A stretch of DNA of 64,000 bases, from assembly GCA_902554655.1 (NCBI GenBank), contig CACDPE010000002.1, positions 1 to 64,000 on the forward strand, given 5' to 3'. Under the pieces are notes generated by a model. That model had not been told where the DNA came from. It saw only the letters and a list, made by a program, of their open reading frames with translations, and did no database searches. Below, one piece after another: positions 1-64,000 of the stretch (positions are counted from its first letter, which is position 1; every line of letters starts with the position of its first letter). This DNA is from an uncultured Bacteroidota bacterium (GTDB lineage Bacteria > Bacteroidota > Bacteroidia > Flavobacteriales > Flavobacteriaceae). The translations under genes and the position numbers were made by a program.

Positions 1-82
1 TATTGGGAATAATAAAAAATGTTTTTTCAAGAGAAACTTGACTCAAAACGTCTTTTATTACTAATTCGAAGAATGTTTTCAT
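1..82 (-). CDS. AddB-like PD-(D/E)XK nuclease family protein, N-terminal fragment
   Basis: Only the first 27 codons are inside the window; the gene runs off the left edge. The peptide begins MKTFFELVIKDVL and continues to FFIIPN. This resembles the N-terminus of the Bacteroidota AddB-like nuclease proteins that act with an AddA/RecB-type helicase in double-strand break repair, where an FVLPS/FIIPN strand comes early. A matching AddA-like helicase-nuclease lies 1.6 kb upstream on the same strand, with an OmpA gene between, which supports the assignment. With so little sequence the name is an inference; another protein with a similar start cannot be excluded. Confidence 0.5.
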   Translation of the reverse strand, partial: MKTFFELVIKDVLSQVSLEKTFFIIPN

Positions 83-93
83 TATTTTAAAAA

Positions 94-124
94 TAAAAAA
101 AGCGCCTAAAATAGGCGCTTTTTT
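94..124 (-). terminator. Intrinsic terminator after the OmpA gene (symmetric, bidirectional)
   Basis: A perfect 9-bp stem (100-108 with 112-120, core AAGCGCCTA) has a 3-nt AAA loop. An A-run precedes it and a T-run follows it on the plus strand, so it has the form of a terminator on either strand. It lies 27 nt past the OmpA stop codon and just before the start of the next minus-strand gene, so its main job is probably to end the OmpA transcript. Confidence 0.85.
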
Positions 125-150
125 GTATCAATATCTAAAAAAGTTGATTA

Positions 151-1566
151 TTATTCAGAAACTTTGAACTCAACTCTTCTGTTCGCTATTCTTCCTTTTC
201 TAGTACTATTAGATTCTTTAGGTTTATCTTCTCCATATCCAACAGTTGATAATCTATTAGAGTCGACACCTTTTTCTACTAGATGATCTTTAACTTCATT
301 AGCTCTATCTAAAGACAATTTATTGTTGAAAGACTTAGGTCCTGATGTATCAGTATGGCCTTCAATTAAGAAATTTGTATTTCCATATTTTGACATAATA
401 TTATAAACAGCCATTAAAATATCGAAAGCTTCTGGCTTAATATTAGATTTATTAAGTTCAAATTGAACAACTGCACCCAAATTATTTAATTCTTCAATTG
501 CTTCAGCTGTAGGATTAGGACATCCTTCATTATCAGCTGGACCAACATCATTTGGACATTTGTCATTTGGATCAGCAAGTCCATCGCCATCTGTATCAGG
601 ACATCCCCTGAATCTTCTTGGACCAGCAGCTTCAGGACATGCATCCTTAGCATCTTCAATTCCATCACCATCTGTATCAGGACAACCACCAAACTTAGCT
701 AAACCAGCAACGTTTGGACATTTATCTTGAGGATCTGCAATACCGTCACCATCAGAATCAGCACAACCGTTGAATTCAAAAAGTCCTGGAGTGTCAGGGC
801 ATGCGTCTTTACTATTTTCAATACCGTCACCGTCATTATCTGGGCAACCATTAAATTCAGGTAAACCTGGTTGCTGTGGACAGTCGTCGTGCTGATCATA
901 TATACCATCTTGATCAGTATCGCGGCCTCCAAAATTGATAGAAATTCCAATATTATGTTGGAAATGAGGCAATAAATTTGGTGCGTAATTTACAGCAGCA
1001 TCGTTTTTAAAATTTTTTCTAAATGAACTGTTAAGTTTAATTGCCACCGTTTCACTTAATGGAAAATGAACTCCAACCCCAGCGTTTAAAAAATAATCTT
1101 TTTCAGAATCAACAAAAGATTGTCCGGCACCTAACTCAATAAATGGTTCAAAATTATAAAAACTGAAATCGCCAAAATCTTTAATTATCATAACATCAGC
1201 AGAAATCATTTTCTTTTTTTCTCCTGACATGACATTATCAGGATAATCACCATAACCATCATGAAGTTTATTGAAATCATTAACTGTAGCTCTTACCCCA
1301 ATAGAGAATCCATTATCTAAATATCTGGACAAACTAATCGTACTAAAAACATCACCGCTGAAGTTCCAGTGCTCTTCAAAATGGAAGTATTCATCTAAAA
1401 TAACATTGGAATATTTTCCATTTGGACCAGCAATATTGGTTCCATTAAAGTTTAATGCACTAGTACCAAAACTAACTTGCCAAGGATTATTTTTGTCCTG
1501 TGACCATGAATTAGTAGTAAAAATTGTAAGTGCGAAAACTATAAATATTTTAACAAAATTTTTCAT
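151..1566 (-). CDS. OmpA-family outer-membrane protein with thrombospondin type 3 repeats
   Basis: Structural outer-membrane protein that anchors the membrane to peptidoglycan. In order: signal peptide (residues 1-23, ending near SWSQ), an N-terminal beta-barrel-like region to about residue 210, five calcium-binding thrombospondin type 3 repeats with DxDxDG cores (about 216-352), and a C-terminal OmpA domain (about 365-471) with the peptidoglycan-binding signature IEGHTDTSG and the closing NRRVEF. I chose the ATG at 1566, giving 471 aa. The in-frame ATG at 1599 would precede the signal peptide by 11 residues and overlaps a TATGTTTG promoter element at 1597-1604. The gene appears monocistronic, with its own promoter and a strong terminator. 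It resembles the abundant flavobacterial OmpA-like proteins often annotated as OprF-like. Confidence 0.92.
   Translation of the reverse strand: MKNFVKIFIVFALTIFTTNSWSQDKNNPWQVSFGTSALNFNGTNIAGPNGKYSNVILDEYFHFEEHWNFSGDVFSTISLSRYLDNGFSIGVRATVNDFNKLHDGYGDYPDNVMSGEKKKMISADVMIIKDFGDFSFYNFEPFIELGAGQSFVDSEKDYFLNAGVGVHFPLSETVAIKLNSSFRKNFKNDAAVNYAPNLLPHFQHNIGISINFGGRDTDQDGIYDQHDDCPQQPGLPEFNGCPDNDGDGIENSKDACPDTPGLFEFNGCADSDGDGIADPQDKCPNVAGLAKFGGCPDTDGDGIEDAKDACPEAAGPRRFRGCPDTDGDGLADPNDKCPNDVGPADNEGCPNPTAEAIEELNNLGAVVQFELNKSNIKPEAFDILMAVYNIMSKYGNTNFLIEGHTDTSGPKSFNNKLSLDRANEVKDHLVEKGVDSNRLSTVGYGEDKPKESNSTRKGRIANRRVEFKVSE
530..925 (-). repeat. Tandem thrombospondin type 3 repeat units inside the OmpA gene
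   Basis: Five coding repeats of about 24-27 codons encode the pattern DxDxDGxxDxxDxCPxxxGxxxxxGCP. At the DNA level the minus strand shows recurring GATGGTGAYGGNATTG-like blocks and repeated TGTCC/GGACA segments. These are protein repeats with calcium ligands rather than a mobile element. Unequal recombination between units could change repeat number. Confidence 0.8.
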
Positions 1567-1596
1567 TTTAGTGTTATTTACTATTTGATCTAACAG

Positions 1597-1604
1597 CAAA
1601 CATA
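1597..1604 (-). promoter_or_regulatory. -7 promoter element of the OmpA gene
   Basis: On the minus strand this reads TATGTTTG, a full match to the Bacteroidota -7 consensus TAnnTTTG. It lies 30 nt upstream of the ATG at 1566. No clear -33 TTG was found at the ideal spacing. Its position rules against translation starting at 1599. Confidence 0.6.
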
Positions 1605-1678
1605 AGGATTTTAGTTAAAATAGTTGCTTTTTTACACTAATTAATATGAGGGAGGAATCCTAAAATAGGTTTTTAAAA

Positions 1679-4600
1679 CTACACTATTTGAGTAATTTCA
1701 AGCTTTTCTTTTGTGTAAATTAAGATCGCTTTTACTATGTTAAAACCTCCTTTTTTTAATGAGGATATATATTTTTTAATTTGAAGTACATCTTCACCTT
1801 TTTTTAAACCAGTTTTGTAGTCTAAAATTGATACAGATCTTTTGTCATGGAAAATAATTTTGTCTGGTCTAATAACTTCATTTTCAGATAAATATATTTC
1901 TCTTTCGTTAAATACAGTGTTTTTTCTATCAAAAAAATCTTTAATTTCTGATTTATTTAATATTTTTTTCACTAGTTTTTTTATGGGGAAAAATTCTTTT
2001 TCAGTTATTAATCCTGTTGAGCTAAAATCATCGAATACTTTTTCAAATTGATAATCATATACAATTTCTTCCATTATTTTATGGAAAACTTCGCCTTTAA
2101 ATAGACTTTCAGATTTATTTGTGAAAATATAATTATCTAGATATAAGTTTTCTTTTCGCTCAAACAGCTTTAAATCATATGTTTTTATAATACTTTTATT
2201 AAGACACGTTTCTTTACTTTGATTACCAATTTCAAGTCTGTTATTTTTGAAATTTTTTGAATATTTCGATAATATAAAGTTATATATCAGTCCAGAAAAG
2301 GAATTTAGGTTTATATCTTTAGGGAGCTTGGAAATAATGTGGTTTTCATTTTGAGCTCTTGTCATTGCAACATACATCAAGTTTATACTTTCATTTGTCA
2401 TGTTGTTTATCAAATCATTATACTTTCTTAAAGTGTTTTCATTAAAATCTTTAAGACTTTTACTAAACTGTAAGAGTGCTTTTTTATGAATATCTTTTTC
2501 TTTTATTTCAATCCAGGTTTTAAAATTTGATTTAATCAAATTAGAGTCAAAAAAAGGTAATATAACTATTGGATATTGAAGGCCTTTTGATTTATGAACA
2601 GTTAAAACTTTTACAGCATTCATATCCGCTGAAGGGATTATTTTAATTTTACTTTTTTTCTTATCCCAATATTCAAAAAAAGTTTCTTTAAACTTTTTAT
2701 TATTTGCTTTATACTCTAAAATTAAATCTAAAAAAGATTGAACATAAATGATTTTTTCATTGAATATAAATGTGTTGTTGATTAAAAATTCGACGCTATC
2801 ATATAAGTCTAATTTTTGAAATTTCTGAAAGTCTAGGTTTAAATGTTTTTTAAAAATTAAACTTATTTCATTAACTAAATTGGACTCAATAAAATCGTGC
2901 TTTTTGGTTTCTTTATTTTTAATTGATAAAAACTTCAAGATTTCTAATTTGAGCTTAACATTATTTAAATCATTTTTAATTTTTAGCATACTTATTAAAA
3001 ATATAATTTCAGGGCATGACTCAATTGAAAGCATATCGTCTGATTTGACATGAATTTTATTTTCTAATAAAAAATTTGAAACTATAGCACATTCATCATT
3101 AGATCTTAATAAAATTGCAATGTCTTTTAGATTAAAATTTTGATCTAACTTTTTTAGTATTATGTTTAATATGCTTTGAAGAGTTGATGATCTATATTCA
3201 TCTTTTGTGCTTTTATCTATAAATGAAACTGAAACTTGGCCAGTATTTGATTTTGTGTGTTTTTGGTGAAAAGAATTAAATGTTTGGTTGACTTGATCGA
3301 TTTTAATTTTGTCCATTAAGAATGAAAAAAAACTATTGTTAAACTCTACTATAGACTTAGAGCTTCTAAAATTTTTCTCAAGAGAATAAATTGTAGGTTG
3401 TATAAAAAAGGGAGTTTCTTTTTCTATTATAGATTTAAAAATTTCTGGACTAGCGCCTCTCCACTGATATAAAGATTGCTTTGGGTCACCAACTAAAAGT
3501 AGACTTCCTTGTGAATCATTAATGTCAACTCCTTCAATTGCATTTGAAATCAAAGGAATTATATTTTTCCATTGAAGTTCAGAAGTGTCTTGAAATTCAT
3601 CTATAAAGTAATTATTAAATCTGTTACCTAATTTTTCATAAATATATGGAGCTGGTTGATCAGCAATATTTTCAGAGATGATATTATTAAATTCAGAAAT
3701 TAAAAGAATATTATTTTTTGTTTGAAAACTAAATGAAAAGTTTTTTATTTCTTGAATAATATGGTTTTGGGTATTATTTATATTAATACTATCATAAACC
3801 ATTAATTTATTTAAATAATCAGTAATTTTTAAAATCATTGACACGGAGTTTTCTAAAAACACATTATTATCTTTAATAGCTTCTTTTTTTAAAATGGTAT
3901 TATTATCTACTCTTTTAATAATTGCTTCTATTTTTTTTCTTTCAATTTCTCCTTTTATAATATCCATTAAAAATTTTGGGAGCGCTTGTCGAGTAAAATC
4001 ACTATAGTCAGCAGAAACAGCTTTACATGAGCTAAGCAATTCAGTAGCCATTGAAATGTATTTCTTTTTTAAATTATAGATCTTAGTATGTATATATTTT
4101 TTGAATGTTAAAAAACTTCTCTTTTCCAACTTTTCCGCTTTTGAAATGAATTCAAAATTTGATTCACTCATCATCAAATTCATCAGCTTTAATAAATCAT
4201 AACTAATATCCCATGAATTATTATTTTCAATTTTTTGAATTGAAAAACTTGATAGAACATCAGTTAAAAAAGATTTTTCATCAAGATTATCTAAAAATTC
4301 ATCTATCAATTTTTCTATGTATTCATCTTGGTCGATAATTAAATCGAAATCACTTGATAATGATAAATCCTGTGAAAAAGCACGTATAATTCTGTGATTA
4401 AACTTATCGATAGTACCAACTTGAAATAAGGAAAAGTTATGTAAAATTTTATTTGAAATTATTTTGGCTTTTAACGAAGCTGAATTATCGGACAAATTAA
4501 TTTCATTTTTAATTAATGAAAAAATTTTGGAAGAGCTTGGATTTTCAGATATTAAAATTAACTCATCTAATATCCTTTTTTTCATTTCATTAGCGGCGTT

Positions 4601-4738
4601 ATTAGTAAATGTTAATGCCAGTATTTTTTTATAAAAATCTTCCTCATTTAAAAAAAACTCTTTTAAAATATTTAAAACCAAAGTAAAAGTTTTACCTGAT
4701 CCTGCACTTGCGTTAATAATTTTAAAATTGGAGTCCAA
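1679..4738 (-). CDS. AddA/RecB-like UvrD-family helicase with C-terminal PD-(D/E)XK nuclease
   Basis: ATP-dependent helicase-nuclease of the AddA/RecB type, expected to resect double-strand DNA ends for recombination. Superfamily 1 motifs are all visible: Walker A ASAGSGKT (10-17), motif II IDEFQDT (379-385), motif III GDPKQSLYQWRGA (417-429), motif IV NFRSS (456-460), motif V VLTVHKSKGLQYP (711-723) and motif VI MYVAMTRAQ (788-796). The C-terminal nuclease domain has His886, Asp959 (in RPDK) and the DYKT motif at 973-976. The protein is 1019 aa, close to other Bacteroidota members. Translation starts at a TTG; no ATG fits upstream. The likely partner AddB-like gene is beyond the OmpA gene at the left edge. 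Confidence 0.92.
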   Translation of the reverse strand: MDSNFKIINASAGSGKTFTLVLNILKEFFLNEEDFYKKILALTFTNNAANEMKKRILDELILISENPSSSKIFSLIKNEINLSDNSASLKAKIISNKILHNFSLFQVGTIDKFNHRIIRAFSQDLSLSSDFDLIIDQDEYIEKLIDEFLDNLDEKSFLTDVLSSFSIQKIENNNSWDISYDLLKLMNLMMSESNFEFISKAEKLEKRSFLTFKKYIHTKIYNLKKKYISMATELLSSCKAVSADYSDFTRQALPKFLMDIIKGEIERKKIEAIIKRVDNNTILKKEAIKDNNVFLENSVSMILKITDYLNKLMVYDSININNTQNHIIQEIKNFSFSFQTKNNILLISEFNNIISENIADQPAPYIYEKLGNRFNNYFIDEFQDTSELQWKNIIPLISNAIEGVDINDSQGSLLLVGDPKQSLYQWRGASPEIFKSIIEKETPFFIQPTIYSLEKNFRSSKSIVEFNNSFFSFLMDKIKIDQVNQTFNSFHQKHTKSNTGQVSVSFIDKSTKDEYRSSTLQSILNIILKKLDQNFNLKDIAILLRSNDECAIVSNFLLENKIHVKSDDMLSIESCPEIIFLISMLKIKNDLNNVKLKLEILKFLSIKNKETKKHDFIESNLVNEISLIFKKHLNLDFQKFQKLDLYDSVEFLINNTFIFNEKIIYVQSFLDLILEYKANNKKFKETFFEYWDKKKSKIKIIPSADMNAVKVLTVHKSKGLQYPIVILPFFDSNLIKSNFKTWIEIKEKDIHKKALLQFSKSLKDFNENTLRKYNDLINNMTNESINLMYVAMTRAQNENHIISKLPKDINLNSFSGLIYNFILSKYSKNFKNNRLEIGNQSKETCLNKSIIKTYDLKLFERKENLYLDNYIFTNKSESLFKGEVFHKIMEEIVYDYQFEKVFDDFSSTGLITEKEFFPIKKLVKKILNKSEIKDFFDRKNTVFNEREIYLSENEVIRPDKIIFHDKRSVSILDYKTGLKKGEDVLQIKKYISSLKKGGFNIVKAILIYTKEKLEITQIV

Positions 4739-4797
4739 GTTTTTTAGTATATAAAAAGTAATTGTTTAATTTTATGTATTAAATTATAATAAATACT

Positions 4798-5409
4798 ATG
4801 AGTTTCCAATTACCAGACTTAAATTATGGCTTTGATGCGTTAGAGCCACACATTGATACTAAGACTATGCAAATTCATCATGGAAAACACCACGCTGGAT
4901 ACACCTCAAAATTAAATACAGCAATTGAAGGAACTGATCTTGAAGGTAAAAATATCGAAAGTGTTTTATCCGAAATGGATATGAATAATAGCGCTGTTAG
5001 AAATAATGGTGGAGGATACTATAATCATTGTCTTTTTTGGAAAATTCTGAGCCCAAACGGTGGTGGAAGTCCCTCAGGAAAAATTCACGAGGCTATTTTA
5101 AATTCTTTTGGGTCATTCGAAGATTTTAAATCAAATTTTACTGCTGCTGCAAGTACAAGATTCGGCTCCGGATGGGCTTGGCTCTGTGTGAAAAAAGATG
5201 GCTCACTTGAAATATGTTCAACTGCTAATCAAGATAATCCACTCATGGACGGTGTTGGGTGTGATGGATATCCAATATTAGGAATTGATGTCTGGGAACA
5301 TGCATATTACCTTAATTATCAAAATAGGAGACCAGATTACATTGAAGCTTTTTTTAATGTAGTGGATTGGGCAAAAGTTGAAGAAAACCTTATTAATGCA
5401 TTAAGTTAA
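4798..5409 (+). CDS. sodA: Superoxide dismutase (Mn/Fe family)
   Basis: Cytoplasmic enzyme converting superoxide to oxygen and hydrogen peroxide. The four metal ligands are visible: His27 (in MQIHHGKHH), His77 (in YYNHCLFW), Asp164 and His168 (in [15 protein letters not shown]). The GGG before the second ligand and the loop SPNGGG resemble manganese-type or cambialistic enzymes, but metal use cannot be fixed from sequence. Length (203 aa) is standard. The stop codon overlaps by 4 nt the stop of the convergent PurF paralog. There is no predicted signal peptide, so it is intracellular. The symbol sodA versus sodB is a judgement. Confidence 0.95.
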
Positions 5410-7304
5410 TAAGCTCTTGAGCTAGATCCTTCAAAATAATTAATAAAAGCTTTATTTACAACTTTGTTTCCCCCTGGTGTAGGGTATTCACCAGAAAAAT
5501 ACCAATCACCTAAGTTTTCAGGGCACGCTTTATGAAGATTTTCAATAGATTGAAAAACAACATCAACTTCAGCATTTATATCATCTTCTTTTAACATTGA
5601 AGAAATTTTATTACTAATCTCGTTATCAGAGTATGAGGAGTAAATCTTTTTAACTATGTTTTTAATCTTGTTTACAGGTTTTTTATTTTCTAAAACACAT
5701 TGTTCATAAACTTCACGGATTAACTCTTCTTTATCATTTTCTTTAACTAAGTCAATTGCCGCTCTAAACGCAATAAGATCTGTCATTTTTGCCATATCTA
5801 TCCCATAACAATCAGGATACCTGATTTGTGGTGCGCTTGAAACAATTATTATTTTTTTTGGGCAAAGCCTGTCAAGCATTTTAATAATACTTTTTTGTAA
5901 TGTCGTTCCCCTTACAATACTATCATCTATAATTACTAGATTATCCGATTTTTTAATTGAACCGTATGTTATATCATAAACGTGCCTTACAAGTTCATCT
6001 CTATTTGAATCATCTGTAATAAAAGTTCTTAGCTTAGCGTCTTTAATTGCAACTTTTTCAATTCTTGGTCTAAAAGCTAAAAGCTCTCGAAGTTTTTCTT
6101 TAGATATTTTATCACCTTCATTTAGTATTTTTTTCTCAGCCTGTTTATTCATAAAATCCTGTGCTTCTTGAACCATTCCGTAAAATGAAACTTCAGCTGT
6201 ATTTGGTATGTATGAAAACACCGTATTTTGGAGATCATTATTTACTGATTTTAATATTTGAGGGAATAACAAACTTCCTAATTTTTTTCTTTCGCTATAA
6301 ATTTCTTTATCACTTCCTCTAGAAAAATAAATTCTTTCAAATGAACATGCTTTTTTCTCAACAGGTTTAATAACGTTTTTAATTTGAATTTTTCCATTCT
6401 TTTTAATTACTATACAATCACCTGGGTTGACTTCTTTTATTTCATCATAAGAAGTATTAAAGACTGTTTGAATTACAGGTCTCTCTGACGCAACTACGAC
6501 AACTTCTTCACTCAAATAATAAAAAGCTGGTCTGATCCCTGCTGGATCGCGAATTACAAAGGCATCACCATGGCCCAGCATACCACCAATAGTGAAGCCT
6601 CCGTCCCAATCTTGAGATGCTTTGCTTAGAATTTTTGGAATATTTAACGATTCTTCAATTAGTGGAGATGCATCAATTTTAGAAACATTTTCTTTTTTTA
6701 AATTCCTGTATATTTTTGCAACTTCATTATCTAAAAAATGTCCTATTTTTTCCATTACCGTTACAGTATCTGACATTTCTTTTGGATGCTGCCCTAAAAG
6801 AACCAAGTTATCAAACAATTCTTTATTATTTGTCATGTTGAAATTTCCAGCTACAATTAAATTTCTATGCATCCAATTATTCTGTCTTAAAAAAGGATGA
6901 ACAGCATCTTTGCTATTTTTACCAAAAGTGCCATATCTAACATGACCTAAAAAAACTTCAGAAATATGTGGAATTTCCTTTTTTTGAAGTTCGAGATTAT
7001 CTTTAAAGGATGGATTATTATTTATTTCCTCTGTAATTCTTTTATTTGAGTTATCAAATATTTCTTGAATCGGGTTTTGATTAGCAGATCTCTCTCTGTG
7101 TAAAAATCTTTGACCAGGTTCAGTATCTAACTTGACGCTAGCAAAACCAGCACCATCTTGTCCTCTATTGTGTTGTTTTTCAAGCATGAGATACAGCTTA
7201 TTTAAACCATAACTATTGGTTCCATACTTTTTTTTATAAAATTCAAGGGGTTTGAGCAGCCTAATTAGTGCTAATCCGCATTCATGATTTATATGGTCGC
7301 TCAT
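5406..7304 (-). CDS. Amidophosphoribosyltransferase-family protein (632-aa PurF paralog)
   Basis: Class II glutamine amidotransferase joined to a phosphoribosyltransferase, as in PurF, which makes 5-phosphoribosylamine from PRPP and glutamine at the start of purine synthesis. The candidate nucleophile is Cys9 (in [10 protein letters not shown]), which would need removal of eight residues, as in propeptide-containing PurF. RGQDGAG (47-53) and the glutaminase residues around HVRYGT (121-126) are present. The PRPP loop reads [12 protein letters not shown] (457-468). At 632 aa it is over 100 residues longer than usual PurF, with extra sequence between the domains and at the C-terminus. It is last in the purN-rnhA-lipoprotein-pfkB-purF run. 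From memory, flavobacteria often carry this form beside a standard PurF, so its exact role is uncertain. Confidence 0.85.
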
Positions 7305-7340
7305 TGTTTATAAAACAAAATAACGAAATTGTTGCGAAAT

Positions 7341-8249
7341 CTATGTCAAATACGATTTGAAAGTTTTTAATCTTTTTGAAAGTTTTTCGAAATCTAATTT
7401 TCTTAATCCTTCAACTCCAAAGTTTTCAACGCAAAACGAAGCTGTAAGTGTTCCGAAAATCATAGCTTCTTTAATTTCTTTATATCCAATTTCTGATTTA
7501 TTTGATAATGATCCTGCAATTCCTCCAGCAAATGAATCGCCAGCACCAGTAGGGTCAACTAGGCTAGTTACTGGATATGCTGGAAGTATGTACTTTTGAA
7601 AATTATCAAAATACACTGACCCATGTTCACCTTTTTTTATTATAACTTTTTGAGGTCCCATTTTTAAAATTTTTTCACCTGCAGTAAAAATATTAGTCTC
7701 ACTCGTTAATTGTTCAGCTTCTTCATCATTAATAATTATTAAATTAACTTTTCTAATTACATCTTTAAGTTCATCAAGCGCATTGTCCATCCAGAAATTC
7801 ATGGTGTCAAGAATTATAAATCTGTCTGGATTTGTCGATTGAGTAATAACAGAATTCTGAACTGCAGGATGTAAGTTGCCAAGCAATATTATTTCTGAGC
7901 CAGAAAATTCAGAATTAACTTTAGGATTAAATTTCTCTAAAACATTTAATTCAGTCACTAATGTATCTCTACCATTCATATTTTCATGATATTTTCCTTT
8001 CCAATAAAAGGTTTTTTCCCCAGCTATAATTTGAACCATGTCAGTGTTTACTCCTCTATCTTTCAAGAATTTAATTTCATTTTTGGGAAAATCATCACCA
8101 ATAATTGAAACTATAGCAAGTCTATTAGAAAATAAACTTGATGATAAAGCTATATAAGTTCCTGCACCTCCAATTACTTTTCCAGAGCTGCCTTTTGAAG
8201 TTTCAATTTCATCAAATGCAACAGTTCCTGTAATTAATATTTTTTTCAT
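7341..8249 (-). CDS. PfkB-family sugar/nucleoside kinase
   Basis: Ribokinase-family kinase that phosphorylates a small sugar or nucleoside. The PfkB signature DPTGAGDSFAGG (232-243) carries the catalytic Asp238 and the anion hole. The N-terminal GGAGTYIALSSSLF (27-40) is the substrate-lid region. At 302 aa it has the standard family length. The substrate cannot be read from the sequence. Its position 36 nt upstream of the PurF paralog and in the same run as purN suggests a ribose, ribonucleoside or purine-related substrate, but that is inference. The gene starts 2 nt after the stop of the upstream lipoprotein gene, so the two are probably cotranscribed. Confidence 0.88.
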   Translation of the reverse strand: MKKILITGTVAFDEIETSKGSSGKVIGGAGTYIALSSSLFSNRLAIVSIIGDDFPKNEIKFLKDRGVNTDMVQIIAGEKTFYWKGKYHENMNGRDTLVTELNVLEKFNPKVNSEFSGSEIILLGNLHPAVQNSVITQSTNPDRFIILDTMNFWMDNALDELKDVIRKVNLIIINDEEAEQLTSETNIFTAGEKILKMGPQKVIIKKGEHGSVYFDNFQKYILPAYPVTSLVDPTGAGDSFAGGIAGSLSNKSEIGYKEIKEAMIFGTLTASFCVENFGVEGLRKLDFEKLSKRLKTFKSYLT

Positions 8250-8251
8250 AT

Positions 8252-9256
8252 TTAATTTTTATACCAAAACTCTATATCACCAGGAAAATCTCCAACGCTA
8301 AAACTTTTTATCTCATTACTATTTGAATCAATAATTTTAAAAAACCCATCTGTTGTTCCAATATAAACTTTATCTCTCAAAGTTTTAACAGAATATACAT
8401 TTGAAGGGGTATAGTTTCCAATCTGAGATTCAAAATCTATACTTAAGTCTGTGTTTAATTTTGCAATTCCTCCATCATGACTTCTGTATGGTCTATCATT
8501 AAACATATTTACAGATCCTCCACAAACAATTCCATTTCCATAATCAATTTTAGTAATTTCATCAACAAGGTCATTAGTAATTTTTGATGTGCCATAATAT
8601 GCATTCCATGAAGAATCATAAAATGTTCTTGCAACATAAATATCATCATTATATTTGAGTAGTGATGTTGGGCCCTTACCAACATCAAATATTTCAAGAA
8701 TTTGATTTGATGAAGGTGAAACTTTTAAAACATTACTAGCGTCCGAGTAATCTTTATTCATAATTATTCCTACGTACAGGTTTTGTCCATCACTAATTAT
8801 AGATTCAGGTAAACCATCAACTGGAATGGAGTTTTCAATACTATATGTTGACAGATTTAGTACTTTAATGTCTTGAGAATTCCAATTTGTAAAATATAAT
8901 TTATTATTAATTATAGCCATCTCTCTTGGCGAAGAATTATTTGTTTCAATCTCAATTCCAGGTAAAAGTAGGCCGTCTTCGGTTATTTCATAAATATTGA
9001 TTTTATGTGAATTATTACTTACAACGAATAACTTGTTTTGAAAAACCTTTAGAGATTGAACAACATCTCCAATTCCAGAAATTGTTTGTATAACACCACG
9101 AGAATTAATAACACTAACCGAGCCTGTAGTGGTTCCAAACTTTCCTTCGTTAGCAACAAAAATTAAGTCTGGATCAGGACTAAGAATATCGTCATCATCA
9201 GTAGTACAACTAAAGATCAATAAAAATGCTAGTAAATAAAAAAAATTTGTTTTCAT
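8252..9256 (-). CDS. YncE-like beta-propeller lipoprotein
   Basis: Predicted surface or periplasmic lipoprotein of 334 aa. The signal peptide ends in a lipobox with Cys17 (LLIFSCTTDDDD). Aspartates after the cysteine resemble Bacteroidota lipoprotein export signals. The mature part has repeated blade-like segments, for example the one with KLYFTNWNSQDIKVLNL and another with LYVGIIMNKD, as in YncE/NHL-type propellers and the DUF5074 group. No catalytic residues were seen; a binding or partner role is likely. I chose the ATG at 9256 because it begins the lipoprotein signal; an in-frame ATG at 9349 would add 31 hydrophilic residues. Its place inside a purine-gene run is unexplained. Confidence 0.8.
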   Translation of the reverse strand: MKTNFFYLLAFLLIFSCTTDDDDILSPDPDLIFVANEGKFGTTTGSVSVINSRGVIQTISGIGDVVQSLKVFQNKLFVVSNNSHKINIYEITEDGLLLPGIEIETNNSSPREMAIINNKLYFTNWNSQDIKVLNLSTYSIENSIPVDGLPESIISDGQNLYVGIIMNKDYSDASNVLKVSPSSNQILEIFDVGKGPTSLLKYNDDIYVARTFYDSSWNAYYGTSKITNDLVDEITKIDYGNGIVCGGSVNMFNDRPYRSHDGGIAKLNTDLSIDFESQIGNYTPSNVYSVKTLRDKVYIGTTDGFFKIIDSNSNEIKSFSVGDFPGDIEFWYKN

Positions 9257-9328
9257 ATAATTTATTTGATAAGAATTTATTGGCTGCTTATGAAGATTCG
9301 TTATGAAGCTACAATTAATCATGCCGTG

Positions 9329-9351
9329 CTTTGATTTTTTGCTCATCAAAG
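9329..9351 (-). other. Hairpin in the leader of the YncE-like lipoprotein gene
   Basis: A 7-bp inverted repeat, CTTTGAT and ATCAAAG, with a 9-nt loop lies between the rnhA stop and the start of the lipoprotein gene. No U-run follows it on the minus strand, so it does not look like an ordinary terminator. It could be an mRNA processing or stability element, or chance in AT-rich DNA. Confidence 0.3.
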
Positions 9352-9389
9352 TTCAGTTAAAAAAATTTAAAGAAAAAACATTTAATAAT

Positions 9390-9854
9390 TTAATTTTCAT
9401 ATTCATAATCAATTAGTAGATTTAATTTAAGTGAAGCTTCAACAGCCAAAAAATCACATCTTTCATTTTTAGTATTATTATTGTGGCCTTTAACCCAAAA
9501 AAATTGAACACTGTGGTTTCTGTAACTCTTTAAAAACCGAACCCATAAGTCTTGATTTTTTTTATTTTTAAAGCCTGCTTTCTCCCATTTTAATACCCAT
9601 TTTTTTTCGACAGATTCACTTACGTATTTGGAATCAGTATATACGTGAACTTTTTGGTTCTCTTTTTTTATTTTCTCCAAAGCAACTATCACAGCTAAAA
9701 GTTCCATTCTATTGTTCGTGGTTTTTCTGTAGCCCTGCGAAAATTCTTTTTTATAACCTGTTTCATATTCTTGCATTACAATACCGTAACCGCCTGGGCC
9801 AGGGTTTCCTCTGGATGAGCCATCGGTATATATTATGATGTTAGGGCTAGACAT
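9390..9854 (-). CDS. rnhA: Ribonuclease HI
   Basis: Cleaves the RNA strand of RNA-DNA hybrids, removing R-loops and primer remnants. The catalytic carboxylates of the RNase H fold are visible: Asp11 (YTDGSSRGNPGPGG), Glu51 (MELLAV), Asp74 (YTDSKY) and Asp134 (NERCDFLA), with His124 in WVKGHNNN. The 154-aa length matches the family. The start overlaps the purN stop by 8 nt, implying coupled translation. It lies second in the minus-strand run that begins with purN. Confidence 0.95.
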   Translation of the reverse strand: MSSPNIIIYTDGSSRGNPGPGGYGIVMQEYETGYKKEFSQGYRKTTNNRMELLAVIVALEKIKKENQKVHVYTDSKYVSESVEKKWVLKWEKAGFKNKKNQDLWVRFLKSYRNHSVQFFWVKGHNNNTKNERCDFLAVEASLKLNLLIDYEYEN

Positions 9855-10407
9855 TTAAAACTTGTTTAATAATTTGAGGATAATATTTGTGTTCTTGAGT
9901 TAAAATTTTTTTTGAGAGTTCAAGAGCATTAAACGTATCTACTGGAACGGATTTTTGAAAAATTATACTTCCTTTATCATAGTGATCATTAACATAGTGA
10001 ATTGTAAAGCCTGATTTTTTTTCATTGTTTTTTATAACTTCCCGATGAACATTTAGCCCATACATCCCCTTGCCACCATACTTTGGAAGGAGAGAAGGAT
10101 GAATATTGATTATTTTATCTGGAAATTTTTCAACTATTTTTTTTGGAATTTTTTGTAAAAAACCAGCAAGAACTATTAAGTCAGGATCAATTTTTAATAA
10201 TTCTTTTAAAAATATACCGTTATTAAGCTGAGAATTAGAAATTATACTCACTTTGTAGTTTTTTATAAAACGTCTTTGAAGTAGCGCTGCTTTGGGATTA
10301 TTACAAAAAATATTTGAAATTATAACTTTTTTATCATCAATAAAGAATCTTAATATATTTTCAACACTTGACCCTCCACCCGAAGCTAACAATACAATAT
10401 TTTTCAT
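9847..10407 (-). CDS. purN: Phosphoribosylglycinamide formyltransferase
   Basis: Transfers a formyl group from 10-formyltetrahydrofolate to GAR in purine synthesis. Active-site residues of the PurN fold are visible: Asn101 and His103 in [18 protein letters not shown] and Asp144 in [10 protein letters not shown]. The phosphate-binding loop [11 protein letters not shown] (8-18) replaces the usual GSGTNL form, as in other Bacteroidota. The 186-aa length is standard. It is the promoter-proximal gene of the minus-strand run and is divergent from acpP, with about 100 nt between the two starts. Confidence 0.94.
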
Positions 10408-10476
10408 ATTTATTATGATTCTACTGAGTAAAATTAAAATTAAGTTAAAAATACAAGTTTATAATTTAAAGTTTTT

Positions 10477-10484
10477 TATTTTTG
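10477..10484 (+). promoter_or_regulatory. -7 promoter element of acpP
   Basis: TATTTTTG matches the Bacteroidota -7 consensus TAnnTTTG and lies 23 nt before the acpP ATG at 10508. This supports the short, standard acyl carrier protein start and not an upstream extension of the frame. Confidence 0.55.
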
Positions 10485-10507
10485 TCGACAACAATAAATC
10501 AAGTATT

Positions 10508-10738
10508 ATGTCAGATATTTCTTCTAGAGTCAAAGCGATCATCGTCGACAAATTAGGCGTTGATGAAAATGAAGTTGTTCCAACTGCAAGTTTCACTAAT
10601 GATTTAGGCGCAGACTCTTTAGACACTGTTGAGCTGATCATGGAGTTCGAAAGAGAATTCGATATTCAAATTCCAGATGATCAAGCTGAAAAAATTGAGA
10701 CTGTTGGTCAAGCAGTTCAGTATATAGAAAGCGCTTAA
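10508..10738 (+). CDS. acpP: Acyl carrier protein
   Basis: Small acidic protein of 76 aa that carries growing fatty acids on a 4'-phosphopantetheine arm. The attachment serine is Ser37 in the motif [10 protein letters not shown]. The reading frame is open back to 10292, but the extension is not ACP-like and crosses the promoter element, so I start at the ATG at 10508. It is followed after 9 nt by fabF, the standard Bacteroidota pair, and both should be on one transcript. Confidence 0.97.
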
Positions 10739-10747
10739 TTATTTTTT

Positions 10748-11998
10748 ATGGGTTTAAAACGTGTTGTTGTTACTGGGTTAGGGGCTCTAACGCCAATAGG
10801 CAATGACATTCCTTCATTTTGGGAAGGCTTAGTCTCTGGAAAAAGTGGTGCTGGAATTATATCCTATTTTGATAGCACTAAGTTTAAAACTCAATTTGCT
10901 TGTGAGTTAAAAAATTTTGACCCACTTAATTATTTCGATAGAAAAGAAGCGAGGAAGTTAGATAGATTTTCACAATATGCCATTGTATGCTCTGATGAAG
11001 CAATCAAAGATTCTAAACTGAATTTAGAAAAGATTGATAAATCTAGAATTGGAGTAATTTGGGGTTCTGGTATAGGTGGTTTTGAAACAATTCAAAACGA
11101 AATGATTAATTACGCTAAAGGAGATGGAACGCCCAGATTCAATCCTTTTTTCATACCTAAATTAATTCCTGATATTGCTCCAGGTGTAATTTCTATTCGA
11201 CATGGATTTAAGGGGCCTAATTTTGCAACTGTTTCTGCATGTGCATCTTCAGCAAATTCATTAATTGATTCTTTAAATTATATTAGGCTTGGCTATTCTG
11301 ACATCATTGTATCTGGTGGATCAGAAGCAGGTGTTACTATAGCAGGTATCGGAGGTTTCAATGCAGTACAAGCCTTATCTAAAAGGAATGATGATCCTAA
11401 AACTGCTTCAAGACCATTTGACTTAGACAGAGATGGTTTTGTTTTAGGTGAAGGAGGTGGTTGTCTAATATTAGAAGAGCTAGAACACGCAATTTCAAGA
11501 GGGGCTAAAATTTATGCAGAAATTGCTGGAGCAGGATTATCTTCGGACGCATATCACATGACTGCCCCACATCCTGATGGCGAAGGCGCCATTTCAGTAA
11601 TGAAAAACTGTTTAAATGATGCTAAAATTAATCCATTAATGATTGACGCTATAAATATGCATGGAACATCTACACCTTTGGGGGATAAAGCTGAAGCCAA
11701 AGCTATCAAAGAGGTTTTTGGTGATCATGCTTACAATATTAACATAAATTCTACTAAATCAATGACGGGTCATTTACTCGGTGCTGCTGGAGCGATTGAG
11801 GCAATTTCATGTATTCTTTCAATAAATCATGGAATTGTTCCTCCTACCATAAATCATTTTAATAACGATCCTGAGATTGATAGTAAGCTTAATTTTACAT
11901 TTAATAAATCTCAAAAAAGAGAAGTAAATTATGCTATGAGCAACACATTTGGTTTTGGTGGCCACAACGCTTGTGTTGTTTTAAAAAAGTTTTACTAA
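10748..11998 (+). CDS. fabF: 3-oxoacyl-[acyl-carrier-protein] synthase II
   Basis: Condensing enzyme that elongates acyl-ACP with malonyl-ACP in fatty acid synthesis. The Cys-His-His triad of KAS II is visible: Cys165 (VSACASSANS), His305 (NMHGTSTPLGD) and His342 (TGHLLGAAGA), with Lys337 nearby and the glycine-rich closing segment FGFGGHNA. The 416-aa length is typical. It is directly downstream of acpP. In the flavobacteria I know, fabF is followed by rnc (ribonuclease III); here the next gene, 13 nt on, is the IPExxVDY-like gene instead. Confidence 0.97.
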   Translation: MGLKRVVVTGLGALTPIGNDIPSFWEGLVSGKSGAGIISYFDSTKFKTQFACELKNFDPLNYFDRKEARKLDRFSQYAIVCSDEAIKDSKLNLEKIDKSRIGVIWGSGIGGFETIQNEMINYAKGDGTPRFNPFFIPKLIPDIAPGVISIRHGFKGPNFATVSACASSANSLIDSLNYIRLGYSDIIVSGGSEAGVTIAGIGGFNAVQALSKRNDDPKTASRPFDLDRDGFVLGEGGGCLILEELEHAISRGAKIYAEIAGAGLSSDAYHMTAPHPDGEGAISVMKNCLNDAKINPLMIDAINMHGTSTPLGDKAEAKAIKEVFGDHAYNININSTKSMTGHLLGAAGAIEAISCILSINHGIVPPTINHFNNDPEIDSKLNFTFNKSQKREVNYAMSNTFGFGGHNACVVLKKFY

Positions 11999-12011
11999 AC
12001 AACTTTAAATT

Positions 12012-12470
12012 ATGGCGAAGCACAGGTTAAAATTACATGATTTTAATCAGAAATATGCATTACTAGCAATTCACAGCAATGCAGAAATATTTAAAGTTGC
12101 TTATTCGTTAAATTATTTACTAAAAATTTCTCTAAAAAGAGAAGATGACATATGTTTTAAAAATTTTGATTATAAATTTCCCTTATATAAATATATTTCG
12201 TCCAAATACAAATCAAAAATGTTCCTTTTTTCAAACAAATCACAAAATTCAAATAAACTTAGTGCTGAGGCAACTTTGTTTAATGAATTAGATACTTCTT
12301 CATTATTTATTTTAGAATTCCCAAAAGTTGAGTTCTTTTTAAAGATAGAAGAGGGAGAATTTGACATTAAAGACCTAATTTTTAAAATAAACAACTGTAA
12401 AAACATAACATCTTGTTATGAAGTGAATCTTAAGAGGGATAAATCAAAATATAACCTTATTTTTGAATAA
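12012..12470 (+). CDS. IPExxVDY-family-like small protein
   Basis: A 152-aa soluble protein of unknown function with the position and size of the flavobacterial IPExxVDY family, which lies just before pyk. The naming motif is degenerate: where the family has an IPE...VDYFLKI segment, this protein reads FILEFPKVEFFLKI (about 97-110). The N-terminal MAKHRLKLHDF block is also family-like. There is no signal peptide or membrane helix. The stop codon overlaps the pyk ATG by one base (TAATG), so expression with pyk is probably coupled. Assignment rests on synteny and the weak motif. Confidence 0.65.
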   Translation: MAKHRLKLHDFNQKYALLAIHSNAEIFKVAYSLNYLLKISLKREDDICFKNFDYKFPLYKYISSKYKSKMFLFSNKSQNSNKLSAEATLFNELDTSSLFILEFPKVEFFLKIEEGEFDIKDLIFKINNCKNITSCYEVNLKRDKSKYNLIFE

Positions 12471-13894
12471 TGAAATTTAAGAAAACTAAGATAATAGCCA
12501 CACTTGGACCAGCAACTTCTTCAAAAAAAATGATTGAAAAACTTATTAAGTCTGGTGTTGATGTGCTAAGAATAAATTTTTCACATGCTGAACATGATGA
12601 CGTGAAAAGAATTGTTAATGATGTTATTGAAATTAGAAAAAGACTTAATAATTATGTCACTCTCTTAGGAGATCTTCAAGGTCCAAAGATCAGAATTAGT
12701 AGTGTAATTGAAAACAGAAGTCTTCAGAAAAATGAAAAAATTTCATTAACATCTAATTTTTCTATCACAAATGAAAATGATATTATTGGAATTAATTACC
12801 CGTCTTTTGCAAAAGATATACGAGCTGGAGAGAATGTTTTAATTGATGATGGAAAGATAATTTTAAAAGCTCTTTCTACAGATAAAAAAGAAACAGTTGT
12901 GCTTAAGGTTATACAACCTGGGTTATTAAAATCAAAAAAGGGAGTTAATCTTCCAAATACTAAAATTTCACAACCTGCACTAACTGAGAAAGACATAAAT
13001 GATGTGATTTTCGCTGTAAAAAACGCTTTTGACTGGATAGCTCTTTCATTTGTTAGGTCCAAAAAAGACGTTTTAGAGCTTAGAGAACTAATATCTAAAC
13101 ATTGTGATCACCATATTCCTATTATTTCAAAAATTGAAAAACCTCAAGCTATAAAGAAAATGGATGATATTATAAGTGTTTCTAATGGCGTTATGGTAGC
13201 AAGAGGAGACTTAGGTATTGAAATTCCAGCAGAGGAAGTTCCATTAAACCAAAAAATGTTGGTTTCAAAATGTAAGAAGGCTGGTATACCTGTAATTATT
13301 GCAACTCAAATGATGGAGTCAATGATTGATAGTCTAACGCCTTCAAGAGCTGAAGTTAATGATGTTGCTAATTCTGTAATGGATGGCGCTGACGGAATAA
13401 TGCTTTCTGGAGAGACATCAGTTGGAAAATATCCATGTGAAGTTGTAAAAAAAATAAAAGATATTATATTAGGGGTTGAAGACTCTAACCTAATAACAAT
13501 TTCTCACAAGCCACCTAGAATTAAATCGGATAGGATAATAACAAAATCTATTTGCAGAAATGCTGCAACTATTGCAAATGAAATTAATGCAAAAGCTATT
13601 TGTACATTGACAAATAGCGGTTATACTGGTTGGCAAATTTCATCTTGGAGACCAAACTCATTAGTAATTGTTTTTACATCAAATAAAACCGTTCTGACAC
13701 AGCTAAACCTATTATGGGGCGTAAAATGTATATATTACGATAAGTTTAAAAGTACTGATTCAACTGTTGAAGAAGTTAATCAACTAGCGCTGAATAAAAA
13801 ATATGTTAAAAAAGGTGATTTTGTAATAAATTTGGCCGCGATGCCAATTTATGAAAAGGGGCACGTAAACACACTACGAATTACAAAAGTCTAA
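12470..13894 (+). CDS. pyk: Pyruvate kinase
   Basis: Catalyses the last ATP-yielding step of glycolysis, phosphoenolpyruvate to pyruvate. Visible elements: NFSHA and the N-terminal TLGPATSS, the active-site region ISKIEKPQAI (219-228) with Lys221 and Glu223, ARGDLGIEIP (243-252) with Asp247, and ATQMMESM (278-285). The C-terminal domain is present and the 474-aa length is standard. It begins inside the stop codon of the IPExxVDY-like gene and is followed 2 nt after its stop by rbfA, so it sits in the acpP-fabF-pyk-rbfA run. Confidence 0.96.
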   Translation: MKFKKTKIIATLGPATSSKKMIEKLIKSGVDVLRINFSHAEHDDVKRIVNDVIEIRKRLNNYVTLLGDLQGPKIRISSVIENRSLQKNEKISLTSNFSITNENDIIGINYPSFAKDIRAGENVLIDDGKIILKALSTDKKETVVLKVIQPGLLKSKKGVNLPNTKISQPALTEKDINDVIFAVKNAFDWIALSFVRSKKDVLELRELISKHCDHHIPIISKIEKPQAIKKMDDIISVSNGVMVARGDLGIEIPAEEVPLNQKMLVSKCKKAGIPVIIATQMMESMIDSLTPSRAEVNDVANSVMDGADGIMLSGETSVGKYPCEVVKKIKDIILGVEDSNLITISHKPPRIKSDRIITKSICRNAATIANEINAKAICTLTNSGYTGWQISSWRPNSLVIVFTSNKTVLTQLNLLWGVKCIYYDKFKSTDSTVEEVNQLALNKKYVKKGDFVINLAAMPIYEKGHVNTLRITKV

Positions 13895-13896
13895 TT

Positions 13897-14259
13897 TTGG
13901 AAACACAACGTCAAAAAAAAGTCTCTATCCTTCTAAAAAAAGATTTGTCTATTATTATTCAAAGTTTTTTTAGAGAAAAAAGAAGGGTAAATTTAATAGT
14001 CTCTGTGACTAAAGTGAAGATTTCAGTTGATTTATCCTTAGCTAAAATTTACGTTAGTATTTTTCCCTCTGAAAATATTAAAAAAGCTATTGAGTTACTG
14101 CAAAATAACAAATATGATATTAAAAAAAAGCTATCGCTTCTTGTAAAAAATCAACTTAGAATAGTCCCTGAAATACAATTTTTTATCGATGACTCTTTAG
14201 ACTATATTGAAGGCATTGAAACTGCAATTAATAAAGGGAAGAACCCTTTAAAACAATAA
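13897..14259 (+). CDS. rbfA: Ribosome-binding factor A (TTG start)
   Basis: Small KH-like factor that helps mature the 5' end of 16S rRNA in the 30S subunit. The N-terminus METQRQKKVS and the middle VTKVKISVDLSLAKIYVSIFP match the family. Its 120 aa is normal. The start codon is TTG two bases after the pyk stop; no ATG or GTG lies at a suitable place, and the METxRQKK start is typical of the family. It is followed 2 nt after its stop by the permease gene. Confidence 0.9.
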   Translation: METQRQKKVSILLKKDLSIIIQSFFREKRRVNLIVSVTKVKISVDLSLAKIYVSIFPSENIKKAIELLQNNKYDIKKKLSLLVKNQLRIVPEIQFFIDDSLDYIEGIETAINKGKNPLKQ

Positions 14260-14261
14260 AG

Positions 14262-15446
14262 TTGAAGCCTTCAAGTTTTTTAGCAATTAAATACTTGTTT
14301 TCAAAAACAAAATTTAATATTGTTTCCACAATCTCTGTTTTCTCTATCACTGTTTTAACGTTAGCCTATTTTTCTTTTTTTACAATCTTATCAGTCTTTT
14401 CAGGATTAGAAAAATACAGTTTAAACTTTTCAAAGTCCTTTGATCCTGATTTAAAGATTTATGCACAAAATGAAAGGTTTTTTAAACTTGAAAAAAATGA
14501 TTTAGAATTTTTATCAAAAACATTTGGTGATAATTTTTTTTCAAAAGTTGTAACCGGAAACGTCTTGGTTCAATATAATGGCGCCACTACGTTTGCAAAA
14601 ATTATTGGCACAGATGAAAACTTCGATAACATCATTTCTTTTTCCAAAATAATCTCAGTTGGAAAATACAAACCATTAAAAAAACCTCGATCATATACTA
14701 GTTATTCTATTTCTGAAAAACTAGATTTAACTTTATTTAATAGCTCGGGGTCTTTTTCTGTTTACTCCATCAACGGCTCATACCCTGAAAATTTATTAAA
14801 TCCGTTCAAAAAGAGTGCTGTTTTATTTTCTGATGGTGTTTTTACCTCTAGAAATAATGAAAATGAAAATATAATCGTTTGTAATATTGAAGTAGCACAA
14901 TTTCTTTTCGAACTAGAGAAAAATACATTTTCAGAAATACTTATAAAAAACACTAGCAGTCATAAAGACATAAAAAAAATATTAAGCTCCAGATTTAACA
15001 ACCTAATTATCAAATCACATGATGAATTGAACGAAACACTTTACAAAATGATGAAAAGTGAGAAGCTTATTGTTACTGCTACCATGATAATGATTGTTAT
15101 ACTTTCTGTTTTTAATATCATTGGAGCTGTAATTATGTTGATTGTTGAAAAAGAATTTGACATCAAAAGCTTGAAAATTTTAGGTATGACTAAGCTTGAT
15201 TTAGAGAGTGTGTTTTTTAAAAATGGAATGCTTATAAATTTAATTGGATTAATTATTGGTTTGTTCTTAAGTATAATTATAGTTTTTATTCAACTAAAAT
15301 TTTCAATTATAAAAGTGGGCAGTCTAGAACTGGCTTACCCTGTTCAATTTAACCTTTCCAATTTAATAACAGTGATGTTTACTGCATTATTAGTTGGTGC
15401 GATATCATCTTATATTTCTTCGAAAGCTGTTAAAAAACTAGTTTAA
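14262..15446 (+). CDS. LolE/FtsX-like ABC transporter permease (TTG start)
   Basis: Inner-membrane permease of the LolC/E type (394 aa). One membrane helix is near residues 20-45, a large periplasmic region follows (about 46-265), and three helices are near 270-295, 318-345 and 365-388, the MacB/FtsX layout. The N-terminal KYLFSKTKFNIVSTISVFSI segment is typical of LolE proteins. The expected role is releasing lipoproteins from the inner membrane for sorting to the outer membrane. No LolD ATPase lies nearby, so the ATPase must be elsewhere. The start is TTG, 2 nt after rbfA, and the 3' end overlaps the convergent dusB by 9 nt. Confidence 0.85.
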   Translation: MKPSSFLAIKYLFSKTKFNIVSTISVFSITVLTLAYFSFFTILSVFSGLEKYSLNFSKSFDPDLKIYAQNERFFKLEKNDLEFLSKTFGDNFFSKVVTGNVLVQYNGATTFAKIIGTDENFDNIISFSKIISVGKYKPLKKPRSYTSYSISEKLDLTLFNSSGSFSVYSINGSYPENLLNPFKKSAVLFSDGVFTSRNNENENIIVCNIEVAQFLFELEKNTFSEILIKNTSSHKDIKKILSSRFNNLIIKSHDELNETLYKMMKSEKLIVTATMIMIVILSVFNIIGAVIMLIVEKEFDIKSLKILGMTKLDLESVFFKNGMLINLIGLIIGLFLSIIIVFIQLKFSIIKVGSLELAYPVQFNLSNLITVMFTALLVGAISSYISSKAVKKLV

Positions 15447-16433
15447 AACAGTAGCTTCATTATAGGTGTTTTTTAAGACTGAAAACAATTTATATAGGTC
15501 TGTTGAGTAGTCGGAAGTTACCATCCTCATTTTATGTTCTTTAAAGTTTGGAATATTTTTAAAATAGTTTGAATAATGTCTTCTAGTTTCTAATACACCT
15601 AGCTTTTCTCCTTTCCAATCAATAGCCATTTTTAAATGCCTTTCTGCCATTACGATTCTTTCATAGATAGTTGGAGGTTTTTTATGAGAATTGTTTTTAA
15701 TAAAATACTTAACCTCATTAAAAAACCAAGGATTTCCTATTGATGCTCTACCGATCATCGCCCCATCAAGACCATATTTGTCTCTCATTTCAATGGCTTT
15801 TTCAGGTGAGCTTACATCACCATTTCCAAAAACAGGTATTTTCATTCTTTGATTGTTTTTAACATCAGCAATTTTTGACCAGTCTGCTTGACCTTTATAC
15901 ATTTGGGCTCTTGTTCTACCGTGTATGGCAATGGCCTTCGCGCCTGCATCCTGAATTCTTTCTGCAACTTCAACGATTTTAATAGAATTATCATCCCAGC
16001 CTAGTCTTGTTTTAACCGTTACTGGTAAATTAGTTCTCTTGACCATCTCTCTAGTAAGATTTTCCATTTTATCAATATCTTTTAAAATTCCTGCTCCAGC
16101 CCCTTTACAAACAACTTTTTTAACAGGACATCCAAAATTAATATCAATAATATCTGGATTGGTTTTTTCAACAATATCAACTGCTTTAAGCATTGAATCA
16201 AGATTTGCTCCAAATATTTGTATTCCAACTGGCCTTTCTTTCTCATAAATATCAAGTTTCATCACGCTTTTAACAGCATCTCTTATTAGCCCTTCAGAAG
16301 AAATAAACTCAGTATATACAACATCCGCACCATTTTCTTTACACAAAGCTCTAAACGGAGGATCGCTCACATCCTCCATAGGAGCAAGCAATAATGGAAA
16401 GCTTCCTAACTCAATATGACCTATCTTAACCAT
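15438..16433 (-). CDS. dusB: tRNA-dihydrouridine synthase
   Basis: FMN-dependent enzyme that reduces specific uridines in tRNA D-loops. Visible: LLAPMEDVSDPPFR at the N-terminus, the catalytic cysteine in NFGCPVKKV, GAGAGIL, VKTRLGW and the FMN-phosphate region FGNGDVSSP with IGRASIGNPW. I chose the ATG at 16433, giving MVKIGHIELG, because the more upstream ATG at 16454 sits inside a TAAATTTG promoter element (16452-16459). The length (331 aa) fits the DusB group. It is divergent from lepA with a short shared promoter region. Confidence 0.93.
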   Translation of the reverse strand: MVKIGHIELGSFPLLLAPMEDVSDPPFRALCKENGADVVYTEFISSEGLIRDAVKSVMKLDIYEKERPVGIQIFGANLDSMLKAVDIVEKTNPDIIDINFGCPVKKVVCKGAGAGILKDIDKMENLTREMVKRTNLPVTVKTRLGWDDNSIKIVEVAERIQDAGAKAIAIHGRTRAQMYKGQADWSKIADVKNNQRMKIPVFGNGDVSSPEKAIEMRDKYGLDGAMIGRASIGNPWFFNEVKYFIKNNSHKKPPTIYERIVMAERHLKMAIDWKGEKLGVLETRRHYSNYFKNIPNFKEHKMRMVTSDYSTDLYKLFSVLKNTYNEATVLN

Positions 16434-16451
16434 TTTTATATTATATGGTAA

Positions 16452-16459
16452 CAAATTTA
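16452..16459 (-). promoter_or_regulatory. -7 promoter element of dusB
   Basis: The minus strand reads TAAATTTG (consensus TAnnTTTG), 18 nt before the chosen dusB start at 16433. It overlaps the alternative upstream ATG, which is therefore unlikely to be used. Confidence 0.5.
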
Positions 16460-16497
16460 AACTAATAAATTTTATGAGCTAAAGGGATTAATTGGAC

Positions 16498-16505
16498 TAT
16501 ATTTG
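16498..16505 (+). promoter_or_regulatory. -7 promoter element of lepA
   Basis: TATATTTG matches TAnnTTTG and ends 9 nt before the lepA ATG at 16515. It covers the upstream in-frame TTG at 16503, so the ATG is the likely start and the mRNA leader must be very short. Confidence 0.55.
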
Positions 16506-16514
16506 CTATTACGA

Positions 16515-18311
16515 ATGGAGAACATCAGAAACTTTTGTATAATTGCTCATATTGATCATGGGAAAAGCACCTTAGCAGATCGTCTTTTAGACCAAACAGG
16601 ATCAGTAACTGACCGTGAAAAGCAAGATCAATTATTAGATGATATGGATCTTGAAAGAGAGAGGGGCATTACAATAAAATCTCATGCAATACAAATGGAC
16701 TATACTTTTAATGGAAAAAAATATACTTTAAATTTGATTGATACACCAGGACATGTAGATTTTTCCTATGAGGTTTCTAGATCAATAGCAGCATGTGAAG
16801 GCGCATTACTTATTGTTGATGCTGCACAAAGTATACAAGCACAAACAATTTCAAATTTATACCTTGCTCTTGAAAATGACCTTGAAATAATTCCTGTTTT
16901 AAATAAAATTGATTTACCATCTGCAAAGCCTGAAGAAGTGTCCGATAATATTGTTGACTTACTTGGTTGTACTCATGATGATATTATACAAGCTTCAGCT
17001 AAAAATGGTATTGGAATTGAAAACATCTTAGAGGCAATTGTTGAAAAAATTCCATCTCCTAAGAATAAATTAGATGATGAATTAAAGGCTTTAATTTTTG
17101 ATTCAGTTTATAACCCCTTTCGTGGAATTGAAATATATTTTAGAGTTTTTTCAGGAAGAATTAGAAAAGGGCAAGTAATTAAGTTTTTTGCCACTAATAA
17201 AACTTACAATGTTGATGAAGTTGGTACGCTTGGATTAAAACAAAAGCCAAAAAATGAAATTGCTTGTGGGGATGTTGGATATTTGATTACTGGAATAAAA
17301 AATGCTAAAGAAGTTAAAGTTGGTGATACAATCTTTGATTCAAAGTCAACTTCAACCGTTGCAATTTCTGGTTTTGAAGATGTTAAGCCAATGGTTTTTG
17401 CCGGGATTTATCCAATTGACACTGATGATTACGAAGATTTAAGAAATTCTATGGAAAAACTTCAACTCAATGACGCGTCATTAGTTTTTACGCCAGAAAA
17501 CTCTTCAGCATTAGGTTTTGGATTCAGATGTGGCTTTTTAGGAATGTTACATTTAGAAATAATTCAAGAAAGGCTTGAAAGAGAATTTAATATGGCTGTA
17601 ATAACAACCGTTCCAAATGTGTCTTATCATGCATATATAAAAAAAGATCCTAACAAAAGAATTATTGTGAACACTCCCTCTGATCTTCCTGACCCTACAT
17701 ATCTAAACCATGTAGAGGAGCCTTACATTAAGGCCTCTATTATTACCAAATCTGATTTTGTTGGTCCTGTAATGAGTTTATGCATTGAAAAAAGAGGTGA
17801 AATAAAAAATCAAACATACTTAACGACAGAGAGGGTTGAATTAATTTTTGATATGCCTCTAGCAGAAATTGTCTTTGATTTTTACGATAGATTAAAATCT
17901 ATTTCAAAAGGATATGCTTCTTTTGATTATACTCCAATTGGATTTAAACCTTCTAAATTAATAAAAATGGATATTTTATTGAACAGTAATTCTGTTGATG
18001 CCTTATCTGCTTTAATTCATTTTGATAATGCTTATTCAATGGGAAAAAAAATCTGTGAAAAACTGAAGGAATTAATTCCAAGACAGCAGTTTGATATTCC
18101 TGTTCAAGCTTCAATTGGCTCTAAAATTATTGCTAGAGAAACCATCAAGGCAGTGAGAAAAGATGTAACTGCAAAGTGTTATGGAGGTGATATAACTAGA
18201 AAAAGGAAGCTTCTTGAAAAACAAAAGAAAGGGAAAAAGAAAATGAGACAAATTGGAAATGTTGAAATTCCGCAACAAGCATTTATGGCTGTTTTAAAGC
18301 TAAACGATTAA
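16515..18311 (+). CDS. lepA: Elongation factor 4 (LepA)
   Basis: Ribosome-associated GTPase related to EF-G, linked to translation under stress and initiation fidelity. GTPase motifs: G1 [10 protein letters not shown] (11-20), G3 DTPGHVDF, G4 NKID. The LepA-specific C-terminal domain is present, with [22 protein letters not shown] cut short here as [16 protein letters not shown], then [14 protein letters not shown] at the end. Starting at the ATG at 16515 gives 598 aa, the usual LepA length. It is divergent from dusB. Confidence 0.97.
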
Positions 18312-18343
18312 ACTTTTATTATATTAAGGTCACAATATCTATT

Positions 18344-19129
18344 ATGAAAAAGTTTTTTATTTTATGTTTTTTGACTTCTTTTTTATTAATATCGTGCTCC
18401 AAAAACGAAAATAAAGAAGATGAGATTGAGGAAACAGAGATAGAAATTCCTTTATCTATTTATCAAAAAATTTATAAAACAACTTCTGATATATATATTC
18501 AAGATGGTTTTGTATATATACATACAGATGGCGTTCCGGACCATAAAAGCCCCTATTTTCCTGTAAATCACGAACTTTATGAATCCTATGACGGATCAAA
18601 TCCTTTTGTTTCTAATTTCAATAAAAACCCAAATGGGATTTCTACTTTAAGCTTACGATTTAGAATACCCAACAAGCCAAAAAAAGCTAGTTTTTCTGGA
18701 CCAACACCATTAGGGCCTATTGGTGTTTCACTCAACGGCGTACCTTTTTATAATCAATATGCTGGTCCAGATCAACCACTAACTAGGGAAATTAATTCTT
18801 TTGACCAATTTAATGGACATCCAGCTCCGCTTGGGCCAGGATTAGAAGATGGGTTTTCCGGTAGGTATCACTATCACATGGAGCCTTTTTGGATCACTCA
18901 AAGCAAAGGTAAAGATGCTTTGATTGGGTTTTTACTAGATGGTTTCCCGGTTTATGGTCCGGTTGAAAACGGAAACCCAATATATAGTATTAGTTTAGAT
19001 GAATACCATGGTCACAGCCACGCAACTTCTGAATTCCCTGATGGAATTTATCATTATCATGTTACTTCTGACGATCCTTATATTAATGGAAGTGGTTTTT
19101 ATGGAGTTCCTGGAACAGTAAATGAGTAA
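18344..19129 (+). CDS. YHYH-domain lipoprotein
   Basis: Predicted lipoprotein of 261 aa with lipobox Cys18 (FLLISCSKNE) followed by an acidic linker. The mature domain carries two copies of the defining YHYH motif, in GRYHYHMEP and GIYHYHVTS, plus GLLDGFPVYGP-like and HSHATSEFPDG segments typical of the YHYH family. Histidine clusters suggest metal binding, but the biochemical role of the family is not known to me. It overlaps the next gene by 8 nt and forms a cassette with the MORN-like lipoprotein and SCO1, so a link to copper or redox handling outside the cytoplasm is a reasonable inference. Confidence 0.85.
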   Translation: MKKFFILCFLTSFLLISCSKNENKEDEIEETEIEIPLSIYQKIYKTTSDIYIQDGFVYIHTDGVPDHKSPYFPVNHELYESYDGSNPFVSNFNKNPNGISTLSLRFRIPNKPKKASFSGPTPLGPIGVSLNGVPFYNQYAGPDQPLTREINSFDQFNGHPAPLGPGLEDGFSGRYHYHMEPFWITQSKGKDALIGFLLDGFPVYGPVENGNPIYSISLDEYHGHSHATSEFPDGIYHYHVTSDDPYINGSGFYGVPGTVNE

Positions 19130-19664
19130 AACAGTTTTTTTATTAATATTTCTTTTTTTTTCATGTAGTGAAAATGAGCTTACTTTAAAAAAGTCAAACC
19201 CGGATTTAAATTTACGATCGAAACAAGTGACTTACTTAAACAATTTATACACAGGATCTATAATAGAGCTTTCAAAAGACAATGATACTATTTTAAAAGG
19301 GAAATTTAAAAATGGATATAAGACTGGTAAATGGACTTCTTTTTATAATGATGGAAATGTAAAAGAAGTTCGATTTTATAAAAAAGGAAAAAAAATTGGA
19401 CTGTATAGAGGTTTTTATAAAAACGGGTTAATTAAATTTGAATATAGTTTTAAAAATGATGAATACCACGGAGAAAATAAAGCGTGGTCTGAAAAGGGCG
19501 TTTTAATTCAACACCTAACTTTTGAAAAGGGCTTCGAAAAAGGCTTACAAAGATTATGGACGAATGATGGTGCCATCAAATCAAATTATGTAGTAAAAAA
19601 TAACAGAAGATATGGTCTTCTAGGAACAAAAAATTGTATAAATGTTAGTGATGAGATTTTTTAA
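19122..19664 (+). CDS. MORN-variant (YwqK-like) repeat lipoprotein
   Basis: Short lipoprotein of 180 aa with Cys15 in FLFFSCSEN. Residues from about 50 to 165 form repeats of the MORN-variant type seen in YwqK proteins: GKFKNGYKTGKWTSFYNDG, YRGFYKNGLIKFEYSFKND, HGENKAWSEKG. Such repeats often mediate protein binding; no catalytic residues are seen. It overlaps both the YHYH gene (8 nt) and the SCO1 gene (14-23 nt), which implies translational coupling and joint function. Confidence 0.82.
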   Translation: MSKTVFLLIFLFFSCSENELTLKKSNPDLNLRSKQVTYLNNLYTGSIIELSKDNDTILKGKFKNGYKTGKWTSFYNDGNVKEVRFYKKGKKIGLYRGFYKNGLIKFEYSFKNDEYHGENKAWSEKGVLIQHLTFEKGFEKGLQRLWTNDGAIKSNYVVKNNRRYGLLGTKNCINVSDEIF

Positions 19665-20274
19665 AATTCTTATACTTGTATTTATAACTGGGTGTTCTTC
19701 AGAAACAATAAATCTTCCATATTATAATTCCCCAGATTTTACTCCAATTTTTATAAATGATAATGATTTGTCAAAAATTAATCATAAAATTTCTGATTTT
19801 AATTTTATTGATCAAAACAATGATGAATTTGAATTGAAAAAGTTAAAGGGTAAAATTCATGTTGCTAATTTTATTTTCACATCCTGTGGAAACATCTGCC
19901 CGATAATGACTAATAATATGGGAAAGGTAGAAGATGAATTTAAAAATGATGATGATGTAACTTTATTATCTTTTAGCGTTACGCCATGGATTGATTCTCC
20001 AGAGGTTTTAAATTTTTATAAAAAAGAATACACGAAAAATTCTAACAACTGGTATTTTTTAACTGGCAAAAAAAATAAAATTTATGATCTAGCTAGAAAG
20101 TCTTATTTTGCTGAAAAAGATATTGGCTTCACAAAAGACAGCACAGATTTTTTACATACTGAGCACTTTCTATTGGTTGATAGAACCTTAAGAATCAGAG
20201 GGATTTATAATGGAACATTGTCTCTTGAAATGCAACACTTAATAGAAGATATTAAGTTGCTAAAAAATCAATAG
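19651..20274 (+). CDS. SCO1/SenC-family copper-binding thioredoxin-fold lipoprotein
   Basis: Periplasmic lipoprotein (207 aa) of the SCO family, which delivers copper or reduces the CuA site of cytochrome c oxidase. Lipobox Cys15 (VFITGCSS). The copper ligands are Cys79 and Cys83 (TSCGNICP) and a histidine at 169 or 172 in DFLHTEHFLLVD. I start at the ATG at 19651, which begins a compact signal peptide; an in-frame ATG at 19642 adds three residues. It is the third gene of the YHYH-MORN-SCO cassette. No oxidase genes are in the window. Confidence 0.9.
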   Translation: MRFFKILILVFITGCSSETINLPYYNSPDFTPIFINDNDLSKINHKISDFNFIDQNNDEFELKKLKGKIHVANFIFTSCGNICPIMTNNMGKVEDEFKNDDDVTLLSFSVTPWIDSPEVLNFYKKEYTKNSNNWYFLTGKKNKIYDLARKSYFAEKDIGFTKDSTDFLHTEHFLLVDRTLRIRGIYNGTLSLEMQHLIEDIKLLKNQ

Positions 20275-20284
20275 TTTTACAATA

Positions 20285-22459
20285 ATGAAAAAACTTCAAA
20301 GAACTCTTTCTTTGCCTGGTGCCATTGCTGTGAGTATTGGCGGAATGTTGAGTGGGATTTTCGTGCTTCCAGGTCTTGCTGTGGGAATAACAGGGTCGTC
20401 AATATGGCTAGCTTTTTTAGTTGCTGCTCTTTGTATTCTTCCTGCTGTTTTATCTAAGTCTGAGCTTGCTACAGCCATGCCAAAATCAGGAGGAACTTAT
20501 GTATATATAGAAAGGGCCTTTGGTCCATTGTTTGGTACAATAGCAGGTATTGGATTGTGGCTTTCCTTGCTTTTAAAAAGCGCTTTTTCGCTGGTGGGGC
20601 TAAGCGCATATTTATATGTTCTTATAGAAGTTGATTCAAGCTTAACAAAATTTATAGCTCTTTTAGCCTTACTTTTTATTTTGCTTTTAAATATTTTTGG
20701 TGTCAAAAAAGTTGAAAAAACACAATTAATAATTGTTTCAATAAGCTTACTTTCTCTTTTATTTATAATCTTTTTTGGGTTTAACTCTTTTGACTCAAAA
20801 TTAACGGAACCTGTTTTTTCTGATGGCAGTTCTGGATTTATTACTGGTGTAGCTTTTCTTTATATTTCATATGCAGGTGTCACCAAAATTGCTGCAGTAG
20901 CTGGTGAAATCAAGAATCCAGAAAAAAATCTTCCAAAAACAATGATTATTTCTTTGTTTTTAATTACTAGTGTTTATGTTTTAGTTGCTATTGTTTTGGT
21001 TGGAAATGTTGAAGCTAGTGTTTTGTCGACGGATATTAAGCCAATATATACCTTATTTCAAACCGTGGGTGGAGATTATTTAGGTTATGTTGCTGGTGTA
21101 GTTGGAGTAATAACTCTTTTATCAATGGCAAACTCTGGTGTTTTAGCTTCTTCAAGGTTTCCATTTGCTATGGCAAAAGATAAATTAATGCCTACTTTTT
21201 TATCCTCTGTTAATTCAAAGTTCATGACTCCAGCTCCTGCAATAATTACTACATCCTTGATTATTGCATTAGCAATAACTTTTTTGGATGTTGTTAAAAT
21301 TGCAAAGCTAGCAAGTGCATTTAAAGTTTTAATGTTTATTTTCAATGAGCTTTCTGTTATTGTTTTAAGGGAAACAAATGCGCAGTGGTATAATCCTTCG
21401 TTTAAGTCTCCACTTTATCCATATGTTCAAATATTCGGAATTTTAAGTGGAATAGTTTTACTTGCATTTTTGGGGATTATGCCCATACTTTCTGTATTGG
21501 GTGTATTTTTACTTGGAATAATAATTTTTTTAATTTACGGGAAAAACAGTGACAGAAGAGGGGTTATTTCTAACTATGGGATTTTGTCTTTTCTATTCAA
21601 AGGGAACTCTACAGAAACAACTGATGAAACCCAAAAAAATGATGCTTTAGATGAGGTTGTAAACATTAATGCTGATATAGTTGTACCACTTTTAGGTGAA
21701 GAAAAGTCACCTGAAGCTCTTGTCGAAATCGGGTCATCGATTGTGAAAAAGAGCAAGATTAATGCTATCAATCTAATTGAAGCTCCAAATCAAGTATTTT
21801 TAGAAGCTGTCAATGTTGACTCTGCTAAATCAGAATCTATAAAAAGACGTGTACTAAACCTAAAAAAATCTCACCAGATAAATGTAACGTATGAAAGTGT
21901 TTCAACTCATAATGTTGCCAATTCGATTGAAAATATTACAGGCTTAAGAAAGTGTAAATGGCTTGTAATGGGCTGGGACGGAAGAGCTCAGTCAGGAATA
22001 TTAGTTGGAAACCCAATTGGTTGGATTCTGAGAAATGTGAATTCAAGCTTTGCTCTTTATAAAGATAATGGCGTGAGACGTTTTGAAAAAGTTGTTTTAG
22101 CGCTTCGACCTGGAAGAAAAAATATTGATTTTATTAATGTGGCGGATAATATATGTAGCTTTTATGGAGCTAGTCTTACTCTCCTTAATATAATTCCTAC
22201 GAACACTAAAGCAAAAGAAAAATCAAAAATTGAAGAAAATTCAAATTCTCTAATTGTGGGAACTAACTGTAAAAGTGATCTGCTAATTGTTAAAAGTGAC
22301 GACCCTCTTGAAACAATTTCAGATCAATCTGCTGAGTTTGACTTGCTTATTTTAGGAACGCCTGAAAAAGATAATTGGTTAAATGTTTTATTTGGCGGCG
22401 GAAAAGATAAGTTTGTACAAAACTCTGTGTGCTCTGTTTTGAGACTAACTATTAAATAA
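20285..22459 (+). CDS. APC-family amino acid permease with C-terminal universal-stress domains
   Basis: Inner-membrane transporter of 724 aa. Residues 1 to about 430 form an amino acid-polyamine-organocation permease with about 12 membrane helices; the N-terminal SLPGAIAVSIGGMLSGIFVLPG is the conserved unwound-helix binding segment, and the helix with SGGTYVYIERAFG follows. Residues about 455-724 are cytoplasmic and resemble two UspA-like segments: one with ADIVVPLLGEEKSPEALVEI, the other with KVVLALRPGRKNIDFINVA and ending LILGTPEKDNW...NSVCSVL. Such fusions are known in bacteria and may regulate transport by nucleotide binding. Substrate unknown. It lies 10 nt after the SCO1 gene. Confidence 0.88.
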   Translation: MKKLQRTLSLPGAIAVSIGGMLSGIFVLPGLAVGITGSSIWLAFLVAALCILPAVLSKSELATAMPKSGGTYVYIERAFGPLFGTIAGIGLWLSLLLKSAFSLVGLSAYLYVLIEVDSSLTKFIALLALLFILLLNIFGVKKVEKTQLIIVSISLLSLLFIIFFGFNSFDSKLTEPVFSDGSSGFITGVAFLYISYAGVTKIAAVAGEIKNPEKNLPKTMIISLFLITSVYVLVAIVLVGNVEASVLSTDIKPIYTLFQTVGGDYLGYVAGVVGVITLLSMANSGVLASSRFPFAMAKDKLMPTFLSSVNSKFMTPAPAIITTSLIIALAITFLDVVKIAKLASAFKVLMFIFNELSVIVLRETNAQWYNPSFKSPLYPYVQIFGILSGIVLLAFLGIMPILSVLGVFLLGIIIFLIYGKNSDRRGVISNYGILSFLFKGNSTETTDETQKNDALDEVVNINADIVVPLLGEEKSPEALVEIGSSIVKKSKINAINLIEAPNQVFLEAVNVDSAKSESIKRRVLNLKKSHQINVTYESVSTHNVANSIENITGLRKCKWLVMGWDGRAQSGILVGNPIGWILRNVNSSFALYKDNGVRRFEKVVLALRPGRKNIDFINVADNICSFYGASLTLLNIIPTNTKAKEKSKIEENSNSLIVGTNCKSDLLIVKSDDPLETISDQSAEFDLLILGTPEKDNWLNVLFGGGKDKFVQNSVCSVLRLTIK

Positions 22460-22480
22460 TTCTTTTATTAGCTTTACATC

Positions 22481-23335
22481 ATGACATTATACCCTATTGA
22501 GACTGGAAACTTTAAGCTTGACGGAGGTGCTATGTTCGGTGTTGTTCCAAAATCAATATGGCAAAAAACAAATCCATCAGACTCAAATAATATGATTGAT
22601 ATTTCTGCAAGATGTCTTCTTCTTGAAGAAAAAAATAAGCTTGTTTTGATTGATACGGGAATGGGTGATAAACAATCTGAAAAGTTTTTTAGTCATTATT
22701 ACAGGTGGGGAGATAATAATTTAGTAAAATCAATTAATTCTGCTGGTTTCTCAACTGACGAAGTAACTGATGTATTTTTAACACATCTTCATTTTGATCA
22801 TTGTGGAGGGGCTTCGTTTTTTAACAAAAAGGACGAAAGAAATGAAGTTGTTTTTAAAAACGCGACATACTGGTCTAACAGAGAACATTGGAATTGGGCT
22901 AAAGAACCTAACTCTAGAGAAAAGGCTTCTTTCTTAATAGAAAACCTCGAGCCCATTGAATCCTCAGGGCAATTAAAGTTTCTTAAAAAAATTGGTTCAG
23001 GTTTTAATTATTATAATGAAATTGGTTTTGAACTATTGTTTGTAGATGGGCATACAGAAAAACAAATGATTCCAAAAATCACCTATAAGGGTTATGATCT
23101 TGTGTTTACTGCAGATTTAATCCCAACAGTTGGACACATTCCCGTTCCATACATAATGGGATATGATATTAGGCCTTTAACAACCATGAACGAAAAAGCT
23201 GTTTTTTTAGAAGAAGTAGTGAAAAATAAATATTTACTATTTTTTCAACATGATGCTCACAATCAAATTGCTTCACTAAAAGAAACTGAAAAAGGAGTTC
23301 GCCTTGAAACTGTATTAGATTTTAATGATATTTAA
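22481..23335 (+). CDS. Metallo-beta-lactamase-fold hydrolase
   Basis: Cytoplasmic 284-aa hydrolase of the MBL superfamily. The metal-binding motif THLHFDHCGG gives His102, His104, Asp106 and His107; further ligands are likely His191-region (VDGHTE), the Asp in FTADLIP and the late HDAH. The overall form (IETGNFKLDGGAMFG at the start, ARCLLLE, LIDTGMG) matches the lactonase-like or YtnP-like group, but the substrate cannot be assigned. It starts 21 nt after the permease gene and is followed by a 42-aa membrane protein. Confidence 0.87.
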   Translation: MTLYPIETGNFKLDGGAMFGVVPKSIWQKTNPSDSNNMIDISARCLLLEEKNKLVLIDTGMGDKQSEKFFSHYYRWGDNNLVKSINSAGFSTDEVTDVFLTHLHFDHCGGASFFNKKDERNEVVFKNATYWSNREHWNWAKEPNSREKASFLIENLEPIESSGQLKFLKKIGSGFNYYNEIGFELLFVDGHTEKQMIPKITYKGYDLVFTADLIPTVGHIPVPYIMGYDIRPLTTMNEKAVFLEEVVKNKYLLFFQHDAHNQIASLKETEKGVRLETVLDFNDI

Positions 23336-23344
23336 ATATTATAG

Positions 23345-23473
23345 ATGAAAATTAGAAATCCATTTAAAGATTATTTATTGCGCTGGAAAGACGATGCTTC
23401 GACAACAGAAAAAATTATTTGGAGCATGATTTCTGTATTTTTTGGAATGACTACAGCTTATTTTTTATTTTAG
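23345..23473 (+). CDS. Small membrane protein (42 aa), unknown function
   Basis: A short frame beginning MKIRNPFKDYLLRWKDD and ending in one hydrophobic segment (IIWSMISVFFGMTTAYFLF, residues 24-42). The N-terminal half is charged and the C-terminal half is a single membrane helix ending right at the C-terminus, like a tail-anchored protein. It sits between the MBL hydrolase (9 nt gap) and the M1 peptidase (4 nt gap) on the same strand, so it fits an operon without overlap. I do not recognise the family. Confidence 0.65.
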   Translation: MKIRNPFKDYLLRWKDDASTTEKIIWSMISVFFGMTTAYFLF

Positions 23474-23477
23474 AAAT

Positions 23478-25280
23478 ATGAAAAAACTATTTATCTTTTT
23501 GGTATTTGCTCCTGTTTTATGCTTAAGCCAAGACTATTGGCAACAACATGTAAATTATCAAATGGATATTTATATGGATGTGTCCGATTTTACTTTTTCT
23601 GGCGAACAAGAATTAGTTTATACAAACAATTCTCCTGATACAATCAACAAGGTTTATTATCACCTATTTTTTAATGCATTTAAACCCAATAGCCAAATGG
23701 ATATTCGATCAAGAACGATAAGAGATCCTGACAGAAGGGTTGGAAGCAGAATTGTTGCTTTGGAAGAAAAAGATTATGGTGACTTAAGTATTAAGTCTCT
23801 AAAACAGGATGGTAAAGATATTTATTTTGAAGAAAACGAAACCATACTCTTGGCTAGACTTAACAAGCCTCTTCTTCCAGGGAAAAAAACAAAACTAAAT
23901 ATGGTTTTTAACGGTCAAGTTCCTTTACAAATCAGAAGGTCAGGTAAAATGAGTAAAGAAGGTGTTCATTTGACGATGACACAATGGTTTCCAAAGCTCT
24001 CTGAGTTCGACAGTGAGGGTTGGCATCCAAATCCCTATATAGGAAGAGAGTTTCACGGTGTTTGGGGAGACTACACAGTAAATATAACTATTGATAAAAA
24101 CTATGTTGTTGGAGGAACAGGCTATCTTCAAAACGCAAATGAAATTGGACACGGTTATTCTGAAAAAACAAAAACAAACAATAAGGAAACTAATACTTGG
24201 AAGTTTTTTGCCCCGAATGTTCATGATTTTGCTTGGGGCGCTGACCCAGATTATATTCACGATATTACAATGTCTGAATCAGGAGTGGAACTTCATTTTT
24301 TCTATAAACCAACGGTAAATATTGATAATTGGAAAAAGCTTCAAGAAGACTCGGTAACTTTAATGAAATATTTAGAAGAAAAAATTGGTCCATATCCATG
24401 GAAACAATATTCAATAATTCAAGGCGGAGATGGAGGAATGGAATATGCAATGTGTACAATGATTACTGGAGAAAGACCGTACCCTAGTCTTTTGGGTGTT
24501 ACCGCTCATGAAATGGTTCATGCTTGGTTTCAACACCTTCTTGCTACTAATGAAGCCAAACATGCATGGATGGACGAAGGGTTTACAGAATACATGACCA
24601 GTTTATCTGAAAATTATGTAAATAATGTAAAACCTCAATTTCCTTTAAAAAGCAGCTATGATAGATATTACCTTTTAGTAAATTCTGGATTGGAGCAATC
24701 ACAAACTGTTCATTCAGATAGATATGATTATAACTTTGCATATGGCGCTTCTGCCTACAGTAAAGGTTCTGTTTTTTTAGCTCAATTAGGATATATAATA
24801 GGTGAAGAAAACCTTGACAAAACCTTAAAAAGATATTACGAAGAGTTTAAGTTTAAACACCCTACGCCCAATGATTTTAAAAGAGTAGCTGAAAAAGTTT
24901 CTGATCTAGAGCTTGAGTGGTACTTAAATGATTGGACAAGAACAGCTCATAAAATTGATTATGGTCTTGATGTTTCATCTTTGGAAACCGATAGGCTTGT
25001 AAAAATCAAAAGAAAAGCTCGAATGCCTATGCCTATTGAGATTGAAATTTCTTTTTCTGATGGATCAAAAACACTGTACTACATACCCACTGACCTTATG
25101 CATGGAAACAAGAAGTTTAATTCTGAAAATGTTTATTATATGGATGCTTGGACTTGGGTTTCTCCTGAATATGAGTTTGTTGTGGAAGGTGACAAAAAAA
25201 TAACAAAAGTTGAAATAGACCCTTCAAAAAGATTAGCTGATTTCAATCAAATAGATAACTCAATAGAGATTATAGAATGA
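23478..25280 (+). CDS. M1-family aminopeptidase-like zinc metallopeptidase
   Basis: Secreted or periplasmic peptidase of 600 aa with a signal peptide (MKKLFIFLVFAPVLCLSQ). The zinc site is HEMVH (His344, Glu345, His348) with Glu367 in HAWMDEGFTEY. The M1 exopeptidase motif GAMEN is replaced by GGMEY (319-323), as in many Bacteroidota M1 proteins. N- and C-terminal beta domains flank the catalytic core. It probably trims peptides from the N-terminus. Its 3' end overlaps rnpA by 4 nt (ATGA). Confidence 0.92.
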   Translation: MKKLFIFLVFAPVLCLSQDYWQQHVNYQMDIYMDVSDFTFSGEQELVYTNNSPDTINKVYYHLFFNAFKPNSQMDIRSRTIRDPDRRVGSRIVALEEKDYGDLSIKSLKQDGKDIYFEENETILLARLNKPLLPGKKTKLNMVFNGQVPLQIRRSGKMSKEGVHLTMTQWFPKLSEFDSEGWHPNPYIGREFHGVWGDYTVNITIDKNYVVGGTGYLQNANEIGHGYSEKTKTNNKETNTWKFFAPNVHDFAWGADPDYIHDITMSESGVELHFFYKPTVNIDNWKKLQEDSVTLMKYLEEKIGPYPWKQYSIIQGGDGGMEYAMCTMITGERPYPSLLGVTAHEMVHAWFQHLLATNEAKHAWMDEGFTEYMTSLSENYVNNVKPQFPLKSSYDRYYLLVNSGLEQSQTVHSDRYDYNFAYGASAYSKGSVFLAQLGYIIGEENLDKTLKRYYEEFKFKHPTPNDFKRVAEKVSDLELEWYLNDWTRTAHKIDYGLDVSSLETDRLVKIKRKARMPMPIEIEISFSDGSKTLYYIPTDLMHGNKKFNSENVYYMDAWTWVSPEYEFVVEGDKKITKVEIDPSKRLADFNQIDNSIEIIE

Positions 25281-25600
25281 TCCCATCATTAAAAAGCAAA
25301 AAAAAAATTGAAACAGTTTTTGAAAAAGGAAAGGTTTTAAAAAGCGGCTCAGTTTTTCTTAAGTTTCATGATTTTAATGATGATGAAATTTCATTTGGCA
25401 TAAGTGTTCCTAAAAAAAATTTCAAGTCTGCTGTTTTAAGAAATAGAATTAAAAGACAAATCAGAGAAATTATTAGAAACAGCTCTGATATTAGAAAAAT
25501 TAAAAAAGGAATCTCTTTTTTTATTATTTACAATGGAAAAAACTCTCCTAATTTTGATTATTTAAAGAGAACTATTCTTGATTCATTAGAGAAAATTTAG
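25277..25600 (+). CDS. rnpA: Ribonuclease P protein component
   Basis: Basic 107-aa protein that binds RNase P RNA for 5' maturation of tRNAs. The family helix RNRIKRQIREIIR (55-67) and the N-terminal FEKGKVLKSGSVFLKF match RnpA. It overlaps the M1 peptidase stop by 4 nt (ATGA), as expected for coupled translation. Unlike many bacteria, rpmH and dnaA are not neighbours; this is usual in flavobacteria. Confidence 0.93.
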   Translation: MIPSLKSKKKIETVFEKGKVLKSGSVFLKFHDFNDDEISFGISVPKKNFKSAVLRNRIKRQIREIIRNSSDIRKIKKGISFFIIYNGKNSPNFDYLKRTILDSLEKI

Positions 25601-25762
25601 TTATTTCTTCCATGTTCCTCCATATCTATAAAAGATGTTATTTTCTTTTACAGAAATTAAACAAGATTCGCACACAAACACCCAATTTTTATCAGGTTTA
25701 TACTGAATTCTAAACATTGTATTAAAAGTTTTCTGACAAACTTTACAGTTTTTTTCCCTCAT
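25601..25762 (-). CDS. Small zinc-ribbon-like protein (53 aa)
   Basis: A short minus-strand gene starting MREKNCKVCQKTFNTMFRIQ and ending FYRYGGTWKK. Two CxxC knuckles (Cys6-Cys9 and Cys31-Cys34) suggest a single zinc ribbon. The protein is basic and soluble and ends just after an aromatic YRYGGTW segment. It is convergent with rnpA, with no bases between the two stop codons. It is oriented away from sppA with 53 nt between starts. The protein resembles short conserved flavobacterial proteins of unknown function. Confidence 0.72.
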   Translation of the reverse strand: MREKNCKVCQKTFNTMFRIQYKPDKNWVFVCESCLISVKENNIFYRYGGTWKK

Positions 25763-25815
25763 ATTTATTTCTAATAAAAGACTAGTTTGTCTTACCTTTA
25801 AAAATAAAAAGAAAT

Positions 25816-27735
25816 ATGATCAAAAAATTTAAAAACACATTATCGTTCATAGATAAATTACTAAGTAGGTTTAGAAGACTTTTTGTTAACGGCTTTACCG
25901 CTTTCTTTTTGTTGATAATAGTGATAGGTGTTTTTTCTAGTATAGCCTCGTTGTTTGAGTCAGATGAGATTGAAACAAAAGATAAAATATTGTACTTGGA
26001 GCCAAAAGGAGTAATTGTAGATAAATCAATCACTAGAGATGATCCATTTGACGGGTTTGAGATTTTTGGAGGTTCTACAAACCAAATTGAATTAGAAAAT
26101 ATTTTGAAGGTTATTGATAGTGCTGGTAAAGACGACAACCTTAAGGCAATTTATCTTGATGTTGATGGTTTAAGGGCTTATTACACTTCAGCTTTAAAAA
26201 TAGCTGATGCCCTGTTTCAGGCAAGAGAAGGCGGTAAAGAGATTATTGCTTACACAAGTGGCCTTGGAACAACTGGGTATCTACTTGCCTCACAGGCAAA
26301 TGAGGTAATTTTAGAAAGAGACTCATATGGTTCTGTTCGACCATTTGGGTTTAGTAGGGTAAGGCAATATCAAAAAGATTTTTTTGATAACATTAAGATC
26401 AATGTGAATGTGTATGCTGCTGGTGATTATAAGTCTGGACCAGAAGGTTACACAAGAAATAACATGTCTGAAACGGATAAGCTGGCTTGGTTAGAATTTG
26501 TAACTCCTGTTTGGGAAAAATATAAACATAAAATGGAGGCTGGTAGAGGTTTCGAGTCGGGAAAAATTCAATATATCGGAGACAACTATCATTTGCTAGT
26601 AACTGAAAATGGTGGTAGTGAAAACGAAACTGCTCTTGCAATTGGTCTTGTTGACAAACTAATGTCAAAGCAAGAAATTAGAAACTATCTAATTGAAAAG
26701 TATGGGAAAGATGATAGCGAGGAAGAAGATGAGGAAGAAAAAGAAACAGAAAATGAAGAAAAAAAGGATAAGGATGAGTTAGAGAAAAAAGAATATGAAC
26801 GTCCTGATGGAATTTCTATTAAAGAGTATTTATCCACCCTAAAAGAAGAAGATATAAGCAGCAAGAAAAAGAGGGCCCAAATGAAAAATAAAATTGCTGT
26901 TATTCATGTTGAAGGCGCAATTGTAACAGGCAATATTGGCTTCAACACTGCTGGTTCTGGAGGGATTGTAAAAAATATTAATAAGGCTAGAGATGATAAA
27001 AATGTAAAAGGTATTGTGTTGAGAGTTAATAGTCCTGGAGGAGATGTCTATGCTTCTTCCGTGATTACAAACGCTCTTGAAGAATTTCAATCTACTGGAA
27101 GGCCAGTAATAACCTCAATGGGAGACATAGCTGCATCAGGTGGTGTTTGGGTAACGACGACCTCCGAAGAAATTTGGGCTGAAGAAACTACTCTAACCGG
27201 TTCAATTGGTGTCTATAGCATTATTCAAGATATTTCTCCATTAGAAAAATGGGCAGGATTTAATAATGATGGTGTAAGCATGACAAAAGCTGGTGATATT
27301 TATGATTTAAGTAGGGGAATGAATGAAGAACTTAACAAACAGTTCAGACAAAACACAGAAAACTTTTATAAAAATTTTGTTACTAAAGTCGCCAATAATA
27401 GAAACATGGACTTTTCAGAAGTTCTTAAGTTTGCAGGTGGTAGAATATGGCGGGGTGATACTGCTCTTGAATTAGGTTTGGTAGACAAATTAGGCTCCTT
27501 GGATGATGCAATTGATTCTATGGCGTCAAAACTTGAGCTAGAAGACTACAAGGTTTTTTCTTACAACAGTGAGGTAGAGTTTGATGATTATTTAAGTTCG
27601 TTAGAGGACTTACTTCCAATTGAATTGCAGGTTTTTTTAAAAGAATTTAATGGCTTAAAAAAGATGTTTCTTTCTAAAAAAGATAGATATGTCGTTGCTT
27701 ATTGTTTTGATTGCGGTTTTGGGCGTTTTGAATAG
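25816..27735 (+). CDS. sppA: Signal peptide peptidase SppA, 67-kDa type
   Basis: Membrane-bound serine protease that degrades cleaved signal peptides, 639 aa. One N-terminal helix (about 25-46) is followed by two tandem Clp-like domains. In the long form the catalytic dyad is shared: Lys206 in GDYKSGPEG and Ser441 in DIAASGGVW, both present; VNSPGGDVY (404-412) is the conserved turn. A highly charged insert rich in Glu and Lys (about 298-328) lies between the two domains. The C-terminus has a Cys-x-x-Cys pair (YCFDCGFG). It is divergent from the small zinc-ribbon gene. Confidence 0.92.
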   Translation: MIKKFKNTLSFIDKLLSRFRRLFVNGFTAFFLLIIVIGVFSSIASLFESDEIETKDKILYLEPKGVIVDKSITRDDPFDGFEIFGGSTNQIELENILKVIDSAGKDDNLKAIYLDVDGLRAYYTSALKIADALFQAREGGKEIIAYTSGLGTTGYLLASQANEVILERDSYGSVRPFGFSRVRQYQKDFFDNIKINVNVYAAGDYKSGPEGYTRNNMSETDKLAWLEFVTPVWEKYKHKMEAGRGFESGKIQYIGDNYHLLVTENGGSENETALAIGLVDKLMSKQEIRNYLIEKYGKDDSEEEDEEEKETENEEKKDKDELEKKEYERPDGISIKEYLSTLKEEDISSKKKRAQMKNKIAVIHVEGAIVTGNIGFNTAGSGGIVKNINKARDDKNVKGIVLRVNSPGGDVYASSVITNALEEFQSTGRPVITSMGDIAASGGVWVTTTSEEIWAEETTLTGSIGVYSIIQDISPLEKWAGFNNDGVSMTKAGDIYDLSRGMNEELNKQFRQNTENFYKNFVTKVANNRNMDFSEVLKFAGGRIWRGDTALELGLVDKLGSLDDAIDSMASKLELEDYKVFSYNSEVEFDDYLSSLEDLLPIELQVFLKEFNGLKKMFLSKKDRYVVAYCFDCGFGRFE

Positions 27736-27762
27736 ACTATTAGTGAATGTGGAGATTTAATC

Positions 27763-27779
27763 AAAAGGTAATTCCTTTT
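27763..27779. terminator. Weak inverted repeat between sppA and the GNAT gene
   Basis: AAAAGG (27763-27768) and CCTTTT (27774-27779) form a 6-bp stem in the short convergent gap. The T-run is part of the stem, so it is a poor intrinsic terminator, but it is the only candidate in this gap. Confidence 0.3.
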
Positions 27780-27800
27780 CGATCGTTTGGAGAATGATGT

Positions 27801-28235
27801 TTACTTTGCTCTTGTAAACATTGCTGTGTGAGGAATTCCGTCTTCCAAATACTCTTCTCCTTTAGCGACAAAGCCGTGTTTACCGTAAAATCTTTTCAAA
27901 TAAGATTGTGCAGATATTTTTATTTCTTCTACTGTGATGTGTTTAAGACATTTTATAACTAGTTCGTTTCCATGGCCTTTGCCTCTTTCAGATTTTTTTA
28001 CAACCGTTCTACCAAACGATGCTTCTTTGAAATAATCTCCTGGTTTAAAAATTCTAGCATAAGCAATTATCTCATTATTTTTTTTTCCTAAAACATGTTT
28101 TGCTTTTTGGTCTTTACCATCTATGTCTTGATAGATACAATCTTGTTCTACTATAAAAACTTCTGATCTTAATGAAAATATATTTTCAACTTCTTTTATA
28201 GATAATTCGCACCACTCTTTAATCTCCCAGATCAT
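27801..28235 (-). CDS. ElaA-like GNAT N-acetyltransferase
   Basis: GNAT-fold acetyltransferase of 144 aa close to the ElaA group. The start segment LRSEVFIVEQDCIYQDIDGKD is characteristic (cf. LRxxVFvVEQ). The acetyl-CoA loop is in VVKKSERGKGHGNELV (about 75-90), with R-x-x-G-x-G form. The substrate is unknown. It overlaps the rpiB stop by 4 nt (ATGA), so the two are cotranscribed. Confidence 0.88.
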   Translation of the reverse strand: MIWEIKEWCELSIKEVENIFSLRSEVFIVEQDCIYQDIDGKDQKAKHVLGKKNNEIIAYARIFKPGDYFKEASFGRTVVKKSERGKGHGNELVIKCLKHITVEEIKISAQSYLKRFYGKHGFVAKGEEYLEDGIPHTAMFTRAK

Positions 28236-28663
28236 TTATCTATTTTATTAACTCTTCTTTCGTGTCTTCCTCCCTCTTCAAAATCCGTTTCTAAAAAAAC
28301 TTTTACTATTTCTATAGCATCTTCTGTAGATATAAATCTTGCCGGTAAACTTAATACATTTGCATTGTTGTGTTTTCTTATAAGTTCTGCAATATCTTTA
28401 CTCCAACACAATCCAGCTCTTACTCCTTCATATTTATTAGCAACCATACTTACTCCATTTCCTGTACCGCACATAATAATTCCTTTATTTTCATTGTTTT
28501 CAGATATTTCTTTTGCAAGTGGATGTATAATATCAGGGTAGTCCACGCTTTCACCATCATTATTTCCAAAGTCTTTTAAATTATATCCTTTGGATTCTAA
28601 ATAGTCTTTCACCTTATTTTTTAATTTAACGCCAGCGTGATCATTTGAAATAATAATGTTCAT
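28232..28663 (-). CDS. rpiB: Ribose 5-phosphate isomerase B
   Basis: Interconverts ribose 5-phosphate and ribulose 5-phosphate in the pentose phosphate pathway. The N-terminal SNDHAGVKLK, the active-site Cys in MCGTGNGVSMVANK, and the later RAGLCWS and HNNANVLSLPARF blocks match the LacAB/RpiB family. The 143-aa length is normal. It is first in a two-gene minus-strand unit with the GNAT gene, and divergent from rnr across a 374-bp AT-rich gap. Confidence 0.94.
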   Translation of the reverse strand: MNIIISNDHAGVKLKNKVKDYLESKGYNLKDFGNNDGESVDYPDIIHPLAKEISENNENKGIIMCGTGNGVSMVANKYEGVRAGLCWSKDIAELIRKHNNANVLSLPARFISTEDAIEIVKVFLETDFEEGGRHERRVNKIDK

Positions 28664-29037
28664 ATTTTGTTAGTTGTTGTTAATAATTTTGAATTATATT
28701 TTAAATATTTACCTTTTATAAAAACCATCATTTATTTTTAACAAAATTAATGTATTTATTGACATCCTTTTTTTAAAATTTTATACTATTTATAAGTTAT
28801 TAACTATAAATGATAACTGCCTATAAAATTGAAATTCAAATAATTAATATTAATATTTATTGTTTATAATATTTTAATATCTCAAATAGTTTTTAAAAAA
28901 CACAAAAGATATCATACATATTAACAGTATATAATAATCATAATAACTTTTAAATATTCTTTTTATTATGTTATTTATAAATAATAAAATGTTGATAACG
29001 ATTTTATCCTTTTAAAAAGTAATTTAGCAAAGATTAA
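28664..29037. other. 374-bp very AT-rich divergent intergenic region
   Basis: No gene is seen here. A hand count gives about 14% G+C, far below the rest of the window. It must hold the divergent promoters of rpiB and rnr, though no full TAnnTTTG element was identified. The reverse strand has TTATCAACA at 28990-28998, one mismatch from the DnaA-box consensus TTATCCACA; several looser matches (for example TTATAAACA) lie nearby. It could be an unwinding or replication-related region, but the evidence is weak. Confidence 0.5.
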
Positions 29038-31116
29038 ATGAGAAAAATAATTCCTGAAATTTTTACTAAAAAACTTTTATTTCTTTTTGTAGAAAATAGA
29101 AAAAAAACATTTAATCTAAAACAAATTAGATACTATTTAAATTCTGTAATAGATATTAAAAATCTAAAAAATATCCTTTATGACTTTGTTAAAAGAGGGT
29201 ATTTAATTAGCTCAGGTAATGATAAGTTTATATTTAATAGAAATTTAGATTTACTTGTAGCAAGAACTAAAAAGAGAAATATAATAGACCTTGAGACAGG
29301 ATTTGAATTTAAACCAAGAAGAAGAGAACTTAAAGGAGTTTTTGATAATGAATTAGTATATTATTTTATTGATGGAAAGAGTAATGTTAGAATTTTTTGT
29401 CATAAAAACAGAGAAGAAATTAGATATGTAGGTAAAGTAATTGAAGAAAACGGAAGATCATATGTTAAGGTTCCAAAAAAAGATTATAAAATTATAGTTA
29501 ATGAAAAACAATCTTATGAAAATGAATTAGTTGTTGTTATAATTAAAGATTGGATATATGAAAATCCAGATGGAAAAATATTAAAATCGCTTGGTGACGA
29601 AAAAGAAAACAATACACAAATACATGCTATTTTAGAAGAGTTTAGTTTACCTTATGTTTTTCCTAAAAACGTTTTAAAAGAAGCAAAAAACTTAAAAGTT
29701 GAAGAAAGTAAAAAAAGAAAAGACTATACGAAGGAATTAACATTTACAATTGATCCTGTTGACGCTAAAGATTTTGACGATGCTATCTCCTTTAAAAAAA
29801 CAAATGAAAATTATGAAATAGGAATTCATATAGCAGATGTATCTCATTATGTAACTAAAGATTCAGTTATTGATAAAGAAGCGGTTAGAAGAGCAACAAG
29901 TGTTTATCTTTCAGACAGAGTTGTGCCAATGTTACCAGAGGTTTTGTCAAACGACAAGTGTTCATTAAATCCTCATGAAGAAAAAAATGTTTTTTCTGTT
30001 TACATAACTTTTGATAGCAATTTTAAAATAATTAATAAAAGCATTAGTAAGAGCAAAATTATTTCTGATGAAAGATTCTCTTATGAAGAAGCTCAATTCA
30101 TAATTGAAAAAGAAAAAAACAACATACCAAAAGAACTAACTATTTTAAATAAAGAAAAAAAAGTAAAAAAAGAAATAGCAGATGCACTTGTTGTTTTAAA
30201 TAAAATTGCTGAGACATTAAAAATAAAACGATCAAACAACGGCTCTATATTTTTTAACAAAGAGGAAGTTAGATTTAAAGTTAATAATAAAGGAGAGCCA
30301 ACAGGATACTATGTAAAAAAGCAAAAGAAAGCTAATTTTCTTATAGAAGAGTTTATGTTGCTTGCAAATGTTACTGTAGCAGAAAAAATAATTGAAAGTA
30401 AAAGAAGAGGGGTATTTAGAGTTCACGATAAGCCTGACGAAAAGAAAATAGCGGAAATAGAGTCTTTTATAAAAAGACTCGGTTATAATATTAATATATC
30501 TAACTCAAAGGAACCAAACAAAGCCATAAACAAGCTGCTTAAAATTATTGAAGGCAAACCAGAAAAAAACATAATTGATATGATGGTCATTAGAGCTATG
30601 AGCAAAGCTAAATATAGTTCTCAAAACATCGGTCATTTTGGTTTAATGTTTGATAATTATACACACTTTACATCTCCAATCAGAAGATATCCTGACTTAA
30701 TAGTTCATCGCATAATAAACGACATTATAAATAATAAAACAAAATCGATAAATGAGCTAGAGTCATTGTGCCTTCATTGTAGTTCAATGGAGGAGAAAGC
30801 AACTAAAGCAGAAAGAGCTTCAATAAAACTTATGCAAGTAAAATATCTATCTAATAAAGTTGGAGAAACTTTTCATGGCGTTGTTTCTGGTATTAATGAG
30901 AGAGGTCTTTTTGTTGAGTTAAATAAAAACAAATGTGAAGGTTTTGTAAGAATGAAAGATATTCCTGGAGACTTTTATAACTTTGATAGAAAATCTAATA
31001 CAATTATTGGACAAAACACTTTGGCAGAGTATTCGTTAGGAGATAACGTGAAAGCTTCTGTTTTAAGCACAAACATTGAAAAAAAACACATTGATTTAAA
31101 GCTTTTAGATTATTAA
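29038..31116 (+). CDS. rnr: Ribonuclease R
   Basis: Processive 3'-5' exoribonuclease of the RNB family, 692 aa, degrading structured RNA. An N-terminal winged-helix and cold-shock-like region is followed by the RNB domain, which opens with DPVDAKDFDDAI (239-250, catalytic aspartates), then HIADVSHYV and the YTHFTSPIRRYPDL block. A C-terminal S1 domain (from about residue 610, GVVSGINERGLFVEL) is present. It is slightly shorter than proteobacterial enzymes but complete. Its stop is followed one base later by the hydrolase start. Confidence 0.95.
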   Translation: MRKIIPEIFTKKLLFLFVENRKKTFNLKQIRYYLNSVIDIKNLKNILYDFVKRGYLISSGNDKFIFNRNLDLLVARTKKRNIIDLETGFEFKPRRRELKGVFDNELVYYFIDGKSNVRIFCHKNREEIRYVGKVIEENGRSYVKVPKKDYKIIVNEKQSYENELVVVIIKDWIYENPDGKILKSLGDEKENNTQIHAILEEFSLPYVFPKNVLKEAKNLKVEESKKRKDYTKELTFTIDPVDAKDFDDAISFKKTNENYEIGIHIADVSHYVTKDSVIDKEAVRRATSVYLSDRVVPMLPEVLSNDKCSLNPHEEKNVFSVYITFDSNFKIINKSISKSKIISDERFSYEEAQFIIEKEKNNIPKELTILNKEKKVKKEIADALVVLNKIAETLKIKRSNNGSIFFNKEEVRFKVNNKGEPTGYYVKKQKKANFLIEEFMLLANVTVAEKIIESKRRGVFRVHDKPDEKKIAEIESFIKRLGYNINISNSKEPNKAINKLLKIIEGKPEKNIIDMMVIRAMSKAKYSSQNIGHFGLMFDNYTHFTSPIRRYPDLIVHRIINDIINNKTKSINELESLCLHCSSMEEKATKAERASIKLMQVKYLSNKVGETFHGVVSGINERGLFVELNKNKCEGFVRMKDIPGDFYNFDRKSNTIIGQNTLAEYSLGDNVKASVLSTNIEKKHIDLKLLDY

Positions 31117-31117
31117 C

Positions 31118-31897
31118 ATGTTACATTATTCAACGTATACTAATTCAAAATCAAAACCATGGGTAACCTTTGTTCATGGTGCTGGCGGAAGTTCCTCAAT
31201 ATGGTTTAAACAAATAAGAGAATTTTCAAAACACTTTAATGTTTTAATGGTAGACTTGAGAGGTCATGGAAAATCTAAAAGAAGTTTTTTAAATGCTTTT
31301 AAAAAAAAATACACGTTCACTTCACTTGCCCAAGACATAGTGGACGTGTTAGACAAAGAAAAAATCAATTCTTCTCATTTTGTTGGTATTTCCTTAGGAA
31401 CAATCTTAATTAGACAGATCGCAGAAACTTATCCAAAACGAATTAAGAGTATGGTAATGGCTGGCGCCATAATGAAATTGAATGTTAGATCTCAAATTTT
31501 AATGAGGTTTGGAAACCTTTTCAAATCAATTGTTCCTTATTTGTGGATCTACAGACTTTTCGCATATATAATAATGCCAAAAAAAAACCACAAAGAGTCA
31601 AGACTTTTGTTTGTAAGAGAAGCTAAAAAACTATATAAAAAAGAGTTTATGCGTTGGTATAAGCTCACGTCTGATTTAAATCCGCTCTTAAAATTGTTTA
31701 GACAAATTGATATTAAAATACCAACACTTTATTTAATGGGAAGAGAAGACTATATGTTTTTGCCCAGTATAAAACAAATTTCAAAATCTCAGAAGCTTTC
31801 TCAGCTTTCAGTAGTTGAAAATTCTGGACATGTTGTAAATGTTGACCAGCCAATAGAATTTAATAATCGCGCCATTTCTTTTATAAGAAGCCTTTAA
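31118..31897 (+). CDS. Alpha/beta hydrolase
   Basis: Cytoplasmic alpha/beta-fold hydrolase of 259 aa. Oxyanion segment FVHGAGGSSSIW, nucleophile elbow GISLGT (Ser about 93), acidic residue in LMGREDYMFL, and catalytic His in NSGHVVNVDQP. The fold resembles the esterase/MhpC group; the substrate is unknown. It is one base after rnr and cotranscription is very likely. Confidence 0.87.
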   Translation: MLHYSTYTNSKSKPWVTFVHGAGGSSSIWFKQIREFSKHFNVLMVDLRGHGKSKRSFLNAFKKKYTFTSLAQDIVDVLDKEKINSSHFVGISLGTILIRQIAETYPKRIKSMVMAGAIMKLNVRSQILMRFGNLFKSIVPYLWIYRLFAYIIMPKKNHKESRLLFVREAKKLYKKEFMRWYKLTSDLNPLLKLFRQIDIKIPTLYLMGREDYMFLPSIKQISKSQKLSQLSVVENSGHVVNVDQPIEFNNRAISFIRSL

Positions 31898-31940
31898 ATA
31901 ATTAGAATAAAAGAGTACTTTTAATTATTCTATAATAAAA

Positions 31941-32555
31941 ATGGCCGATTACATAGATGCAGTAGTATTTGGGTTTATCCTATCTTTTTCTTTTGGCCCA
32001 ATCTTTTTTATTCTACTTGAAACAAGTATAACTAGAGGGATAAAGCAGGCTGTTTTTATGGATTTTGGAGTAATTGTTTCTGATTTACTTTTCTTTTCTC
32101 TTGCATATTTTGGTGCCAGTAAAATAGCAACTGAAGAAAATCAGCCAGCTCTTTTTTTATTAGGAGGAGTAATTCTAACCGTTTATTCTGTAGTTTCTTT
32201 TATAAACAATGTTGCTAAAAAAAAGAAAATTAAAAAAGCAAAGGCTGTTGAAGAAACAAGACTTTTAAAATATACGGTCAAAGGTTTTTTATTAAACATT
32301 ATTAATGTTTCTTACCTTGTTATTTGGGCAGGCGTTATTGTTTGGTTTGGCCCAAAGGTTGAAATGAGTCCAGTAAAAATTTGGACTTTCTTTGTAGTAT
32401 CTGTTGTTACTTATTTAGCAATAAACCTTTTAAAGTTTCTTCTATCCAGCAGGTTAAAATCAAAACTCACAGACAAGGTGCTTTTTTATATAAGGCAAGG
32501 GCTTAACATCCTAATATTAATTTTTGGAATAGTTTTAATTTTTAAAGGACTATAA
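31941..32555 (+). CDS. LysE-family exporter
   Basis: Inner-membrane protein of 204 aa with six predicted helices, typical of LysE/RhtB exporters of amino acids or related metabolites. The opening GFILSFSFGPIFFILLETSITRGIKQA corresponds to the conserved GP-containing first helix (cut here to FILSFSFGPIFFILLETS). A basic cytoplasmic loop (AKKKKIKKAKA) lies mid-protein. The substrate cannot be assigned. It follows the hydrolase after 43 nt. Confidence 0.87.
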   Translation: MADYIDAVVFGFILSFSFGPIFFILLETSITRGIKQAVFMDFGVIVSDLLFFSLAYFGASKIATEENQPALFLLGGVILTVYSVVSFINNVAKKKKIKKAKAVEETRLLKYTVKGFLLNIINVSYLVIWAGVIVWFGPKVEMSPVKIWTFFVVSVVTYLAINLLKFLLSSRLKSKLTDKVLFYIRQGLNILILIFGIVLIFKGL

Positions 32556-32576
32556 AAAAACCCCAAGAGCGGGGTT
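32552..32576 (-). terminator. Intrinsic terminator after tRNA-Cys
   Basis: On the minus strand AACCCC (32571-32576), a GCTCTT loop and GGGGTT are followed by a T-run (TTTTTT), just past the 3' end of tRNA-Cys. It abuts the stop codon of the convergent LysE gene. Confidence 0.8.
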
Positions 32577-32583
32577 GATTTAG

Positions 32584-32654
32584 AGGCACCGAGCGGATTC
32601 GAACCGCTGTACAAGCTTTTGCAGAGCTCTGCCTAGCCACTCGGCCACAGTGCC
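32584..32654 (-). tRNA. tRNA-Cys (GCA)
   Basis: A 71-nt cloverleaf on the minus strand. The acceptor stem pairs GGCACTG with CGGTGCC and has discriminator U73, typical of tRNA-Cys. The anticodon loop is CTGCAAA (anticodon GCA) on a 5-bp stem, and the T-arm reads AGCGG-TTCGAAT-CCGCT. CCA is not encoded. It stands alone, followed by a strong terminator. Confidence 0.97.
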
Positions 32655-32682
32655 TTGAGGAAGCAAAAGTAAAATATTTTAA

Positions 32683-33045
32683 CTAATTGGATCTCTTTTT
32701 TTCAATTTCTACACGAACCTTTTCAACATCACCATCAATAGGCGGGTTTATTTTCGTCACCGAAACCATTACTTTTTCAATATTTGAAGAAATTCTCAAA
32801 ACGCTATCACAAATTTTCTCACAAACTGTTTCAATTAATTTGCACGGAACAGACATATGATCCTCAACAATTTTACTTACATCACAATAGTCAATAGTCT
32901 CATTTAGATCGTCGTTTCCACTGAGTTTTTCATTCTCTAAAAAAACAACAACATCAACCCTGTACTCTCCTCCTATTATTGTTTCTTCAGGCAAACACCC
33001 GTGAAATGAATGGCAGCGAATATTTTCAACAAAAATTTTGTACAT
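32683..33045 (-). CDS. folB: Dihydroneopterin aldolase
   Basis: Folate-pathway enzyme converting 7,8-dihydroneopterin to 6-hydroxymethyl-dihydropterin, 120 aa. The N-terminus MYKIFVENIRCHSFHGCLPEE and the following IGGEYRVDV match FolB, and DYCDVSKIVE and PCKLIETVCEKI carry the conserved Tyr and Glu. I start at the ATG at 33045; an extension to 33129 is not FolB-like and would cross a TATATTTG promoter element. The element ends only 5 nt before this ATG, suggesting a leaderless mRNA. Divergent from glnS. Confidence 0.92.
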   Translation of the reverse strand: MYKIFVENIRCHSFHGCLPEETIIGGEYRVDVVVFLENEKLSGNDDLNETIDYCDVSKIVEDHMSVPCKLIETVCEKICDSVLRISSNIEKVMVSVTKINPPIDGDVEKVRVEIEKKRSN

Positions 33046-33049
33046 ATAG

Positions 33050-33057
33050 CAAATATA
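33050..33057 (-). promoter_or_regulatory. -7 promoter element of folB (leaderless spacing)
   Basis: The minus strand reads TATATTTG, a full TAnnTTTG match, whose last base is 5 nt from the A of the folB ATG. Transcription starting at the usual distance would begin at or next to the start codon. Confidence 0.55.
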
Positions 33058-33084
33058 AATTTTAAACCCAAAGGAGAATTTAAT

Positions 33085-33092
33085 TACCTTTG
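33085..33092 (+). promoter_or_regulatory. -7 promoter element of glnS
   Basis: TACCTTTG matches TAnnTTTG and ends 7 nt before the glnS ATG at 33100. The folB and glnS elements are only 27 nt apart on opposite strands, so the two promoters must compete or share regulation. Confidence 0.5.
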
Positions 33093-33099
33093 AATTTTT

Positions 33100-34758
33100 A
33101 TGAAAAAAGCCAAAAACTTTATTGAACACATCATTGATGAAGACTTAAGAAATGGCTTTGATAAAAACAAGCTCAGGTTTAGATTTCCGCCAGAACCAAA
33201 CGGCTATCTTCATATCGGACATGTAAAAGCAATAGTTTTAAATTTTGAACTAGCTAAAAAGTATTCCGCAAAAATTAATTTACGTTTTGATGACACTAAT
33301 CCAGAAAGGGAAGAACAAAAATATATTGACGCCATAAAAAGTGATATAAAATGGCTAAACTATAAATGGGACAACGAACTTTATGCTTCAGATTACTTCC
33401 AAACACTTCATGATTGGGCTGTTAATTTAATTGAAAATGATAAAGCATATGTCGATTCTCAGAATTCTGAAAAAATTGCCAGCCAAAAAGGAACACCCAC
33501 AGAACCTGGGCTAAATAGCCCCTTTAGAGACAGGCCAATTGAAGAAAGCTTAGCGATGTTTAAAAAAATGACCATAGGCCATTATAAGCAGGGCGAAAAT
33601 GTTTTAAGAGCAAAGATAGACATGTCTTCACCGAACATGCTGATGAGAGATCCGGTTATCTACAGAGTTATAAACAAACCACATCCAAGAACTAAAGACA
33701 AGTGGATAGTTTACCCAATGTATGATTGGACTCACGGAGAATCTGATTACATTGAGCAAATCTCACACTCTCTATGTACTTTAGAGTTTAAACCACACAG
33801 AGAGCTTTATGATTGGTTTTTAGATCAAGTTGTAGATTCTAATAAAATACGCCCAAAACAAAGAGAGTTTGCAAGATTAAATTTAAGCCATACTATTACG
33901 TCAAAAAGAAAGCTTTTATTTCTTGTAGAAAACAATATAGTAGATGGTTGGGATGACCCACGTATGCCCACCATTTCAGGATTAAGAAGAAGAGGGTACT
34001 CTCCTAATTCATTAAAAAAGTTTGTTGAAACGGCGGGTGTTGCAAAAAGAGAAAACATAATTGAGATGTCTCTTCTGGAGTTTTGTGTTAGAGAAGATTT
34101 AAATAAAAAGTGCAATCGTCTAATGGTTGTTCAAGATCCTATTAAAATTTTCCTTACAAACTATGAGAAGCTTGAAGAAAAACTAATTCTTGAGAACAAC
34201 CCTGAAAGCAGTACAGCTGGGTCCAGAGATGTCATGTTCTCTAAAAATCTATACATTGAAAGAGATGATTTCATGGAAAACCCAACAAAAAAGTTTTTTA
34301 GACTTTCTCTCGAAAATGAAGTTAGGCTTAAAGGGGCATATATTATAAAAGCTAATAAGGTGATTAAAGATCCTCAAGGGAATATTACAGAGGTTCATTG
34401 TACATATGATCCTAAAAGTAAAAGTGGAAGTGGGAGCCCAGAGAGTCAGCGCAAGGTTAAGGCAACTTTACATTGGGTTTCACAACCCCATTCAGTCCCA
34501 ATAGAAATAAGAGAATATGAAAGGCTATTTAATCACCCTTCACCAGCAGATTTTGACACCGCGGAGTTTGATAAAATTCTAAATAAAGACTCCATAAAGA
34601 AATTTAATGGTTTTGGGGAAAAAGTATTAGAAAAGTCTAACGCTGGAGAATCTTTTCAATTTCAAAGAAAAGGGTATTATGTTGCAGATACGAATTCAAA
34701 TAAAAACGGCCTTGTTTTTAACAAGACCGTTAGCTTAAGAGACAATTATAAAAAATAA
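33100..34758 (+). CDS. glnS: Glutamine--tRNA ligase
   Basis: Class I aminoacyl-tRNA synthetase charging tRNA-Gln, 552 aa. RFPPEPNGYLHIGHVKAI (28-45) contains the HIGH motif at 38-41 and the GlnS-type PPEPNGYLHIGH form that separates it from GluRS. RFDDTNPE follows. The second signature appears as TITSKRKLLFLVE (SKR in place of KMSKS). The C-terminal beta-barrel anticodon-binding domains are present. Direct charging by GlnS means Gln-tRNA does not depend on GatCAB alone. Confidence 0.96.
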   Translation: MKKAKNFIEHIIDEDLRNGFDKNKLRFRFPPEPNGYLHIGHVKAIVLNFELAKKYSAKINLRFDDTNPEREEQKYIDAIKSDIKWLNYKWDNELYASDYFQTLHDWAVNLIENDKAYVDSQNSEKIASQKGTPTEPGLNSPFRDRPIEESLAMFKKMTIGHYKQGENVLRAKIDMSSPNMLMRDPVIYRVINKPHPRTKDKWIVYPMYDWTHGESDYIEQISHSLCTLEFKPHRELYDWFLDQVVDSNKIRPKQREFARLNLSHTITSKRKLLFLVENNIVDGWDDPRMPTISGLRRRGYSPNSLKKFVETAGVAKRENIIEMSLLEFCVREDLNKKCNRLMVVQDPIKIFLTNYEKLEEKLILENNPESSTAGSRDVMFSKNLYIERDDFMENPTKKFFRLSLENEVRLKGAYIIKANKVIKDPQGNITEVHCTYDPKSKSGSGSPESQRKVKATLHWVSQPHSVPIEIREYERLFNHPSPADFDTAEFDKILNKDSIKKFNGFGEKVLEKSNAGESFQFQRKGYYVADTNSNKNGLVFNKTVSLRDNYKK

Positions 34759-34759
34759 G

Positions 34760-35698
34760 TTAGCTCTTTTTTTCTTCCTCTTTTTTCAAAGCTGCTTTTT
34801 TCATTTGTTCGCCAATTTGATTGCTCGCCGTAAAAGAAGCAACCATGTTGTTAAGCATGTCAGATCCTGATTGTGGTGAATTTGGCATTAATATTAAATT
34901 GCTGTTGCTTTCTGATCCAACAGACTGTAGTGTGTCATAGTGCTGAGTAACAACAATTAAAGCTGATGCTTCTTGAGAATTGATGTCTACACCATTTAAT
35001 ACTTTTACTGAATCTTCAAGGCCTCTTGCAATTTCTCTTCTTTGATCTGCGATACCTTGACCTTGAAGCCTTTTGCTTTCAGCCTCAGCTTTAGCTCTTT
35101 CTACAATTAAGATTCTTTGAGCATCTCCTTCAAATTGAGCAGCAACCTTTTCTCTTTCAGAGGCGTTAATTCTATTCATAGACTCTTTTACTTGTGCATC
35201 AGGGTCTATGTCTGTCACTAAGGTTTTAATAATATCAAAACCATAGTTTTGCATTGCATCGTTTAGCTCTGTTTTGACAGCTATAGCTATGTCATCCTTC
35301 TTTTCAAAAACATCGTCTAATATCATCTTTGGAACTTCTGCTCTAACAACATCAAAAACATAAGAAGTAATTTGATCTTGAGGATAGTCAAGTTTATAAA
35401 AAGCATCATAAACCTTGTCTTTTATGACTTTATACTGAACAGAAACCTTTACTTTTACAAAAACATCATCTTTTGTTTTTGTTTCAACCACAACATCAAG
35501 CTGTTGAATTCTTAGGCTAAGCCTGCCTGCAACATTGTCAATTATTGGAATTTTAATTTGAAGACCAGAGTGTCTTACGCTAACAAATTTTCCAAACCTT
35601 TCTACTATTGCAGCGGACTGTTGTTTTACAATAAAAAATGTTCCAAAAAGTAAAAAAATAAATAATATTGATAAAATAGGTACTAAAAAATAATTCAT
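34760..35698 (-). CDS. SPFH/band-7 (stomatin/HflK-like) membrane protein
   Basis: Membrane-anchored scaffold protein of 312 aa. One N-terminal helix (about 3-23) is followed by an SPFH domain starting QQSAAIVERFGKFVSVRHSGL, and then a helical region (about 180-225) rich in Ala, Glu and Lys with NASEREKVAAQFEGDAQRI and VERAKAEAESKRL. Family members form rings in membrane microdomains and often regulate FtsH-type proteases, although NfeD-type partners are not seen here. The stop is separated from the convergent glnS stop by one base. Confidence 0.9.
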   Translation of the reverse strand: MNYFLVPILSILFIFLLFGTFFIVKQQSAAIVERFGKFVSVRHSGLQIKIPIIDNVAGRLSLRIQQLDVVVETKTKDDVFVKVKVSVQYKVIKDKVYDAFYKLDYPQDQITSYVFDVVRAEVPKMILDDVFEKKDDIAIAVKTELNDAMQNYGFDIIKTLVTDIDPDAQVKESMNRINASEREKVAAQFEGDAQRILIVERAKAEAESKRLQGQGIADQRREIARGLEDSVKVLNGVDINSQEASALIVVTQHYDTLQSVGSESNSNLILMPNSPQSGSDMLNNMVASFTASNQIGEQMKKAALKKEEEKKS

Positions 35699-35783
35699 AA
35701 ATAAGTTAAAGTGTTTTAAGTTTTTTAATTACCAATAAATTAACAAAAAAATATGACAATTAATTGTGTCTAATATTAAGTTT

Positions 35784-35975
35784 TTAATAGTTGTTGGAGC
35801 CTGTATTAATCTTTCTTAAAAAAACGACCCAAGTTGATATGACAAGTAAAAAGTTCATGTACGCAAAATCAAACCAATTACCCCCTCTATTGTTCAAATA
35901 TTCATGAAGCCAAACAAGATAACATGGAATAAACAATATAAATAAGGGAACTCTATGCTCATTCTTAAACTTCAT
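35784..35975 (-). CDS. Small two-helix membrane protein, unknown function
   Basis: A 63-aa protein (ATG at 35975; an in-frame ATG at 35993 would add six residues and overlap gltX). It begins MKFKNEHRVPLFILFIPCYL, has two predicted membrane helices (about 9-25 and 38-54) and ends with a short basic tail and NTGSNNY. It lies 7 nt downstream of the gltX stop and is probably cotranscribed with it. I do not recognise the family. Confidence 0.6.
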   Translation of the reverse strand: MKFKNEHRVPLFILFIPCYLVWLHEYLNNRGGNWFDFAYMNFLLVISTWVVFLRKINTGSNNY

Positions 35976-35982
35976 TATCTGT

Positions 35983-37470
35983 CTAAATGGCACTACTCAG
36001 ATTATTCAATCTTTTGACTACTTCTTTTGCTCCAAAAAAATAAGCCAATTCAAACAAATCAGGACCCTCAAGTTTTCCAACTAGCGCAATCCTGATTGCA
36101 GGCATAATTTTTCCAGGTTTTATGTTTTTTTCTTTCAGGAAACTAAACATACTTTGTTTTAAATTCGATGCATCTATGACAGTATATCCACTAAAAAAGT
36201 CAGCAGCAATATTCAGGTTTTCTTTTACTTCACCGTTTCGGAGTTTTTCTAATGTTTTGGTATCAAAATTTGGTTTGTTTATAAGGTAATTGAATGTGTC
36301 TTTTAATCCAGAAAGTTTTTCTAAACGCGGTTTAATCATTTTAGTTATAAAAATCGATTTTTTAAGATCAACATCCATTTGAGCAGAAATGATTTTGCTT
36401 AAATCTTCATCGCTTATTAACTGGACGTGTTGTGAATTTAGCCATAGTAATTTTTCAGGATCAAATTTTGCCCCCGACTTATTAATGTTTTTTATATCAA
36501 AATCGTTAATTAAATCTTCCATTTTATAAACTTCTTTTTCCTTGTCATTACTCCACCCTAAGAAAGCTAAGTAATTCTTAAGTGCTTCAGGCAAATACCC
36601 TTCTTCCCTAAACCCTTTATAAACAACTCCACTTTCTTCCCAATTCAAAGGATAAACAGGAAAGCCAAATTTTACCCCATCCCTTTTTGAAAGCTTGCCT
36701 TTTCCAGTTGGTTTAAGAATTAAAGGAAGATGCGCAAATAAAGGAGCCTCCCATTCAAAAGCTTCATATAGCAATACATGTAAAGCTAAAGACGGGAGCC
36801 ATTCTTCGCCTCTTACTACATGACTAATTTTCATTAAGTGATCATCTACAACGTTAGCTAAATGGTAAGTGGGCATTCCGTCACTTTTGAATAAAATTTT
36901 ATCATCAATTTCTCTAGTAGATATTGAAACTTCACCTCTTATTAAATCTTTACAATCTACGACCCTGTTTTCGTCAGTTTTAAACCTTATTACATAATCT
37001 CCTTCATTTATTTTTTTTTCAAGTTCTTTTCCGCTCAATGTCAAAGAGTTTTTAAGTTTATGCCTATTGTGCGAATTATATATAAATGTTTTTCCTTTAA
37101 GCTCATGGTTCTTTCTATGAGCATCTAACTCTTCTTTTGTGTCAAACGCATAATATGCATTACCTTTTTCTATCAACTTGTCTACATGTTGTTTGTAGAT
37201 TTTTTTTCTTTCACCTTGGTTGTATGGACCATAGCTTCCACCTTTAGCAGGAGATTCATCTAATGTTATTCCTGACCACTCCAAAGACTCTTCAATATGT
37301 TTTTGACTTCCTTTAATTATTCGCCCAAGGTCGGTGTCCTCTACTCTTAAAATTAGTTTTCCACCAAGTTTTTTAGCAATTAAATAATTAAATAATGCTG
37401 TTCTGAGACCACCAATATGAAGAGGGCCAGTCGGACTTGGAGCAAAACGAAGTCTAGTTTTTTTTTGCAT
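35983..37470 (-). CDS. gltX: Glutamate--tRNA ligase
   Basis: Class I synthetase charging tRNA-Glu, 495 aa. APSPTGPLHIGGLRTALFN (10-28) carries the HIGH-type motif HIGG, VEDTD follows, and the KMSKS-type motif reads KLSKR (259-263). The C-terminal helical anticodon-binding domain is present. The first three codons lie 10 nt after a TACTTTTG promoter element. It is followed by the small membrane protein and, in the same direction, the SPFH gene. Presence of both GluRS and GlnRS gives complete Glu/Gln charging. Confidence 0.96.
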   Translation of the reverse strand: MQKKTRLRFAPSPTGPLHIGGLRTALFNYLIAKKLGGKLILRVEDTDLGRIIKGSQKHIEESLEWSGITLDESPAKGGSYGPYNQGERKKIYKQHVDKLIEKGNAYYAFDTKEELDAHRKNHELKGKTFIYNSHNRHKLKNSLTLSGKELEKKINEGDYVIRFKTDENRVVDCKDLIRGEVSISTREIDDKILFKSDGMPTYHLANVVDDHLMKISHVVRGEEWLPSLALHVLLYEAFEWEAPLFAHLPLILKPTGKGKLSKRDGVKFGFPVYPLNWEESGVVYKGFREEGYLPEALKNYLAFLGWSNDKEKEVYKMEDLINDFDIKNINKSGAKFDPEKLLWLNSQHVQLISDEDLSKIISAQMDVDLKKSIFITKMIKPRLEKLSGLKDTFNYLINKPNFDTKTLEKLRNGEVKENLNIAADFFSGYTVIDASNLKQSMFSFLKEKNIKPGKIMPAIRIALVGKLEGPDLFELAYFFGAKEVVKRLNNLSSAI

Positions 37471-37479
37471 CTCTAGTTA

Positions 37480-37487
37480 CAAAAGTA
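37480..37487 (-). promoter_or_regulatory. -7 promoter element of gltX
   Basis: The minus strand reads TACTTTTG (TAnnTTTG), 10 nt before the gltX start. It lies in the 45-nt gap after alkB, so gltX can be transcribed separately. Confidence 0.5.
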
Positions 37488-37515
37488 AGCTCTTGATTTT
37501 AAATTGAGAATGTTT

Positions 37516-38559
37516 TTAAACCTTTTTCATTTTTTCTGGAACTAAAGGATCCATCATATAAAACCATAAGGGCGGTACAAGACTTAATAGAATTGATGCA
37601 GGGTATCCATATGGGAGCTGCGGGCTTTCTTCATAGTAGTTTAGAAGCTGATATTTTTTTGCTGATTTAAAGTGATGATCACTGTGTCTAGTAAGCTCAT
37701 ATAAAACTATTCTACCAATGTTATGGTTTGAATTCCATGAATGATATGTTTGAACTCTTTCATATCTACCAGATTCATTTTTAAATCTTCTTAGCCCATA
37801 ATGCTCAATGTAGTTTATGCATTCTAAGAACAAAAAAGCTATAACTCCAACAACTACAGCAAATAATAAAACTTTTGTAGAGAACAAGAATAAAACAAAT
37901 AATAAATATGTTGGCTGTATCATATGATACCACAGCATGTCGTTCTTTATTGAAAAGAAATTATTTTTCTTAATTTTCAACAATTCGATTTGTTTTTTCC
38001 AAGCATCAAAATATTGTTTTGTAACTGATGTTATCCAAAACGAGTAAACAGATTGTCGATATTTTGCAGTTGCTCCGTCATCAGGTGTCGCTACATTAAT
38101 ATGGTGTCCAAAGTTGTGCTCTATATAAAAATGCATATACAAACAAGGCATGTATAATGCCTTTCCAATAAATTTTTCATAATACTTATTTCTGTGACAA
38201 AGTTCATGAGCCACATTTATTCCGTTTGTAGCTAAAAGAATTCCTGTCGATAGAGAAAGCCCTATCATTTCACTAGTTGAATATTCTATGCTTTGAACCT
38301 TATTAAAAACAACCCAAAGTAATCCAAAGACAATAGGCAGGTTAATGTATAACATAATGTCAAAAACCTTATTAATTTTCTTTACTTTAACCTCGTTTTC
38401 TTGAAGATTTTCTTTACTTTGTCCAAATAGCGAGTCTAAAAATGGAATAATTATAAAAGCATAAATTACTGCAGTATATGTTCCAAGCCCAAACGATGTA
38501 AATGAAAGGTATGCAGAAACAGGAATTGTGTAAGCAAATAAATACTTTAGATCCTTCAT
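37516..38559 (-). CDS. alkB: AlkB-type alkane 1-monooxygenase
   Basis: Integral-membrane diiron hydroxylase of the AlkB/fatty acid desaturase superfamily, 347 aa. The eight-histidine pattern is visible: HELCH (118-122), EHNFGHH (147-153) and LTRHSDHH (289-296), plus the AlkB-specific NYIEHYG (249-255). Several membrane helices surround them. The family oxidises medium-chain n-alkanes to 1-alkanols with electrons from rubredoxin; substrate range cannot be read from sequence. No rubredoxin gene is near, so electron supply must come from elsewhere. A promoter element ends 5 nt before the start. It lies just upstream of gltX. Confidence 0.9.
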   Translation of the reverse strand: MKDLKYLFAYTIPVSAYLSFTSFGLGTYTAVIYAFIIIPFLDSLFGQSKENLQENEVKVKKINKVFDIMLYINLPIVFGLLWVVFNKVQSIEYSTSEMIGLSLSTGILLATNGINVAHELCHRNKYYEKFIGKALYMPCLYMHFYIEHNFGHHINVATPDDGATAKYRQSVYSFWITSVTKQYFDAWKKQIELLKIKKNNFFSIKNDMLWYHMIQPTYLLFVLFLFSTKVLLFAVVVGVIAFLFLECINYIEHYGLRRFKNESGRYERVQTYHSWNSNHNIGRIVLYELTRHSDHHFKSAKKYQLLNYYEESPQLPYGYPASILLSLVPPLWFYMMDPLVPEKMKKV

Positions 38560-38563
38560 TTTT

Positions 38564-38571
38564 CAAATATA
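38564..38571 (-). promoter_or_regulatory. -7 promoter element of alkB (leaderless spacing)
   Basis: The minus strand reads TATATTTG, with its last base 5 nt from the A of the alkB ATG at 38559. The mRNA would start at or very close to the start codon. Confidence 0.5.
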
Positions 38572-38606
38572 TAATTTTTCTCTTTTTATCTTTAATCTTG
38601 TAATAT

Positions 38607-38614
38607 TATATTTG
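38607..38614 (+). promoter_or_regulatory. -7 promoter element of ybeY
   Basis: TATATTTG matches TAnnTTTG and ends 11 nt before the ybeY ATG at 38625. It probably drives the ybeY-mnmG-methyltransferase run. Confidence 0.55.
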
Positions 38615-38624
38615 CCAAGTTTTT

Positions 38625-39047
38625 ATGACCGTCGAATTTATTTACAATACTGATTATAAGCTAGATAACGAGCAATTATATTGTAGTTGGTTAGCGAAAG
38701 TAGCTCTTTCTGAAGGCTATTCGCTAAACAATATTGTTTATGCTTTTTTTAATGACACAGATGTTAAAAGCTTGAATATCAAGTTTTTAAATCACAATTA
38801 TTTTACAGATGTATTGTCGTTTGATGATTCTGATGGTTATCATCTTAAGGGTAATATTGCGGTATCCGTTGATAGAGTTAGGGAAAACTCTAAAAAGTAT
38901 TCTACCAAATTTGATGATGAATTGAGAAGGGTTATGGTCCATGGCCTCCTTCATTTTATGGGATATAATGATTCTAATGATGAAGAAATAAAGGTCATTA
39001 GGGCTAAAGAAGAAAAAATGTTACGTTTGTTCCACGTGAAACAGTAA
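38625..39047 (+). CDS. ybeY: Endoribonuclease YbeY (rRNA maturation factor)
   Basis: Single-strand endoribonuclease in 16S rRNA maturation and 70S quality control, 140 aa. The metal-binding motif is VHGLLHFMGYNDSNDEE: the first two His are present, but the third position is Asn/Asp rather than His, as in other Bacteroidota forms. DVLSFDD matches the family. The last codons (LFHVKQ) are built from a parS site at 39028-39043. It is 2 nt upstream of mnmG. Confidence 0.93.
   Translation: MTVEFIYNTDYKLDNEQLYCSWLAKVALSEGYSLNNIVYAFFNDTDVKSLNIKFLNHNYFTDVLSFDDSDGYHLKGNIAVSVDRVRENSKKYSTKFDDELRRVMVHGLLHFMGYNDSNDEEIKVIRAKEEKMLRLFHVKQ
39028..39043 (+). promoter_or_regulatory. parS site 1 (ParB binding)
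   Basis: TGTTCCACGTGAAACA differs from the B. subtilis parS consensus TGTTTCACGTGAAACA at one position and keeps the near-palindromic core TTCCACGTGAAA. It is embedded in the last codons of ybeY, read as LFHVKQ. A second site lies 1.9 kb away in a different reading frame. Confidence 0.85.
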
Positions 39048-39049
39048 AT

Positions 39050-40921
39050 ATGTTCCAAAAAGAATACGATGTTATAGTGGTCGGCGCAGGACATGCCGGA
39101 AGTGAAGCAGCAGCAGCAGCAGCAAATATGGGAAGCTCTACTTTACTTGTAACAATGAACCTGCAGAATATTGCGCAAATGTCTTGTAATCCTGCTATGG
39201 GAGGTATAGCCAAAGGCCAGATTATTAAAGAAATTGATGCTTTAGGTGGTTACAGTGGGCTGGTTACCGATTATAGCGCTATACAGTTTAAAATGCTTAA
39301 TAAATCTAAAGGACCAGCTATGTGGAGTCCCAGAGCTCAATCAGATCGTATGATGTTCTCTCAGAAGTGGCGAGAAATGCTCGAAGCTACTGCTAATCTT
39401 GATTTCTATCAAGATTCTGTAAACGGCCTAATTGTTGACGGGACAGCTGTTGTTGGTATTACTACTCAGCTTGGAATTAAAATATATAGTAAGACTGTTA
39501 TATTAACTAATGGAACTTTTTTAAATGGTTTAATTCATGTAGGAGAAAAGCAGTTTGGTGGCGGTAGGGCTGGTGAAAAACCCTCATTAGGTATTACAGA
39601 AGAATTAATTAGTCTAGGTTTTACATCAGGAAGAATGAAAACTGGAACTCCACCAAGGGTTGATGGTAGAACGTTAAATTATAATAAAATGGAAGAGCAA
39701 CCTGGAGATGTTAATCCTGCCCGTTTCTCCTATTTACCTTCTTCACCGAGGTTAACTAAGCAAAGAAGCTGTCATGTAACTTATACTAATTCAATTACTC
39801 ATGATTTGTTAAGAGAAGGCTTTGACAGGTCTCCGATGTTTAACGGACGAATTAAGTCTGTCGGACCTAGATATTGCCCGTCTGTTGAAGACAAGATTAA
39901 TAGATTTGCAGATAAAGAAAGACACCAGGTTTTTGTTGAACCTGAAGGTTGGAACACCGTTGAAGTTTATGTTAATGGCTTTTCAACTTCTTTGCCTGAA
40001 GATATACAATTTAATGCTCTAAAATCCGTACCAGGATTTGAAGATGTTAAGTTTTTTAGACCTGGATATGCTATTGAGTACGATTATTTTCCTCCTACTC
40101 AATTAAAACATTCACTTGAAACAAAACCTATTGAAAACTTATTCTTTGCAGGACAAATAAATGGAACAACTGGTTATGAAGAGGCGGCAGCACAAGGTTT
40201 AATGGCTGGAATAAATGCCCATCTAAAAATTAATAATAAACCAGAATTTATCTTAAAAAGAAACCAGGCATATATTGGTGTCTTAATAGACGATTTAATT
40301 ACTAAAGGAACAGAAGAACCGTATAGAATGTTTACATCCAGAGCAGAGTTTAGAATGCTTTTAAGACAAGACAACGCTGATATACGTTTAACTGAATTGT
40401 CTTACTCCTTAGGATTGGCCTCAAACGACCGTTATAATCTCGTCAGATCTAAACTTTCTAAAACTAAAAAACTCATAGACTTTATTACAAAGCTTAGCGT
40501 TCTTCCATCTGAAATGAACCCAATACTTGAAAATAAAAGTTCTAAGCCAATTTCCCAGTCAATGAAATTAAAGAAGTTATATTGCCGACCAAATATTATT
40601 TCAGAAGATGTTTTAAAAATCAAAGCTTTAAATGACTATATAAATGAGAATTCCATCGACGAAGAGATCATTGAGCAATCTGAAATACAAATTAAGTATT
40701 CTGGTTATATCGATAAAGAGAAGTCTCATGCAGAAAAACTTAATAATTTAGAGTCCGTTAAAATACCTTTAGCTTTTGATTATAGTAAGCTTAAGTCTTT
40801 ATCTTCCGAGGCCAAGTCAAAACTTGAAGATATTAAACCTAGAACTTTATCACAAGCCTCCAGGATAAGCGGTGTTTCACCGGCAGATATTAGCGCAATG
40901 CTTGTTTTTATGGGTAGATGA
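39050..40921 (+). CDS. mnmG: tRNA uridine-5-carboxymethylaminomethyl modification enzyme MnmG
   Basis: FAD-dependent subunit that, with MnmE, makes cmnm5U at wobble position 34 of tRNAs, 623 aa. The Rossmann motif VVGAGHAGSEAAAAAANMG (10-28) binds FAD. SCNPAMGGIAKGQ, RTGTPPRV-like MKTGTPPRVDGR, SVEDKINRF and TGYEEAAAQGLMAGINA blocks are all present, as is the C-terminal helical domain. Six consecutive GCA codons encode Ala20-25. The gene is flanked by two parS sites, and its stop overlaps the methyltransferase start. Confidence 0.97.
   Translation: MFQKEYDVIVVGAGHAGSEAAAAAANMGSSTLLVTMNLQNIAQMSCNPAMGGIAKGQIIKEIDALGGYSGLVTDYSAIQFKMLNKSKGPAMWSPRAQSDRMMFSQKWREMLEATANLDFYQDSVNGLIVDGTAVVGITTQLGIKIYSKTVILTNGTFLNGLIHVGEKQFGGGRAGEKPSLGITEELISLGFTSGRMKTGTPPRVDGRTLNYNKMEEQPGDVNPARFSYLPSSPRLTKQRSCHVTYTNSITHDLLREGFDRSPMFNGRIKSVGPRYCPSVEDKINRFADKERHQVFVEPEGWNTVEVYVNGFSTSLPEDIQFNALKSVPGFEDVKFFRPGYAIEYDYFPPTQLKHSLETKPIENLFFAGQINGTTGYEEAAAQGLMAGINAHLKINNKPEFILKRNQAYIGVLIDDLITKGTEEPYRMFTSRAEFRMLLRQDNADIRLTELSYSLGLASNDRYNLVRSKLSKTKKLIDFITKLSVLPSEMNPILENKSSKPISQSMKLKKLYCRPNIISEDVLKIKALNDYINENSIDEEIIEQSEIQIKYSGYIDKEKSHAEKLNNLESVKIPLAFDYSKLKSLSSEAKSKLEDIKPRTLSQASRISGVSPADISAMLVFMGR
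39107..39124 (+). repeat. (GCA)6 trinucleotide repeat in mnmG
   Basis: Six perfect GCA codons encode the Ala run after the FAD-binding GxGxxG. In such AT-rich DNA an uninterrupted GC-rich microsatellite stands out. Slippage would stay in frame and change only the number of alanines. Confidence 0.8.
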
Positions 40922-41784
40922 TTATGAGTTTTTTAAAGGTTCCACGTGAAACAAAAGAAATTGTAACTAGAGATTATTTAGTCTCAAACGAAGAATTTGT
41001 TATAAAGGAGGTTAGAAAAGGGCTACTAAAAACAACTCCCGAAGTTTCGGACAAAGATATTTTTAATTATTATAATTCAAGTGAGTATTTGTCACATAAC
41101 AAAGGGTCTTCACTTTTTTCTTTAGCGTATTCTCTTGCTTCAAAATTTATGCTTAAAAGAAAATTAAATTTGATTGCTAAATATATCGACTCTTCAAAGC
41201 GATTTTTAGATTTTGGTTGTGGTTTGGGCAATTTAGTTTTGGAAATGAAGTGTAAAGGGTTTGAGTCTTGCGGCGTCGAAAACAATTCCAAAGCTTTAAG
41301 TGAGTGTGATAAAAAAAACATCAATGTATATAGAGATCTTAACACTATTAAATCTCAGTTTGATTTAGTTTCTTGTTGGCATTCATTAGAACATCTTTTA
41401 GACTTTAAATCAACACTCTTTCAATTTAATAAGCTTATTGTTAATGAAGGATATTTAATTATTGCTGTTCCAAACCATGATTCATTTGACTCTAAATACT
41501 ACGGAAAATATTGGGCAGGCTATGATGTTCCAAGACACCGATACCATTTTAATAAAAAAGCAATAGTTTTGGCCGCAAAGAATGCTGGTTTTGAGCTGTT
41601 AAAATCAGCCCCTATGTTTTTGGATGCTTTTTATGTTTCGATATTGTCTGAAAAATATAAAAACAATCCACTAGGGTTTTTAAAAGGTTTTTTGATTGGT
41701 TTGCTTTCAACAATAAGCTATTTATTCACTAATAACGCAAGCTCTCACTATTTTGTCTTTCAAAAGCAAATTAGTGAGCTTTAA
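40918..41784 (+). CDS. Class I SAM-dependent methyltransferase
   Basis: Methyltransferase of 288 aa. The SAM-binding motif I reads FLDFGCGLGNLVLEMK (about 92-107); LVSCWHSLEHL is motif III/IV of the Methyltransf_23-type proteins, and YWAGYDVPRHRYHF follows. A short helix-rich tail resembles other family members linked to surface polysaccharide or lipid synthesis, but the substrate is unknown. It starts at an ATG overlapping the mnmG stop, or at a second ATG (40924). The second parS site forms codons VPRET near its N-terminus. Confidence 0.87.
   Translation: MIMSFLKVPRETKEIVTRDYLVSNEEFVIKEVRKGLLKTTPEVSDKDIFNYYNSSEYLSHNKGSSLFSLAYSLASKFMLKRKLNLIAKYIDSSKRFLDFGCGLGNLVLEMKCKGFESCGVENNSKALSECDKKNINVYRDLNTIKSQFDLVSCWHSLEHLLDFKSTLFQFNKLIVNEGYLIIAVPNHDSFDSKYYGKYWAGYDVPRHRYHFNKKAIVLAAKNAGFELLKSAPMFLDAFYVSILSEKYKNNPLGFLKGFLIGLLSTISYLFTNNASSHYFVFQKQISEL
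40938..40953 (+). promoter_or_regulatory. parS site 2 (ParB binding)
   Basis: GGTTCCACGTGAAACA matches site 1 at 15 of 16 positions; only the first base differs. Here the sequence is read as VPRET in the methyltransferase gene, a different frame from site 1, so the match is likely kept at the DNA level. Confidence 0.8.
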
Positions 41785-41892
41785 GGCTTTTTTGTTCCAA
41801 TTTATGAGAATTACCACTAGATTTTAATAATTGTTAATTAGACGTTAAATATAGGTGTTGTTTTTTTAACAAAACTGTTGTATTTATAACAA

Positions 41893-42900
41893 TTAGTGTT
41901 TGTGAATGGCTTTAGTGAGTTTTAAAGCAAGGTCAGTCATAATCATTGTTGAGTTTCCGTTTCGCAAAGTGTGATAGAAAGCTTTTTCAAACTCATTAGT
42001 AAGCTCCTCAATATTGTTATGTGTAACAAATTTTGAAAAGGAAGAAAAATTAAATTTTGTTTTAGGAGAAAACGTAACAAGTTTATCAGCCTGAATATTT
42101 TTCAAAAAAGCTTGACGGATTATCTCAGTGGAATAAATAAAAAAATCTTTCTGATTTTCACGATCTAGTCTAGCTGCAGTTTTAGACCATTCAATTATTT
42201 TTGACCCGTATGAAACATCCTTTTTTATTTGAAAAGCGTTTCTTAATAACTCACTGAACATTAGTTCTAGTTCAACAGAAATATTATAATACTCTTTGAG
42301 ACCTTCAAAAACTATGGTTTGACATCTTGAAACTAATGTAGGTAAAAGGTCTCTAGCTTTATCAGCAATAAACACAAACGATGTTTTATTACCAGGTTCC
42401 TCCACCATCTTCAATATTTTGTTCGTAGCCTCTGAATTCAATCTCTCAGCTCCCCAAAAAAGTACAAGCTTATGTTTTTTTTCAAAAGCAGAAATAATAA
42501 GTTTTTTAGATAATGGCTCTACCGAATTAACACCAATGAAAGGTTGTTTATTGCCACAATCTAGTTTTTCTATCCATTTATTCATAGTAAGCTCAACACC
42601 CATTTCAGTAAGAGCTTCTCTCCATTTGTCATAATAAAAGTCACATCTATTTTCAACTGGTTTTGTAGACGATGGTATTGGGAATATAAAGTGCAAATCA
42701 GGATGACTGTATGATTCACACATCTTTTCTAGTTTTAACTTTCTATCACCTTCTTCGCCTTCAGTTAAAATTGTTTTACAAAAATCTAAAGCGGATTTAA
42801 GTTTGTTTTTTCCATTACCTGAAAGCAGAATGGAATTGGGTATCCTTTTACTTTTCGCAATATTCTTTAATTCTTCGCTTGCAGATTGTAATTTTTCCAA
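41893..42900 (-). CDS. holB: DNA polymerase III delta-prime subunit (TTG start)
   Basis: Clamp-loader subunit that, with DnaX and HolA, loads the sliding clamp; 335 aa. The N-terminal NSILLSGNGKNKLKSA loop is a degraded P-loop, as usual for delta-prime. KILKMVEEPGNKTSFVFIADKA and LVSRCQTIVF correspond to the conserved EEPP and SRC elements of clamp loaders. The C-terminal helical domain is shorter than in proteobacteria. The start is TTG because a stop lies two codons upstream in frame. Divergent from pgk. Confidence 0.88.
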   Translation of the reverse strand: MEKLQSASEELKNIAKSKRIPNSILLSGNGKNKLKSALDFCKTILTEGEEGDRKLKLEKMCESYSHPDLHFIFPIPSSTKPVENRCDFYYDKWREALTEMGVELTMNKWIEKLDCGNKQPFIGVNSVEPLSKKLIISAFEKKHKLVLFWGAERLNSEATNKILKMVEEPGNKTSFVFIADKARDLLPTLVSRCQTIVFEGLKEYYNISVELELMFSELLRNAFQIKKDVSYGSKIIEWSKTAARLDRENQKDFFIYSTEIIRQAFLKNIQADKLVTFSPKTKFNFSSFSKFVTHNNIEELTNEFEKAFYHTLRNGNSTMIMTDLALKLTKAIHKH

Positions 42901-42944
42901 TTCTTAAATGTATTAAAAATAAAACTTAATTTTTATAAATGACA

Positions 42945-42952
42945 TATCTTTG
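42945..42952 (+). promoter_or_regulatory. -7 promoter element of pgk
   Basis: TATCTTTG matches TAnnTTTG and ends 8 nt before the ATG at 42961. The in-frame TTG at 42955 would be at or before the likely transcript start, which supports the ATG. Confidence 0.55.
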
Positions 42953-42960
42953 AGTTGATT

Positions 42961-44142
42961 ATGAATACGATATATAAATTTAATTTTAATAATAAAAAAA
43001 CTATTGTTAGGGTAGATTTTAATGTTCCAATTGAACGTGATAAAGTTACAGATAATAGCAGGATTGTCGCTGCCAAAACAACCATTGAAAAAATTATTTC
43101 TGACGGTGGTTCATGTATATTAATGAGTCATTTAGGGCGGCCTCAAGGACACGACAATAACTTATCAATGCAGAAAATTCATGCTGAAGTTGAAAGTGTT
43201 TTAAAAACTAAAGTGATCTTATCTAGAGATGTAGTTGGTAATGATTCTATAATGAAGGCAAAAAACCTTTCAAATGGACAGGTGCTTCTTTTAGAAAATT
43301 TAAGATTCCATAAAGAGGAAACAGAAGGTGATTTAGCTTTTGCAAAAAAACTCTCATCATTAGCAGATTGTTATGTTAATGATGCCTTTGGAACAGCACA
43401 CAGGGCACATGCTTCAACAACTATTATTGCACAGTTTTTTGAAAATAAGTTTTTTGGATGTCTTTTAGAAAAAGAAGTGAAATCTATAGAAAAAGTCATG
43501 AAAAGTGGAGAGAAACCAATATTAGCCATTCTTGGTGGAGCTAAAATTTCCTCAAAAATTCCAATTATTAACAACATTATGGATGTTGTAGATCATATTA
43601 TAATTGGGGGTGGAATGTCTTTTACTTTTGTTAAAGCCATGGGAGGAAAGATTGGGTCGTCTATTTGCGAAGATGAAATGATTCCTATCGCACTGGAAAT
43701 TTTAGACAGAGCAAAAGATAATAATGTTAAAATTCACCTTCCAACTGATGTTGTTTGTGCTAAAGAATTTAACAATGAAGCACAGTCAAAACAGTTTGAT
43801 ATTTATAGTATTCCTAAAGATTATGAAGGTATGGATGCAGGTAAGAATTCAATAGAGGCTTTCAAAAAAGTTGTTTTAAATTCAAATACAATATTATGGA
43901 ATGGACCTGTTGGTGTTTTTGAGTTTTCTAATTTTTCACATGGAACGAAGGAGCTAGGTAATTTAGTAGCTCAAAGCACCTCTAATGGTGCGTTCTCATT
44001 GGTTGGTGGTGGAGACTCTGTTGCTGCAGTCAAAAAGTTTGGGCTGCAAAATAAAGTGAGTTATGTTTCAACAGGTGGTGGTGCTATGTTGGAAAGTCTT
44101 GAGGGCAAAACACTACCCGGTATAAACGCGCTGATTAGCTAA
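42961..44142 (+). CDS. pgk: Phosphoglycerate kinase
   Basis: Glycolytic enzyme interconverting 1,3-bisphosphoglycerate and 3-phosphoglycerate with ATP formation, 393 aa. The signature VRVDFNVPIE (17-26) near the N-terminus, SHLGRPQG, ENLRFHKEE, LGGAKISSKI, WNGPVGVFE and the nucleotide-binding GGGDSVAAVKKFG are all present. I start at the ATG at 42961. It has its own promoter and is followed by a DUF4837 gene whose TTG start lies 6 nt after the stop. Confidence 0.97.
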   Translation: MNTIYKFNFNNKKTIVRVDFNVPIERDKVTDNSRIVAAKTTIEKIISDGGSCILMSHLGRPQGHDNNLSMQKIHAEVESVLKTKVILSRDVVGNDSIMKAKNLSNGQVLLLENLRFHKEETEGDLAFAKKLSSLADCYVNDAFGTAHRAHASTTIIAQFFENKFFGCLLEKEVKSIEKVMKSGEKPILAILGGAKISSKIPIINNIMDVVDHIIIGGGMSFTFVKAMGGKIGSSICEDEMIPIALEILDRAKDNNVKIHLPTDVVCAKEFNNEAQSKQFDIYSIPKDYEGMDAGKNSIEAFKKVVLNSNTILWNGPVGVFEFSNFSHGTKELGNLVAQSTSNGAFSLVGGGDSVAAVKKFGLQNKVSYVSTGGGAMLESLEGKTLPGINALIS

Positions 44143-44148
44143 GTTATT

Positions 44149-45132
44149 TTGAAAAAACTAATATATATACTTATTGCTCTTTTTCTTATGTCATGTGAGG
44201 GAGAGACTAACAATTATAAACCATTGTCATCAGGAAGAATCAATTCGATTTCCGTCGTTACAGACAAAGCAACATGGGACTCTGAAGTTGGTAAAGAAAT
44301 AAGAGCTATTTATGCATCAGAATTTAAAGGCCTTCCTCAAATTGAAGAAGCTTTTAGTTTGAGCCAAATACCATATGAAGCTTTTACTGGTTTTGGGAGA
44401 ACTGGTAGAAATATAATTTTTATTGATAAAAAAAGTGAAAATCAACCAAAAATGGTTAGAAATAAGTTTGCTAGACCTCAATTGTTTTTACAGATTTCAG
44501 GAACAAATGATGAACAATTAATAAAAAATTTAAAAAAAGCGGCCAGTTTTTCAATTGATGAGTTTCAAAAAGGTGAAATAAATGAGAACAAAAGAAGAAT
44601 TTTAAAATCAACTTTAAGTAAAACTAATTTAGAAGATTCTCTTTCCCTATCCCTAATAATGCCTTCTGCTTACAATATTTTTAAACAAGATAAAAAATCT
44701 ATTTGGTTACAAAAACCTTTGAAAAATGGTACATCTAATATTGTAGTTAGCGAGCTAGACATGCTATATAAAACCTTTGAATTTTTGACAATTAAAGATG
44801 TTATTCAAGCGCGTGATTCACTAAATAAACAGTTTGTGCCAGGAAGAGTATCCGGAAGCTATATGATAACCGAATCAGCATATTTACCATATTTTAAAAA
44901 AACCATAGTAAATGGTTTTAACGCAAAAGAAACACGAGGAACTTGGGAAGTTAAAGGTGATTTTATGGGAGGCCCCTTTATTAATTATATTGTAAGGGAT
45001 TCGATTAATAAAAGAATTTTATATTTTGAAGGTTTTGTGTTTTCACCATCTCAAAGAAAAAGAGACGCTATAATTGAGTTGGAATCAATAATTAAATCAG
45101 CTAAAGTGTTTAAAATAAATTTAAAACCTTAA
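44149..45132 (+). CDS. DUF4837-family lipoprotein (TTG start)
   Basis: Predicted lipoprotein of 327 aa with lipobox Cys16 (LFLMSCEG). The mature sequence, including [19 protein letters not shown] near its start and [18 protein letters not shown] later, matches the Bacteroidota DUF4837 family, whose role is unknown. The start codon is TTG, 6 nt after pgk. Its stop overlaps that of the convergent tatA by 3 nt. Co-occurrence with tatA and an M23 peptidase is common in flavobacteria and suggests an envelope role. Confidence 0.87.
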
Positions 45133-45308
45133 TCCTCTTTATCTTTTTTATCTTCTTCTTTAGAAGCATTTTTGAATTCTTTGATGCCAGTTCCAAGCCC
45201 TTTCATCAGTTCAGGGATTTTTCTACCACCAAATAACAAAACCACTACAAGCAATATAAGGACAATCTGGCCTGGACCTAACGCAAATAAAACAAACTCT
45301 GTTTTCAT
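45129..45308 (-). CDS. tatA: Sec-independent translocase protein TatA
   Basis: Pore-forming subunit of the Tat pathway, which exports folded proteins; 59 aa. One N-terminal membrane helix (about 12-27, [16 protein letters not shown]) ends with the FGxxKxPE-like motif [10 protein letters not shown], followed by the amphipathic helix [11 protein letters not shown], and an acidic-basic tail. It is complete but short. TatC is not in the window. It is convergent with the DUF4837 gene, overlapping by 3 nt, and divergent from the M23 peptidase. Confidence 0.93.
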
Positions 45309-45322
45309 AAATGTAATTTTAA

Positions 45323-45330
45323 CAAAAGTA
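45323..45330 (-). promoter_or_regulatory. -7 promoter element of tatA
   Basis: The minus strand reads TACTTTTG (TAnnTTTG), 14 nt before the tatA ATG at 45308. Confidence 0.5.
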
Positions 45331-45385
45331 ATAATAAATTAGTCTTTAATCTTTAAACGACAAAAATTAATAATATTTTGATGAT

Positions 45386-45393
45386 TATCTTTG
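45386..45393 (+). promoter_or_regulatory. -7 promoter element of the M23 peptidase gene
   Basis: TATCTTTG ends 6 nt before the ATG at 45400, another near-leaderless arrangement. Confidence 0.5.
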
Positions 45394-45399
45394 CTTTAA

Positions 45400-46248
45400 A
45401 TGAAAGAAAAAAATTCAATAACTAAAAATACAAATAATAATTATAGGTTAGTTATTTTAAATGAAGAAACCTACGAGGAAAGGGTTTCTTTAAGGCTCTC
45501 TAAATTAAATATTTTTGCTTTTTCAATAGTCATTACTCTTTTTGTTATAACAATAACAGCATTTGTGATTTTTTTTACACCCATTAAAGAGTATATTCCC
45601 GGATATGATTCAACAGAGATTAGGTTTCAGGCGATTGATAATTTACAAAAATTAGACACTTTAGTTACAGAACTTGAAAAAAATGAACAGTACATTTTAT
45701 CATTAAAAAGTCTGTTATCTGGTCAAGAATTTAACAATAAGTATCAGTCTAGCTCAGAATTAGCCAGAGTAGATTTATCAGAACTTAATGTTCAAATAAA
45801 CTTGGAAGATTCTATTCTTAGAAAGCTAGTTGAAAGAGAAGATAAATTTAATGTTTTTGAATCTCAATTTAAACCAATTAATATTTCATTACAGGCACCA
45901 GTTAATGGTATTATTTCAGAGAAATTTTCAATTTCTGATAAACATTTTGGGATTGATATTGTACTAAAAGAAGAAACACCAATAAAATGTGTTGCAGATG
46001 GAATTGTTATTTTTTCAGAATGGACAATAAGTTCTGGCTACACTGTCGCTGTTTATCATAAAAATAAATTAATGACTATATATAAACACAATAAGTTCTC
46101 TAAAGTTTCACAGGGCGATTTCGTGAAATCGGGTGAAGTTATTGCGCTTTCAGGAAATACGGGTGAATTAACTAGTGGACCCCATCTTCATTTTGAGCTT
46201 TGGGATGATAAAGGGCCAATTAACCCTGAAGACATTATAAGTTTTTAG
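45400..46248 (+). CDS. M23-family (LytM-like) peptidoglycan endopeptidase
   Basis: Membrane-anchored murein hydrolase of 282 aa. One N-terminal helix (about 37-61), a short coiled-coil-like periplasmic region (about 70-145) and a C-terminal LytM domain. The zinc ligands are His182 and Asp186 (HFGID), and the catalytic HxH is His262-x-His264 in GPHLHFEL. All are present, so it should be active rather than an EnvC/NlpD-type activator. It cleaves peptide cross-links in cell-wall remodelling or division. It is followed by a GH3-family gene after one base. Confidence 0.92.
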   Translation: MKEKNSITKNTNNNYRLVILNEETYEERVSLRLSKLNIFAFSIVITLFVITITAFVIFFTPIKEYIPGYDSTEIRFQAIDNLQKLDTLVTELEKNEQYILSLKSLLSGQEFNNKYQSSSELARVDLSELNVQINLEDSILRKLVEREDKFNVFESQFKPINISLQAPVNGIISEKFSISDKHFGIDIVLKEETPIKCVADGIVIFSEWTISSGYTVAVYHKNKLMTIYKHNKFSKVSQGDFVKSGEVIALSGNTGELTSGPHLHFELWDDKGPINPEDIISF

Positions 46249-46249
46249 T

Positions 46250-47740
46250 ATGTTAAAAAAATGGATTGCAAAAATAATTGCTTTTGTTGTAGTTAAGAGA
46301 ATCGAAAACACTTATTCAAAAGCTGCCAAAATTCAAAAAAAAATATTGTTGAAACTTTTAAAGAAAGCATCTAATACACTTTTCGGTTTAGACCATAGTT
46401 TTAGCCAGATTAATGACTACAAGTCTTTTAAGAGTTTAGTTCCTGTCAGAGATTATGAAGGCATAAAAAGCTATATTGATAAAGTTAAAAACGCAGAAGA
46501 GAATGTTCTTTGGCCAGGAAAACCAAGGTATTTTGCTAAAACATCAGGAACTACAAGTGGCGCAAAACTTATTCCAATTTCAAATGAATCAATGCCCCAC
46601 CACATAAAATCATCCAGAAACGCCTTGCTTTTTTACATAAATAAAACAGGAAAAACTGATTTTTTGAGTGGTAAAACAATTTTTATTCAAGGATCTCCTG
46701 TTTTAAAAAATGTGAATGGAATAAAAACAGGAAGATTGTCTGGAATAGTAGCTCATTACGTTCCTCAATATTTAAGAGCGGACAATATGCCCTCGTGGGG
46801 TACTAATTGTATTGATGATTGGGAAAAAAAAATTAATGCAATTTGCGACGAAACATTAAATGAGAACATGACAGTTATTGGTGGAATTCCGTCCTGGGTG
46901 CAAATGTATTTTGAAAAACTTATCACAAAGTCAAATAAAAAAAATTTATCTGAAATTTTTCAAAATTTTTCCCTTTTTATTTTTGGCGGAGTAAATTATG
47001 AGCCTTATAAAAAAAAGTTTAACAAACTTATTGGAAAAAAAATTGACTCGATTGAATATTTTCCGGCATCTGAAGGTTTTTTTGCCTATCAAAATGATCA
47101 AGAAAATAAAGCTTTACTCCTCCAATATGACTCTGGAATTTTTTATGAGTTTATTAAGCTTAGTGAATTTGAAAGTAATAAAGCAACACGTCACGATCTT
47201 TCCACTGTTGAAATTGGAGTTAACTACGTCATGATTGTTTCAACTAATGCAGGCCTTTGGGCATATAATACAGGTGATACAGTTGTTTTTACCTCTTTAA
47301 TTCCTCCAAAAATTTTAGTTACGGGAAGATATAAGCATTTTATTTCTGCCTTCGGAGAACATGTTATTACAAGTGAAATTGAGCAATCTTTAGCTGAAAC
47401 AGCCAGTTTTTTTAATGTTGTTATAAGTGAATTTACAGTAGCTCCAAAACTAGAAAATGAAGGTGATTTACCATGTCACGAATGGTGTTTTGAAATAGAA
47501 ACAACGGACTTTAACAAGTCAAAGTTCTCTAAATACCTAAATTCAGCATTATGCAATAGAAATATTTATTACAAAGATTTAATTAAAGGAAAAGTTTTAA
47601 AAGAACTCGAAATAGTAGTAGTAAAAAAAGGTACTTTCAAAAAATATATGAAGTCAATGGGAAAGCTTGGTGGACAGAACAAAATACCAAGACTTTCTAA
47701 TAGCAGACAATTTATTGATGGTGTTCTTAAACAAAGTTAA
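46250..47740 (+). CDS. GH3-family acyl-adenylate-forming-like protein
   Basis: Cytoplasmic protein of 496 aa in the family named for the plant GH3 (JAR1) acyl-acid amido synthetases. The phosphate-binding TSGTTSGAKLIPIS (about 92-105), YPAS-like YFPASEG and the YNTGDTVVF motif are present, consistent with adenylate formation. Bacterial members have no settled substrate. The gene starts one base after the M23 stop and its end overlaps the convergent kelch-wHTH gene by 4 nt. Confidence 0.85.
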   Translation: MLKKWIAKIIAFVVVKRIENTYSKAAKIQKKILLKLLKKASNTLFGLDHSFSQINDYKSFKSLVPVRDYEGIKSYIDKVKNAEENVLWPGKPRYFAKTSGTTSGAKLIPISNESMPHHIKSSRNALLFYINKTGKTDFLSGKTIFIQGSPVLKNVNGIKTGRLSGIVAHYVPQYLRADNMPSWGTNCIDDWEKKINAICDETLNENMTVIGGIPSWVQMYFEKLITKSNKKNLSEIFQNFSLFIFGGVNYEPYKKKFNKLIGKKIDSIEYFPASEGFFAYQNDQENKALLLQYDSGIFYEFIKLSEFESNKATRHDLSTVEIGVNYVMIVSTNAGLWAYNTGDTVVFTSLIPPKILVTGRYKHFISAFGEHVITSEIEQSLAETASFFNVVISEFTVAPKLENEGDLPCHEWCFEIETTDFNKSKFSKYLNSALCNRNIYYKDLIKGKVLKELEIVVVKKGTFKKYMKSMGKLGGQNKIPRLSNSRQFIDGVLKQS

Positions 47741-49200
47741 CCTTGTTTGAGGTTAATTTTTTGATTTAAAATATAATTAGTTTGTCTTGAATCAGTTTTA
47801 GACTTTTGATTGTAGAACAAAGTTACTCCGTAAAGATCTGTGAAACGCTTATTGAGGCTTGTTAACTCTTTATTTTTTCTTTTAATCGCATAATCTTTTG
47901 TTTTGGATTTTTCAGCAAACAAAGACATTATTATAGAATTTGCAAGTGATTTTTTATTAATAAATAGAGATATTAAAACGCTTTCAATTTCACTTAATTT
48001 TAAAATTCCTTTCGTGTGAATTATCTCATTATCGACTAAAATATAGTATCTACTGGTGTTTTTAAAGAAAATCCACAGAAAAACAATAATGGAAATTAAT
48101 AGAACCGTACCTAATATTAGAAAATTATAAAAATTGTCTGAATTTCTGTATAAATATTCTTCGGTAATGTTTGGATTGTTCTCAAGTCCAGTTAAATCAA
48201 AATAAGCCATAGAGACTGATCCAGTTGCAGAATTTCTAACCGTACTTATTATTTCATTGTCTTTAATTATAGACTTCTCTCCGCTTTTGTGCAACAACAA
48301 ATCATTAGGTATAGTTTGTATAATGTTTTCTGTTGGGTTAATTAAGTAAAGATTGGGATCATCAATAATATTGATTAAAAGATTGTCTTTATAGACCCAA
48401 TCTTTGTTTAAGGCAGTTATAGGAGCGTTTAATAAAACAGGGTTTAAAACACCTTTCTTTTCCCAATTAAAAGTATCCGAAGCCATACTTTCCCCTATTG
48501 ATGTTGATATCGGCAAGCTTAAAACATAAAGATTATCCTCTCGTTTTTCTTTTTGATTATTACTGTTTCTACTCACAAATCCTGCAGCATAAAGCTTACT
48601 GTCTTTAATTAAGAAAGCGCCACGATCAATTCCTTCAGGCGCTTGTCCTGTAGTAGGTATATAGTCCCACTCCCCAGAACTAAAATTAAATTTTGTTAAA
48701 AGAGATTTTGTTTCCCAAAAGCCATAACCCCCCAGTAAATAAAGACTTTTGTTGTGGCTGAAAAAATATCCAGAATATTGATTCCTATGAGCGAAAGATC
48801 TATCAATTCTTTTTATTGCCCCGCTGCTTTCATTAAACTTAAATAGCATACCACCTCCGGGATACAAAAGATAAGTATCAGGGCCCATTTTAGTTTGTAT
48901 TAGAGCTTGAAGCTCAACATTAATTTCCTTAGGCGCTGGGCTAGAATAATCTTTATAGATAAACTCATCGTTTTGAAATGGACCTGTAAGAAAACCATTT
49001 CTTAAAAGTATGTGAAAATAGTTTTTCCCATTTTCAATAAATAAGAAATCTTTGGTTTCTAAAAGTTTTGAGACGTTGTCATTTTTTAGAATAGAATCAT
49101 TGGAAGCTTTAGTAAAATCATTTTTTTCAGAAGCAAAAAAATGCTTGCTGTAAAAGTTTAATGTTATTAAAAAAATCCAGAAAATTGTTTTTTTATTCAT
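47737..49200 (-). CDS. Kelch-like sensor with transmembrane helix and C-terminal winged-helix-like domain (paralog A)
   Basis: A 487-aa protein with an N-terminal signal (MNKKTIFWIFLITLNFYSK), an extracytoplasmic region (about 25-355) with kelch-like segments (SLYLLGGYGFWETK, KLYAAGFVS), one membrane helix (about 359-379) and a C-terminal cytoplasmic domain (about 385-487). The tail has a helix, helix, wing pattern (LSEIESVLISLF, NSIIMSLFA, YAIKRKNKELTSLNKRF, then DSRQTNYILN) like OmpR-type winged helices. It shares RIDxxxxHRNQ and GGYGFW with the 50249 protein. I start at the ATG at 49200, which overlaps the sugar-phosphate transferase stop by 4 nt (ATGA), implying coupled translation. Confidence 0.72.
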   Translation of the reverse strand: MNKKTIFWIFLITLNFYSKHFFASEKNDFTKASNDSILKNDNVSKLLETKDFLFIENGKNYFHILLRNGFLTGPFQNDEFIYKDYSSPAPKEINVELQALIQTKMGPDTYLLYPGGGMLFKFNESSGAIKRIDRSFAHRNQYSGYFFSHNKSLYLLGGYGFWETKSLLTKFNFSSGEWDYIPTTGQAPEGIDRGAFLIKDSKLYAAGFVSRNSNNQKEKREDNLYVLSLPISTSIGESMASDTFNWEKKGVLNPVLLNAPITALNKDWVYKDNLLINIIDDPNLYLINPTENIIQTIPNDLLLHKSGEKSIIKDNEIISTVRNSATGSVSMAYFDLTGLENNPNITEEYLYRNSDNFYNFLILGTVLLISIIVFLWIFFKNTSRYYILVDNEIIHTKGILKLSEIESVLISLFINKKSLANSIIMSLFAEKSKTKDYAIKRKNKELTSLNKRFTDLYGVTLFYNQKSKTDSRQTNYILNQKINLKQG

Positions 49201-50231
49201 TTGAAGATTAAGAAAAATATACCAATCATATAAACTAATAAACAAATAATTACAAGGCTCAAACTTAAAACACCTGAAAGAATAAAACCTAAAACAATAA
49301 CAGAAATAGAAACTACTAAAATTGTTAATGTTGATTGCCAATGATTAAGCCCTTTTTTATCAATTAGTCTATGATGAAGATGTACTCTATCAGCAACAAA
49401 AGGAGATTGTTTCTTGTAAGCTCTTATAATAAAAGCTCTTAAAGTATCAGCCAGAGGATATATTAATAACAAGACGGCAAGTAAAGGTCTCGAAATGCTT
49501 GAATCGGTTATAATAGAACTTCTATCATCAAGTATATAAAAAATATAAAAAGCCATAACCGAGCCTAGTAAAAGCGAGCCAGTATCCCCTAGAAAAACTT
49601 TCTTGTGAGGGTTCATGTTGTAAATTAAAAAACCAATTAAAGCTCCTATTATTGATGGAACAACAAGTTCCATTTCTTTTGAAGAAACAGCAAGAATAGC
49701 CCCAACTATAACAAAAAACTTTATACAAAGTAAAGCGGCTAACCCATCAATTCCATCAATTAGATTTAATGAGTTTACTATCACTACAAATACATATAAT
49801 GTTATTACCACAGATGCCCAGTAAGGAATTTCATATATACCAAAAACACCGTGAAAATTATTGATAAAAATATTGCTTTGTAATAAAACAACTCCAGCAA
49901 AAACTTGAACAAAAAACTTTTCTCTGTATTTAATTGTAAACAAATCATCACCAACACCAATTAGAGCTACAAAACAAAAAGCAATTAGAGCGTAAAGATT
50001 TACACTTATCACACCCAGTGCTTTTCCTACGCCATAACATATGCAAAAAGTTAAAAACAAAGCAAGCCCACCAGACCTGGTCGCTTTGTCCTTATGAGAA
50101 GACCTTTCTACAACTGGATCATACATTTTATTTCGATTAAAAGTGTTGTTTAAATATCCGTTTAAAAAAGCCGAAAGACCAGCTCCTAATAACAAAAACA
50201 AAAAATAATAAACTAATAATTCAATTTCCAT
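49197..50231 (-). CDS. WecA/MraY-family undecaprenyl-phosphate sugar-phosphate transferase
   Basis: Polytopic inner-membrane protein of 344 aa with about ten helices. It belongs to the family that transfers a sugar 1-phosphate (such as GlcNAc-1-P) onto undecaprenyl phosphate to start O-antigen, capsule or enterobacterial-common-antigen-type glycans. Motifs: DDLFTIKY and the Mg-binding NLIDGIDGLAA, LGDTGSLLLGS and the loop DRVHLHHRLIDKKG. These fit WecA-like proteins better than MraY (no cell-wall cluster nearby). It is coupled to paralog A by a 4-nt overlap, and divergent from paralog B, whose GTG start is 17 nt away. Confidence 0.88.
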   Translation of the reverse strand: MEIELLVYYFLFLLLGAGLSAFLNGYLNNTFNRNKMYDPVVERSSHKDKATRSGGLALFLTFCICYGVGKALGVISVNLYALIAFCFVALIGVGDDLFTIKYREKFFVQVFAGVVLLQSNIFINNFHGVFGIYEIPYWASVVITLYVFVVIVNSLNLIDGIDGLAALLCIKFFVIVGAILAVSSKEMELVVPSIIGALIGFLIYNMNPHKKVFLGDTGSLLLGSVMAFYIFYILDDRSSIITDSSISRPLLAVLLLIYPLADTLRAFIIRAYKKQSPFVADRVHLHHRLIDKKGLNHWQSTLTILVVSISVIVLGFILSGVLSLSLVIICLLVYMIGIFFLIFK

Positions 50232-50248
50232 TTATTAACTTAGTTTTA

Positions 50249-51658
50249 GTGAAAAGATTTGTTTTATACATTGTTTTATTGTGTTGTAATATTTCTCTAT
50301 GTCAAATTCAGCTGCCAGTTTATGATAGTATAACAAATTATCTGTTTGCAAAATCAGAAAATGAAAAACTATCTATAATAACCACTAATGGTATTTTTGA
50401 ATTAAATAATAATTCGTGGGATTATTTTGAATTTACTTCTTCTTCATTCAAACAAGAGATTAAAGAAATTGGAGTAGAATTTTCACACAAAGAATATTTA
50501 TCTATTTCAACTTCCAATGATTTTTATTTGGTCTCAGTTGGAGGAGGACCAGTTTTTAAAAAAGACGGTAATCAATTTATAAGAATTGACAACACTAGCC
50601 TTCATAGGAATCAAGTATGGGGCTCTTTTTTTGTATATAATGACAAAATTCATATTTACGGAGGTTATGGTTTTTGGTCTTTTAAAGACTATATCACTTT
50701 CTATGATCCAAATATTAAACAATGGGACATAGTTTATAATAATAGCGCTTATATTCCAAAAGGCAGAGGCAAATCAATTAGTTTGATTTCACCTGATGAT
50801 AAACTTTATGTCCTTGGAGGCTCAACCATTAGTTCACAAAGCGCCATGTATAGTACAGACAACGATGATGCCTTTTATTTTGATTTAATCAAAAAAGAAT
50901 TTGTTGATCTAGGCAAAATTTCTCAACCATTAACCTCAAAACACACCCTTTTTACATTGCCATCAATTGACATGAGTTCTTTTTTAGTGGAAAACGACTC
51001 AATTATCAAATTTGACTTTAATAATATGAGCTATACCTCGTTTAAAAACAACAATAAAAAACTCAACATTGATAATAAGTTTCCAACTTTTATTGTTGAT
51101 GAAAGCATATTTTTTATTTCTGGAAACAATGGCTCTAAAACGCTTGATCACATAAACTTAAATTTATTAGATCAATCAGCTTATTCCAAATCAACATTTC
51201 CAATAGTTTCAGAAAAAAGAGACACTAAAATTGAAAACATCTTAATTGCTTTAATTGGAGTTATATTTTTCTGGATCATTTTGAAACTTTTTTTATACAA
51301 AGATCACATTAAGGCTCAATTATTATTTGATGAAAAAGCAATTTACTTTAAAAACAACTCAGTTGAAATTACGATGAAAGAAAAAAAGTTTATAACACTT
51401 TTGTCTAAAAACAATTTCATTTCAGCCCCTCAAATAAATAAAATTATATCTTCTAAAAACTACAGTAAATCACACCTAACTTCAATTAGAAATGACTTTA
51501 TTGGCGACATAAACTCAAAGCTTTTTGATTTGACTGGAAACAAAACTTCAGTTATTGAAACCAAACACCCAGAAGATAATAGAATCAAGGCGTATAAAAC
51601 GGATATTAATAGTTTCAAACCTAAAATAAGTTTTATAAAATTTGTTTTTAAGCTGTAA
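50249..51658 (+). CDS. Kelch-like sensor with transmembrane helix and C-terminal winged-helix-like domain (paralog B, GTG start)
   Basis: A 469-aa protein with a signal peptide (MKRFVLYIVLLCCNISLC), an extracytoplasmic region (about 25-325) with kelch-like segments (KIHIYGGYGFWSFKDY and KLYVLGG), one membrane helix (about 330-349) and a C-terminal tail (about 355-469) with ITMKEKKFITLLS, APQINKIISSK and SHLTSIRNDFIGDINSKL, then a wing-like stretch (SVIETKHPEDNRIKAYKTD), resembling OmpR-type DNA-binding domains. The shared block with paralog A is RIDxxxxHRNQxxGxFF followed by GGYGFW and W-D. The start is GTG. Function is inferred: a membrane-bound transcription regulator sensing an extracytoplasmic signal. 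Confidence 0.7.
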   Translation: MKRFVLYIVLLCCNISLCQIQLPVYDSITNYLFAKSENEKLSIITTNGIFELNNNSWDYFEFTSSSFKQEIKEIGVEFSHKEYLSISTSNDFYLVSVGGGPVFKKDGNQFIRIDNTSLHRNQVWGSFFVYNDKIHIYGGYGFWSFKDYITFYDPNIKQWDIVYNNSAYIPKGRGKSISLISPDDKLYVLGGSTISSQSAMYSTDNDDAFYFDLIKKEFVDLGKISQPLTSKHTLFTLPSIDMSSFLVENDSIIKFDFNNMSYTSFKNNNKKLNIDNKFPTFIVDESIFFISGNNGSKTLDHINLNLLDQSAYSKSTFPIVSEKRDTKIENILIALIGVIFFWIILKLFLYKDHIKAQLLFDEKAIYFKNNSVEITMKEKKFITLLSKNNFISAPQINKIISSKNYSKSHLTSIRNDFIGDINSKLFDLTGNKTSVIETKHPEDNRIKAYKTDINSFKPKISFIKFVFKL

Positions 51659-51713
51659 TTTAGATATAGCTTCGCTATTCTGTTCACAAAAAAACCAGAA
51701 CAATTATTGGCGT

Positions 51714-52193
51714 TTATGCAGCGATTAAATCACTTTTATTTATGACTATCTTAATATTTAAAGATTTTAAAGTAATTGTAACTGTCTTATTATTTATTTT
51801 TTCAACAACTCCTTTTTTGTAAATCATAGGGCCTGAAATAATCTTCACTTTTTCACCAATATTACAATTAAAAAAACTATCATTGTCTCCATCACCATTA
51901 ATGTGGTTTTTCAAAACAGAAATTTCATACTCAGTTATTACTGCTGGCATCCCATTGGTATCCCTTACAATACTTTTAGTGTAAGGATTAAGATTGATTA
52001 AATTATAGTCGAGTTTATTTAGTTTAAAAAAAGCATAACCAGGCATAGCAGGCGTGTTGACTTTTTTTATTCTGTCAGACCAAACTCTTCTTGTTTTAAA
52101 AAAAGGAACATAGGATTCAATATCAAATGAAGAGAAAAAGTCTCTAGCTTTGAACTCGTTTTTGCCTTTAGTTTTAATTGCAAACCATTTCAT
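51714..52193 (-). CDS. UpxY/RfaH-type NusG paralog (transcription antiterminator)
   Basis: NusG-like antiterminator of 159 aa. The N-terminal NGN domain (MKWFAIKTKGKNEFKARDFF, then ESYVPFFKTRRVWSDRIKKV and PAMPGYAFF) is followed by a C-terminal KOW-type region (IGEKVKIISGPMIYKKGVVE). The ARDFF...SYVPF and TPAMPGYAF segments are typical of Bacteroidota UpxY regulators of polysaccharide operons. I start at the ATG at 52193; an in-frame start at 52223 adds ten residues. Unlike classical UpxY, nothing lies downstream on its strand except the convergent paralog B. Confidence 0.88.
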   Translation of the reverse strand: MKWFAIKTKGKNEFKARDFFSSFDIESYVPFFKTRRVWSDRIKKVNTPAMPGYAFFKLNKLDYNLINLNPYTKSIVRDTNGMPAVITEYEISVLKNHINGDGDNDSFFNCNIGEKVKIISGPMIYKKGVVEKINNKTVTITLKSLNIKIVINKSDLIAA

Positions 52194-52393
52194 GCGTATT
52201 GCTAATATATAAATAATATTCAAATCAATAGTTCGTTTTTTTGTATCCTATTTTTAAAAAACTGATTTTCAACAATTTAAATTTGAAAATTAAAAATTAC
52301 AAGTTTTTTTAAAGTCTAATAAATTTTTATTATCGAAGCTTTTTTATTGATATAAATTGACTTAAAAAAGTATAAATAATTTAATTTTACAAA

Positions 52394-53662
52394 ATGAATA
52401 TTTTGGTTATTGGTTCCGGGGCTAGAGAACATGTTTATTTTCACAAACTTCTTAATTCTAAAACAGATGTCTCTTTATTTTCTATTAATCCAAATGCTGC
52501 AATTTCTTCTATTTCTAAGGCTCTATATTTTGATTTTAATTTTCAAAATTTAAAACAAGCTATTATTAATAATTCAATTAATCTTGTTCTTGTTGGTCCA
52601 GAAATTCCACTAATTGATGGTGTTTATGATTTTATTAAGTCTGATTATGAAATTGGTAACACAATTGTTATTGGACCTTCTAAAAATGGCGCAATGCTTG
52701 AAGGCAGTAAAGATTTTGCAAAGAACTTTATGTCAAAATACAATATTCCTACAGCACAATCAAAATCATTCACTAAAGAATCAATCTCAGAAGGAATTAA
52801 TTATTTGAAAAATAAGAAAGGACCATATGTACTAAAAGCTGATGGACCTGCAGCAGGAAAGGGAGTGGTTATCGTTGATAAATTTGATGAAGCAAAAATC
52901 GTTTTAGAAGATATGCTTCTTAATAACAGTTTTGGTAAATCCTCAGAAACTGTCGTAATTGAGGAGTTTCTCTCAGGAATTGAGATGTCTTGTTTTGTTC
53001 TATTTGATGGTAAAAACTGTTTAACTCTTCCATATGCTAAAGATTACAAAAGAATTAGCGAGGGAGATGTCGGGCTTAATACTGGAGGTATGGGATCAAT
53101 ATCTCCTGTATCATTTATGGATGATGAAATGCACAACAAGATTGAAGAAAGAATTATTAAACCAACAGTAAATGGCTTAATCAATGAAGGAATTGAATAT
53201 AAAGGGTTTATTTTTATAGGGCTTATTAATGTAAATGGTAACCCTTACGTAATTGAGTATAATGTAAGAATGGGTGATCCTGAGACTCAAGTTGTTTTAC
53301 CAAGAATAAAAAACGATTTCTTAGAAATATTGCTCGCAATTGAGAATCAAAACCTAGATCAACTCGAATTAGAAATAAATCCTAATCATTATGCAAATGT
53401 CGTTCTAGCATCCAAAGGATATCCTGAATCTTATAATAAAGGCTTTGTGATTAAAGGCATTGAAAATATTATTAACTCAACTGTTTTTCATGCAGGCACG
53501 TTATTAAAAGACAATAATGTTTTAACTAACGGAGGTAGAGTTATGTCTGTGGTTTCTTCAGCAGATAATTTTAAAGAGGCCCTCAAACAGAGCTATGAAT
53601 CAATCGGATTAATTGAATTTGAAGGAAAAATCTACAGAAAAGATATTGGGTTTGATTTATAA
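52394..53662 (+). CDS. purD: Phosphoribosylamine--glycine ligase
   Basis: ATP-grasp enzyme joining glycine to phosphoribosylamine in purine synthesis, 422 aa. The N-terminal MNILVIGSGAREH, the ATP-grasp elements KADGPAAGKGVVI and EEFLSGIEMSCFVL, and GLNTGGMGSISP and NVRMGDPETQVVLPR are all present. It supplies the step after PurF and before PurN, both in this window. Its stop overlaps the convergent small-protein gene by 6 nt. No standard promoter element was seen in the AT-rich region before it. Confidence 0.96.
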   Translation: MNILVIGSGAREHVYFHKLLNSKTDVSLFSINPNAAISSISKALYFDFNFQNLKQAIINNSINLVLVGPEIPLIDGVYDFIKSDYEIGNTIVIGPSKNGAMLEGSKDFAKNFMSKYNIPTAQSKSFTKESISEGINYLKNKKGPYVLKADGPAAGKGVVIVDKFDEAKIVLEDMLLNNSFGKSSETVVIEEFLSGIEMSCFVLFDGKNCLTLPYAKDYKRISEGDVGLNTGGMGSISPVSFMDDEMHNKIEERIIKPTVNGLINEGIEYKGFIFIGLINVNGNPYVIEYNVRMGDPETQVVLPRIKNDFLEILLAIENQNLDQLELEINPNHYANVVLASKGYPESYNKGFVIKGIENIINSTVFHAGTLLKDNNVLTNGGRVMSVVSSADNFKEALKQSYESIGLIEFEGKIYRKDIGFDL

Positions 53663-53884
53663 AAAAGAATGCGCTGTAACTTCACTTTCTACACCCTCAT
53701 TTTTGTCATACTTTACAAGCTCTAAAGTCCAGTAAACCAATGCTGCCGTAATAATAAAAATAAAACTAAAGTTGATAGCGTTCTGAAAAATCCAGCTAGT
53801 TATATCTAGACGTATAAAATCAAAAGGGAAAAATAGAATTTCGACAAACAAAAACTCTACTGCTTCAAAAAATTCTTTCATCAT
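53657..53884 (-). CDS. DUF6341-like small membrane protein
   Basis: A 75-aa protein of the short flavobacterial type I recall as DUF6341. It begins MMKEFFEAVEFLFVEILFFPFDFIRL, has one strong central membrane helix (about 38-55, FSFIFIITAALVYWTLEL) and a possible amphipathic N-terminal helix, and ends in the TAHSFL tail I associate with the family. Its function is not known to me. A TATCTTTG element ends 5 nt before the ATG at 53884 (a second ATG follows directly). It is divergent from the DUF4254 gene. Confidence 0.7.
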   Translation of the reverse strand: MMKEFFEAVEFLFVEILFFPFDFIRLDITSWIFQNAINFSFIFIITAALVYWTLELVKYDKNEGVESEVTAHSFL

Positions 53885-53888
53885 ACAG

Positions 53889-53896
53889 CAAAGATA
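53889..53896 (-). promoter_or_regulatory. -7 promoter element of the DUF6341-like gene (leaderless spacing)
   Basis: The minus strand reads TATCTTTG, with 5 nt between its last base and the A of the ATG at 53884. Confidence 0.45.
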
Positions 53897-53907
53897 ATAA
53901 CAATATT

Positions 53908-53915
53908 TATTTTTG
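53908..53915 (+). promoter_or_regulatory. -7 promoter element of the DUF4254 gene
   Basis: TATTTTTG matches TAnnTTTG and ends 30 nt before the ATG at 53946. Confidence 0.5.
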
Positions 53916-53945
53916 TTGAACTTAGTTTAATTATATTTAAAGCAT

Positions 53946-54551
53946 ATGACAATCTCTAACGAATGTATCGAAGTTTTTAAAAAGGCTATTGATGACTACC
54001 ATACCTTTAATTCTGTAGATCAAGAAATAAAAAATCCTTTTTCTGACAATGAGGTTTTTAAAAAAAACATTTACAAAAAGTCATGGATTGATACAGTTCA
54101 ATGGCATCTTGAAGATATCATAAGAAAACCTTCTATTGATCCTAAAGAGGCTTTATTAATTAAACGAAGAATTGATAAAAGTAACCAAGACAGGACAGAC
54201 ATGGTTGAGATTATTGACGAATATTTTTTTAATAAATTTTCAAATGTAAAAATTGCTGAAGAGTTTAATATTAATACGGAAACTCCTGCTTGGGCAATTG
54301 ATAGACTATCAATTTTAGAGCTTAAAATTTTTCACATGGATATTGAGGCAAATAGATCTTCAGCTGATGAAAAGCATAGACTTTCTTGTATTAGTAAATT
54401 AGAGATATTAAAAGCCCAAAGAAAAAATTTGTCAAAAGCTATAGATCAGCTTCTTGAAAATATCTCTAATGGAAAAACAATGGCTCTCACTTTTAAACAA
54501 ATGAAAATGTATAATGATGATAAGTTGAATCCTGAACTATATAAGGATTAG
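53946..54551 (+). CDS. DUF4254-domain protein
   Basis: Soluble, mostly helical 201-aa protein. QWHLEDIIRKP (about 42-52), IDKSNQDRTDMVEIID (about 77-92) and AWAIDRLSILELKIFHM are conserved features of DUF4254, a Bacteroidota family often next to heptosyltransferase-like genes. No known catalytic motif is visible. It ends 2 nt before a GT9 gene, so the pair is probably translated together and likely serves lipopolysaccharide core or other surface-glycan assembly. Confidence 0.87.
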   Translation: MTISNECIEVFKKAIDDYHTFNSVDQEIKNPFSDNEVFKKNIYKKSWIDTVQWHLEDIIRKPSIDPKEALLIKRRIDKSNQDRTDMVEIIDEYFFNKFSNVKIAEEFNINTETPAWAIDRLSILELKIFHMDIEANRSSADEKHRLSCISKLEILKAQRKNLSKAIDQLLENISNGKTMALTFKQMKMYNDDKLNPELYKD

Positions 54552-54553
54552 TT

Positions 54554-55576
54554 ATGAAAAAGACACTCATTCTAAGGTTTTCTTCTTTAGGTGATGTGGC
54601 CATGATAGTTCCTGTGATAAGGTGTTTGTGTAAAAAATATCCATCCGAAAAGTTCATAATAGTCTCAAGAAAAAAATTTAAACCATTATTTGAGGAACAT
54701 CAGAACCTCTCTTTTTTTCAGCTGGATTTTGATAATAGACATAAAGGATTTTTAGGTGTTTTTAAGCTTTTTAAAGATTTAAAAAAGACTAAACCAAATA
54801 AAGTAGCTGATCTTCATCATGTTTTGAGAACTAGAATTCTTGTTTTTTTATTTAAACTGTGTTTTTATAAAGTCAAGCGGTTAGATAAAATGAGAACAGA
54901 AAAATATAGATTGACTCGCTCAAAAAACAAAGTTTTTAAACCCCTAACTCCTATTCACTTTAAATATCAAGAAGTGTTTAATAAACTTGGATTTCAAATT
55001 GATCTTTCAAAAGACCATACATATCCAACTCCTAAAAATTTAAATAATTTTGAGATTACAAACAATAATCCAAAAGTAGGGATTGCTCCATTCGCAAGGC
55101 ATATCGGAAAAGTATACCCACTTGATTTAATGCAAAAAATAATTGCTTATCTATCTCAAAATAATCAAGTTTTTCTATTTGGGTTTGGAGATGAGCTTAA
55201 AATTTTGGAAAAATGGAAAAGCTCTTATAAAAATGTAGATTGCCCTTCTTCTAATGCAAATTTTAAGCAAGAGATTGAATTAATTTCTAATCTTGACTTG
55301 ATGATTTCTATGGACTCCGCTAATGGGCATATTGCTTCTATTTACAATGTACCAGTTATTACTATTTGGGGATTAACACATCCCTTCACAGGTTTTTCAA
55401 CATTTAACTCAATGGAGGAAAATCAATTTACAGTTGATAGAACTAAATTTCCATTAATACCAACTTCAATCTATGGAAATAAAAAAATTAAAGGATATGA
55501 AGACGCTATGAGATCTATCGATTTAAACGGGCTTCTTTTTAGAGCAGATCAAATTTTAAATCAAACATCGTCATAA
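54554..55576 (+). CDS. Glycosyltransferase family 9 (heptosyltransferase-like)
   Basis: Cytoplasmic-face glycosyltransferase of the GT-B fold, 340 aa, related to ADP-heptose:LPS heptosyltransferases. The N-terminal ILRFSSLGDVAMIVPVIR is the conserved GT9 start (FSSLGD), and the C-terminal domain has VGIAPFARHIGKVYP and ISMDSANGHIASIYNVPVITIWG-type segments, the sugar-nucleotide binding region. The sugar cannot be fixed from sequence. It is coupled to DUF4254. Its 3' end overlaps the convergent ferredoxin gene by 16 nt. Confidence 0.88.
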   Translation: MKKTLILRFSSLGDVAMIVPVIRCLCKKYPSEKFIIVSRKKFKPLFEEHQNLSFFQLDFDNRHKGFLGVFKLFKDLKKTKPNKVADLHHVLRTRILVFLFKLCFYKVKRLDKMRTEKYRLTRSKNKVFKPLTPIHFKYQEVFNKLGFQIDLSKDHTYPTPKNLNNFEITNNNPKVGIAPFARHIGKVYPLDLMQKIIAYLSQNNQVFLFGFGDELKILEKWKSSYKNVDCPSSNANFKQEIELISNLDLMISMDSANGHIASIYNVPVITIWGLTHPFTGFSTFNSMEENQFTVDRTKFPLIPTSIYGNKKIKGYEDAMRSIDLNGLLFRADQILNQTSS

Positions 55577-55845
55577 TCTATAGTGATTTCTTCAGACCTG
55601 GGTTTTGAAATACAGGTTAGAGTTAGCCCTTCATCAATCTCCTCATCAGAGAGCATTCCTGGATCATCCATTTGAGTTTTTCCATTGGTTACTTTGCCTA
55701 AGCAAGTCATGCAAACTCCACCTTGGCAGGAATGAGGTGCATCTATTCCGTTTGAAAGGGCTATATCTAAAATAACTTCATCTTTTTTCATATTGAAATT
55801 ATGATGTTCTCCGTCCAAAATTAAAGTTACTTTTGTAGTATCCAT
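55561..55845 (-). CDS. Plant-type 2Fe-2S ferredoxin
   Basis: Small electron carrier of 94 aa. The 2Fe-2S ligands are Cys40, Cys45, Cys48 and Cys78 (APHSCQGGVCMTC and LTCIS), the C-x4-C-x2-C pattern. The start is the ATG at 55845; an in-frame TTG at 55857 would add four residues. The acidic surface is typical. Its redox partner is not evident; possible partners are oxygenases or reductases elsewhere, and the AlkB oxygenase in this window would normally use rubredoxin. Divergent from the TPR lipoprotein gene. Confidence 0.92.
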   Translation of the reverse strand: MDTTKVTLILDGEHHNFNMKKDEVILDIALSNGIDAPHSCQGGVCMTCLGKVTNGKTQMDDPGMLSDEEIDEGLTLTCISKPRSEEITIDYDDV

Positions 55846-55888
55846 GTTCGAATGCAATAATATGAAATATTAAAATCTAAAAGAAAAA

Positions 55889-58150
55889 ATGATCAAACAA
55901 TTTAAATACATATTATTTTTTTTAATTTTTATTTCCTGTAAAACCAATTCAGATAATATTAAAGTTAATTCGGTTAAGATTAATTATAACATATTGTATA
56001 ATGGTGAAAATTATTTCAAAGAAGCGTTAACTATCTTAAAAGACAATTATAGTTCAAACTATTGGGATATTATTCCTTTAATTGAGGAAATGGAGTATTC
56101 TAGAGATGAGAATATTATTCCTACCAAAAACTTTGAAAAAGCTGAAGAAAAAGCTATAAAAGCAATACAAAAATCAAAAAATAATCAAATTAAAATCTTA
56201 GATAGAGCATATTTATTATTGGGAAAATCAAGATTTTATGATCAAAGGTATATTGCTTCCTTACAAGCTTTAGGACAAGTTGTAGAACGAAAAGATGAAG
56301 CAATTTTGTGGAAAGTCATGATATATCTAAACCTTGATCAAATAGATTTGGCATTAAAAATTATAACAGATGAATTAAAAACAAGAAATAAAGACCAAAT
56401 TAATATTGAATTACTAAAAGCTAGTGTTCAATCTGAAATAATAAATAAGAATTATAAAAAGGCTTTAGTTGGTTTAAAAAAAATATATGAAAACACTGAC
56501 GATAAAATTATAAAATCAAGAAGTAGTTTTATTTCTGCTCAAATTTATTCTAAAAATAATGAACTGGATTCAACAAAAATCTTTTACTCGAAGGCACTCA
56601 ATAGCGGAATTAAAAAATCTTCAGAAATTTATTTGATGTCAAAGCTTAGACTAATGCATATTAATGAAAATATTGATTTAGCTGAATTCAGTAAGATTAG
56701 AAGATCTGGACTATACCCTGAAAAAATAAGTTTGATTAATTTTTATGAAGGTTTGAGCACTTTGAAAACAGATACTCTAAAAGCTGTAAGTTTATTTAAT
56801 AAAGCTTTAAAATATGAAAATATTGATCATTTCTTGAAATTAAAAATCTATAAGAACTTACAAAAGATTAGTTATGATCAAAAAAATTATTTAGAATCTT
56901 CAAATTATATAGACACATTACTAAAAATTGAAAATCAGTCGTCTAAGGAGTTTTTTAAGCTAAATGCTTTAAAAAATAAACTAAAAAGTGTAACTAAATT
57001 AGAAGAGAAAAATATTGAAATCGACTCTATATTAATACTATCTAAATTAACTGAAAAAGAGATCAATGATTTGAAAACTAAATCAAATTCAGATACACAA
57101 AAAAAACAAATTAAAGTATCTAATAATTTTAATAAAAATACATTTTATTATTACAATCAATTGGCAATTGAAAAGGGAATTCAAGATTTTAAAATGAAAT
57201 GGGGAGATATAAAACTTCAAGACAACTGGAAGATGAATTTAGAATACAGTAAAGTTATAAGTCAATCTGCTCATAAAAACAATACAAATAAATTAATTGA
57301 AAAGAAGGTAGATTATAGTTTAACAGAATATGAACAAGATAGCTTATACAATTTGTATAATAAAAATATGTTAATGCTAGGAATTTATTATAATGAGTTT
57401 TTTAATGATTATGTTAAATCTTTAAAAAAACTAGAAAATATAGATCAAAAATATCTTACTAGTGACGATAAAATACAGTTAAAATATTATAAGTATTTGT
57501 CTTATTTAAATAATAAAAATATAAAATCCAATCACTTAAAAAAGGAAATTTTAGAGAATTACCCTTCATCTATCTATGCTAAAAGAATTAATCAACAAAA
57601 ATTAGTCGATCACCAAAACATAGATAAACTTAAAGACTCAATTCAAAATTTGATAAACACAAATAAGATTGAATTGTCGTCTCGGCTGGTTGACTCTTTG
57701 ATTGTTTTAAATATTAAAAGAAATGATCTATTTGAGCTAAAATTAATTAAATCTGAGCTAATTCTAAAAAAAGATAATATAAAATCTTATGTCGATGAAT
57801 TAACAAGCCTGAAATTAGAGTTTCCCGAGAACAAAGACAAGCTAGACAGAATGATTAATATTGTCAGCTCAATAATTTTGAAAAAATCATTAGATATTAA
57901 AGATGACAATTTTGTATTTGGTTTTTTTATCGAAAAAAAAATTAATAATAATTATGGAAATCTCAATATTGAATATTATGATGAAAAATATGATCTTCTT
58001 GTCTCATATGGACACGCTAGTTTGATTAGTGCAAAGAACAACCTGAATGAATTTTTGAAAAAAAATAAAAAGTTGCTAAACAATAAATATTTTGTATTTT
58101 CGACATCCCAATTCATTAATGCATTGGTTTTTAAAACATTAGATAATTAA
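55889..58150 (+). CDS. SprE/PorW-like TPR lipoprotein (type IX secretion, candidate)
   Basis: Lipoprotein of 753 aa with lipobox Cys17 (FLIFISCKTNS). The body is helical with tetratricopeptide-type repeats, for example about residues 90-140 (RAYLLLGKSRFYDQRYIASLQ is cut short as LLLGKSRFYDQRYIASLQ) and further degenerate ones to about residue 640, followed by a conserved-looking C-terminal tail. In flavobacteria the SprE (PorW) lipoprotein of the type IX secretion and gliding machinery lies just upstream of bactofilin and atp genes, as here. SprE proteins are usually longer (about 850-900 aa). The assignment rests on architecture and position. Confidence 0.65.
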   Translation: MIKQFKYILFFLIFISCKTNSDNIKVNSVKINYNILYNGENYFKEALTILKDNYSSNYWDIIPLIEEMEYSRDENIIPTKNFEKAEEKAIKAIQKSKNNQIKILDRAYLLLGKSRFYDQRYIASLQALGQVVERKDEAILWKVMIYLNLDQIDLALKIITDELKTRNKDQINIELLKASVQSEIINKNYKKALVGLKKIYENTDDKIIKSRSSFISAQIYSKNNELDSTKIFYSKALNSGIKKSSEIYLMSKLRLMHINENIDLAEFSKIRRSGLYPEKISLINFYEGLSTLKTDTLKAVSLFNKALKYENIDHFLKLKIYKNLQKISYDQKNYLESSNYIDTLLKIENQSSKEFFKLNALKNKLKSVTKLEEKNIEIDSILILSKLTEKEINDLKTKSNSDTQKKQIKVSNNFNKNTFYYYNQLAIEKGIQDFKMKWGDIKLQDNWKMNLEYSKVISQSAHKNNTNKLIEKKVDYSLTEYEQDSLYNLYNKNMLMLGIYYNEFFNDYVKSLKKLENIDQKYLTSDDKIQLKYYKYLSYLNNKNIKSNHLKKEILENYPSSIYAKRINQQKLVDHQNIDKLKDSIQNLINTNKIELSSRLVDSLIVLNIKRNDLFELKLIKSELILKKDNIKSYVDELTSLKLEFPENKDKLDRMINIVSSIILKKSLDIKDDNFVFGFFIEKKINNNYGNLNIEYYDEKYDLLVSYGHASLISAKNNLNEFLKKNKKLLNNKYFVFSTSQFINALVFKTLDN

Positions 58151-58161
58151 AATTTTAAATT

Positions 58162-58566
58162 ATGGCTGATAGTAAGTTCTTTTCTTCACCCTCTGTGGAT
58201 GTTATTGAAAAGTCAACAAAAATTATAGGAGATATTTTTTCAAAAGCAGATTTTAGAATTGATGGAGAGGTTGAAGGTAACATAACTACTTCAGGTAAAG
58301 TTGTTGTAGGCAATAACGGTAAAATATCTGGAAAGCTTAGTTGTTCTAATGCAGATATTTCTGGTAATATATCTGGTATTATTGAAATTAGTGAAACTCT
58401 TTCGCTGATGTCTGATTCATACATTCAGGGTGAAATTATTACTGGAAAACTTTCAGTTGAGGAAGGAGCTCAAGTTGATGCCACAATTGCTATGAAATCA
58501 GCAAAAAAATTAAAAGCATTAGATACTCAACAAGAAAATAACTCTCAGTCTGAAAAAACAGCCTAA
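58162..58566 (+). CDS. Bactofilin (polymer-forming cytoskeletal protein)
   Basis: Small beta-helical protein of 134 aa that forms filaments at the inner membrane. Repeated short strands with Gly are visible: GDIFSKADFRIDGEVEGNITTSGKVVVGNNGKISG is cut here to FRIDGEVEGNITTSGK and VVGNNGKISGKLSC, then NISGIIEISETLSLM. The Ile-x-Gly-x-Ile/Val spacing is the bactofilin core. The C-terminal tail is charged. It starts 11 nt after the TPR lipoprotein and its end overlaps atpZ, so the genes form one run. Confidence 0.9.
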   Translation: MADSKFFSSPSVDVIEKSTKIIGDIFSKADFRIDGEVEGNITTSGKVVVGNNGKISGKLSCSNADISGNISGIIEISETLSLMSDSYIQGEIITGKLSVEEGAQVDATIAMKSAKKLKALDTQQENNSQSEKTA

Positions 58567-58753
58567 TCCTATAAAAATATTTTTGTTAATCAGCTTTGAA
58601 ATGGGAATTACAATATTTCTTTTTTCAAGACTTGGTAAGTGGCTAGATTCTACATATGACCAAAACAAGACCTTTACTTTTTCGTTAACTCTTGTAGGTT
58701 TTCTATTAGCGTTTTATTTAGTCTACACTCAGGTAAATAAATTAAACAAATAG
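58550..58753 (+). CDS. atpZ: AtpZ/AtpI-family protein with non-ATG start (CTG proposed)
   Basis: A 67-aa membrane protein ahead of the ATP synthase genes. It has two membrane helices (about 9-27 and 44-63) and the AtpZ-type central segment GKWLDSTYDQN. The best start is CTG at 58550, giving a basic KKQPNPIKIF opening like other AtpZ proteins, and overlapping bactofilin by 17 nt; alternatives are TTG at 58583 and ATG at 58601, which would cut into the first helix. AtpZ/AtpI act in Mg2+ transport and c-ring assembly for the F-type ATPase. The longer AtpI-like DUF6168 gene often found next to it is absent. Confidence 0.72.
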   Translation: MKKQPNPIKIFLLISFEMGITIFLFSRLGKWLDSTYDQNKTFTFSLTLVGFLLAFYLVYTQVNKLNK

Positions 58754-58776
58754 CTTTCTTTTTCCTTTTAAAGTTT

Positions 58777-58784
58777 TAACTTTG
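58777..58784 (+). promoter_or_regulatory. -7 promoter element of the atpBEFHAG operon
   Basis: TAACTTTG matches TAnnTTTG and ends 30 nt before the atpB ATG at 58815. It suggests the F0/F1 genes can be transcribed separately from the bactofilin and atpZ run upstream. Confidence 0.55.
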
Positions 58785-58814
58785 CGCCAATACTAGAATT
58801 GCTTTAATTTATAG

Positions 58815-59900
58815 ATGAAGCACATAAGATTTTTTATTATATTTTTTACCTTATTTTCCTTGTCTTTGCATGCAACAGATGGGTTTAAAAAGACTGAAGA
58901 AAAAGGAGATATAAAATCGGAAATTAAAAAATACATTAAACATCACTTAAAAGACTCTCACAGTTTTTATCTTACAAGTTTCACTAATGATGAGACTGGT
59001 AAAAAAACATATGTTGAGATTCCGATGCCTGTAATTTTATACGACAATGGGTTTAAGTTTTTTATGTCCTCAGACTTTAAACATGGTAAGGAAGTCGTGG
59101 TTGATAATGAAAGTTTTTATAGAATGAATTATGATAATAATAAGATCTATAAAACTGATAGTCAAGGTAGCATAAATGTGTCAGAGGAAGGGAAGATTTT
59201 AAATGAAAAACCATTGGACTTTTCAATTACAAAAAACATTGCTACTATTTTATTAGTATCAGTTTTAATGTTTTTCTTGTTTACTTCATTAGCCAAATCT
59301 TATAAGACTAATAATGGCGTTTCTAAAGGTGTTGGGAGATTTTTTGAGCCAATCATTTTATACATAAGAGATGATATTGCCATCCCAAATATTGGACTGA
59401 AAAAGTATAAAAATTATATGAGCTTTTTACTTACAGTATTTTTCTTTGTTTGGTTTTTAAACATGTTAGGTTTAACACCTCTTGGAGTTAATGTAACTGG
59501 TAATATTGCCGTTACATTTTCTTTAGCATTGTTAACTTTTTTAATAACAAACCTAACTGCAAATAAAAATTATTGGGGCCATATTTTCTGGATGCCTGGT
59601 GTTCCAGTTCTTATTAAAATAGTATTAGCACCAATAGAGTTTTTAGGAGTTTTCATAAAGCCTTTTTCATTATTAATAAGGCTTTATGCAAATATTCAGG
59701 CTGGACATATAGTTTTATACAGTTTGATAGGTTTGATGTTTATTTTTAAAGCTTGGATCGGAAGCAGCTTGTCTTTCTTTCTAGCATTTTTTATTGCTAT
59801 AATTGAGATATTAGTAGCATTATTACAAGCTTATATTTTCACTATGCTTTCTGCATTATACTTTGGTTTTGCAGTGGAAGATCATAGTGAAGCACATTAA
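58815..59900 (+). CDS. atpB: ATP synthase F0 subunit a
   Basis: Proton-channel subunit of F-type ATP synthase, 361 aa. As in other Bacteroidota it has an N-terminal signal-like helix (MKHIRFFIIFFTLFSLSLHA) and a periplasmic stretch rich in His and Lys before the main membrane domain. The essential arginine is in LSLLIRLYANIQAGHIVLYSL. TLGVNVTGN-like LTPLGVNVTGNIAVTF and WMPGVPVLIKIVLAPIEFLG are also conserved. First gene of atpBEFHAG, behind its own promoter element. Confidence 0.96.
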   Translation: MKHIRFFIIFFTLFSLSLHATDGFKKTEEKGDIKSEIKKYIKHHLKDSHSFYLTSFTNDETGKKTYVEIPMPVILYDNGFKFFMSSDFKHGKEVVVDNESFYRMNYDNNKIYKTDSQGSINVSEEGKILNEKPLDFSITKNIATILLVSVLMFFLFTSLAKSYKTNNGVSKGVGRFFEPIILYIRDDIAIPNIGLKKYKNYMSFLLTVFFFVWFLNMLGLTPLGVNVTGNIAVTFSLALLTFLITNLTANKNYWGHIFWMPGVPVLIKIVLAPIEFLGVFIKPFSLLIRLYANIQAGHIVLYSLIGLMFIFKAWIGSSLSFFLAFFIAIIEILVALLQAYIFTMLSALYFGFAVEDHSEAH

Positions 59901-59916
59901 AAATGAAAAAGTTTAA

Positions 59917-60123
<207 letters not shown>

Positions 60124-60161
60124 TTCAATTAGACAATTAAGATTAATCTAAATTATTTCTA

Positions 60162-60662
60162 ATGGAAAAACTAATTGAAGAATTTTCAATTGGCCTGTTT
60201 TTTTGGCAAACTGTAATTTTTGTCATACTTATTTTTTTACTAAAAAAGTATGCTTGGGGACCCATTCTAAAAGCTGTAAACGATAGAGAACAAGGCATTA
60301 AAGATGCATTGCAATCTGCTGAATTAGCTAAAGAGGAAATGGAATCTTTAAAAGCTGATAATGATAAGATTATGAAACAAGCTAGAGTTGAAAGAGACGC
60401 TCTTTTAAAAGAAGCTAGGGATCTTAAAAATTCTATTGTTTCTCAAGCTAAAGATGAGGCTAAAGCCGAAGCTCAAAAAATTATAGAAAGTGCTAATGAA
60501 GCAATCAAAAATGAAAAAAACGCAGCTGTTTCAGATATTAAAAAACAAGTTGCATCTCTTTCAATTGATATTGCTGAAAAGTTACTAAAAGAAAAGTTGT
60601 CAGACGACAACAAACAAATGCAAATTGTTGAAGAACTTTTAAAAGATGTAAAGCTTAAGTGA
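60162..60662 (+). CDS. atpF: ATP synthase F0 subunit b
   Basis: Peripheral stalk subunit of 166 aa, with an N-terminal membrane helix (about 10-27) followed by KKYAWGPILKAVNDREQGIKDAL-type sequence (cut here) and a long charged coiled coil rich in Ala, Glu and Lys. It links the a subunit to delta. Its stop codon overlaps the GTG start of atpH by 4 nt (GTGA). Confidence 0.95.
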   Translation: MEKLIEEFSIGLFFWQTVIFVILIFLLKKYAWGPILKAVNDREQGIKDALQSAELAKEEMESLKADNDKIMKQARVERDALLKEARDLKNSIVSQAKDEAKAEAQKIIESANEAIKNEKNAAVSDIKKQVASLSIDIAEKLLKEKLSDDNKQMQIVEELLKDVKLK

Positions 60663-61207
60663 TTTATAATAGAGCAGCATATAGATACGCAAAAGCAACA
60701 CTTAAATCATGTCTTGAAAACAAAAAGGATTTAGATTTGGTTTTTGAGGATATGAAAAGTGTTTCAAAAGCTTTTGAAGAGTCTAAAGAATTAAAGCTTT
60801 TCGTAGACAGTAAAGTTGTTAAAGATTCTGACAAGATTAATACTCTTAAATCTGTATTTAAAAACTCTTCTAAAAGAACTAAAGACCTGATAGAGCTTTT
60901 GATGAAAAACAGAAGAATTGATCTTTTTGATGATGTAGCTAATAGTTTTGTTGTATTGTATAATGAATACGTTCAAAACCAAGAGGTTGTCTTAACTTCA
61001 TCCTCTGAGCTTAAATCTTCAACGATAAAAGAAATTGAAAATAAGGTTAGAAATATTACTAATAAAAACATAACCCTTGTAAACAAAATTGATTCAAGTA
61101 TAGTTGGGGGGTTTGTTTTGCGTATAGGAGATTTACAGTATGATGCTAGCTTTAAAAATCAATTAAATAAGTTAAAACAAGATTTTATTAATATATCAAT
61201 ACAATAA
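60659..61207 (+). CDS. atpH: ATP synthase F1 subunit delta (GTG start)
   Basis: Subunit of 182 aa joining F1 to the peripheral stalk. The start MIYNRAAYRYAKA is typical of the delta family (AxRYAxAL), and the C-terminal IVGGFVLRIGDLQYDASFKNQL segment is the conserved delta end. It begins with GTG at 60659, overlapping atpF by 4 nt. Three bases separate its stop from atpA. Confidence 0.94.
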   Translation: MIYNRAAYRYAKATLKSCLENKKDLDLVFEDMKSVSKAFEESKELKLFVDSKVVKDSDKINTLKSVFKNSSKRTKDLIELLMKNRRIDLFDDVANSFVVLYNEYVQNQEVVLTSSSELKSSTIKEIENKVRNITNKNITLVNKIDSSIVGGFVLRIGDLQYDASFKNQLNKLKQDFINISIQ

Positions 61208-61210
61208 GTT

Positions 61211-62788
61211 ATGGCAGATATTAAGCCTGCTGAAATATCAGCGATTATTAAAAAACAATTAACAGGAAGCGATGTTTCTCCTTCACTTGATGAAGTAGGA
61301 ACTGTCCTTCAAGTTGGGGATGGAATTTCTAGAGTTTATGGACTTTCTAATGTTCAATATGGAGAATTAGTGCAATTTGAAAACGGAATGGAAGGTATCG
61401 TACTAAACCTTGAAGAGGATAATGTTGGGGTAGTACTTTTAGGTCCATCAAAAGAAATTAAGGAAGGAGATATTGTTAAAAGAACTAAAAGAATTGCATC
61501 TATTAATGTTGGAGAGGGAGTTGTCGGTAGAGTTGTAAACACATTGGGCCAACCAATCGATGGTAAAGGTAAGATTGAAGGAAAAATGTATGAAATGCCA
61601 TTAGAAAGAAAAGCTCCTGGTGTTATTTACAGACAGCCTGTTAACGAGCCTTTACAAACTGGAATTAAGTCTATTGATGCAATGATTCCAATCGGGAGAG
61701 GTCAAAGAGAGCTTGTAATCGGAGATAGACAAACTGGAAAAACAACAGTATGTATTGACACTATTTTAAATCAAAAAGAATTTTATGATGCAGGTAATCC
61801 TGTATATTGTATTTATGTTGCCGTAGGGCAAAAAGCTTCAACTGTTGCTGGAATTGCTAAAACTCTTGAAGATAAAGGTGCTTTAGCTTATACGACAATT
61901 GTTGCTGCAAATGCTTCTGACCCTGCTCCAATGCAAGTTTATGCTCCTTTTGCCGGAGCTGCGATTGGTGAATACTTTAGAGATACCGGAAGGCCAGCTT
62001 TAATCATTTACGACGATCTTTCTAAACAAGCAGTTGCTTACCGTGAAGTTTCATTATTATTAAGAAGACCACCTGGAAGAGAAGCTTATCCTGGAGATGT
62101 TTTTTATCTTCATTCTAGACTTCTTGAAAGGTCAGCAAAGGTTATTAATGATGACGACATAGCAAAAAATATGAATGATCTTCCAGAGCCATTGAAGCCT
62201 GTTGTAAAAGGGGGAGGTTCTTTAACAGCGCTACCAATTATTGAAACTCAAGCTGGAGATGTTTCTGCATATATCCCAACTAATGTAATTTCAATTACTG
62301 ATGGACAAATATTTTTAGAATCTGACTTGTTCAATTCTGGTGTTCGTCCAGCAATTAACGTAGGAATTTCAGTTTCTAGAGTTGGAGGATCAGCTCAGAT
62401 TAAGTCAATGAAAAAAGTAGCAGGAACGTTAAAACTTGATCAAGCTCAGTTTAGGGAATTACAAGCATTTGCCAAGTTTGGATCAGACCTAGATCCAGTG
62501 ACTTTGGGTGTTATTGAAAAAGGTATGCGTAACGTTGAAATATTAAAGCAAGCTCAAAATGACCCTTTTACTGTTGAAGATCAGGTTGCAATTATTTATT
62601 TAGGATCAAAAAACTTATTAAAATCTGTTCCAGTTGATAAAGTTAAAGAGTTTGAAAAGAAGTTTTTAGAGCTAATGAATTTAAAACACAGAAAAACTCT
62701 TGATTTAATAAAAGAAGGAAAATTAACAGATGATGTAATTGCTACTTTAGAAAAAGTTGGTGCTGAAATAAGCTCATCATACGAATAA
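61211..62788 (+). CDS. atpA: ATP synthase F1 subunit alpha
   Basis: Non-catalytic nucleotide-binding subunit of 525 aa. Walker A is [10 protein letters not shown] and the preceding [47 protein letters not shown] is cut here as [13 protein letters not shown] and carries Walker B and the alpha signature. [17 protein letters not shown] is the family pattern. Typical length. Middle of the atpBEFHAG run. Confidence 0.98.
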
Positions 62789-62791
62789 TTC

Positions 62792-63652
62792 ATGGCTAAT
62801 CTTAAAGAAATAAGAAATAGAATCTCGTCCGTAACTTCTACCATGAAGATTACAAGTGCAATGAAAATGGTTTCCGCAGCTAAGCTTAAAAAAGCTCAAG
62901 ATGCTATTACAGCTATGAGACCTTATTCAGAGAAATTAACTGAGTTAATGTCAAATTTTTCTCAAATTATTTCTTCTTCAAGTATTTCTTACTTATCTGA
63001 TAATAGACCAGTGAAAAACATCCTTGTAGTAGTTATTTCATCTAATAAAGGTCTCTGTGGAGCATTTAACTCCAATGTTGTTAAACAATCACTTTTATTA
63101 AAAAATTCTGAAAAGTTTTCCAATGCTAATTTTAGTTATTTAGTTATCGGTAAAAAAGCAAATGATATTCTTTCTAAGACTGAAAATGTAATTGGGAATT
63201 ATAGTTCTATATATGATAATTTAACCTATGAAGAGTCTTCTATAATAACAGAAAAAATTATAGATGAATTTAGCACTGGTAAGTTTGATCATGTTGAGAT
63301 TATTTTCAACAGTTTTAAAAATGCTGCTAATCAAATAATTAAAAATGAACAGTTCCTTCCAATAGTTAGCCCAGATGAGTCTGAGCCACTGTCAGATTAT
63401 ATATTTGAACCTTCAATGGAACAAATTGTTTCAGAGCTTGTTCCAAAATCTTTGAAGATTCAACTATTTAAATCAATAAGAGACTCATTTGCAGGAGAAC
63501 ATGGAGCTCGAATGACAGCCATGCATAAGGCAACTGATAATGCTACAGAATTAAAAGATGATTTGGTTTTAACTTATAATAAAGCTAGACAAGCTGCAAT
63601 TACCAATGAAATTTTAGAAATTGTTTCAGGTGCAGAAGCTTTAAAAGGATAA
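62792..63652 (+). CDS. atpG: ATP synthase F1 subunit gamma
   Basis: Rotor shaft subunit of 286 aa. The N-terminal MANLKEIRNRISSVTSTMKIT and MKMVSAAKLKKAQ are conserved, as is the C-terminal TDNATELKDDLVLTYNKARQAAIT (in part) and NEILEIVSGAEAL. It is the last gene of the run; atpD and atpC are not here, matching the split atp clusters of Bacteroidota. It is followed after 9 nt by dut. Confidence 0.97.
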   Translation: MANLKEIRNRISSVTSTMKITSAMKMVSAAKLKKAQDAITAMRPYSEKLTELMSNFSQIISSSSISYLSDNRPVKNILVVVISSNKGLCGAFNSNVVKQSLLLKNSEKFSNANFSYLVIGKKANDILSKTENVIGNYSSIYDNLTYEESSIITEKIIDEFSTGKFDHVEIIFNSFKNAANQIIKNEQFLPIVSPDESEPLSDYIFEPSMEQIVSELVPKSLKIQLFKSIRDSFAGEHGARMTAMHKATDNATELKDDLVLTYNKARQAAITNEILEIVSGAEALKG

Positions 63653-63661
63653 TTTAACTTC

Positions 63662-64000
63662 ATGAAAGTTAAAATTATTAATAAATCTAATAATCCAATT
63701 CCTAAATACGAGACTTCTCTTTCAGCTGGAATGGATTTACGTGCTTATTTAAAAGGCTCAATAACTTTACATCCTGGAGAAAGAAAGTTAATAAAAACTG
63801 GGTTATACATCGAATTGCCCGAAGGTTGTGAAGCACAAGTAAGGCCTAGAAGTGGTTTAGCCTTTAAAAATGGAATTACTGTTTTAAATTCACCTGGTAC
63901 TATTGATGCTGATTATAGAGGAGAGTTAGGGGTCATTTTAATTAACCATTCTAACGAAAATTTTATTGTCAAAAGTGGAGACAGAATAGCTCAGTTAGTA
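63662..64000 (+). CDS. dut: Deoxyuridine 5'-triphosphate nucleotidohydrolase, 3' end missing
   Basis: The first 113 codons of dUTPase, which converts dUTP to dUMP and keeps uracil out of DNA; the gene runs off the right edge. Visible motifs: [14 protein letters not shown] (motif 1), [12 protein letters not shown] (motif 2), [19 protein letters not shown] (motif 3, with the catalytic Asp) and GDRIAQLV (motif 4). It starts at the ATG at 63662, 9 nt after atpG, and is probably cotranscribed. Confidence 0.95.

Follow-up and report, generated by a model that had tools for sequence, protein, structure and literature searches.

We conclude that KelA and KelB, two paralogous kelch proteins encoded by an uncultured flavobacterium, represent a new form of transmembrane one-component regulator, tied to polysaccharide genes by genome context. 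The pair probably, though by no means certainly, serves a surface-polysaccharide locus, likely by way of a promoter module upstream of the antiterminator gene upxY. We describe the architecture of the two proteins, the fold class of their tails, the conserved locus that encodes them and a conserved promoter module, and we weigh what else the module and the tails might do.

Organization of the Kel locus

The window, meaning the whole 64,000-nucleotide stretch of contig CACDPE010000002.1 that was analyzed, comes from a marine bacterium; its single Rfam match at gathering scores is a tRNA at 32584-32654. The features considered here are as follows.

47737..49200 (-): KelA gene; 487 aa; predicted exported N-terminus, kelch propeller, membrane helix and winged-helix tail
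47740..48048 (-): KelA residues 385-487, winged-helix-like tail, predicted cytoplasmic (AlphaFold2 and tail profile comparison)
48055..48141 (-): KelA membrane helix, residues 354-382 (model and ortholog hydropathy)
49197..50231 (-): WecA-like polyprenyl-phosphate sugar-1-phosphate transferase gene; 344 aa; PF00953 match
50249..51658 (+): KelB gene; 469 aa, GTG start; same four-part architecture as KelA
51224..51313 (+): KelB membrane helix, residues 326-355 (model)
51323..51655 (+): KelB residues 359-469, winged-helix-like tail, predicted cytoplasmic (model and profile comparison)
51714..52193 (-): UpxY/RfaH/NusG-like antiterminator gene; 159 aa from ATG; PF02357, NF033644
52202..52209 (-): -7-like box TATATTAG, follows the module core at 20 nt and stands 8 nt ahead of the upxY start codon (ATG)
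52230..52282 (-): 53-bp conserved promoter module; imperfect TTGATnATCAA-like dyad and core AATAGGATACAAAAAAACGAACT at 52230-52252; candidate operator

The transferase and KelA genes overlap by 4 nt (a shared ATGA), and KelB is divergent from the transferase gene, with start codons 17 nt apart. An earlier note on this DNA had given this overlap, the sizes of the two Kel proteins and the extent of the block (47737-52193), all correctly. We place the KelA start at the ATG at 49200, in agreement with orthologs; the longest alternative ORF listed has 534 aa and opens at a TTG within the transferase gene. PF00953 matches the transferase domain (E 3e-31; 109 bits against a cut-off of 27), and the best NCBIfam model is ECA_wecA, though the score of 116.9 bits lies below its cut-off of 326. 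The UpxY-like protein matches PF02357 (E 1e-9) and, best among NusG-type models, NF033644 (E 2e-25), where its 89.6 bits fall short of the 100 required.

Paralogy and sensor region

The two Kel proteins had been proposed to be paralogs with a common layout of signal peptide, kelch region, single membrane helix and tail, and this description holds. RID(N)4HRNQ and GGYGFW blocks are common to both, and BLASTP aligns them at 31% identity over 165 aa (E 2e-17). KelB exceeds the cut-offs of two kelch models, PF13964 (33.1 bits; cut-off 25.3) and PF07646 (24.7; 21.3); the kelch matches of KelA are all below threshold, the best being PF24681 (E 7e-5). The AlphaFold2 models of both match kelch propellers over 274 residues (Z 19.1 and rmsd 3.8 for KelB, Z 18.5 and rmsd 4.0 for KelA), and each has one long helix ahead of the tail. 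The signal peptides of KelA and KelB were assigned by eye; a crude hydropathy test, applied to relatives alone, put 67 of 69 proteins of the family above threshold for a membrane helix and 34 of them for a signal-peptide-like N-terminus. The propellers are acidic (pI 5.7 and 5.3 for the pair), and the Kel proteins showed neither a kinase nor a receiver domain. This layout would put the sensor region outside the cytoplasm and the tail within it. Both proteins thus have the predicted extracytoplasmic sensor, a kelch propeller, and the membrane helix that characterize transmembrane one-component regulators (TTRs).

The predicted winged-helix tail

The winged-helix pattern read from the tails reappeared in the models of both KelA and KelB, and a tail devoid of any DNA-binding fold did not. 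The predicted order is strands, helix, strand, helix, long helix and wing hairpin; in KelA these are strands at 385-401, a helix at 404-415, a strand at 418-420, helices at 421-426 and 435-457, and a wing hairpin at 462-478, with a ten-residue mean pLDDT of 89-95 along the stretch. The structure matches listed for the whole models cover the propellers alone and do not inform the shape of the tail.

A profile of 43 Kel tails matched a profile of 22 MarR proteins at 77% (E 2e-5) and one of 24 OmpR-type domains at 58% (E 1e-4); each set had started from 25 loci, the remainder lacking a usable ORF. Ten unrelated families, those of 16 requested that had enough members, gave at most 0.6%, and MarR against OmpR-type gave 0.8%. 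The comparison with OmpR-type domains suggested earlier therefore returned a match that is not clearly OmpR-type, and we dropped OmpR-type as the sole assignment because the match to MarR is no worse. OmpR domains also carry strands before their first helix, as the KelA tail does. A D-x-R motif in the wing is a mark of MarR proteins, and its D and R are present in 69 of 69 Kel relatives (the wing Y in 96%), consistent with the alignments from the profile comparison and a PDB search. In that search transcriptional regulators took the first four places against the tail profile (E 0.003-0.022), and two carry the label MarR/EmrR family or AdcR; matches from E 0.024 on include the chance-like HIV gp120, TACC3 and Spx. 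The tails are basic (pI 9.9 for KelA and 9.9 for KelB; median 9.4 over the 43).

Matches to Pfam DNA-binding families were weak, the best being SarA/Rot (E 0.0006) and MarR (E 0.017). No such family matched the KelA tail of the window when this was scanned singly. For MarR PF01047, three of 43 tails matched at E 1 or less, below the cut-off of 24.6 bits if we estimate their scores from other rows of comparable E, at about 16 bits. Predicted fold and profile-profile comparison nevertheless support a recognisable domain of DNA-binding type, and we infer that the tails bind DNA.

Conservation and spread of the family

The KelA-transferase-KelB layout is kept across two flavobacterial genera, so that the search for the block in other flavobacteria succeeded; the arrangement is not due to chance, since both proteins, their order and their strands recur in related genomes. 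In the narrow Kel clade, the transferase gene is adjacent in 32 of 35 rows, the remaining three being located at contig ends, which answers the call for a genome survey in favor of the proposed tie to polysaccharide genes. That tie does not extend to the family as a whole. Kel proteins occur throughout Bacteroidota, far more widely than the window's locus, and no transferase gene was found beside them in 40 of 43 distant loci, within the stretch seen. A tree of 69 non-redundant proteins of 440-620 aa, drawn from 96 hits that included copies of the same locus, groups KelA and KelB orthologs with three distant transferase-linked proteins, with weak support (82/72); no other branch of the family has transferase genes as neighbors in the loci seen. 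The window's own KelA and KelB stand outside this set, as do three longer proteins (L129, L132, L133) and, among shorter ones, L135, L154, L155 and a contig-cut KelB. No Kel was found in three incomplete genomes of the genus, despite the presence of transferase genes and glycan clusters.

The upxY gene often heads wza (export) and wzz (chain length); of the 18 genomes with that side on the contig, 11 have Wza and Wzz placed between UpxY and KelB. In the window's lineage wza lies elsewhere. Our first reading, loss of wza-wzz in this lineage, was dropped because G016, G018 and G022 keep a 53%-identical wza at another location. In the window's genome (G000, 68% complete) the sole Poly_export match belongs to another gene, cut by a contig end (L308, 33% identity), and we infer relocation from these relatives. 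G001 (59% complete) may have lost wza, since its one Poly_export match is a more distant Wza (32%).

A conserved promoter module

The 53-bp module, newly found here, is a regulon signature. Every upxY promoter that could be read in the genus has it (12 of 12 genomes), as do all three promoters of the relocated wza, these with a single mismatch in the core. A profile scan of 2.02 Mb of loci, some of them redundant (omitting L001-L026 and duplicates, with an early cut-off for speed), gave 44 matches above 14 bits, all of them upxY or wza promoters, and held-out wza promoters scored 48.8-55.4. The module is weak outside the genus: among five readable UpxY promoters with KelB nearby, L046, L048 and L055 scored 29.0, 23.0 and 14.1, and G026 and L049 fell below 14 bits. 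The Bacteroidota -7 element has the consensus TAnnTTTG; TATATTAG resembles this element, deviating from the consensus by one base. By themselves the -33/-7 pattern (5 matches over the window, 8.0 expected by chance) and TAnnTTTG (104; 116 expected) are uninformative because their counts lie below chance expectation.

We regard the module as a candidate Kel operator, its one link to Kel being genome proximity. The two occur together in the 10 genomes of the genus in which both are readable. The earlier note had proposed that the Kel proteins set the expression of glycan initiation. The link to polysaccharide genes is conserved. As a candidate target, however, the transferase promoter ranks behind others, because the module lies upstream of upxY and the relocated wza instead; it was not found upstream of the transferase-KelA operon or KelB.

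This same distribution would be expected if the module belonged to another activator or a special sigma factor and the Kel proteins bound DNA to control other genes, such as the divergent transferase gene at its boundary with KelB, and Kel genes are also divergent from a transferase gene in two distant loci, L139 and L151. We think this rather unlikely, given the co-occurrence of Kel and module and given that the start codons of KelB and the transferase gene are no more than 16-33 nt apart, a gap in which no shared site was seen by eye. We consider it improbable that the module is instead a leader element, RNA or ops-like, read by UpxY, with the relocated wza under UpxY in trans and Kel separate. 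Such an element would account for a module common to upxY and wza, wza being the expected UpxY operon, and UpxY proteins antiterminate polysaccharide operons, according to PMC12632263. Against it, 11 of the 12 upxY promoters carry a -7-like TATATT[TA]G at 19-20 nt past the module, a near-fixed spacing that suits a promoter element. In the window this box stands 8 nt ahead of the upxY ATG, and the module would therefore lie upstream of the transcription start. Finally, the tails might be winged helices with no DNA role, the Kel proteins being membrane scaffolds that control the transferase or a Wzz protein directly, as winged helices can also bind proteins and the 4-nt overlap suggests coupled translation of KelA and the transferase, but the basic tails, the D-x-R that is invariant at the tip of the wing and shared with MarR proteins, and the failure to find a transferase neighbor in most distant loci make this very unlikely.

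Discussion

In the reading we favor, a transmembrane pair acting on the upxY module, the Kel proteins would be exported N-terminus first, holding the kelch propeller in the periplasm; the chain would cross the inner membrane once, leaving the C-terminal winged-helix DNA-binding domain in the cytoplasm. The locus served would comprise the sugar-phosphate transferase, the UpxY antiterminator, Wza for export and Wzz for chain length. What the propellers sense would most likely be a product or subunit in the periplasm or at the surface; the signal is presumably glycan-related, and the surface glycan proposed in the earlier note is a guess. KelA and KelB may act jointly, and their tails, perhaps as a KelA-KelB heterodimer, would act on the compound module upstream of upxY(-wza-wzz), the presumed site of the tails; the relocated wza keeps this module too. 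More tentatively, Kel may be a Bacteroidota-wide family of membrane regulators, with a kelch sensor outside and a C-terminal MarR-like winged helix inside, that has escaped notice because curated models match its DNA-binding domain weakly; one branch would form a feedback switch for surface polysaccharide. Both paralogs would then detect the polymer, or the subunit of it that is linked to lipid, and jointly bind the dyad and GAAC-box module; the GAAC box would replace the usual -33 element, and the module would activate upxY and the genes for wza export at whatever site they occupy.

ToxR and CadC have an N-terminal DNA-binding domain and a sensor after the membrane helix. The Kel order is reversed, with the sensor first behind a signal peptide and the winged-helix domain last, past the helix in the models; an N-terminal OmpR-type domain before the helix is absent. 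In Bacteroidota, hybrid two-component systems and ligand-binding-sensor regulators also combine a periplasmic beta-propeller, a membrane helix and a cytoplasmic output. Kel proteins share this arrangement and the phylum, and differ in having a kelch propeller, no kinase or receiver domain that we found, and a winged helix in place of an AraC or LuxR-type output. MarR proteins are soluble and dimerize through a helical domain of their own, whereas the Kel tail, which shares the helix-strand-helix-helix-wing core and wing D-x-R of MarR/SarA-type regulators, is a membrane-tethered domain. ToxR, CadC, TcpP and the TTRs surveyed in PMC10269533 sit in the inner membrane, as Kel would, and join a sensor outside to a DNA-binding domain in the cytoplasm; the Kel sensor differs from theirs in being a kelch propeller. 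The census described there relied on Pfam models and would probably miss Kel because its tail matches Pfam DNA-binding models weakly. In Bacteroides capsule loci with UpxY/UpxZ, described in PMC12632263, a UpxY-like gene heads the polysaccharide operon, as here; the Kel locus adds a kelch regulator pair, and upxY and wza are separated in the window's lineage. Our search, whose scope left aside most subscription papers and preprints, found no paper connecting kelch proteins with UpxY, exopolysaccharide regulation or membrane DNA-binding in Bacteroidota, and none on periplasmic beta-propellers joined to a transmembrane winged helix in this phylum; papers met by broader searching, the two cited here apart, seemed unrelated by title and opening of the abstract.

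The Kel pair beside genes for starting and exporting a polysaccharide suggests a small switch for the sugar coat. To our knowledge, how polysaccharide export is matched to synthesis in Bacteroidota is little understood outside gut Bacteroides. A pair of periplasmic-sensor regulators inside an assembly locus, together with a candidate target module, makes this matching directly testable. The Kel family may also represent a class of transmembrane regulators that would go uncounted in censuses based on domains.

Gene layout in the window

The earlier note had described four adjoining genes, and their coordinates, strands and overlaps bear out that layout:

47737-49200, minus strand: KelA gene (487 aa; kelch-like propeller, membrane helix, winged-helix tail), sharing ATGA with the transferase gene
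49197-50231, minus strand: gene for a WecA-like polyprenyl-phosphate sugar-1-phosphate transferase, overlapped by KelA (ATGA)
50249-51658, plus strand: KelB gene (469 aa; same architecture), divergent from the transferase gene, start codons 17 nt apart
51714-52193, minus strand: UpxY-like antiterminator gene, convergent with KelB

KelA and KelB are paralogs, as had been proposed (31% identity over 165 aa, E 2e-17). The source genome, G000, comprises 1.1 Mb in 47 contigs and is 68% complete. A small hairpin (ATAGC-TTC-GCTAT, 51666-51678) lies in the gap where the KelB and UpxY genes converge and may be a terminator common to both, because the same-position hairpin in two relatives (G001, L055) has its stem altered on both sides (TGGC/GCCA, GGC/GCC). 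A GH3-domain protein (46250-47740) is related to the lyso-ornithine lipid synthetase OlsH (382 bits against a cut-off of 620), and its gene adjoins KelA in 11/11 relatives' loci with KelA. At 55889-58150 is a PorW/SprE-like type IX secretion lipoprotein (236 bits, slightly below the curated cut-off of 250).

Conservation of the locus

KelB matches were found in 12 of 60 genomes: G000, 10 of 22 further congeners, and one member of another genus of the family (G026). A pattern scan of one genome per species (84,980 species) returned 18 loci, several being the same contigs as in the genome set already searched. Seventeen are titled Bacteroidetes, Flavobacteriales, Flavobacteriaceae or Cryomorphaceae. 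The other (L060, PABV01000002.1), titled Euryarchaeota archaeon NAT11, has the flavobacterial gene order, and its contig is probably mis-binned.

The order in relatives is KelA, transferase, KelB, Wzz (chain length; Wzz domain), Wza (export; Poly_export and SLBB domains), UpxY, with conserved neighbours on both sides. Among 18 genomes whose contig covers the KelB-UpxY side, Wza and Wzz both lie between KelB and UpxY in 11, the contig is cut after Wzz in one (L045), and UpxY adjoins KelB directly in six (G000, G016, G018, G022, G001, L055). A 53%-identical Wza is located elsewhere in G016, G018 and G022, followed by Wzz in the latter two. Three genomes (G006, G009, G021) gave no Kel match and have a 55-58% identical transferase beside other glycan genes, many of them named by eye; in G009 and G021 an export and chain-length pair precedes the transferase, and the distance upstream to a UpxY (28% and 27% identical) is about 38 and 31 kb. 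Kel-bearing genomes also contain a further glycan cluster (L308, on G000:C30, and L309-L311). It has a distinct Wza (about 30-33% identical), a conserved protein roughly 196-233 aa long and, judged by eye, rhamnose-pathway-like genes.

Architecture of the Kel proteins

In the AlphaFold2 models of the two Kel proteins (mean pLDDT 84 and 83), a long helix separates a strand-rich first domain from a C-terminal one. In structure searches, the first domain resembled the kelch propellers of RAG2 for KelA (Z 18.5, 274 residues, rmsd 4.0) and KLHDC3 for KelB (Z 19.1, 274 residues, rmsd 3.8), a likeness that reflects a common fold and is no evidence of function. Scored with one crude hydropathy threshold, 67 of 69 non-redundant Kel relatives have a membrane helix 99-125 residues from the C-terminus and 34 have an N-terminal signal, from which we infer an N-out, C-in topology. 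Three relatives (L129, L132, L133) reach 738, 1220 and 838 aa; most others are shorter. In the window's Kel proteins, basic tails (pI about 9.9) contrast with acidic propellers.

The modelled KelA tail consists of three strands, a helix (404-415), a strand, two further helices (421-426; long, 435-457) and a hairpin (462-478); the KelB model is similar in secondary structure. A wing-tip Asp and Arg are invariant in the 69 relatives, and the Tyr after them is conserved in 96%. When a profile of 43 tails was searched against the PDB, transcriptional regulators ranked first: 3bro and 3oop, which we take to be of MarR type (E 0.003), 3nrv, named MarR/EmrR (0.012), and AdcR (0.022); matches from E 0.024 on were mixed and included chance-like ones such as HIV gp120. 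With hhalign, the profile scored 77% against MarR (22 proteins) and 58% against OmpR-type domains (24), both sets taken from relatives; none of 10 unrelated families exceeded 0.6%, and MarR compared with OmpR-type scored 0.8%. Single tails matched Pfam weakly (SarA/Rot 9/43, best E 0.0006; MarR 3/43, best E 0.017). The prediction that the tail is a DNA-binding type of winged helix is well supported; any assignment to a sub-family would be tentative.

Transmembrane one-component regulators are known and widespread (PMC10269533). The census in that paper detected DNA-binding domains by Pfam models, which Kel tails fit only weakly; neither "kelch" nor "MarR" occurs in its main text. Because our literature search found no description of kelch-bearing regulators built like Kel, we consider this build a new variant among regulators of an already known kind.

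The wider Kel family

A mixed Kel profile (E up to 1e-6) matched at least 40 of 395 genomes in the order, G000 among them, and at least 27 of 395 across the phylum; these are lower bounds, with at most four candidates scored per genome. A transferase gene adjoins Kel in three of 43 distant loci, with further polysaccharide genes in two (Wzz-like in L123; Wza, a sugar transferase and a deacetylase in L139; the third is L151), and none was visible in the stretches available for the other 40, some of them short contigs. Two tandem Kel genes with nucleotide-sugar-like genes nearby (by eye) occur in a genome of another family (L140:7115-10176).

In the tree, KelA and KelB each form one well-supported clade, and a weakly supported group (82/72) unites both clades with L147 and the three transferase-linked proteins from distant loci. 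The transferase adjoins Kel in 32 of this group's 35 rows, compared to 0 of 34 outside it; the remaining three rows (L038, L049, L147) lie where the contig ends. The transferase link therefore belongs to one Kel branch, not to the whole family.

A conserved promoter module

Alignment of the upxY-purD gaps revealed a 53-bp block (52230-52282, minus strand) conserved above its flanks. Mean column agreement was 0.91-0.94 in its core and 0.75-0.78 in its dyad part, compared to 0.50-0.60 in the adjacent 40 bp upstream and 0.62-0.77 beyond them. On the upxY strand, this module reads as an imperfect TTGATnATCAA dyad, a T/A run and AATAGrATACAAAAAAAyGAACT. It is present, with at most two mismatches, in 12/12 readable UpxY promoters of the genus (the G022 contig begins inside upxY). 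TATATT[TA]G follows the core by 19-20 nt in 11 of the 12, with TATATTTA at that position in G005; in the window the upxY ATG lies 8 nt after this box. With three mismatches allowed, the window has one site, and 100 shuffles had none; two four-mismatch matches fall within other ORFs (L273, L278). When a profile was built from the 12 upxY sites and run over 2.02 Mb of loci, including copies of the same locus, all 44 matches scoring over 14 bits were upxY or wza promoters. Beyond the genus the module is weaker (L046 29.0, L048 23.0, L055 14.1 bits) and scored below 14 bits in the upxY promoters of G026 and L049; the L047 contig ends too early for scoring. A second GAAC box lies 52-63 bp upstream of the first in L046, L048, L049 and G026 (by eye).

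The module also lies 5' of the displaced wza in 3/3 genomes, with one core mismatch, and TATATTTG lies 19 nt from it in two of them. At these sites (L305, L306 and L307, in G016, G022 and G018), the Wza gene preceded by the module adjoins a conserved 257-aa gene. Since wza, relocated away from upxY, still carries the module, the module probably acts in trans via some factor. Against the -7/-33 promoter consensus, two features suggest a candidate activator site: the module's nearly constant distance from a -7-like box, and the absence of the usual -33 box.

In all 10 congeneric genomes in which Kel and the module are both readable, the Kel pair is encoded beside the module-bearing promoter (in G011 and G019 the contig ends at UpxY, so Kel is not visible). 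Pattern and profile scans found no module upstream of the transferase or KelB genes. As two membrane-anchored winged-helix proteins encoded beside the upxY promoter, KelA and KelB are the closest candidates for the module-binding factor, a placement that falls short of proof. UpxY and UpxZ regulate capsule loci in Bacteroides (PMC12632263). We speculate that in genomes with the full gene order, a processive UpxY complex might read on via antisense kelB into the transferase-KelA operon.
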